A stretch of 28,167 nt of DNA, taken from a virus. Position numbers and translations under genes: made by a program. The first letter of the stretch is position 1, and every line of letters begins with the position of its first letter. The notes beneath the pieces are model-generated. The model searched no databases. It was not told the origin of the DNA and saw nothing but the letters and a program-made list of their open reading frames with translations. The DNA lies in the IMG/VR virus record IMGVR_UViG_3300042445_003369, positions 1-28,167 of that record; one strand, given 5' to 3'. Shown here piece by piece: positions 1 through 28,167 of the stretch.

Positions 1-371
1 GCCCCGGCGTTTTGTCCAATTGCAATTGCTGCTGAATTTTGGCCTCCCGCACCGGCTGCCTCACCCAGGGCTATGGCAGCATTGGCCTGACCGTCAAACC
101 CAGCATTTTGGCCCAGGGCTATGATAGTGGGTCCTGCGGCACCATCTTTGTTGCTCAACAGTGCCCAGGTTGTTGCACCCGACGGTGTGGCCACTGCTGT
201 GAGTTCGCCCAGTGCATTGCCTATGTACAAGATGGTTGTGGTTTGATCCACCACAAGTTCACCGGGTCTGGCATTACCGTCGTAGTCAACAATGCTGGTT
301 TGAGCATTGTCCTTCATTGCGGCACGTGAAATGCCGGTAATGTTGTCGTATGGTGGTGGCGGATTGGCCAT
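1..371 (-). CDS. Fibre-like structural protein with YadA-type repeats (partial, 3' end off window)
   Basis: The gene starts at ATG 371 and reads off the left edge, so 123 N-terminal residues are visible and the C-terminus is missing. Residues 1-80 hold a Pro-rich start (MANPPPPYDN) and a small domain (VDQTTTILYIGNALGELTAV) of the kind found at the base of phage fibre proteins. From about residue 84 a 16-residue repeat begins, with IALGQNAG, IALGEAAG and IAIGQNAG at the same phase. This matches the head repeat of trimeric YadA-like adhesins, which form left-handed beta rolls. A trimeric, host-contacting fibre or tip protein is inferred. It lies 19 bp downstream of the next fibre gene on the same strand. 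A near-consensus late element (TATAAAGA, 387-380) sits directly upstream. The full length and receptor-binding end cannot be judged here. Confidence 0.75.
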   Translation of the reverse strand, partial: MANPPPPYDNITGISRAAMKDNAQTSIVDYDGNARPGELVVDQTTTILYIGNALGELTAVATPSGATTWALLSNKDGAAGPTIIALGQNAGFDGQANAAIALGEAAGAGGQNSAAIAIGQNAG

Positions 372-390
372 TGATCAGTTCTTTATAATT

Positions 391-2013
391 TTAAGCGTAA
401 ACTGCCGAAGCATAGATGTTGGCAGTGTCACCGTCAAGACTGTAGTAGGTAATTACTGCTGTGGTTTGTTGTGTGACTGTGAGTGTGGAATCACCCTGCA
501 TGTTTACACTGCTGATACCTGCAGTGATAATGTCAGTATCACCAGCAGAGGTATTGGTAGCTATGAGTGTAACTACGCGGCCGGCAATGATATTGCTGAA
601 TGCTATTGTAAAGTTGTCAGCAAAAGTACATTTAACAATGTCATCTGTGGTAACATTCAATGTCAATGTAGTGCCACTTACAACACCTGCATTACGAATT
701 GAGTGAGTAACTAACCCAGTGTAGTTCATGGCTGCTACGTTGCCGCCAGTGATATTACCTGTTGAACTAATCAGCCCAGCAGTTAGAACATTACCACCTG
801 TGACGTTGCCAGTTACACTGACTGTAGCACCTGTGTGTGTTGTAGCATTGACATTGGCTCCACCAAGAACATTACCACCTGTGATATTACCAGTTACACT
901 TACGGTTGTACCGGTAAACAACGTAGCATTGACATTGGCTCCACCAAGAATATTACCACCTGTGATATTACCTGTTGAACTAATCAACCCTGCGGTTAGA
1001 ATATTACCACCTGTGATATTGCCCGTGGCAATCACTGTTCCTGCTGTGGTAAACTTGGTAGCTGTGATGCCGTTGGCCACAGTGACATTTGCAACATCTA
1101 CTCTAGCGTTTGCCGGTGATCCAATGGGAGTAACAGTAAATGTGATTGAGCTGCCTTGAGCTGTGGTAGTTTGATTTTCCAAGGCTGTTGTGCGAATCTG
1201 AGCCATGCCCACATTGCCTACTCCTGCATTAGTGGCTGCTGTAGAATTAATACGTAGTACATCTTCATTGGCCAGCACCTGAGTAGGAACATCAACATTG
1301 CCGTTAAATCGCCTTGCTACCATACTCACATAGTCACTGTTGCCGTCATAGTACAAGCGACAAGGCGTATCTAGTTGTCCAGTGATATGCAGCATGGTAC
1401 CAGGTTGCCCGGGCGGGATTTCGGTACCACTGGAGCTGCCAATAATGTTGACTGCCCCAGTATTGCCAGTTGCAGTTACTTTAATTTCAACTATGCCAAC
1501 GTCACTGAAACTGGCGTATCTGTTGCTGATATTAGGCGGGAACCCATCAACTTTGTAAAATCCAATGTTGCCCACCAGCTGCACTTCGGCATTGCCCTGG
1601 GTGGCCAGCACCATGTTTTGATCCACATTAACCAGGGTCAACAAATTAGCATTTGCAGTAAAGTCACCAAAACTAAATGGAAGACCCGCGGTGTCTATGG
1701 TAAGTAGGCCATCATTTGAAATGTTGGCCCCGGGCCCGGCTCGGACGCCGCCAATTTTGACATTGCTTGCTGGTGAGATATTTCCACTCACAATCAAATT
1801 GCCTGTTATGTTGCCCGAGTTAGCAGTGATTGTGTTTATCACAAGGTTGGCCGTGGCTGGCAATGTCACTGGTGTGCCGCCTGCCACATTGGCTGAGTTT
1901 ACATATATTGCATTGGTGTTAGGGCTGTACCACAATCGATCCTGTTGACCCACATAGGTTTCAGCATTGGCATTGTTGTCTCTGCTGGTAAAAAGATTCT
2001 GAATGAAACTCAT
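391..2013 (-). CDS. Repeat-rich tail fibre / virion structural protein
   Basis: This 540-residue protein starts at ATG 2013 with a good Shine-Dalgarno (AAGGAG, 6-nt spacing) that overlaps the stop region of the 119-aa gene upstream. The N-terminus (residues 1-45, with TYVGQQDRLWYSPNTNAIYV) resembles a virion-attachment module seen in related phages. The central part, about residues 328-425, consists of TGNITGGN-type repeats separated by LTAGLISS or LGGANVNAT units. These suggest a trimeric beta-rich stalk. The C-terminal about 100 residues are non-repetitive beta-type sequence ending in IYASAVYA and may form the tip. No enzymatic motif was seen. The same TGNITGGN repeat occurs in the fibre at the right end of the window. 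A fibre role is inferred from repeats and neighbours; the exact position in the virion is unknown. Confidence 0.8.
   Translation of the reverse strand: MSFIQNLFTSRDNNANAETYVGQQDRLWYSPNTNAIYVNSANVAGGTPVTLPATANLVINTITANSGNITGNLIVSGNISPASNVKIGGVRAGPGANISNDGLLTIDTAGLPFSFGDFTANANLLTLVNVDQNMVLATQGNAEVQLVGNIGFYKVDGFPPNISNRYASFSDVGIVEIKVTATGNTGAVNIIGSSSGTEIPPGQPGTMLHITGQLDTPCRLYYDGNSDYVSMVARRFNGNVDVPTQVLANEDVLRINSTAATNAGVGNVGMAQIRTTALENQTTTAQGSSITFTVTPIGSPANARVDVANVTVANGITATKFTTAGTVIATGNITGGNILTAGLISSTGNITGGNILGGANVNATLFTGTTVSVTGNITGGNVLGGANVNATTHTGATVSVTGNVTGGNVLTAGLISSTGNITGGNVAAMNYTGLVTHSIRNAGVVSGTTLTLNVTTDDIVKCTFADNFTIAFSNIIAGRVVTLIATNTSAGDTDIITAGISSVNMQGDSTLTVTQQTTAVITYYSLDGDTANIYASAVYA
741..1030 (-). 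repeat. Degenerate tandem repeats encoding TGNITGGN stalk units
   Basis: Several near-identical DNA blocks (plus-strand ACCACCTGTGATATTACC and close variants) recur across this stretch inside the fibre gene. They alternate with two longer spacer types, one around GTTGAACTAATCA and one around GTAGCATTGACATTGG. They encode the TGNITGGN stalk units. Similarity at DNA level suggests recent duplication or recombination within the gene. Confidence 0.8.
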
Positions 2014-2023
2014 TGCAGACTCC

Positions 2024-2383
2024 TTAATTTTCCAGCGGCTCGTCGTCGCTTAATTCGCTTGTGATAAATGCATTCACACCCGCAGCTTTTTTCATGCGTT
2101 CTAACGCACTGGACTCTTCAGAGCTCATGGGAGTGACTTTGTGATTTGACGCTTCGGGATCTTCAGACACCTGGCCCACATTCTCATCAAACGTGTTGTC
2201 TACACCCACTGCTTTTTTTAGCAGTTCGTACTTGGCCTGCAATGGTGGCAAGAATGTATCTGTGGGCACAGGAATCAGTTCTGAATTGCCTGTATGATCT
2301 GCATGAACAGGCTTGGCCTGTTGTGGCATTGATTTTGAATCAATCATATCAGCCATTTGGCGTAGTATTTCTGAGGCTCTCAT
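2024..2383 (-). CDS. Conserved small phage protein, function unknown
   Basis: This is a 119-residue acidic protein starting at ATG 2383, with AAGGA five bases upstream and a CTAAATA late element at 2413-2407. The N-terminus MRASEILRQMADMIDSK looks amphipathic. A short motif appears twice, LLKKAVGVDNTF at residues 54-65 and RMKKAAGVNAF at 96-106, so the protein contains an internal duplication. A similar MMEMAGVKKK string occurs near the end of the 838-aa protein nearby, hinting at a shared interaction motif. The gene lies between the fibre gene and a cluster of candidate head-internal proteins. I recognise it only as a type of gene recurring in uncultured T4-like phages, and no function can be assigned. 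Confidence 0.75.
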   Translation of the reverse strand: MRASEILRQMADMIDSKSMPQQAKPVHADHTGNSELIPVPTDTFLPPLQAKYELLKKAVGVDNTFDENVGQVSEDPEASNHKVTPMSSEESSALERMKKAAGVNAFITSELSDDEPLEN

Positions 2384-2406
2384 AATAATCCTTGTGTTCT
2401 TGGTAA

Positions 2407-2413
2407 TATTTAG
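2407..2413 (-). promoter_or_regulatory. Late promoter element CTAAATA
   Basis: CTAAATA reads on the minus strand. By T4 late-promoter geometry transcription would begin near 2401, leaving an 18-nt leader with an AAGGA ribosome site before the ATG at 2383. It would drive the 119-aa gene and the fibre genes downstream. Confidence 0.6.
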
Positions 2414-2419
2414 TCAAGA

Positions 2420-2800
2420 TCAATATCCTGCAAAGGGCTTGACTGGACTTTGGGTATCAACAAATCTGGGTTCCTGACTGTTGGCTGTGCCTACTAGTTT
2501 TTTGCCGCCAGGTGTTTTGGTCATGGTCAGTGCAGTATCAATCACTTGAGCAATACCTGCATTCATGCCAACAACGACCCCGTGCTCGCCAAATGTTGTT
2601 TCTGAGTCCCAGGCAGGAATCTTGGCGTTGATGCCATCTGTGCCTGCATCACTGCGGGCCCTGGCCATGGCCACACCAAATCTATAGTTGTTGTAGGGGT
2701 CAGAGGCACTGAGTCCAGGAATCACATAGGTGTGTCGCATGGGAGCTGCTTGTTCAGGAGACAAGGCTTTTCGTTCCACAATGAACTCACGTGCTCTCAT
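2420..2800 (-). CDS. Candidate internal head protein with T4-like capsid-targeting start
   Basis: A 126-residue protein whose ATG (2800) overlaps the TGA of the upstream gene as TGATG, so the two are probably translationally coupled. The N-terminus MRAREFIVER matches the T4 internal-protein targeting peptide (MKTYQEFIAE), which the gp21 head protease cuts after the Glu of an I/L-x-E site; FIVE would be that site. The C-terminus DTQSPVKPFAGY closely matches that of the next protein upstream (NTQSPVKAFKGY), so the two are paralogues. Between the ends is GVAMARARSDAGTDG, comparable with VMMAVAMADGSGD in the paralogue. In T4 such proteins are packed in the prohead and some are ejected with DNA. 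That role is inferred here from the N-terminus only. Confidence 0.7.
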   Translation of the reverse strand: MRAREFIVERKALSPEQAAPMRHTYVIPGLSASDPYNNYRFGVAMARARSDAGTDGINAKIPAWDSETTFGEHGVVVGMNAGIAQVIDTALTMTKTPGGKKLVGTANSQEPRFVDTQSPVKPFAGY

Positions 2801-3165
2801 CAGTAGCCTTTGAATGCCTTGACAGGACTTTGAGTGTTGGTGCTGGGAACTTCTTCTGAATCCATGTCACCAGCATTCAAATCAGTATATTCAGCACCTG
2901 CTGCTTTAAATGCTTGTTTCAGCATTTCGTGCTCAATTTCGGTGTAGGGATAGGCACCACGTTTTTTTCCTATCCAGCTTTTTTCATCCATGTCCAATAC
3001 ATCACCTGACCCGTCGGCCATGGCCACTGCCATCATCACACGGTTCAGAGTGTAGTCACTGTTGGCACGTTCAGCATCACCAAAAATAGTTAGGCCTCGT
3101 GTGGCTGCTTGACGGCGAGTTCCAATCTTGCCGTCACGCTCAGTAATAAACTCCTGGGCTCGCAC
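2800..3165 (-). CDS. Candidate internal head protein, paralogue of the next gene, GTG start
   Basis: I place the start at GTG 3165, giving 121 residues that begin MRAQEFITERDG. This aligns with the paralogue downstream and lies two bases after the preceding gene's TAA. A longer reading from 3207 would overlap that gene by about 40 bases. The start peptide has the T4-like capsid-targeting form with a possible gp21 cut after FITE. The middle contains VMMAVAMADGSGDVLDMDEKSW and the end is NTQSPVKAFKGY, both mirrored in the downstream paralogue. The TGA overlaps the next ATG (TGATG). A packaged and possibly ejected head protein is a reasoned guess; no enzymatic motif was seen. Confidence 0.72.
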   Translation of the reverse strand: MRAQEFITERDGKIGTRRQAATRGLTIFGDAERANSDYTLNRVMMAVAMADGSGDVLDMDEKSWIGKKRGAYPYTEIEHEMLKQAFKAAGAEYTDLNAGDMDSEEVPSTNTQSPVKAFKGY

Positions 3166-3167
3166 GT

Positions 3168-3449
3168 TTAGAACACGCTGTTTTGTGCGGAACTTGCTGT
3201 GCCGCATGCGAGAGCAGTAAATGTAGTTCCAACTATGATAAGATAATTTCCTGCACCAACATAAACGTAGTGTGTTGATCCAGCAGGAACTCTAACTACA
3301 TTGGCATATAAATTGCCCACTGCATTGGCAGTACCTAGTGCAGTGGCAAAAACTTGATAGGTAACATCATTAGTGACAGCATTAAATTCTACTTTGTCTG
3401 TTGTCCATAATACATTGCCTGCGGTGTTAACAACTTGAACAGCAGCCAT
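3168..3449 (-). CDS. Small beta-rich protein, function unknown
   Basis: This 93-residue protein begins MAAVQVVNTAGNVLWTTDK and consists of alternating small and hydrophobic residues typical of a beta sandwich. Its ATG overlaps the stop of the 55-aa gene as TAATG. It ends two bases before the GTG start of the next gene, so it belongs to a tightly packed operon. No signal peptide, membrane segment or known motif is visible. A minor virion protein is plausible from position alone. Confidence 0.7.
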   Translation of the reverse strand: MAAVQVVNTAGNVLWTTDKVEFNAVTNDVTYQVFATALGTANAVGNLYANVVRVPAGSTHYVYVGAGNYLIIVGTTFTALACGTASSAQNSVF

Positions 3450-3616
3450 TATTTGCTACCTTCAGGGGGAATTGCAATCACTGGCTGAAACAACTCACGT
3501 GTTTGATGCAGAACGCCGGGAATGTCAACAGGTTGTTGCTTGTAGCCCTGAGTGGCTGGACTGTGCGGATTCAGCACAGGAGGAGTTGTTAAGTTTTCGT
3601 TTAGAGGTTTGTACAT
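3449..3616 (-). CDS. 55-aa Pro-rich small protein
   Basis: A short open frame starts at ATG 3616, preceded by AAAGGAAA, and ends in TAA that overlaps the next ATG (TAATG). It encodes 55 residues rich in Pro, Gln and Asn, beginning MYKPLNENLTTPPVLNPHSP. The coupled overlap, the ribosome site and the lack of any other gene in this 170-base slot support it as real. It looks like an unstructured peptide and its function is unknown. Confidence 0.65.
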   Translation of the reverse strand: MYKPLNENLTTPPVLNPHSPATQGYKQQPVDIPGVLHQTRELFQPVIAIPPEGSK

Positions 3617-3634
3617 TGTGTTTCCTTTATAATA

Positions 3635-5242
3635 TTACCAGGCGCGGCATGACCAATAACGAGCAGATGTCCGGGGTCCTGGATTGTCGCAGTTGTGACG
3701 GGCTCTAAAGCTTCTGCGTCGAGCTGGATTTGATTTCTTGATTGTCATGTTGGGATCACCAAAGTTGACTTTTTTCACGTTGCCGGTCTTGGGATCCTTT
3801 ACATACACTTTGCTTTTGGCCACGTCGCCTTGCATGGGTTTGCCCAGCTGCACTTTGCGGCCTTGGTATTCGGCTTCGCCTAATTCTGTATCATCAAAAT
3901 CGTATTCGTCAAAGTCAGTTGCTTCGTCGTCGCTGGTGTTGTAACTGCCGTCGTCGTTGAAGCCACCTTCGGCTACACCTTGGTTTGCTTCACGCAACCG
4001 CATCATTGGAGCAGCAATTCTTGCAGGGGCCACTGGGGTAACTGGCCTCGGTGTGACCGTTGTGGCATTTGCTGTATTAAATCTTTTGCCAGCAGGTGCA
4101 GCAGGTGCTGCAGGTGCTGCAGGTGCTGCAGGTGCAGCAGGTGCTGCAGGCGGCTCTCCCAAAGCTGGCGCAGTGCGAGCAGCAGGTGCTGCAGGGTTAC
4201 CTTGATTCATCGGTTCCTTAATGGCTGCATCCAATACTGGATTTAAATATTGCGCCCACATTGGTGGGGGTTTTATTGTTCTGAGCTGTCCAATAGTTGA
4301 TTTAAAAATGCTCTGTAGTATTTTTGCAACAGCAGCATCATCAGTTGGGTTAATGCGTTCAAAATAAGTTTGCACACCATCTATAATGCTGGTCAGGCCG
4401 CCAGGTCCGAGTGTCGTTGACGGCCCGCCATTAATCCAGACCTTAAAGGCTTTTAAATCGCGCTCGATTTCGGGATTCTTGGCTTTCATATTGCGTTTGT
4501 CCCACTCACCGCCAGCTCCGTATCTGTAGGCTTCTTCCGCCACATCTTGCTCACGCGGGCTGTCCAGCATCTGCTGCACTTGACGCACATAGCCACTCAC
4601 ATCGCTGGAGCCAATTTCATCATCAGGACCTATGTTCACGCGGTCAGCAACTTCATCCACAGCATTCATCACTTGTTCAGGACCGTACTGGGCCAGCATG
4701 CCAGTGTGTTGCATCATGATACGGTGCAGGATAGCACGAGCCACAGGATTGGACTCGCTGTCGCCTTCCATAACGCCACTAGTTTTCTTGCTGGCAATAT
4801 AGTCAGCAGCAGTGTCCACATAGTCAGCAGCACGATCAATCTTGCTCTGAGTCCACTCAGGCATGTTGTCGTTGTTGCCCAGTAGGTCCATGAGTCGGCG
4901 AGCAGCAGTCACAATGGTGTTGAGATCGTCTTTGGCCATGGAACCTTCTTGATCATACTCACCAGGATCTTGATCTGCAGCATTGCTGTGTTGTTCTGTA
5001 CTACCGCAGCCACAGCCTGAGCCGCCGCACTCCATACAGGTTTCTTCAAATGTGTAGCCGTAGCTTTCCAGCAACTCGATCATGCGATCATCCGCAGCAA
5101 TCACCACACCGTCGCTGCGGCTTTCTACCACCACGCTTTCAATCAGGCATTCTTCACGAATGTTAATGGCAAACATGTCGCCCTCCACAGGATTAGAGGC
5201 AGCGTGTTCGGATTCTTCAAGATAATCGCGTAGGCTTTTCAT
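3635..5242 (-). CDS. Multidomain candidate head-internal protein with conserved Cys/Trp C-terminus
   Basis: The start is ATG 5242, which overlaps the upstream TAA (TAATG) and has AAAGGA upstream; a start at 5266 would overlap the 838-aa gene. The 535 residues begin MKSLRDYLEESE, a possible capsid-targeting peptide with a gp21-type site (YLEE). In order there are a small domain (about 20-68), a Cys cluster CMECGGSGCGC (69-79), a helical segment (104-152), VxEG-type linkers (VMEG 157-160, VAEE 234-237, VAEG 423-426), a helical domain (255-345), an Ala-Pro tract (366-384), an acidic stretch (438-457) and a basic C-terminal block. The block contains VYVKDPKTGNVKKVNFGDP, then NCDNPGP and YWSCRAW. 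I recall similar C-termini in other uncultured phages, but no function is known to me. Confidence 0.75.
   Translation of the reverse strand: MKSLRDYLEESEHAASNPVEGDMFAINIREECLIESVVVESRSDGVVIAADDRMIELLESYGYTFEETCMECGGSGCGCGSTEQHSNAADQDPGEYDQEGSMAKDDLNTIVTAARRLMDLLGNNDNMPEWTQSKIDRAADYVDTAADYIASKKTSGVMEGDSESNPVARAILHRIMMQHTGMLAQYGPEQVMNAVDEVADRVNIGPDDEIGSSDVSGYVRQVQQMLDSPREQDVAEEAYRYGAGGEWDKRNMKAKNPEIERDLKAFKVWINGGPSTTLGPGGLTSIIDGVQTYFERINPTDDAAVAKILQSIFKSTIGQLRTIKPPPMWAQYLNPVLDAAIKEPMNQGNPAAPAARTAPALGEPPAAPAAPAAPAAPAAPAAPAGKRFNTANATTVTPRPVTPVAPARIAAPMMRLREANQGVAEGGFNDDGSYNTSDDEATDFDEYDFDDTELGEAEYQGRKVQLGKPMQGDVAKSKVYVKDPKTGNVKKVNFGDPNMTIKKSNPARRRSFRARHNCDNPGPRTSARYWSCRAW
4092..4151. repeat. 9-bp tandem repeat (GCAGGTGCT), Ala-Pro tract
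   Basis: Six full 9-bp units of GCAGGTGCT or GCAGGTGCA run from 4092 to 4145 on the plus strand, followed by a partial seventh. They encode the Ala-Ala-Pro tract of the overlying minus-strand gene. Unit gain or loss keeps the frame, so linker length could vary between relatives. Confidence 0.9.
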
Positions 5243-7758
5243 TATTGTCCTTTGTATGATTTCCACAAGTTTGCTGTCATTGCAAAAATGCTTTCGTCAA
5301 CTTGCTTTTCTTTGTCGCTGACTGCTTTTTTGAACAGTTCTTTTTTGTCACCATCTTTGTCAACGTCCAGGAAATCAGGCTTCTTTTTCTTGACGCCGGC
5401 CATTTCCATCATTCTAGCAATGGGATCTTGTTCGTTCATGTCATTGTACCAGTCATCTGTGCCGTATGCTTCTTCCTCAGCTTCATCAGGATCCATGCCG
5501 CCTGCTTTTAGGTCATGATAATGATCCAATCGTTCTGCGTCACTTGGTCCTTGACCTTCGTTGGTGTACTGACGTTCTTCTTGGCTGGCAATCACAGGAA
5601 TTGTGGTCTGTCCAGTTGACTTAGGTTTGTTCAGGCCACCTGAGTATTGAAATGCGTCATTGCTGGTTTCAGTATTGGTAGGATAATCTGGCTTGTTTTC
5701 ATCCACCATGTCAGGTGCTTGACTGTAGGCCTGATCATGATCGTGGTCGCTGCCCATGCCAGCCATTTTCAACATCATGGCCAGTTTGTCTGCATCGTCT
5801 CCAGTGGCTGTGATGGTCAGGCTCTTGCCTTGGCCGTCTTGTGCGTCTGCGTTCAGACTCATATTCATGCTCATGCTTTCGTCCAGGCGACTCATGCTTT
5901 CAGAGATCATGTTTTCCAAGTTACGGTTCATGCTGTCATAGATGCCGCCACCAAACGTAAATCCACCACTGGATTTTTTGCCGCCTGCAGCAGGTGCTGT
6001 TGCCACGCTGCCACTCACTGTGGTTTCATCAACTTTTTCTTCTGACTTGGCACTGCGTTTGCTGACTTTTTTGCTGCTGTCAGTGGGACTGTCTGATTCT
6101 TCTGCTTTTTCTGGCAGGCCTTTGTGCTTTGTTGCAGCAAAGTCTTTGGCTGCTTTTTTAGGCATTTCTTTTGCTACTTTGGCAACTGCTCCACTAGCAG
6201 GCTTTTCGCCTTTTTGTGCAGCATGAACCATGCCCATGAACTTTTGTTGCTTTTTGCTTACTGCTTTTTCATCAAGCTCTTCTTCGCTAACTTGTGCGTC
6301 ACCTGACTGTTGATTTTTAATCAAGGTCATTGCTGCATACAGCACAGATTCTAAACGACTAGCAAATCCTTGTGGGAATTCACCACCACGTTGTGCTTGC
6401 TTTGCTACTGCACGAATATCAGCAAGGTCGTTATAAATTTGTTGTGCTTGCCCATGGTCAGAACCTTCTTTGACTTTTTTGCCAGGCTCTTTGTCACTCA
6501 TTTTGTGTCGGGTCACAGCACCTTTGTGCTTGGGTAGGTTTACTTTGCCACCAACACCAAATGCTGAAAAGTCAGGTTTCATGACTTGACCTGTGTCGCT
6601 GTCAGCATTTTTCTTGGGGCGGCCACGACCACGTGAACCTTGTCCAGCTGCTGCTGCGGCTTTTTTCTTGGCAGCAATTGCTTTGGCATCATCTCGATTA
6701 CCATCATATTCAGTACCGTACGTGCCTTTGTGAATGCGGCTGGCAGATTTTTGTGCTTCTGGTTCTCTGCGATTTTTGTAGTCAAACGCATTGTCAGTGC
6801 TGGCTTCATGAACTGTGTCAACATCGGGTCTGGAACCCAGGTAAGTGAAACGACTTGTGGTGTCCCATTCTTGGAATGCTGCTTTTGCTTCTGCTGCACT
6901 AGTGGCCTTGACTTGAGTACTGTATGACTTGCCCGGCTTGCTAGGATCTTTATAAGCAACGGTATAGGTAGTTGCACCTTGCGTTTCGTTCATTTCAGAA
7001 TTACGCCCACGACCGCCACCGATGGCTTTTTTCATTGCTTCAGCAGCAACGTCACCCAGCATTTCGTCTACTTCTTTTTTGGCTCCAGCAATTTTGTCAG
7101 CAAAAGTGATCTTGTCTGTAGGAGGAGCTAAAGCAGCGAAGCTCTTTTGTCTAGCTGGACTCATTGCTTCTTTGGCCATTGGAGGACGGCTTCCACCAGA
7201 ACTTTTTTCTAGACGGCGTAGTAATTCTTCATCGCCAGGGGCAAGTACATCAACTGCTTTCTTGATACCAGAACCAATTTTACCCAAGATGCCTTGCTTG
7301 GGAGGACGACCCATGTCAGGATTTAGATCCATGGCATGTTGTGTGTGCGTTCCTTCTTCAACATCTTCCTTTGGATGACGCAATTTATTCAGTACGGCAC
7401 CAGCAACTTTTTCACCGCGTTCTTTTGAACCATAACGCTCTGCTGCACTCTTGGCAATTTTTTCAAAGTTCTTGCCTGGCTTACCAATGTCTTTGCCGGC
7501 ACGAGCTTTTTTAGCCGAGTAATCGCCAGTGGAACCTTCTGCTACACTTTCGTCATACTTGTTGTATTTGTCGCGAACTGGGTCAAGATCTTTACCATCA
7601 CGGCCTGCCTTGGCCAATGCTTCCATACCTTGTTTGCCGTACTTTTCATAGCCTTTGGCAGCACGACTCATGTCACGCTCATTCAACTGCTTGTGTGTGA
7701 CTTCGGGTGTGGCACGGATGCCATCTAGCTTTTTGTTTAGATCGTAAAAAAATGTCAT
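5242..7758 (-). CDS. Large charged modular protein with AT-hook, DUF3008-like and EF-loop segments
   Basis: An 838-residue, highly charged, mostly disordered protein starts at ATG 7758, with AGAGGA from the end of the preceding gene acting as ribosome site. Modules in order are an N-terminal segment (1-70), a helical AxxRYGS region (78-128), a small mixed alpha/beta domain around 262-298 (TYTVAYKDPSKPGKSY), an AT-hook-like RGRGRPKK (376-383), a helical segment (436-486), a DUF3008-like segment (500-550, with KKQQKFMG and DFAATKHKGLPEK), an acidic C-terminal region and a Ca-binding-like loop DVDKDGDKKE (798-807). Between them short VxE or VxEG sites recur (72, 133, 230, 316, 429, 490, 576, 685, 820). 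DNA-associated head protein or scaffold is a guess; gp21-type cutting at the VxE sites is possible but untested. Confidence 0.75.
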   Translation of the reverse strand: MTFFYDLNKKLDGIRATPEVTHKQLNERDMSRAAKGYEKYGKQGMEALAKAGRDGKDLDPVRDKYNKYDESVAEGSTGDYSAKKARAGKDIGKPGKNFEKIAKSAAERYGSKERGEKVAGAVLNKLRHPKEDVEEGTHTQHAMDLNPDMGRPPKQGILGKIGSGIKKAVDVLAPGDEELLRRLEKSSGGSRPPMAKEAMSPARQKSFAALAPPTDKITFADKIAGAKKEVDEMLGDVAAEAMKKAIGGGRGRNSEMNETQGATTYTVAYKDPSKPGKSYSTQVKATSAAEAKAAFQEWDTTSRFTYLGSRPDVDTVHEASTDNAFDYKNRREPEAQKSASRIHKGTYGTEYDGNRDDAKAIAAKKKAAAAAGQGSRGRGRPKKNADSDTGQVMKPDFSAFGVGGKVNLPKHKGAVTRHKMSDKEPGKKVKEGSDHGQAQQIYNDLADIRAVAKQAQRGGEFPQGFASRLESVLYAAMTLIKNQQSGDAQVSEEELDEKAVSKKQQKFMGMVHAAQKGEKPASGAVAKVAKEMPKKAAKDFAATKHKGLPEKAEESDSPTDSSKKVSKRSAKSEEKVDETTVSGSVATAPAAGGKKSSGGFTFGGGIYDSMNRNLENMISESMSRLDESMSMNMSLNADAQDGQGKSLTITATGDDADKLAMMLKMAGMGSDHDHDQAYSQAPDMVDENKPDYPTNTETSNDAFQYSGGLNKPKSTGQTTIPVIASQEERQYTNEGQGPSDAERLDHYHDLKAGGMDPDEAEEEAYGTDDWYNDMNEQDPIARMMEMAGVKKKKPDFLDVDKDGDKKELFKKAVSDKEKQVDESIFAMTANLWKSYKGQ

Positions 7759-7763
7759 GGGGA

Positions 7764-8369
7764 TTATCCTCTTGGGTTTGCGCCAGTGGCTGGCTTGGGT
7801 TGACGTTTGATATTGGTCATGGGACTCTTGACACCCACTGGCAATTCATTTGTGGTTTTGGCAGCCGGGGTTTTCTCTCCGGCAATGGTGAAACTACTGC
7901 GATATGCGTTCTTCAACACAGCATGATCATATGGACCAGTTGCATAGTCTTTCTTGAGTGCTCGTTGTTCGGCATCTGGCGCAGGGTATGGGCTATCTAA
8001 CAAATCTTTGTTTTGATCTTCAATTTTTTTGCTCTCGATGTCGAGACTTTCTTCGTATGGAGTGGCCATCATCACAATACGATTTGGATCAAGTCCTAGT
8101 ATTTGTGCCAGTTGTTTGATCTGTGGCTCAATGGCTGGGTACTTGAATTCCACATCCACAATGGTCATTGATTGATTAGGGAACGCCGGAAAGTCCGGAA
8201 TTTGCTTGCGCACTGGTGCGGTTTTTGGGTCAGACATCTTGGCAATGTCAAACTGAGCACATTTGTTTTTGAGCTCTTTGAAAAAGCCTGCGGGCACGTC
8301 GCCCACCACCTTGATGCGGTAGTTGTATGTGCGTTCGCTTTCGGCAAGGTATTTTGCAAGTGTATTCAT
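7764..8369 (-). CDS. Conserved phage protein with ferredoxin-like pattern and targeting-like start
   Basis: A 201-residue protein starts at ATG 8369, with AGGA in a roughly 12-nt leader behind a late element (AATAAATA). The N-terminus MNTLAKYLAESE again has the shape of a capsid-targeting peptide (YLAE cut). Residues 15-110 follow a beta-alpha-beta pattern: YRIKVVGDVPAGFFKELKNK, then MTIVDVEFKYPAIEPQIKQL and a helix leading to NRIVMMATPYEE. The last 90 residues are polar and Pro-rich, ending in ANPRG. The AGA GGA of that ending also supplies the ribosome site of the 838-aa gene. I recognise the TIVDVEFKYPA segment from other T4-like phages, but its function is not known to me. Confidence 0.75.
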   Translation of the reverse strand: MNTLAKYLAESERTYNYRIKVVGDVPAGFFKELKNKCAQFDIAKMSDPKTAPVRKQIPDFPAFPNQSMTIVDVEFKYPAIEPQIKQLAQILGLDPNRIVMMATPYEESLDIESKKIEDQNKDLLDSPYPAPDAEQRALKKDYATGPYDHAVLKNAYRSSFTIAGEKTPAAKTTNELPVGVKSPMTNIKRQPKPATGANPRG

Positions 8370-8386
8370 ATCAGTATCCTATCGTA

Positions 8387-8394
8387 TATTTATT
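8387..8394 (-). promoter_or_regulatory. Late promoter element AATAAATA
   Basis: AATAAATA reads on the minus strand just upstream of the 201-aa gene. The predicted start near 8381 gives a short leader containing AGGA before ATG 8369. It overlaps the stop of gp16 and would serve the 201-, 838- and 535-aa operon. Confidence 0.6.
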
Positions 8395-8899
8395 CTTTTT
8401 CAGCAATTTGATCTTTACCAAGAATGCGATTCAGCAAATCGTTGCGGCTCAGCACAACTCCTGTGCCTGGTTGCACAGCAGGCCCGGTGCCTGCTTCGGC
8501 GTTTTTGTCGTCAATTATTTGCTGTTGCTGATCTAGACGCAGTTTTTTCATCTGCAGGTCAATCATCTTGAGTTTTTTGTCCAGCTTGGCTGTTTTGGCA
8601 GTGATAGCATGGCCCAGCATGTTGCTGGCTACCCCAAAGATTTCGCTGGCAAAGCGGCTGTCTACTTGCATGCCAAGATCCATGAGATCTTTGTAGCTGC
8701 CTTTGGCCATGTCACTTAGCTCATCCATTTCAACATCTGTGGCATCTAGTCCCCGCACTGCAGGCAGTGCAGCATCCACTTTGTCAATGGCTTCGTCTAG
8801 GGCTTGTAGCGTTTCACGAGTGGTGGGCAGTGCTGATTCTGTGTCCTGATCATCGTCACTTGATGGCAAGTCAAAAAGTTCTTCAAGTTTTTTGGTCAT
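8390..8899 (-). CDS. gp16: Terminase small subunit (gp16-like)
   Basis: This 169-residue protein matches the T4 gp16 plan in length and layout. It has an acidic N-terminus (LEELFDLPSSDDDQD), a long helical hairpin (about residues 50-135, with FASEIFGVASNMLGHAITAK followed by a Lys/Gln-rich helix) and a short C-terminal region ending in a helix (LLNRILGKD). In T4 gp16 forms a ring that regulates the gp17 packaging motor and DNA cutting. The assignment rests on the helical pattern, the FxxxxxLxxxxxxA core and the neighbouring gp4, and is not a sequence match I could compute. A CTAAATA element lies four bases before the ATG and no Shine-Dalgarno is visible. No large terminase gene follows it in this window. 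Confidence 0.7.
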   Translation of the reverse strand: MTKKLEELFDLPSSDDDQDTESALPTTRETLQALDEAIDKVDAALPAVRGLDATDVEMDELSDMAKGSYKDLMDLGMQVDSRFASEIFGVASNMLGHAITAKTAKLDKKLKMIDLQMKKLRLDQQQQIIDDKNAEAGTGPAVQPGTGVVLSRNDLLNRILGKDQIAEKE

Positions 8900-8903
8900 G
8901 CCA

Positions 8904-8910
8904 TATTTAG
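8904..8910 (-). promoter_or_regulatory. Late promoter element CTAAATA, leaderless geometry
   Basis: CTAAATA ends four bases before the ATG of gp16 (8899). By T4 geometry the RNA would start at the AUG itself, and no ribosome site is visible between them. The alternative is that the match is fortuitous and gp16 is read from an upstream transcript. Confidence 0.5.
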
Positions 8911-8913
8911 TAG

Positions 8914-9345
8914 CTACTTGGAACCGTTCCTAAACATATCGTCTTCAGTGACCACTCTAAAAGTGATTCCCTGGCGCTTGCACCAGGCAGTGGCAGCTTG
9001 CCATTTTGCATAGTTGATGGCAACCACTGCACGGTCTCGAGAGCTCATTTTAGACTCAATCACGCTTTGTTTTTTGGGTTTGATTTCAATCAGTTCAGCT
9101 CGCATGGTGTTGCTTCTAGTGCGATAAGTGATCAAAAAGTCCGGCACATAGATGGTTTGCTTGCCGGTTAGCGGATGTCTGTAGGGTATTTGTATGGCTT
9201 CGCTGGCCCATTGCAGCACATGATCGTTGGAATCGCAAAACTTCATGAAACTGAATTCCCAGCCCGACCGATAGCGAGGGGCACGAGTACCCACATACTT
9301 GTCTTTGTTGATGACTTCGTATGTGCCTTGTGCCCATTTGCTCAT
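8914..9345 (-). CDS. gp4: Head completion protein (gp4-like), nuclease fold
   Basis: A 143-residue protein with the conserved features of T4 gp4 (gp50/gp4 head-completion family): YRSGWEFSFMKFCD (25-38), VLQWASEAIQIPYRHP (43-58), YVPDF (66-70) and ELIEIKPKKQ (84-93). Glu30, Asp69 and Glu87-x-Lys89 are arranged like the active site of TnsA-type restriction-fold nucleases. In T4, gp4 acts after packaging to finish the head and ready the DNA end for tail joining. The ATG overlaps the stop of the upstream gene (ATGA). The gene ends two bases before the CTAAATA element of gp16. Confidence 0.85.
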   Translation of the reverse strand: MSKWAQGTYEVINKDKYVGTRAPRYRSGWEFSFMKFCDSNDHVLQWASEAIQIPYRHPLTGKQTIYVPDFLITYRTRSNTMRAELIEIKPKKQSVIESKMSSRDRAVVAINYAKWQAATAWCKRQGITFRVVTEDDMFRNGSK

Positions 9346-9701
9346 TGTACCACTAACCTTGCAGCGTATCTATTGCTTTGTACAGGCACACCCACGCCCA
9401 GCAATGTGGCCTTGTTGCGTATGCTGTTGAGAAAATAGGCCAACTGCACGTTTAGATTCACACCGTTTTGTCCCTGAAATTGTTGCAGCAGATCCATGGC
9501 AGGAATACCAGTTTCTTCAGCTACTCTGAACAAGCTCACTGTGAAATTACCAGCTGCTGCAGCAGTGGTCATTTCTTTTTGAAAGTAACTGTACACCACA
9601 TCATACTCTGCCGCAGGAACATTGACATCGTACTCGTAGAAACTGTCAAACACACGCACTGTTTGATCAATGTTGTAATTGGTGGAATTGATACTGCTCA
9701 T
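9342..9701 (-). CDS. Conserved small virion-assembly protein, function unknown
   Basis: This 119-residue protein begins MSSINSTNYNIDQTVRVFDS. Notable segments are VFDSFYEYDVNVPAAEYDVVYSYF at 17-40 (Asp/Tyr-rich, quoted in part) and GNFTVSLFRVAEETGIP near residues 51-67, followed by a conserved-looking helix and LNSIRNKATLLGVG near 91-104. I recall similar small proteins next to gp4 and tail tube genes in cyanophage-like genomes. A head- or tail-completion role is inferred only from location. The TGA overlaps the ATG of gp4. No Shine-Dalgarno is visible at the start, which lies just after the preceding stop codon. Confidence 0.72.
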   Translation of the reverse strand: MSSINSTNYNIDQTVRVFDSFYEYDVNVPAAEYDVVYSYFQKEMTTAAAAGNFTVSLFRVAEETGIPAMDLLQQFQGQNGVNLNVQLAYFLNSIRNKATLLGVGVPVQSNRYAARLVVQ

Positions 9702-9706
9702 AACAT

Positions 9707-10819
9707 TTAGTTAGTTGACGGAGATTTAGGTGTTGGAAAAAATCTACCACCGTTATTTCTAATGCCCGATGTGATAGCACTGGTGCCAATGGCAGTTGCT
9801 TCACTCTTGGCCAATGATGCAATATTTTTTCCTTTGAATGTGTTTCGAGCAGTGAGTGCTTTTTGTGCAGCACCAATCAGTCCCAATGGGCTGCCACTTT
9901 GCAAATCTTTCAAAATGCCGCTGCCAGCATCCAGCAAGCCGCCTTGGCCAAACACTGACCTGGTGCTGCCTGGGCGACTCAGTGAGCTTACTGTGGTATC
10001 GTAGTGTGCAGGGTCAGCAAAACCTTGCACATTGACGTCAGGACGCTGACTGCCAATTGCACCTGTATAGTATTTCACAGTTTCGTACGCAATGGTCATG
10101 GTATTCTGCATGGTACCTCCACCTTCGCTGTAGTTGTAGGTATCGTGATTCCAGTTGGTAATCAAGGGATTGATCAGCACATACTCTGCAAACTTGTGCT
10201 GGTCCAGGCCATATATTCTAATGTCTCGAAAAAACGGAGGCTTTCCTGTGCTGGAATTGATTGAATTGGTGCCGTCGTTGATGGCTTCTCCAATGTAGCC
10301 CCAGTCATTGACTTGACGATAATCATCATAGATGTCTCTGCCGTTGTAGTTGAAACCTGTTTGAGAGTTTTCGCTGGCGCCAGCACTGCCGTTGGTGTTG
10401 TTGGGGTTAAGATATTTCTGGCTAGGATCTTTGTAGTAGTAGCTGAAATAGTTGTACCACAAATTGCGAACCACATCTCCGCCGTCGTCGTGAAACGTCA
10501 AAGTCACAGGCTGATATTCAATGCCTGTTTGTATCACACGTTTACGGTTGTACTGATTGAGTGTTTCAGTCTTGACATTGTACTTGGGCAAATCAACTGT
10601 TTTGACCACATAACTAAGACTGGAAATATCACCAGAACTAACAAACTGATTCAGCGACGGGATCTGTGTGTTGAGAGTAAAACTAACGTGAAAAAGAAAC
10701 TTAAACCTGGGTTTAAGTTCGTATTGATTGGACGTAAACGTTTTGCTTGCGTGAGTGTAGTCACGCAAGGTATTGACGTTGGTAAAACCTTTGAGAAAGT
10801 CTTGACCGAAGTTAGACAT
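9707..10819 (-). CDS. Tube-related baseplate protein (gp54/gp48-like tube initiator)
   Basis: A 370-residue protein with an N-terminal half typical of T4-like tube-initiator proteins. It shows LRDYTHASKTF (18-28), RFKFLFHVSFTLNTQIP (38-54), YVVKTVDLPKYNV (70-82), QYNRKRVIQTGIEYQPVTL (88-106) and FHDDGGDVVRNLWYNYFSYY (108-127). The KTVDLPK strand resembles the VSVSRPNLTFEE strand of the tube protein, consistent with a tube-fold duplication. The C-terminal 110 residues are Gly/Ser-rich and may be flexible. It is immediately downstream of gp19, with AAGGT before its ATG. A start site for tube polymerisation on the baseplate is likely; which of gp48 and gp54 it replaces cannot be told from sequence alone. 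Confidence 0.62.
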   Translation of the reverse strand: MSNFGQDFLKGFTNVNTLRDYTHASKTFTSNQYELKPRFKFLFHVSFTLNTQIPSLNQFVSSGDISSLSYVVKTVDLPKYNVKTETLNQYNRKRVIQTGIEYQPVTLTFHDDGGDVVRNLWYNYFSYYYKDPSQKYLNPNNTNGSAGASENSQTGFNYNGRDIYDDYRQVNDWGYIGEAINDGTNSINSSTGKPPFFRDIRIYGLDQHKFAEYVLINPLITNWNHDTYNYSEGGGTMQNTMTIAYETVKYYTGAIGSQRPDVNVQGFADPAHYDTTVSSLSRPGSTRSVFGQGGLLDAGSGILKDLQSGSPLGLIGAAQKALTARNTFKGKNIASLAKSEATAIGTSAITSGIRNNGGRFFPTPKSPSTN

Positions 10820-10838
10820 TAGCTAGACCTTGTTAGCG

Positions 10839-11471
10839 TTAGCTAGCTTGGCCAGCACCTGTCACAACATCACCAAGAGCTCGGCCAACTTCTGCACCAA
10901 CTCCAGATCCGCCAGGTGTCTGATTGGCGTTGTCGTAAGCAATTGACATTTCAACAGTGACTGCTTCGTTTGAGCTGTAGTTTAGATCGCCGTAGTTGGC
11001 ACCTTTAAGATAGCAACCGTACAGTTCCCATGTTTCAAGAACCACAGGATCAAACGCTCCGTTGCCGCCGTCTAATATTTCAATCTTGGTAGTAAACTTG
11101 TAATCAATACCTGAACTGGCTGATGCCATTTCCAAGAAGTCCATTTGCTTTTGCAACTGCTCGCCAATCAAGCGACTGACTTCGCCAGTGGCATCATCAC
11201 GTACTGAGCAAGTGATATCTGCCCAAGAGTGGCGCCCTGCTAGCTTGAGTGTTGAGTTGTAGACTGGAATTGCTATTTCTTCAAATGTCAAATTAGGTCG
11301 TGACACACTGACCACTTGTTTTGTGAGTTCTGTTGTAGGTTTTGAAACGCCCAGGTTTTCAAAGAACACACGGAATCGGTATTTTAATTTGGGCATCAAC
11401 ATGCCCTGGACGCCGCCTTCGCCGGCACTGCCCACTGGAACTGTCATGCGCTGTAATGATGAAACTGCCAT
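10839..11471 (-). CDS. gp19: Tail tube protein (gp19)
   Basis: This 210-residue protein has the gp19 tail-tube pattern: a hydrophobic strand KYRFRVFFENLG (29-40), QVVSVSRPNLTFEEIAIPVY (51-70), and W-DITCSVRDD (82-92) followed by a helix (EQLQKQMDFLE, 103-113). A C-terminal beta region contains VLETWELYGCYLKGANYGDL and AVTVEMSIAYDNA. Its subunits stack in hexameric rings to form the inner tube through which DNA passes. The C-terminus (GVGAEVGRALGDVVTGAG) is somewhat longer than in T4, whose gp19 has 163 residues. The start has a textbook Shine-Dalgarno (AGGAG, nine bases before ATG). A late-like element lies at 11499-11492, so it can be transcribed apart from gp18. Confidence 0.92.
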   Translation of the reverse strand: MAVSSLQRMTVPVGSAGEGGVQGMLMPKLKYRFRVFFENLGVSKPTTELTKQVVSVSRPNLTFEEIAIPVYNSTLKLAGRHSWADITCSVRDDATGEVSRLIGEQLQKQMDFLEMASASSGIDYKFTTKIEILDGGNGAFDPVVLETWELYGCYLKGANYGDLNYSSNEAVTVEMSIAYDNANQTPGGSGVGAEVGRALGDVVTGAGQAS

Positions 11472-11491
11472 TTTGTATATCTCCTATATGT

Positions 11492-11499
11492 TTATTTAC
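11492..11499 (-). promoter_or_regulatory. Late-like promoter element (GTAAATAA)
   Basis: GTAAATAA matches the late element loosely. Its position gives a leader of about 16 bases containing AGGAG before the ATG of gp19. It lies in the 63-bp gap after gp18, just beyond a hairpin. Confidence 0.45.
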
Positions 11500-11505
11500 C
11501 TGAAT

Positions 11506-11529
11506 TGGTAGGGGTGTTTGCCCCCACCA
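11506..11529 (-). terminator. Hairpin between gp18 and gp19
   Basis: On the minus strand TGGTGGGGG and CCCCTACCA pair over nine bases (one G-U) around a CAAACA loop, starting six bases after the gp18 stop codon. No U-tract follows, so this is not a clear intrinsic terminator. It may be a pause, a partial terminator or a 3'-end stabiliser. Confidence 0.55.
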
Positions 11530-11534
11530 GTTGA

Positions 11535-14500
11535 TTAAGAAGCAGCGCCTGAAATTTCGCCAGTGTTCTTGATGCGCAACGGAATATAGATAAATTCCAC
11601 TGCCTTGACTGGTTCAATAGCAATGTCTACGTACAGTTCGTTACGATCAATACGTGCTGGTGTGTTGTTGCTGGTATCGCACACCACCAGGTAATCGTAG
11701 ATGGCTCGTTTGGATACCAGATCAATCATCAAGCTGTTGCAAACGTTGGCAATTTCATTACGAGTGATTTCGTCGTTGGGTTCGAACAAGAACAACTTGC
11801 CAATTTCTTCCAGGCGTCCACGCAGGAATGCAACCAGTCGTGCCACGTTGATTCGATCCAGTGCAGTGGTTGTTGTGGTAGTGGTCTTGTTACCAAAGTT
11901 TACAATACCAATTCCTGGAATAAACGTAATTGGGTTGATGTTGCGTTCGTACAAGATGTCGCGTACTGACTGGCTTACACCAATCTGCTGGAACTCACCT
12001 GTGGCTGCATCAATGTAACCAATGGCAGCAGCGTTGTCAACCACACCTCGACGTGTGCCTGCTGGAGCCAACCATGGATAACTCACAGCATCGCTACGCA
12101 AGATTGTGCGTACCATCATGTGGCTTGGTGGCTGTACCACTGTGTTGCCTCCAAGGTCTGTGGTCAAGCAGCTGGGGTAGAATGCAGCAGCATAGTTGCT
12201 GGTTGCATTGTTACCATCTTCTGTGACCAGGCCAAGACCGTTGTTGTTGGTTGCCCAATCAACCAAGCTGTTGCCATCATTGCCCAGGCGCATGGGAGTG
12301 TCAGCCACCACAAACAAGGTGTTGTTGCGCTCGTTGCTGAGTGCAATCATGTTGAGTGTCAGTTCAGGATAAGCAGGAGTAGCAATAAGGTTGAACTGAT
12401 TTTGTTCTTCACGTGCAGCAATGCTGGTGTCAATTGCAGACTTCATGGCCTGCACAATCAACTGGCGTTGTGCAAGTCGGCCTGACCACATGGCTCCGTC
12501 TTGACGATTGCCACTGGCTGTGAGCCAGGTATTTTTCTGTGTGGGCAATGTATCATCAGGGAAGCTTTGAGCATTGAAGTAGTCGCTCTGGAAGCTCTTG
12601 ACATTGTAACCACTGCGGCGTGTGTTGAACAACAACATACCTTGTGGATACAGGTCAGGAGTTACTGCATCCAGATCAAGATAGTCGCTGGTCAGTAGGC
12701 TCACAATAGAAGGAAATTCGCCTGACACAGGATCTGTTGTGCCGTTTGGAGCCCAACGTGCGTCAGCAAACAAAATACCATTTTCAGTCACTTGATCTGT
12801 GGTATCAACTTCTACCCACTGGTTGACTCCGCTGACCAATTCCCAACGATAAAGTTTGGGGTAGTTTTCTAGGTCACTGGTATCCACCCATAGATCACCT
12901 AATACCAGTGGAGATTCTGCTGTGTCATTCTGTGTGACAGGTGCTGAAGCAGCAATAATAGGACCGCTGGCATTGGTCAGAGTCAAGTCAAAACCACGAA
13001 CATCGTTGGTGACGTTTTGATAACCTTGCCAGGTGCCGTTGTCTTGAATCATGATGTCCACATCGCTCACTGAGCTGTAGTACCACAAACGACCATCAGC
13101 TGGATCTTGATCAGGTTCTACTGCACTGGCTGTGTAAGTAAACAGCGGTGCAGTTACCCAGTTACCCATTACCAACAGGCCTGCTGTGAGGGCAGACGGA
13201 CGAACTCTTGGGTTGGCAGTTGTAAATCCAGCTATGGTCGCTGGTGTACCTGTAACGTTTGATATTCCTATACTGCCACCTGTGCTGTCCACCAGCACAA
13301 TGTTTCCTGCAGAATTTACTCTGGCTGACAAATTGGGAACGTTGGCCGCACTCACAGCATTGATAAAATCGCTTACTGTTCCTGTGCCACCAATGGTCGC
13401 AAGTGCAGTGGTAATTGTGGAAGTACCCGGTTCTGTGGATCCAATTCCAAATTGACTTCCAACAGCAAATGGTATTGCTGGCAGTGGTGTGGACGGAGTG
13501 CCTGTGACTTCAGTTGCGCCCAGAGCAAATCTTTCCAGAATGTCAAAAGACATTGTGGGGAAAGTTGGGGTACTGTATCCACGAGAGTTATACACTGCAT
13601 AGGTGCTGCCTACTGGAATGTTGCGGCCACCGCCTGTGGGGTCTAGTGCAAAGTTGGCAAAGTTATCTCCAGCATAAGAAGGGCAGTTTTGTTCAACAAA
13701 TGTGTCTAGTGCAGTATTGAACACATTGACACTGATGTCTAGACCATTGTTGGCAGTGCTTAGATTTTGCCAAACTGATCCAGTTGGGCGGCCGCCGTCA
13801 GTGTCGGTGGTTCTCCAACGAGGACTTTGATAGCTGTATCCTGGAAAATAGTCAGGAGCAGCGTAATCTCTAGAGGTAATACCCAGAGCTGACAGCAATG
13901 CTGTGCCACCAGTGGGACCTGGTTGAATTGAAACAATGCCATTACCGGTTAGTGTGCTGCCGTCATTGGTAGCAGTAGAATCAGCATAGATATACAGTTT
14001 GCCAGATACTGCTCTTGCAGTAACTCCAGTGATGGCCGCGCTGTTAATTGCTGCAACAAGTCCTGCAATGGTGTTGTTGGGAGATGCAGGCACTGTTACC
14101 AAGCTGTCGTTGATGCTGATGTTGCTGGCCACTGTCAATGTGGTTGGAGCATTTGCACTGATCACTGCAGGGTGTGCAGTTTTCCAGTCTTCGCCGCCTA
14201 CTTGCACCCAAGTGTTGTCATAACGCTTGTAATAGCCAATTGTGCTGGGACCTATCAGGGATATAGCATAATCACCAATACTGCCAACAGTTGCAACAGG
14301 CGTAAGATCTGCCACCGGATCTGATCCGTCACCGCCGACCACATCCGCAGAGTCTGTCAGTACCAGTGGTACGTTATTGGTAAATGTGTTGGTGGTCTGA
14401 TTCCATTCAAAAATACCCCAGGTGCTGGTCAATGTATTAACCCAGTAGGTGTCGTTGTTGGGATTGCCTGTAGGGCGAATCAGACTGGCTGTGAGCTCAG

Positions 14501-14849
14501 TGAGGTCAACGTCAGCACGTTGAACATAAGCACGATTGGTAACGCCCAGTGCTGAGTAAGCCGCCAATAGGCCGTATTCGTTGAGTTCGTAACCATTGAT
14601 GGGCGTACCAGTTGTGGTGTTGTAGAAGAAAGGCACACCAAATGTGGCGGCCAAATCACGCTGACTGGTAATAAGATATGTTTTGTTAGCATTGGCTGCA
14701 AGGGTGCCTGCTGCCACAGTGATGCCATCAGCACTGACTTTGTTTTGTGCTGTAGCAACAATAAAGTAAGGGACGGTGTTGACTGCAGAAGGGATGTATT
14801 GACTCTCGTCAATGACTATTACTTCTACGCCTGGTGATACTAGAGCCAT
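11535..14849 (-). CDS. gp18: Tail sheath protein (gp18) with very large insertion
   Basis: A 1104-residue contractile sheath subunit. Residues 1-120 (MALVSPGVEVIVIDESQYIP, then DLAATFGVPFF and AYVQRADVDL) and about 700-1104 carry the conserved sheath fold. The C-terminal part includes YPWLAPAGTRRGVVDNA (924-940), NPITFIPGIGIVNFGNKT, the helix INVARLVAFLRGRLEEIG and VEFIYIPLRI near the end. T4 gp18 has 659 residues, so the excess is mostly an insertion at about 120-700. This contains two modules like flagellar hook 'IN' domains (about 235-320 and 462-545) and three Trp-rich strands (LWYYSS, DLWVDTS, VWQNLS). Insertions in sheath proteins sit on the outer surface of the tail. The gene has its own late element and an AAAAGGA ribosome site. 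Confidence 0.96.
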   Translation of the reverse strand: MALVSPGVEVIVIDESQYIPSAVNTVPYFIVATAQNKVSADGITVAAGTLAANANKTYLITSQRDLAATFGVPFFYNTTTGTPINGYELNEYGLLAAYSALGVTNRAYVQRADVDLTELTASLIRPTGNPNNDTYWVNTLTSTWGIFEWNQTTNTFTNNVPLVLTDSADVVGGDGSDPVADLTPVATVGSIGDYAISLIGPSTIGYYKRYDNTWVQVGGEDWKTAHPAVISANAPTTLTVASNISINDSLVTVPASPNNTIAGLVAAINSAAITGVTARAVSGKLYIYADSTATNDGSTLTGNGIVSIQPGPTGGTALLSALGITSRDYAAPDYFPGYSYQSPRWRTTDTDGGRPTGSVWQNLSTANNGLDISVNVFNTALDTFVEQNCPSYAGDNFANFALDPTGGGRNIPVGSTYAVYNSRGYSTPTFPTMSFDILERFALGATEVTGTPSTPLPAIPFAVGSQFGIGSTEPGTSTITTALATIGGTGTVSDFINAVSAANVPNLSARVNSAGNIVLVDSTGGSIGISNVTGTPATIAGFTTANPRVRPSALTAGLLVMGNWVTAPLFTYTASAVEPDQDPADGRLWYYSSVSDVDIMIQDNGTWQGYQNVTNDVRGFDLTLTNASGPIIAASAPVTQNDTAESPLVLGDLWVDTSDLENYPKLYRWELVSGVNQWVEVDTTDQVTENGILFADARWAPNGTTDPVSGEFPSIVSLLTSDYLDLDAVTPDLYPQGMLLFNTRRSGYNVKSFQSDYFNAQSFPDDTLPTQKNTWLTASGNRQDGAMWSGRLAQRQLIVQAMKSAIDTSIAAREEQNQFNLIATPAYPELTLNMIALSNERNNTLFVVADTPMRLGNDGNSLVDWATNNNGLGLVTEDGNNATSNYAAAFYPSCLTTDLGGNTVVQPPSHMMVRTILRSDAVSYPWLAPAGTRRGVVDNAAAIGYIDAATGEFQQIGVSQSVRDILYERNINPITFIPGIGIVNFGNKTTTTTTTALDRINVARLVAFLRGRLEEIGKLFLFEPNDEITRNEIANVCNSLMIDLVSKRAIYDYLVVCDTSNNTPARIDRNELYVDIAIEPVKAVEFIYIPLRIKNTGEISGAAS

Positions 14850-14874
14850 AATGGATTCCTTTTCAAGTTGTAGA

Positions 14875-14882
14875 TATTTATA
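14875..14882 (-). promoter_or_regulatory. Consensus late promoter TATAAATA for gp18
   Basis: TATAAATA reads on the minus strand 25 bases before the ATG of gp18. The predicted 20-nt leader carries AAAAGGA. It is divergent to a second TATAAATA at 14933-14940. Confidence 0.8.
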
Positions 14883-14932
14883 GGCATTTGGTAAAAATGG
14901 TGTTCTACAGTGCCCTTTGCAAAGGTCCTGCT

Positions 14933-14940
14933 TATAAATA
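14933..14940 (+). promoter_or_regulatory. Consensus late promoter TATAAATA, leaderless geometry
   Basis: TATAAATA ends four bases before the ATG at 14945. T4 geometry would start RNA at the AUG, and no ribosome site lies between. The spacing is the same as for gp16. Confidence 0.65.
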
Positions 14941-14944
14941 CCAT

Positions 14945-15292
14945 ATGAACCGTCCTGTATGTCCTGTTTGTCAGCAAAGGCCTTGTGCCGTCAACTACTG
15001 TCGCAACGATGTGACTCACTATCGCTCAAGATGTGAGAACTGCATTAGAAAAAACAAGGGATTGCGCAAGCGAGAGCCCAGCTGGCAAGCAGCAGGCTAC
15101 AAGAAAAAAATGGTGTGTGACCGATGTGGGTTTAGGGCCAGGTACTCAGCACAAATGCTGGTGTATCACATGGACGGTAGACTTACCAACACCGAAGTTC
15201 GAAATCTTAAATCAGTCTGTAAAAACTGTGAAATAGAACTGGCCAAGAGTGAGCTGCCCTGGCGACAGGGCGGGCTAGAACCCGATGTTTGA
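14945..15292 (+). CDS. Zinc-binding HNH-like protein
   Basis: I start this 115-residue protein at ATG 14945 (MNRPVCPVC), just behind the late element; an ATG at 14888 would place the promoter inside the gene. It contains four CxxC pairs: C6/C9, C30/C33, C58/C61 and C92/C95. The second half, CDRCGFRARY to YHMDGRLTN and RNLKSVCKNC, is laid out like an HNH zinc-finger nuclease (His75, Asn87, CxxC). The first catalytic His of HNH motifs appears to be Tyr74, so activity is uncertain. Basic residues dominate, consistent with nucleic acid binding. It is the only plus-strand gene among minus-strand neighbours and its 3' end overlaps the kinase gene by 18 bases. Free-standing HNH proteins of this type recur in T4-like phages. 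Confidence 0.75.
   Translation: MNRPVCPVCQQRPCAVNYCRNDVTHYRSRCENCIRKNKGLRKREPSWQAAGYKKKMVCDRCGFRARYSAQMLVYHMDGRLTNTEVRNLKSVCKNCEIELAKSELPWRQGGLEPDV
15256..15284. terminator. Paired hairpins at a convergent gene end
   Basis: GCCCTG-GCGA-CAGGGC (15256-15271) forms a perfect six-base stem with a GNRA tetraloop on the plus strand. It is followed by CGGG-CTAGAA-CCCG (15271-15284). They straddle the overlapping ends of the HNH-like gene and the kinase gene. No U-tract follows on either strand, so termination is uncertain. Confidence 0.45.
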
Positions 15293-15808
15293 CAACTTGG
15301 GTTGAGTCAACAAGCGATCCATTAGCTCGCACACACTGCGATGCAAATCTTCTAAGGTTCCGTTGTTATCAATCACGTAGTCGGCCATCCAGATCTCCAG
15401 GTTCATGCTGTCTCGAGGTTCCGGAGGCAGGTGGTCTGATCTATCCACCCAGATGCAGTGGTCAAACACCCCAGTATTCCGCATGGCATGAAATTCACTT
15501 TTGTTTCTTAGACCACAATAGATTGAATTTTCAGCAAAAATCTCTCGTCCCAATCGAGCATAGTCATCCCGGCAGTAGGCATGAATCATGTCATACCATT
15601 CTGATCGATGATTGTGTCGATCTATATAACACTGTTCGAAACTGGTATAACCGTATTTGTGTTTGAGTTTGTTGTAGATAAACTTTTGAGCACAAAACTC
15701 CGAACTGCTTTGGAACTGAAATTCATAGTTGTCCCTGAGAATATCACACACAGTGTCTTTGCCGTGACGGCCGTGTCCAATAATCAATAATTTAGGCAGT
15801 GATTTCAT
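15275..15808 (-). CDS. gp1: Deoxynucleoside monophosphate kinase (gp1-like)
   Basis: A 177-residue protein begins at ATG 15808 with AGGAAA upstream; the frame is open further but without a ribosome site. The P-loop GHGRHGKDT (residues 11-19) has the GxxxxGKDT form typical of T4 gp1 dNMP kinase rather than the usual GKS/T. Later elements include a short helix-rich lid region (52-94), VDRSDHLPPE (121-130) and ADYVIDNNGTLEDLH (142-156), the last resembling the C-terminal motif of CoaE and dNMP kinases. The enzyme would phosphorylate dNMPs to dNDPs for phage DNA synthesis. It follows the desaturase and the DexA-like exonuclease on the same strand, 90 bases after the former, and may share their host-type promoter. 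Confidence 0.82.
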   Translation of the reverse strand: MKSLPKLLIIGHGRHGKDTVCDILRDNYEFQFQSSSEFCAQKFIYNKLKHKYGYTSFEQCYIDRHNHRSEWYDMIHAYCRDDYARLGREIFAENSIYCGLRNKSEFHAMRNTGVFDHCIWVDRSDHLPPEPRDSMNLEIWMADYVIDNNGTLEDLHRSVCELMDRLLTQPKLSNIGF

Positions 15809-15898
15809 TGAGCGTTTCCTTAAACCATATTTTACAAGAAGGCCAGTCCCAATAGACATGTGTTGGGCAGCCAGCTGATTGTCAATCAAGATACCTGT

Positions 15899-16681
15899 TC
15901 ATGTTGTTTTTTTTTCAAAAAAGTATTTTATTATTGGGGCAACTGGATCAAATTCATTGTCTTTGTGTGCAAAATTGTAATTGCCCGGAACTGCATGATG
16001 ATTGTTATGATACGCTTCCTCCGGATTTATCCAACGAATATAGTTGTTGTTGTAGCTTTTGTCCAAGGTGTTGTAATTTCTATAAGATCCTGGTAGATTT
16101 AAATGTGCAAAAAAATTGATAAACGGAGCATGCAGCCATCCAAATCCAATTGGCGCCAATACAAAAAATAACAAAAACGTTGTTCCAAACAACGCCCATG
16201 CAGATATAATTATTGTAGCCCAAATTTTAAAATAATGGTCGTGTACAAATACCAATACCGGATCTCGAAATAATTCACGCGGAAGTTTGTTTACTTTTTT
16301 TACATTTACCCACCAATTGTTAGATCTCACAGTGAATGTACTGAACAAGCTTTGCCATCTTCCATGATGTGGGCTATGCACATCCAACGGCTGATCAGCA
16401 TTTTTATGATGATGCCTATGCATTGTTGTCCAGGAGATAGGACTACCTTGTCCTAACAATACCGAGGTAACTACCATTAACAAGTGTTGTGCTTTTTCAG
16501 TTTTAAAACTACCGTGGCAAAAGTATCGATGCAGTCCTATATGAAATCCTACTAATTTTATAAATCTAAAATACAAGTAACTGATCAGCAACAGCATCAG
16601 TTGACTCTGTGTCACAGCTATCCAAACCACTGCTGTCATTCCGGCTATTCCACTTATCCATAACAGACGATGCATAATCAT
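15899..16681 (-). CDS. Membrane fatty acid desaturase
   Basis: This 260-residue protein carries the three histidine boxes of membrane acyl desaturases: HRYFCH (51-56), HRHHH (88-92) and HNNHH (225-229), with an extra His47 before box one. Hydrophobic segments at about 5-45, 63-80 and 151-190 fit the usual hairpin-spanning topology with boxes on one side. The second box context (GQGSPISWTTMHRHHHKNAD, 77-96) is typical of the delta-9 stearoyl-type family. It would bring a di-iron centre into host membranes and introduce a double bond into acyl chains, an auxiliary metabolic role. The ATG overlaps the DexA stop (ATGA), so the genes are coupled. The gene is visibly more AT-rich than its neighbours and ends with an A-run of nine, suggesting recent acquisition. 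Confidence 0.9.
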   Translation of the reverse strand: MIMHRLLWISGIAGMTAVVWIAVTQSQLMLLLISYLYFRFIKLVGFHIGLHRYFCHGSFKTEKAQHLLMVVTSVLLGQGSPISWTTMHRHHHKNADQPLDVHSPHHGRWQSLFSTFTVRSNNWWVNVKKVNKLPRELFRDPVLVFVHDHYFKIWATIIISAWALFGTTFLLFFVLAPIGFGWLHAPFINFFAHLNLPGSYRNYNTLDKSYNNNYIRWINPEEAYHNNHHAVPGNYNFAHKDNEFDPVAPIIKYFFEKKTT

Positions 16682-17202
16682 TTGAGTTCCTTGATATTTA
16701 GATGTCGCAGTGTTTGTTGCAGCATGCCAATTTGTCTGCGGCAGTCTTCCAGGGCGTGGTGAGTAGTAGGCGGGATAGGTTGATCAGGCCATAATCTAAA
16801 CAGTGTGCGACTATCGCATACTTGAAAGTATTTCCAAGGCAATGATTTGTTGTAGCTTTTGTAAGCATGCTCAAGGATGTTCATGTCATACGTGGGGCCT
16901 TGTGCCCAGATGCGACCAGAGTGCCAGATCAGCCGGCCCAATTCTTCTAGTGCTTGATCTAGTGGTATGCGGCCTTCTTCGCTGAAGGCTTCTTCCCGTG
17001 CATGTGCTGGTTGGGTAGCCCACCAATCAATTGTGCCTTGATCAATTGCCCGATCTGGTTGGCTTTCCAGTGTTACCCTGGCATAGTAGAATTTGCCCGA
17101 ATAGCTGTGCCCAAACGGGTCAAAGCTTTGAGCCGCAATAGTTAGAATGCATGTGTCGGGACCTGTTGCAAGTCCTTCTAAGTCGATCATTAAGTCTGCC
17201 AT
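16678..17202 (-). CDS. dexA: DexA-like 3'-5' exonuclease
   Basis: A 174-residue DEDDh exonuclease of the RNase H fold, similar to T4 DexA. Exo I is LMIDLEGLATGPD with Asp7 and Glu9. Exo II is WAQGPTYDMNILEHAY with Asp106. Exo III is THHALEDCRRQ, where His148 and Asp153 give the HxxxxD spacing. In T4 DexA degrades single-stranded DNA from 3' ends. I keep ATG 17202 as start, but ATG 17190 (MIDLEG) is also possible. A consensus host-type promoter (TTGACA, 17 bp, TATACT) ends five bases before ATG 17202 and no ribosome site is seen, so the mRNA may be leaderless. The stop overlaps the desaturase ATG. Confidence 0.87.
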   Translation of the reverse strand: MADLMIDLEGLATGPDTCILTIAAQSFDPFGHSYSGKFYYARVTLESQPDRAIDQGTIDWWATQPAHAREEAFSEEGRIPLDQALEELGRLIWHSGRIWAQGPTYDMNILEHAYKSYNKSLPWKYFQVCDSRTLFRLWPDQPIPPTTHHALEDCRRQIGMLQQTLRHLNIKELK

Positions 17203-17207
17203 ACCGT

Positions 17208-17236
17208 AGTATAACAGTAATTTAATTGTGTGTCAA
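17208..17236 (-). promoter_or_regulatory. Sigma-70-type promoter for the dexA-desaturase-kinase cluster
   Basis: On the minus strand TTGACA (17236-17231) and TATACT (17213-17208) are separated by exactly 17 bases. Eleven of 12 bases match consensus. The predicted start falls at or within two bases of the ATG at 17202. It overlaps the last codons of gp13. Confidence 0.78.
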
Positions 17237-17998
17237 TTAACCAATTACCCAAGTTAGTGGTTGTGAGCCATCCACATACATTTTGAGTTGTTCAATTAGG
17301 GCGTCCATTTGTGCCTGGCCTTCTGCTTTCATAGCTGTACCGTTGAGTGTGGTGCCGCTTTGCGGACCAGCTATGGTTGAAAACTTTTCACGTGCTTCAC
17401 CAATGATCAATTTAACGTTGGCCACCATGTAGTCGCGAATCCACTGTGATATCTGATAGTCTTGCAGCAGCTGAACCTCGGGTTTTAACTGATAAGTCCA
17501 CAGCAGCACATTTTCTCCTGTGCCTTTGGGATCACGGATCAATTGCAGTTTCTTGGTCACAGTGTTCCAGGTGTAGTTCATAAACCCGCCAAACATTCTG
17601 GCTGCCAGTTCCACATACTGACTGTAGAAATCATAGGTAGCAAGGCCACCTGCTACGTTGAAGTTCATGAGATAAACGTTGATGGATGCCTGGGCAAATG
17701 GGTCAAAGTTACTGGCAAATGGGCCTGTGGAGTCACCAAATGTTCTGCGGAAAATCTGTCGAACTTGCACTACTTCTTGAGGCAAGGTGTAGATGTTGAC
17801 ATCACGCATGAGCTCCATAAAGATGTAGGCTTCTTCGTATGCATTCTGGGCACGTTGTCGGTAAGTGCCAATGGTCTTTTGGTATGCAGCTTCGTAGTGT
17901 GCTGGATCAGTTTCAAGATCAATGATCTGATCACCCAGCTGAAGCTTGACATATTCTATCAAGTTTTGTTTCAGCTGGGGCAGGGTGTTTTCACTCAT
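17237..17998 (-). CDS. gp13: Neck protein (gp13-like)
   Basis: A 253-residue protein resembling the gp13 neck proteins of T4-like phages. It starts with a helical domain (LKQNLIEYVKLQLGDQIIDL, residues 8-27, then DPAHYEAAYQKTIGTYRQRA) in which an amphipathic pattern precedes a beta strand DVNIYTLP and VVQVRQIFRRTFG (75-88). A later beta region has NYTWNTVTKKLQLIRDPKG and LLWTYQLKPE before a helix. gp13 sits with gp14 between the head portal and the tail. The ATG at 17998 lies in a short leader behind CTAAATA; GGAG is within a palindrome ahead of it. In T4 gp13 and gp14 are side by side on one strand, but here they are about 1.5 kb apart on opposite strands. Confidence 0.75.
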   Translation of the reverse strand: MSENTLPQLKQNLIEYVKLQLGDQIIDLETDPAHYEAAYQKTIGTYRQRAQNAYEEAYIFMELMRDVNIYTLPQEVVQVRQIFRRTFGDSTGPFASNFDPFAQASINVYLMNFNVAGGLATYDFYSQYVELAARMFGGFMNYTWNTVTKKLQLIRDPKGTGENVLLWTYQLKPEVQLLQDYQISQWIRDYMVANVKLIIGEAREKFSTIAGPQSGTTLNGTAMKAEGQAQMDALIEQLKMYVDGSQPLTWVIG

Positions 17999-18023
17999 AA
18001 GGAACTCCGTTCCTTATATTTAG
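17999..18023 (-). promoter_or_regulatory. Late element CTAAATA plus GGAAC palindrome before gp13
   Basis: CTAAATA (18023-18017) precedes a perfect palindrome (17999-18015: seven-base arms AAGGAAC and GTTCCTT around TCC on the plus strand). The predicted RNA start near 18011 lies inside the palindrome, so a full RNA hairpin would only form on a read-through transcript. GGAG within it would be the ribosome site. Confidence 0.55.
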
Positions 18024-18026
18024 TCA

Positions 18027-19169
18027 TTACCAGCTCTTGAGGATTACCAAGTTTTCGGTGCCGCGACCGTTGAACCCTGTTTCAGTAGTGGTTAGATCTT
18101 TGTAGATTTTCCTAGCAGCTGGTTTGCCTGCGGCCTGCATGGCCTTGACTACTTCTACGGGTTTACGCACAGTCTTTTGCATGCTCTCTGACACACTGAA
18201 TCCAATGATCGAATTGCTTTTTACAGTAAACGATCCTGCATGCGAGTCTGCCACAATGTGTATCAGCTTGCGTTTCTTGGTGTCATACAGCCAGGCTTCT
18301 GTTTTTTCCACCAGGCTTGCGGCAGGCAATCCCTTGAGTTTGAGATCAGCGAATTCCATTGAGACCTTGAACTTGGCTGCACGTTTTTCTGGTGTCACTG
18401 CTTTGACTGCACGTGGCTTGCGCTCGACCTTTTTAATCTGTACATATGCGCCGCAGTCGTTGATCACTGTTTCGCAAAACTTTAGCACATTGCGCAGTTG
18501 TATTTTGCTGAGATATCCGTAGCCTTCTACCAGTTGTGCGTCTTTGCCTTTGACAACTTCTTCAAACTCGGCCTGCTTGCGTTTCCAAATATCAGCCAAA
18601 GAACTTACCATTTGTGGCGCCACATTCATGCCACGGATCAACATAATTGGCTTGTAGTCTGCACTCATTTTGGCGCCGGCCAAAATAAACTCATCAAATA
18701 GGCCGTCCAGTTCACCAGCACACTCGCTTACTTTTTCACGCAACCGATCCTGAATGGTCAGACGTGCCACCACAGGTTCTGCGGATTCTACTGGAACTTC
18801 TTGTTGTTTGACTGCAACCAGTTGTGTCAGCATGTTGTCTAGTTTGATTTGTTCATGGTCAGACAGTTCTAGTCCCACCATGCTCATTCTGCACAACCAT
18901 CCGGCAGTTAATCGAATGTCTGAATCAGGCACGCCTTTGAGAGCACGAACATCGGCTTTGCGTCCATGCAGTTCCAGATAGTTAACAATCATGTCACGAG
19001 CATCTTTTTTGCCGTAAAAGTAATTGTACCAGGAAAAGGCAGCAGTCATTTGACTGGTCCTGTTGCTGATGGGCTGTTCGCGCCAGGTGGGTTCTGGTCC
19101 CATGACATTGGTGTCTGCACTGCGTGGATTTAGAGGTTTTACGGGTTTGTTTGCTACAGCAGATTTCAC
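18027..19169 (-). CDS. Conserved phage protein, function unknown (GTG start preferred)
   Basis: This protein has 380 residues if read from GTG 19169, which has AAAGGAG five bases ahead; an ATG at 19187 would be leaderless and gives 386. The sequence is basic and mostly helical. Recognisable blocks are NPRSADTNVMGPEPTWR (near the start), SWYNYFYGKKDARDMIVNYL, IRLTAGWLCRMSMVGLEL, GELDGLFDEFILAGAKMSAD, AQLVEGYGYLSKIQLRN, YVQIKKVERKPRAVKAVTPE and a C-terminal beta part with WLYDTKKRKLIHIVADS, SFTVKSNSIIGF and FNGRGTENLVILK. I recall homologues in uncultured T4-like phages but know no function. A consensus host-type promoter drives it, which argues for early expression and against a structural role. 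Confidence 0.82.
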   Translation of the reverse strand: MKSAVANKPVKPLNPRSADTNVMGPEPTWREQPISNRTSQMTAAFSWYNYFYGKKDARDMIVNYLELHGRKADVRALKGVPDSDIRLTAGWLCRMSMVGLELSDHEQIKLDNMLTQLVAVKQQEVPVESAEPVVARLTIQDRLREKVSECAGELDGLFDEFILAGAKMSADYKPIMLIRGMNVAPQMVSSLADIWKRKQAEFEEVVKGKDAQLVEGYGYLSKIQLRNVLKFCETVINDCGAYVQIKKVERKPRAVKAVTPEKRAAKFKVSMEFADLKLKGLPAASLVEKTEAWLYDTKKRKLIHIVADSHAGSFTVKSNSIIGFSVSESMQKTVRKPVEVVKAMQAAGKPAARKIYKDLTTTETGFNGRGTENLVILKSW

Positions 19170-19194
19170 GGTGGCTCCTTTAATCATATCAGTA

Positions 19195-19223
19195 ATTATA
19201 GCAGATTACCCATTTTTGGTCAA
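19195..19223 (-). promoter_or_regulatory. Sigma-70-type promoter for the 380-aa gene
   Basis: TTGACC (19223-19218), a 17-base spacer and a perfect TATAAT (19200-19195) on the minus strand. The predicted start near 19188 leaves about 19 bases before the GTG with AAAGGAG. It overlaps the end of the 89-aa gene. Confidence 0.82.
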
Positions 19224-19475
19224 GTCAGCAGAAAGTAGTACTAAAGTAGCATCTGTTTCATTGCGGAATGTGATCCAATACGGACGGTACCCATCTACCC
19301 GGCCATGCCCAAAGTAACTGTACCATAGATCATGCCGCCCGCCACCAGGGTCTAATCGGGTTCTGACTGTTATTTCGTATGGTACAGATTCAGTGTAGCT
19401 AGGAAATCTCAGGCCCACAGTGTGTCCATGTTCTCGGAACTGGCGAAATCTGCGGTTCAGTTTGACTACTTTCAT
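19206..19475 (-). CDS. Small conserved protein, function unknown
   Basis: An 89-residue basic, aromatic-rich protein: MKVVKLNRRFRQFREHGHTV, then VRTRLDPGGGRHDLWYSYFG and YRPYWITFRNETDATLVLLS. The last block looks like a beta strand pair with ITFRNETDATLVLL, possibly a small OB- or SH3-like fold. I recall similar proteins in uncultured T4-like phages but no function. A host-type promoter (TTGACC, 17 bp, TACAAT) lies just upstream, six bases from the ATG, with no ribosome site, so the RNA is probably leaderless and early. It is divergent from gp14. Confidence 0.75.
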   Translation of the reverse strand: MKVVKLNRRFRQFREHGHTVGLRFPSYTESVPYEITVRTRLDPGGGRHDLWYSYFGHGRVDGYRPYWITFRNETDATLVLLSADLTKNG

Positions 19476-19481
19476 ACAGCT

Positions 19482-19510
19482 ATTGTAGCACTTGTTCGAT
19501 TATTGGTCAA
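19482..19510 (-). promoter_or_regulatory. Sigma-70-type promoter, leaderless, for the 89-aa gene
   Basis: TTGACC (19510-19505), a 17-base spacer and TACAAT (19487-19482) on the minus strand. Six bases separate the -10 from the ATG at 19475, putting the predicted start on the A of AUG. It is divergent to the late element of gp14. Confidence 0.72.
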
Positions 19511-19516
19511 TCTGCC

Positions 19517-19524
19517 CATAAATA
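19517..19524 (+). promoter_or_regulatory. Late promoter CATAAATA, near-leaderless, for gp14-gp15-Nudix
   Basis: CATAAATA ends seven bases before the ATG at 19532. T4 geometry gives a leader of zero to two bases and no ribosome site is seen. It would drive the plus-strand operon of gp14, gp15 and Nudix. Confidence 0.65.
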
Positions 19525-19531
19525 CTCGACT

Positions 19532-20842
19532 ATGCCACGCCTGTCACTTTACCGCCCTAACCGCACACGAGATTATCAATTTATGGATCGTACCATCAGT
19601 GAAATGTACACTGTGGGCGGCCTGGATCTTTTTGTGCACAAATATCTTGGACCGCAAACAGGCGGCGAAGATTCTGCCGTCAGCGGCAACTACGATGCCA
19701 CACAGCCTATATATGATGAACTCAGTCCATTAAACATTCAAGACTTGCTGTTGTTGGAAAACCGTGACAGAATCTATGATCAAGATGTATATGTCATGCG
19801 GGGTGTTTACCAAACACAAGACGTGGATTTTGACCTGTCACAGTTTGGCCTGTTTCTCAACAATGATACCTTGTTTATTACATTTCACTACAATGACATG
19901 ATTGACACTTTTGGTCGCAAGCTCATGAACGGTGATGTGCTAGAAGTGCCCAATCTCAAAGACTACAATCCCTTGAACACTGCGATTCCTGTGCCTTTGC
20001 CCAAGTACTACATGATTCAAGACGCTGCTTTTGCAAGCGAGGGCTTTGCCCAAACTTGGCAACCGCACACCTGGCGAGTCAAAGCCACGCCAATGACCAA
20101 TGCACAAGAAGTCAAAGACATATTGAAAGCACCTGTTGTGAGCGAAAACATCTGGGATGATGGCAATTTCTACCCCATGGGTTCAATTGTGAACCAAGGT
20201 GATGTGTACTATCGAGCCACTCAAAACACACCCGCTGGTACTGCCATAACCAATTCCACCTTCTGGTCCTTGTACACTCCGCTGACCGAAAGCGATGTGT
20301 TTAGTACCAGACCCAAAGATCAAGAAATCAATGATGCCATACTTACACAGGCCGATATTGAAGTTCCGTTGTCAGGCTACGACACACAACAGTTCTATAT
20401 AGAGCCCACTATCAACGGTGCTCCTGCTAATCCCACAAATTTAACTGGTGATGATTCAGACGTGACTGTGGACGGCACACAGGGCGGCATGTCCGTGACT
20501 CCCGACAGCCCAGGCTACACTAGAGGTTACCTGACTGGTGATGCTGTTCCCAATGGACTTCCGGTTACCACAGGTATTGCTTTTCCATTGAATCCAGTCA
20601 GTGGGGATTATGTACTTCGTCTAGACTACAAACCCAATCGTTTGTTCCGTTATGATGGCCGAGTGTGGGTCAAAATTGAAGATGCTGTACGAACTGATCT
20701 CAACAATGGGCCAAATAACAAGACCCAACGCAGCGGCTTTGTAAATAACACTGACACAGTGACCACCACAGACCGTGGCACAATTCCAAGTCGTCAGAGT
20801 CTGTCAGAAATACTGAAACCTCGAGCTGACAACGGCGGCTAA
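19532..20842 (+). CDS. gp14: Neck protein (gp14-like) with carbohydrate-binding-like insert
   Basis: This 436-residue protein starts MPRLSLYRPNRTRDYQFMDR. The N-terminal 200 residues resemble cyanophage-type gp14: VGGLDLFVHKYLGP (28-41), LLENRDRIYDQDVYVMRGVY (74-93), DFDLSQFGLFLNNDTLFITF (99-118), GRKLMNGDVLEVPNL (128-142) and WQPHTWRVKATPM (176-188). gp14 joins gp13 at the neck, linking head and tail. Residues about 207-250 (GNFYPMGSIVNQGDVYYRAT, then a Trp) have the Tyr/Trp-spaced pattern of small carbohydrate-binding modules, and the last 180 residues are beta-type with no match I know. T4 gp14 has 256 residues, so about 180 are extra. The TAA at 20840 overlaps the ribosome site of gp15 (TAAGGAG). 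Confidence 0.72.
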   Translation: MPRLSLYRPNRTRDYQFMDRTISEMYTVGGLDLFVHKYLGPQTGGEDSAVSGNYDATQPIYDELSPLNIQDLLLLENRDRIYDQDVYVMRGVYQTQDVDFDLSQFGLFLNNDTLFITFHYNDMIDTFGRKLMNGDVLEVPNLKDYNPLNTAIPVPLPKYYMIQDAAFASEGFAQTWQPHTWRVKATPMTNAQEVKDILKAPVVSENIWDDGNFYPMGSIVNQGDVYYRATQNTPAGTAITNSTFWSLYTPLTESDVFSTRPKDQEINDAILTQADIEVPLSGYDTQQFYIEPTINGAPANPTNLTGDDSDVTVDGTQGGMSVTPDSPGYTRGYLTGDAVPNGLPVTTGIAFPLNPVSGDYVLRLDYKPNRLFRYDGRVWVKIEDAVRTDLNNGPNNKTQRSGFVNNTDTVTTTDRGTIPSRQSLSEILKPRADNGG

Positions 20843-20856
20843 GGAGAAACAAAATT
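20841..20856 (+). promoter_or_regulatory. Ribosome site and ATT start codon of gp15
   Basis: AAGGAG at 20841-20846 is followed by seven bases and then ATT at 20854. No ATG, GTG or TTG occurs in any frame between the ribosome site and the conserved N-terminal codons, so ATT is the best start. Confidence 0.7.
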
Positions 20857-22248
20857 CAACAATTTTTTTATGACAATCAGATAAGACGGTTCTTGCTGCA
20901 GTTTACTAGAATCTGCAGCAACTTCCAGGTAGAGTATGGGCGAGAAGAAAACAGCGAAAACGCTGCATTACTTCGTGTGCCTGTTCGCTACGGCGATGCC
21001 AGTCGCAATGCACAAAACATCATTCAGGAAAACAGTCGTAACTCCATGCCGGCTAGTCCACTGATGACATTTTATGTTTCTGGATTAGACTACGACCGTC
21101 CTAGAATGCAGGATCCAACATTTGTGAGCAAGATTGCTGTGCGACAAAGAACCTACGATGAGTCTACAGAAACATACGAAAACACACAAGGCAATGCTTT
21201 TACCATTGAAAGGCTGATGCCTGTGCCCTACAAACTGGGCATCACGCTAGATATTTGGACTTCCAACACCAACCAAAAGTTTCAGATTCTAGAACAGATG
21301 TTGACCCTGTTCAACCCCAGTTTAGAAATTCAAAGCACAGACAACTACATTGACTGGACCAGTCTCAGCATAGTAGAACTAGAATCATCTGTGTGGACTT
21401 CCAGGACTATCCCAATGGGTGCTCAGGACACAATTGACATTGCTACTCTCAAATTTAACTTGCCTATCTGGATCAGTTCTCCTGCCAAGGTCAAGAAACT
21501 AGGCGTGGTAGAGCGTGTGATTGCTTCCATGTACGATGCTCAGGGCGACCTAAATGAAGCTGTGACCAACAATGATCTGTTGCTGGGCACTAGACAACGT
21601 ATCACTCCGTTCAACTATGGACTTGTGGTTGTGGGCAACAAGATTCAATGTCTGCAGCCCACACTTACATCGGTTGAAGCCAACGACTCACTTGATCCCA
21701 ATGCTGTAGTTTCTGACAGCAACCTGTTATGGCCTGCTGTGATTGACATGTATGGTACACTGAGACCTGGAGTAAGTCAACTGCGTCTTGAACAAGACAA
21801 CGGCACCGAAGTAATTGGTACCATTGCACTAGATCCCAGCGACGATCGTTTTGTAATTTTTGATCCTGATTCAGACACGTTGCCACAAAACACTCTGGCA
21901 CCTGTAGACGCTGTGATTGATCCACTGGTGAGTGGACCACAAGACGGCCTGGATTCTGCTGTGGAAGGGCAACGCTATCTCCTGGTAGAGGCCACTGGTG
22001 ATCGCAACAACGAGTTCAACCCTGTGGCTTGGCTGGGTGCCAATGGTCGTCCACTGGTGGCTGAAGCCAACGATATCATCGAGTATGTCAACGGCTACTG
22101 GCGGGTAATGTTCAGAGCAGCAGGTGCCAGTGCGGGTCAGTATGTGACCAATATCACAACCAGTATTCAATACGAATGGCTTGGCTCAGGATGGGTCAAA
22201 AGTTATCAAGGGGTCTATCCTGGAGGCACATGGAGTCTGGTGCTTTAA
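20854..22248 (+). CDS. gp15: Tail sheath stabiliser (gp15) starting at ATT
   Basis: A 464-residue protein read from ATT 20854. Its first residues, QQFFYDNQIRRFLLQFTRI, match the T4 gp15 start (FYNSSFRRY) and cannot be reached from ATG 20870, which ends after four codons. Other gp15-like blocks are FQVEYGREEN, LLRVPVRYGD (about 40-49), FYVSGLDYDRPRMQDP, FTIERLMPVPYKLGITLDIW, ILEQMLTLFNPSLEIQ and FNLPIWISSPAKVKKLGV. gp15 caps the tube and sheath at the head-proximal end. T4 gp15 has 272 residues; the last roughly 200 here, after ERVIASMYDAQGDLN, are a beta-rich extension. The next open TTG is at 20893 but lacks a ribosome site and would remove the conserved start. It overlaps the Nudix gene by 19 bases. 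Confidence 0.85.
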   Translation: MQQFFYDNQIRRFLLQFTRICSNFQVEYGREENSENAALLRVPVRYGDASRNAQNIIQENSRNSMPASPLMTFYVSGLDYDRPRMQDPTFVSKIAVRQRTYDESTETYENTQGNAFTIERLMPVPYKLGITLDIWTSNTNQKFQILEQMLTLFNPSLEIQSTDNYIDWTSLSIVELESSVWTSRTIPMGAQDTIDIATLKFNLPIWISSPAKVKKLGVVERVIASMYDAQGDLNEAVTNNDLLLGTRQRITPFNYGLVVVGNKIQCLQPTLTSVEANDSLDPNAVVSDSNLLWPAVIDMYGTLRPGVSQLRLEQDNGTEVIGTIALDPSDDRFVIFDPDSDTLPQNTLAPVDAVIDPLVSGPQDGLDSAVEGQRYLLVEATGDRNNEFNPVAWLGANGRPLVAEANDIIEYVNGYWRVMFRAAGASAGQYVTNITTSIQYEWLGSGWVKSYQGVYPGGTWSLVL

Positions 22249-22661
22249 AAGCAGTAGGTGTTTGGTTTCGCAGCCTGGACACTGGTCGTTATCTGTATCT
22301 GTTACGCAACGACTCCAAGCATCCTGGTGCTTGGGGACTGCCTGGCGGCAAACTAGAGCCTGGAGAGACCTTGCTGGGCGGTATGGAACGTGAGTGTATT
22401 GAAGAACTAGGCAGCTTTCCCACTTACTTGCGACTGATTCCAATAGAAAAATTCACTACCTCTGACGGTGCTTTTGAATATCACACCTGGGTATGTGTGT
22501 TGGCCACAGAGTTTACTCCCAGACTAAATCATGAGCATCTGGGTTATGCCTGGATTGATGCCGGAATCTTTCCACGACCCATGCACCCGGGCCTGTGGAA
22601 TACCATCAACATTGATGCTGTGCAACAAAAAATCCTGCGTGTGGAGCAGGATCTTTTGTGA
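22230..22661 (+). CDS. Nudix hydrolase
   Basis: A 143-residue protein whose Nudix box is complete at residues 40-62: G-x5-E (Gly40 to Glu46), seven residues, Arg54-Glu55, then Glu58-Glu59 and Gly61. The box follows RNDSKHPGAWGLPGG, which is typical of MutT-like enzymes. The substrate, a nucleoside diphosphate linked to another group, cannot be told. I start at ATG 22230, behind GGAGG and inside the end of gp15; a longer reading from 22176 would overlap gp15 much more. The C-terminal 40 residues contain YAWIDAGIFPRPMHPGLW. It is the last gene of the plus operon, and its 3' end holds a terminator-like hairpin. Confidence 0.93.
   Translation: MESGALKAVGVWFRSLDTGRYLYLLRNDSKHPGAWGLPGGKLEPGETLLGGMERECIEELGSFPTYLRLIPIEKFTTSDGAFEYHTWVCVLATEFTPRLNHEHLGYAWIDAGIFPRPMHPGLWNTINIDAVQQKILRVEQDLL
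22626..22657. terminator. Bidirectional terminator in the 3' end of the Nudix gene
   Basis: ATCCTGC (22632-22638) and GCAGGAT (22646-22652) pair around GTGTGGA. On the minus strand the stem is followed directly by a T-run of six, a strong intrinsic terminator pattern for the 1322-aa operon. On the plus strand CTTTTG follows, a weaker version. Convergent genes end three bases apart here. Confidence 0.75.
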
Positions 22662-22664
22662 CGT

Positions 22665-25600
22665 TTAGGCCTGGCTTTCTCTAAAACTCAGTTGCACGTC
22701 GCCAGTTGGTGTTGTTTGTGTGGTCAATGCTGTGATTTGCACAGCCAACACTTCGGGACCATTGGGATAAGTTCCTGCTCCTGGAATAGCACTGGTACCA
22801 ATCTGTTTGACAGCGCTGAGATCTAGAAAGCCGCCTGTGGTGGTGTTGACTGGAATAGCAAACAGTCGTTCACCGCCTGTAATTTCAATAGTCACAGTCA
22901 ACACGGTCAATGCCAAGTCGTTGGCAGGTGTGGCACCACCAATCACATTGCCCAAGATTTTTAATGTGTCGCCCACTGCGTATCCTGTGCCTGCATTCTG
23001 AACTGTGATACTAGTGGTAGTGGTGCTGTATGTGGTTCCTGCTCCAGTAAGACTCACACTCAGCACTGCGTTGGCACCTGTGGCTGACGACACCACTACC
23101 GGAACCAAGTTTGCAAAATTTCTAGATTTAGAACTGGTTGTTTTGACACCAGATCTTGAAAAGCCGCCTGCAGTGTTTAGAGGAGCGCCAGTGACACCGC
23201 CAGTTGCAGTGCCTTCGTAGGTGGGAGCCACAGTAAACTGACTGAAACTGGGCTGGAACCCGCCGCCGGTGTTGTTTAGTCCCTGCCAACTGGTATTGGC
23301 ACTATCAATGTTGTTGGGATTCAAGATGCCTTCCACAAGATAACGTCCTGCTGTGCCCTGCACGTTGAGACTCACCAGACTCAACTGTGAGCGGTTGATC
23401 AGGTCGCGATCGCCTAGGTTACCAATGATACCGTTGCTGACGCTGGGAGCCAATCTCATGGCAAACACCAGTTCTTTTTCACCAACAGTGGCTGGCAAAC
23501 CAAAGTTGGTTCTGTTGTAGGTATACTGGAAAGCAGCATCTTCATCAAATCCGCCGTCCATGATTACACTACTACCCCAGTGATTGACCACTGGAGTACA
23601 GGTATTGGAGATCAAGATCACACCTGTGTTGACAGCATGACTGACAGCAGCCGAACTGGTAAATGAACGGTTTTGTCCTTGGATCCACTGAGTGAACGTT
23701 GCAGCCCGTGTACAACCTGTCAAGGTGTTGACGGTTTTGCCAGAGTACTTAATAATTTCGCTTTCAATCATCACAAACACAGGATAGTCTACACTAGCGT
23801 CAGGATAGTCTGTGGCGTCGGTCAACACAATACTGGTCACAGCATCGTTGATTGCAGCAGCTAGACCCACAACAGGAGTGTCGTTGATGGCCTCGTAACG
23901 TGCTGGCAAGTTACCTGACCGCATGTAGGCTTCGTAGTTGATGTTGTTGTTGGGTTTGCGATGCGCAGGAATCATTTCGCCGCGTTGGCCACGGATCATC
24001 CATTGTGCATAACCAGCACCGTACCACGAGTATTCAATCCCCAACATCTGCATACGTCCTGAATCCAGTGTGTAACCGCTGGGTCCTGTGCCATCTAACA
24101 CATCAATGTTGAAGTCAGATTGACGTACTCTTATTTCCTGCCGTAGACACATTTTTACACCATTTTCATTGGACACGCCGCGATAAGTGGGAACCACGGT
24201 CATACGCTTTTCGCTGAGGATACCTGTGACTGTGTGCGTCATTCCGCGAATGACCACTTGATCGCCGTTGTTGAGTTGTTCTTGGAAACGACTCACATCG
24301 TCACCAACCACAAGGTTAGAACCTGTGCCCACGCTGACTCGACCAGCCACCTGGAATGTACTGCTACGCTGTACCACGTTGATGCTTTGGCCGTCACATT
24401 CCCAGAACAAGCCGTTTTGATCATCAAATATACCAGCTCGCACACTGGCACCGTGCCAGGCTTCTACATTGACTCGAGGCTGGGGTGCCAGGTCAGGTGT
24501 GGCAGTTTCTAATGTGGCTTGTGCTTCTACTATGAATGACACATCGCTCACAATGCTAGATACCACATATCCAGAAAAATTGTAGCCCGTGGCATCAATA
24601 CCCGACAGTTCTATCACTGCACCAGGATTTAATCCGTGTTCAATGTCCGTCTCAACTGTGATGTCACTGTTGACTGCAGTTCCAGCAGCTGAAATGGCCA
24701 CAATGTCAAATGTGGGTTTGAGCATGGTACCAGATGTAAACAACAGGCCTTTACCTGACTGATAGCGGAAGTATTTTTTGGTTTGTCGAATTGCACTGGC
24801 ACCGCGGGTGGGTGCTCCTGCACTCATGACAACACCGCCATCAAATGGTCTTGGCAAGAACACAGCACTGGAACGCACATTGATCTCACCTGTCAACGCA
24901 CCTGACACTGCAGCACCTGTTTTGGCTGTGTAGGTAAATGTGCTGGTGCTGGGCACACTCAGCACAAAGAAGTTGCCTGTACCGTAGAGATAATTGGTTC
25001 CTGCGGTCAAGTTGGCAATGATTGTGGTGCCCGGCACCAGGCCGTGCGCATATCGTGTGGTCACTGTGATGGTAGCAGGATCAGAACCGTTACCAGCAAT
25101 GCTCAAAATGTCAAGATCAGCACCGGTAAATGCGTAGGCTTGACGCAGCACGGTATCGTCGCGGTTTAGTGGAAATCCCACTGCTGGTGCTACAACAGGA
25201 CCAAAAGTAATAAATGCAAAGTTATTGACGTTGTAGCCTTGGTCAGTTACAATGCTCTCGCCTTCGGCTTGGCTTTGTTCCAGGTTGATAGCGTTTACAT
25301 AACCAAATTCAGGTACTCCATGATCAGGAGCATTGACGCCCACAATTGGTAGATCAGGATCAGCACTGGTGTTGTAAACGCCAGTCATTCTGACCATCAA
25401 GGATCCTGATGCAGCAGCGGTCAATGCTGTGGTACCGTAGGCGCTTCGACTAATGGTCTGAACACCGTTGACCGCAGTGCTGATAGCAGTGTGTTGAACT
25501 AGTTCAACGTTGCCACTCAGCTTTTGAACAATTGATCCAATGGCAGCAGATGACACAGACGGAATGTTGTACCAGCCACGTGTAAGATCAATTGAAGTTC

Positions 25601-26633
25601 CGTCAGGAACTTCAATCACACTTGCCACTTCAATCTGCGGCACAACAAAAATAGCATTGCCTGACGTGATATTGACTCCGGCACCGTTGGTGTTGTTGGT
25701 CTGACGAACCACAGTGAGTGTGTTGGTGCTGACGTTGGTCACTGCCATGGTTTCAAACACATTGGCTGTGTCAGTGGCCACAATCACGTAAGTGCCATCA
25801 ACAATGCCTGCTGTACTAGCATTGGCAACCACCACAGTGGTTGTGGCAGTACTAGTGATAGTGGTAGCAACAGTGGTGCCGCCCGAAGTTGGTTTAGGAA
25901 TAATTACCACCTGGTCGCCTGCTGCAAATCCCGTGGAACTGGCCACTGTGAATTCACGTTCTTGTGGGCTCAGCACGTTGGCAGTCAAATGAGTACTCAC
26001 AAAAGGTGTTGTATTGCCTTGTGTTTGACTGATCAGCAGTGCAAAGTCATTGGCAATCCAGGGTGCAGTGCCAGCATTGCTGAGACGTACTGCAGTGTCC
26101 ACGTTGCTGGTAATCACATCGTCGCCAGCAATCAAAGACACATATCCATTGGTTGAAATATTTAAATCAGCACCTGTGTCTTCGTAGAACCCAGGAATAT
26201 TGTTGTTGGTTGAAAAATTTTGCCATTTGGTATTCTGCAGACCGTATTCAAAGTCAGCGTCAATCAGTGCAGTAGGATTAGACACACGCTGGCGACCAAT
26301 GGCATCTTCGCCAAATGGCCATGGTCTTGTTTCTAAATCTGTATTTTCTACATAGACTGCCAGTTTGTCACTGCCACTCAGAGTGTTGGTGTTGAGGTCC
26401 AGGGCCAGTGTGGTCACACCATCATATGCTGTAGGGAAATCAGCAGTGACGGATGCGGTATAACTTACTGTGCCGCCTAGAACAGGGTCACCAAAATTGT
26501 AGATGTTGACATTTACTGTGGTGTCGTAAATGGCCAAAAAATCTGACAAGGCATAACGCCCAGGTACTTTGATTGTGCCAAGACCTGCTGTGCCTGGTGT
26601 GAATACGTAGTCGTATAATCGTTGTCGTGCCAT
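22665..26633 (-). CDS. Large tail-associated structural protein
   Basis: This 1322-residue protein starts MARQRLYDYVFTPGTAGLGT at ATG 26633, with GGAG eight bases ahead. Residues 1-100 form a beta domain. The stretch around 112-150 (GRQRVSNPTALIDADFEYGL, TKWQNF) is a signature I recall from T4-like cyanophage structural proteins. The middle has two related modules marked by RYAHGLVPGT and DIEHGLNPGA, each followed by a hydrophobic strand. A long beta region then leads to a C-terminus ending VQLSFRESQA. No membrane or enzymatic motif was seen. It is probably a baseplate- or fibre-associated component, with the flanking 130-aa and fibre genes; its T4 counterpart is not clear. Confidence 0.75.
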   Translation of the reverse strand: MARQRLYDYVFTPGTAGLGTIKVPGRYALSDFLAIYDTTVNVNIYNFGDPVLGGTVSYTASVTADFPTAYDGVTTLALDLNTNTLSGSDKLAVYVENTDLETRPWPFGEDAIGRQRVSNPTALIDADFEYGLQNTKWQNFSTNNNIPGFYEDTGADLNISTNGYVSLIAGDDVITSNVDTAVRLSNAGTAPWIANDFALLISQTQGNTTPFVSTHLTANVLSPQEREFTVASSTGFAAGDQVVIIPKPTSGGTTVATTITSTATTTVVVANASTAGIVDGTYVIVATDTANVFETMAVTNVSTNTLTVVRQTNNTNGAGVNITSGNAIFVVPQIEVASVIEVPDGTSIDLTRGWYNIPSVSSAAIGSIVQKLSGNVELVQHTAISTAVNGVQTISRSAYGTTALTAAASGSLMVRMTGVYNTSADPDLPIVGVNAPDHGVPEFGYVNAINLEQSQAEGESIVTDQGYNVNNFAFITFGPVVAPAVGFPLNRDDTVLRQAYAFTGADLDILSIAGNGSDPATITVTTRYAHGLVPGTTIIANLTAGTNYLYGTGNFFVLSVPSTSTFTYTAKTGAAVSGALTGEINVRSSAVFLPRPFDGGVVMSAGAPTRGASAIRQTKKYFRYQSGKGLLFTSGTMLKPTFDIVAISAAGTAVNSDITVETDIEHGLNPGAVIELSGIDATGYNFSGYVVSSIVSDVSFIVEAQATLETATPDLAPQPRVNVEAWHGASVRAGIFDDQNGLFWECDGQSINVVQRSSTFQVAGRVSVGTGSNLVVGDDVSRFQEQLNNGDQVVIRGMTHTVTGILSEKRMTVVPTYRGVSNENGVKMCLRQEIRVRQSDFNIDVLDGTGPSGYTLDSGRMQMLGIEYSWYGAGYAQWMIRGQRGEMIPAHRKPNNNINYEAYMRSGNLPARYEAINDTPVVGLAAAINDAVTSIVLTDATDYPDASVDYPVFVMIESEIIKYSGKTVNTLTGCTRAATFTQWIQGQNRSFTSSAAVSHAVNTGVILISNTCTPVVNHWGSSVIMDGGFDEDAAFQYTYNRTNFGLPATVGEKELVFAMRLAPSVSNGIIGNLGDRDLINRSQLSLVSLNVQGTAGRYLVEGILNPNNIDSANTSWQGLNNTGGGFQPSFSQFTVAPTYEGTATGGVTGAPLNTAGGFSRSGVKTTSSKSRNFANLVPVVVSSATGANAVLSVSLTGAGTTYSTTTTSITVQNAGTGYAVGDTLKILGNVIGGATPANDLALTVLTVTIEITGGERLFAIPVNTTTGGFLDLSAVKQIGTSAIPGAGTYPNGPEVLAVQITALTTQTTPTGDVQLSFRESQA

Positions 26634-26636
26634 TTA

Positions 26637-27029
26637 TTAAACTCCAAATATAATTTGATTTGCTGTCAAGCGAGACTGGGTATTGGTGTCAAACTTGTTG
26701 TAACTGATTGCTCCATTGGCAATCTTGCTGTTGATCACTGTGGCATCGCTTGGCGTGCCAGTATATAGTGTGTCTCCAAACAACAGTGCAAAGAAAGGCG
26801 TGTTGTTGACTGGTGCCACTGCAAAGCTGATGGTTGCAGCATTGATACTGAAGTCTACCCCAGGATTCTGCGGTTCGCCATTGAGTACCACCAACATGGA
26901 CAACGATGTGGGTGGAGAAAAACTCACACCACCCACTGTGATGTTGAATGTCTGTGTGACCCCGTTGAAGGCCAGTGCATCCATTTTGCGATACTGTCCA
27001 ATCTGCGGTGTATTACCTAAATAAGCCAT
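26637..27029 (-). CDS. Short fibre-base-like structural protein
   Basis: A 130-residue protein beginning MAYLGNTPQIGQYRKMDALA, with AAGGAAAAAA as ribosome site. This start, the LVVLNGEPQNPGVDFSINAA strand pair and FFALLFGDTLYTGTPSDATV match a domain that I recall as an N-terminal attachment module of phage tail fibres and as a standalone gene in T4-like phages. Here it is standalone. The remaining 35 residues (VINSKIANGAISYNKFDTNT) look like the beginning of a stalk that stops. It lies between the fibre and the 1322-aa structural gene on the same strand, and may connect them. Confidence 0.78.
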   Translation of the reverse strand: MAYLGNTPQIGQYRKMDALAFNGVTQTFNITVGGVSFSPPTSLSMLVVLNGEPQNPGVDFSINAATISFAVAPVNNTPFFALLFGDTLYTGTPSDATVINSKIANGAISYNKFDTNTQSRLTANQIIFGV

Positions 27030-27037
27030 TTTTTTCC

Positions 27038-28167
27038 TTACATTCTGCCAACAACAATTTCAATTGTGCCAGCGTTGCCGTCAAAATCTTCCAGTGCCTT
27101 GCCGATCACTGTGCCCATGGCAGGCGTGGCACAGGCCTGTGCATGTCCGTTGCCAGCACTCACCATCATGTCGCCCTTGCGTACTGTGCCTGTGACCTGG
27201 GCAGGTACTCGCCCTGTCAGGGCCAGAGCCACTGCAAAATCACAATCCAGGGTTGAATTCATCAAGTGTGCAGGATGGGTGGACACCACGCCAGCAACTC
27301 GTGGGTCGCTGGCCTGTGTGCTAAGTGTGACCTCTTGTGAGCCGCCAAAACTCAACACAGTGCCTGGAGCGTATGTTGCGTCAGCACAGTACATCTCGGC
27401 CAAGTCAGCGTATTGTGCTGAGGTTGCTTTGGCAAATATTGTGTTGAATGCGCTGGCCACTGCACCAATGTTGCCTACCCCGTTTGATCCTGTTTTGGTA
27501 ATTGAACTCAGGCTTACTAGGCCAGCAGTGATCAGGTTCCCGCCTGTGATGTTACCAGTGGCCACTACTAGACCTGCTGTGGTCAAGTTGCCGGCGGCCA
27601 CGTTGGCTGTGACGGTGACACTGCTGAGAGTGCCCACACTGGTGATATTGGGTTGTGCTGCTGTGGTCACAGTACCAGCTGTGGTAGCTGCTCCAGTCAA
27701 CGCACCCACAAACGTAGTTGATGTTACACTGGTCAACCCAGCCACAGTAGTCACTGTTGCGCCCAAGGTAAGTGCTGTGCTGCCCAGCGTGACTGCTGCG
27801 TTGGCCAGGCGAGCTTGATCTAATGTACCAAAATTAATATTGGTAGCACTGAGTGATGTCAGCACACGTCCATTACCAATCAAGTTACCACCTGTGATAT
27901 TGCCAGTGCTGATAATCTCAGTGGTCATATTTAAACCACTAATCACGTTGCCGCTTAGGCTCAGCGTGCCACCTTGTATGTTGGCACCAATCACGTTGGC
28001 AGTGGCACTAACTGTGCCACCTTGTAACAAGTTAGCAGTCAAGATGTTGCCACCAGCAATATTGGCAGTGGCAGTGATGTTGCCTGTGGCAATGATCAGG
28101 CCAGCTGTGCTGATGTTGCCACCAGTGACATTGCCTGTAGCACTGACTGAACCACCTGCACTGATCA
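27038..28167 (-). CDS. Tail fibre with TGNITGGN repeats (partial, 5' end off window)
   Basis: The open frame continues to the right edge, so the 375 visible residues are the C-terminal part of a longer protein; a TTG at 28042 is internal. Repeats of the TGNITGGN and LTAGLVS type (ATGNVTGGN, ATGNITATAN, STGNITGGN) run through the N-terminal part, as in the fibre at 391-2013. From NGVGNIGAVASAFNTIFAKA the sequence changes to a compact domain: SAQYADLAEMYCADATYAPG, VAGVVSTHPAHLMNS, LTGRVPAQVTGTVRKGDMMV and MGTVIGKALEDFDG, ending IEIVVGRM. This domain resembles the C-terminal domains of other phage fibres, and in part the Peptidase G2 self-cleaving type. Receptor binding or trimer assembly is inferred. 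Confidence 0.8.
   Translation of the reverse strand, partial: ISAGGSVSATGNVTGGNISTAGLIIATGNITATANIAGGNILTANLLQGGTVSATANVIGANIQGGTLSLSGNVISGLNMTTEIISTGNITGGNLIGNGRVLTSLSATNINFGTLDQARLANAAVTLGSTALTLGATVTTVAGLTSVTSTTFVGALTGAATTAGTVTTAAQPNITSVGTLSSVTVTANVAAGNLTTAGLVVATGNITGGNLITAGLVSLSSITKTGSNGVGNIGAVASAFNTIFAKATSAQYADLAEMYCADATYAPGTVLSFGGSQEVTLSTQASDPRVAGVVSTHPAHLMNSTLDCDFAVALALTGRVPAQVTGTVRKGDMMVSAGNGHAQACATPAMGTVIGKALEDFDGNAGTIEIVVGRM

Follow-up and report, generated by a model that had tools for sequence, protein, structure and literature searches.

In bacteriophage T4, a short N-terminal peptide sends proteins into the prohead and is removed; the internal proteins of this phage are described as basic, and the anti-restriction internal proteins of T-even phages change fast. 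In the T4 record, the internal proteins IPII and IPIII start with MKTYQEFIAE, while Alt, a head-packaged and ejected ADP-ribosyltransferase with a propeptide cut by gp21, starts with MELITELFDE. The presence of such a capsid-targeting sequence (CTS) on unrelated proteins is already known for T-even phages (PMC3012670, PMC9026906), and, according to a review covering work by Black, in the CTS of IPIII residues 4 and 7 matter for targeting and residues 8 and 10 for processing (PMC9026906). Head-packaged ADP-ribosyltransferases (ARTs) are also known (PMC9503650), as are polyvalent proteins and MuF-fused effectors (PMC5512222, PMC9503650) and the ejection proteins of phiKZ and SPN3US.

Here we analyzed a stretch of DNA of 28,167 bases (the window), an IMG/VR virus fragment from a T4-like myophage (IMGVR_UViG_3300042445_003369), in which four genes (p126, p121, p535 and p201) begin with a tag of one of two forms, MRAxEF[IV]xE or M[KN][ST]LxxYLxE. 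The N-terminal 9-10 residues of these proteins very probably constitute a lineage-specific T4-type capsid-targeting and gp21-cleavage peptide, which would load unrelated proteins. As in the CTS of IPI, IPII and IPIII (MKTYQEFIAE), the peptide is N-terminal, comprises 9-10 residues with an aromatic-aliphatic-x-Glu end, and stands on unrelated proteins in gp21-encoding phages, basic cargo being common in the wider set. In contrast to the T4 CTS, the MRA-type tag is one residue shorter, has a near-invariant R2-A3 and, while keeping F-I-x-E, lacks an aromatic counterpart of T4 residue 4; it also fronts tens of families from uncultured lineages, jumbo-size genomes among them, and the members in the window are conserved, unlike the hypervariable T4 internal proteins. 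Alt has a likewise tagged parallel in a PF03496 protein of another contig (L421), although its own N-terminus differs. The polyvalent and MuF-fused effectors share ART-PolyVal, Kinase-PolyVal and GNAT domains with the proteins described below, which are instead separate proteins with a short, probably removable tag, fused neither to head proteins nor to each other. The phiKZ and SPN3US proteins likewise belong to large phages with prohead-protease processing of head proteins, but the protease family (S80 for phiKZ, S77 for gp21) and the cleavage motifs are different (PMC5694885). MRA-type strings were not found as this motif in the open-access literature searched, and a search of 50,697 named phage records gave no relative of p126; both results suggest that the MRA-type is a known signal in a new sequence form, found in uncultured lineages and with a much wider cargo list.

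Organization of the tagged gene block

Genes recognisable in the window included gp4, gp19, gp18, gp13-like, gp14-like, tail sheath stabilizer and DexA-like exonuclease genes. Downstream of gp4, the minus strand carries a block composed of p169, p201, p838, p535, p93, p121 and p126 (Table 1). The original prediction had listed four T4-like N-termini in this region, on bodies unrelated except for the first two. All four were located on the minus strand, yet p121 starts with GTG (position 3165) and not with ATG, its mechanically defined ORF extending upstream to 3207. Sequence comparison identified p126 and p121 as paralogues, and p535 and p201 as unrelated to each other and to that pair, as had been expected. 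The start of p119 possibly represents a decayed or different signal.

Table 1. Coordinates of the block features in the window and of tagged cargo in other contigs (cargo domains called by Pfam curated cut-offs).
Feature	Position	Strand	Description
p119	2024-2383	-	begins MRASEILRQMADMID (MRASEILRQM); tag-like, without Glu at position 9
p126	2420-2800	-	CTS-bearing, ATG start; at least 118 relatives in IMG/VR
p126 targeting peptide	2774-2800	-	MRAREFIVE; predicted cut after E9
p121	2800-3165	-	CTS-bearing paralogue of p126
p121 targeting peptide	3139-3165	-	(M)RAQEFITE; predicted cut after E9
p93	3168-3449	-	small conserved protein in block, without CTS
p535	3635-5242	-	CTS-bearing; conserved N-terminal GDxFAINIREECLIE domain and C-terminal module
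p535 targeting peptide	5213-5242	-	MKSLRDYLEE; predicted cut after E10
p838	5242-7758	-	long mosaic protein in block, without CTS; phrog_30268 domain, 3.2e-21
p201	7764-8369	-	CTS-bearing; ferredoxin-like (ribosomal S6-like) body; 213 homologues
p201 targeting peptide	8340-8369	-	MNTLAKYLAE; predicted gp21 cut after E10
Late-promoter-like box	8387-8392	-	aaTAAATAtac, T4 late -10 type; 23 nt upstream of p201, heads block
Tagged cargo	L421:6643-7242		ADPrib_exo_Tox (PF03496), 9.5e-13, over cut-off
Tagged cargo	L433		GNAT, 2.9e-8, over cut-off
Tagged cargo	L398, L356, L392		GH19, to 4e-14, over cut-off
GH19 with Tat after tag Glu	L356:2992-3609; L392:3861-4493 (-)		chitinase/lysozyme-type
Tagged cargo	L357		DUF6934, over cut-off
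Tagged cargo	L396		ART-PolyVal, 4.4e-6, below cut-off
Tagged cargo	L421:5135-6643		Kinase-PolyVal, below cut-off

Seven of the nine TAAATA boxes on the minus strand of the window stand 10-31 nt upstream of gene starts (binomial P = 1.6e-9), the genes behind them being p201, p169, gp19, gp18, gp13, the exonuclease/desaturase region and p119. Judging from the box before p201 and from those preceding other genes, gp18, gp19 and gp13 among them, the tagged block is probably a late operon. No excess of late promoters was detected upstream of tagged genes in other loci (21% vs. 25% local background), so this argument is limited to the window.

Elsewhere in the window, a fatty acid desaturase gene, unusual as a phage metabolic gene, lies among structural genes (15899-16681, minus strand; PF00487, 5.2e-15). 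Genes for gp14-like, sheath-stabilizer-like and Nudix proteins occupy the plus strand (19206-22661) between minus-strand structural genes, and an HNH-like ORF with a weak PHROG match (14888-15292, plus strand) breaks the minus-strand gene order.

Conservation of the peptides and of the protein bodies

In the p126 family, residues M1, A3, E5, F6 and E9 of the peptide were invariant over 98 sequences, the rows having been selected with a motif filter; among p126/p121 homologues found by body similarity without that filter, the peptide was kept down to approximately 30% identity. In a larger p126/p121 set, columns 1, 2, 3, 5, 6 and 9 ranked 1-9 of 121 in conservation and columns 10-13 ranked 84-117, a collapse directly after the Glu; this set was motif-filtered as well, which affects the first nine columns and leaves the drop after the Glu unaffected. 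The p126 bodies were nevertheless 62-87% identical over their full length among the best 80 relatives, and neither a known domain in profile searches nor a fold match was obtained for this protein.

The p201 family shows the consensus MK[TS]FxxYLxE, with columns 2, 4, 7, 8 and 10 within the top 13 of 195 and columns 3, 5, 6 and 9 variable; here conservation runs on past the Glu to S11. The conserved columns 4 (F), 7 (Y), 8 (L) and 10 (E) are the positions published as important in the T4 CTS. A fold search with p201 gave a weak, generic ferredoxin-like match, and a p201 homologue matched phrog_14802, "virion structural protein" (5.9e-5). In p535, the pattern MK[ST][LF]xxY[LI]xE was retained in nearly all homologues of the N-terminal part. 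Both p201 and p535 thus have a hydrophobic or aromatic residue 4, an aromatic residue 7 and conserved residues 8 and 10. Extra gp21-like sites inside p838 and p535 were not in excess with respect to shuffled sequences. The last 80 residues of p535 (3635-3880, minus strand) form a module, SFRARHNCDNPGP..ARYWSCRAW, that also occurs in proteins of pelagiphages, roseophages and methylophages with no other relation to p535.

The alignment of homologues therefore placed the tag among the most conserved stretches, as the original prediction had anticipated, yet the p126 and p201 bodies, expected to vary, were also conserved among relatives, in contrast to the fast-diverging bodies of the T4 IPI* type. 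The four tagged proteins of the window had no recognised domain, and this, together with a conservation unlike that of the fast-changing T-even anti-restriction proteins, weakens the proposed reading of the block as an anti-defence or takeover set: an anti-defence role of these conserved proteins is unsupported. The same observations bear on an alternative in which they are scaffold-core or structural head components, brought to the core by the tag and cut by gp21, with no role as ejected effectors. We regard this alternative as a serious possibility, slightly short of even; it shares targeting and cleavage with the preferred reading and differs from it on ejection, and the confidence placed in the two overlaps. 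In its favor, more than 100 relatives keep p126, p121 and p201 in their structural region, p201 homologues include a "structural protein" of phage PA5oct and a match to a virion structural PHROG, and defence-type domains are absent from p126, p121 and p201. For the four proteins of the window, we see roughly equal odds for a head-core component and for an ejected takeover factor.

The evidence from virions comes from PA5oct, a cultured Pseudomonas jumbo phage with the same head-gene order as the relatives of the window, in which the sequence record annotates the p201 homologue EST35_0202 as "structural protein, ESI-MS/MS". The N-terminus of EST35_0202, MKSFRDYYDAS, follows the pattern without having the Glu, so its presence in the virion need not mean cleavage. 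PA5oct was also considered as a direct test, but the broad motif at annotated starts failed to separate proteins detected by mass spectrometry from undetected ones; given this result and the missing Glu, only the detection of the homologue in the virion was used.

Relationship of the tag to gp21 and gp23

A search for the gp21 protease, suggested in the original prediction, gave no gene within the 28 kb of the window fragment, while in related contigs gp21 (PF03420) was present in 17 of 26 tested and, over two tests, in 15 of the 16 contigs of at least 140 kb. In these relatives, gp21 and gp23 (PF07068) are separated by about 2 kb, and the genes run portal, small protein, gp67-like, gp21, gp22 and gp23; in G001, gp21 lies at 34640-35272. 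A contig of 342,865 bases (IMGVR_UViG_3300032268_000986, G002) with three tagged genes had no gp21 or gp23 match, and is either incomplete or endowed with divergent head genes.

The gp23 proteins of the relatives have a conserved KYLKE/NASAG or KYLKE/SSAG (slash, predicted cleavage point) just before the mature region, with NTRKYLKE/NASAGSTASGNIAT where T4 has FLTE/AEIGG, and this site is likely the counterpart of that of T4. Small tagged proteins, e.g., MRAQEFIKE/NASVGATSSGSVAT, closely repeat the gp23 junction of the clade, which ties the Glu of the tag to the processing site of gp23. The proposed gp21-type I/L-x-E site was thus found again in the gp23 of relatives, and p201 and p535 agree with the T4 positions defined by mutagenesis; the T4-type CTS reading itself was supported by a single N-terminal module on many unrelated bodies and by the drop in conservation after the Glu in p126/p121.

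The tagged block adjoins tail genes in the window, which would fit a tag that is left uncut and directs proteins to another late structure, such as the tail, the baseplate or an intracellular compartment. We consider this improbable, since the tag agrees with the head CTS of T4 and with the gp23 site of this clade, conservation ends at the Glu in p126/p121, and in two proteins described below a Tat signal begins straight after that residue. Capsid targeting of the tagged proteins is strongly inferred, and their ejection is likely. According to the preferred capsid-targeting reading, the tagged proteins would be synthesized late, the tag would bind the scaffold core of the prohead, and gp21 would cut after the Glu of the tag. 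The mature proteins would then stay in the head with the DNA and, at infection, some or all of them would probably enter the host. The same tag would serve throughout the genome for loading proteins unrelated to one another, of which a minority resemble takeover enzymes.

Frequency of the tag and controls

Across 161 related loci, the strict motif fronted 293 of 2,417 ORFs, a figure inflated by homologues, and stood behind only 2 of 11,226 Met residues located internally; two related genomes, of 300 and 353 kb, gave 0 of 1,352 and 2 of 1,647 for the latter count. When MRAxEF[IMV]xE was searched in IMG/VR with two codon-degenerate patterns, 158 of 179 sampled matches started an ORF of 40 aa or more that had no ATG further upstream, among the matches listed. 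A control pattern with permuted codons and an equal number of specified bases gave 25 matches across IMG/VR, 4 of them at ORF starts, and in 17 large contigs 54 pattern matches were obtained vs. 0 for a reversed-pattern control. Similar proportions at ORF starts were found for the T4-type pattern MK[ST][FY]xEFxxE (75/84) and for the YL-type pattern (74/82). Run over all of T4 as a positive control, the T4-type pattern retrieved ipII, ipIII and 61.1 only. Gene 61.1 (NC_000866, 18966-19130, minus strand) encodes a hypothetical protein of 54 residues with the CTS-like start MKTFKEFIKE. Cyanophages and pelagiphages were considered as cultured carriers, but the MRA-type was absent from nine named phages; Phosso had one chance-looking pattern match, not of the MRA-type.

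That so many unrelated genes have the tag at their start codon could also reflect an element of the nucleic acid, for example a recombination site or translation-initiation element, with no role in the protein. However, synonymous codons within the tag vary freely (AGA/CGA, all GCN, GAG/GAA, TTT/TTC), and both Arg-codon patterns of the MRA-type tag are abundant in IMG/VR; this variation indicates selection on the peptide and makes a nucleic-acid feature exceedingly improbable.

Diversity of the proteins carrying the MRA-type tag

At least 447 distinct MRA-tagged proteins fell into 41-67 body clusters, depending on stringency; since the singletons include fragments and distant relatives, about 50-60 unrelated families appears to be a fair estimate. 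In 63 clusters not belonging to the p126/p121 family, residues 2, 3, 5, 6, 7 and 9 were fixed or nearly so, which is largely owed to the search pattern itself, while no preference was observed from residue 10 onward. Clearly basic proteins made up 29 of 54 cargo clusters vs. 64 of 509 background ORFs (12.6%; P = 2e-11), the background consisting of ORFs of at least 150 aa not matched in length to the cargo; the four tagged proteins of the window were not markedly basic.

Most of the tagged cargo had no recognised domain in the Pfam search. Among the remainder (Table 1), effector-like assignments (ART, GNAT, kinase-like) lend the proposed takeover set some indirect support outside the window. 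These domains, together with GH19, are difficult to picture as head-building parts, and in the related genomes G001 and G005 tagged genes are scattered as well as clustered, some of them far from structural genes; both observations argue against the alternative of scaffold-core or structural head components. PF03496 was not a common cargo (one hit in 41 contigs, a further difference from Alt), and ART cargo is, as judged by this model, real but rare. Proteins of L356, L237, L301 and L421:7242-7946 that looked ART-like by eye had no Pfam or PHROG support and were not counted, nor was that of L346, nucleotidyltransferase-like by sequence reading only.

The Tat signal PF10518 aligned from residue 9 in two of the GH19 proteins (MRATEFVTE/MDRRGFLRGLAGAG), in one of them over the cut-off; this arrangement directly after the tag Glu suggests a two-stage address. 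We tentatively propose, as a reading held just below an even balance, that MRAxEF[IV]xE is a general loading tag of uncultured T4-like phages, including jumbo phages, for a large and swappable set of ejected proteins, two-stage capsid-tag/Tat signals included. The cargo would then comprise ADP-ribosyltransferases, acetyltransferases, kinases and nucleotidyltransferases; removal of the capsid tag would expose the Tat signal on the GH19 cell-wall enzyme, which could be injected and then go to the periplasm.

Since the proteins that phages inject have unrelated bodies, they are difficult to identify as such. A short and highly specific N-terminal tag would allow candidates to be read from metagenomic phage genomes, reaching many families without a known domain, and the T-even capsid-targeting idea would yield a prediction open to testing throughout a large uncultured group. 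In contigs L422 and L421, runs of neighboring MRA-tagged genes with unrelated bodies were observed, representing candidate cargo islands.
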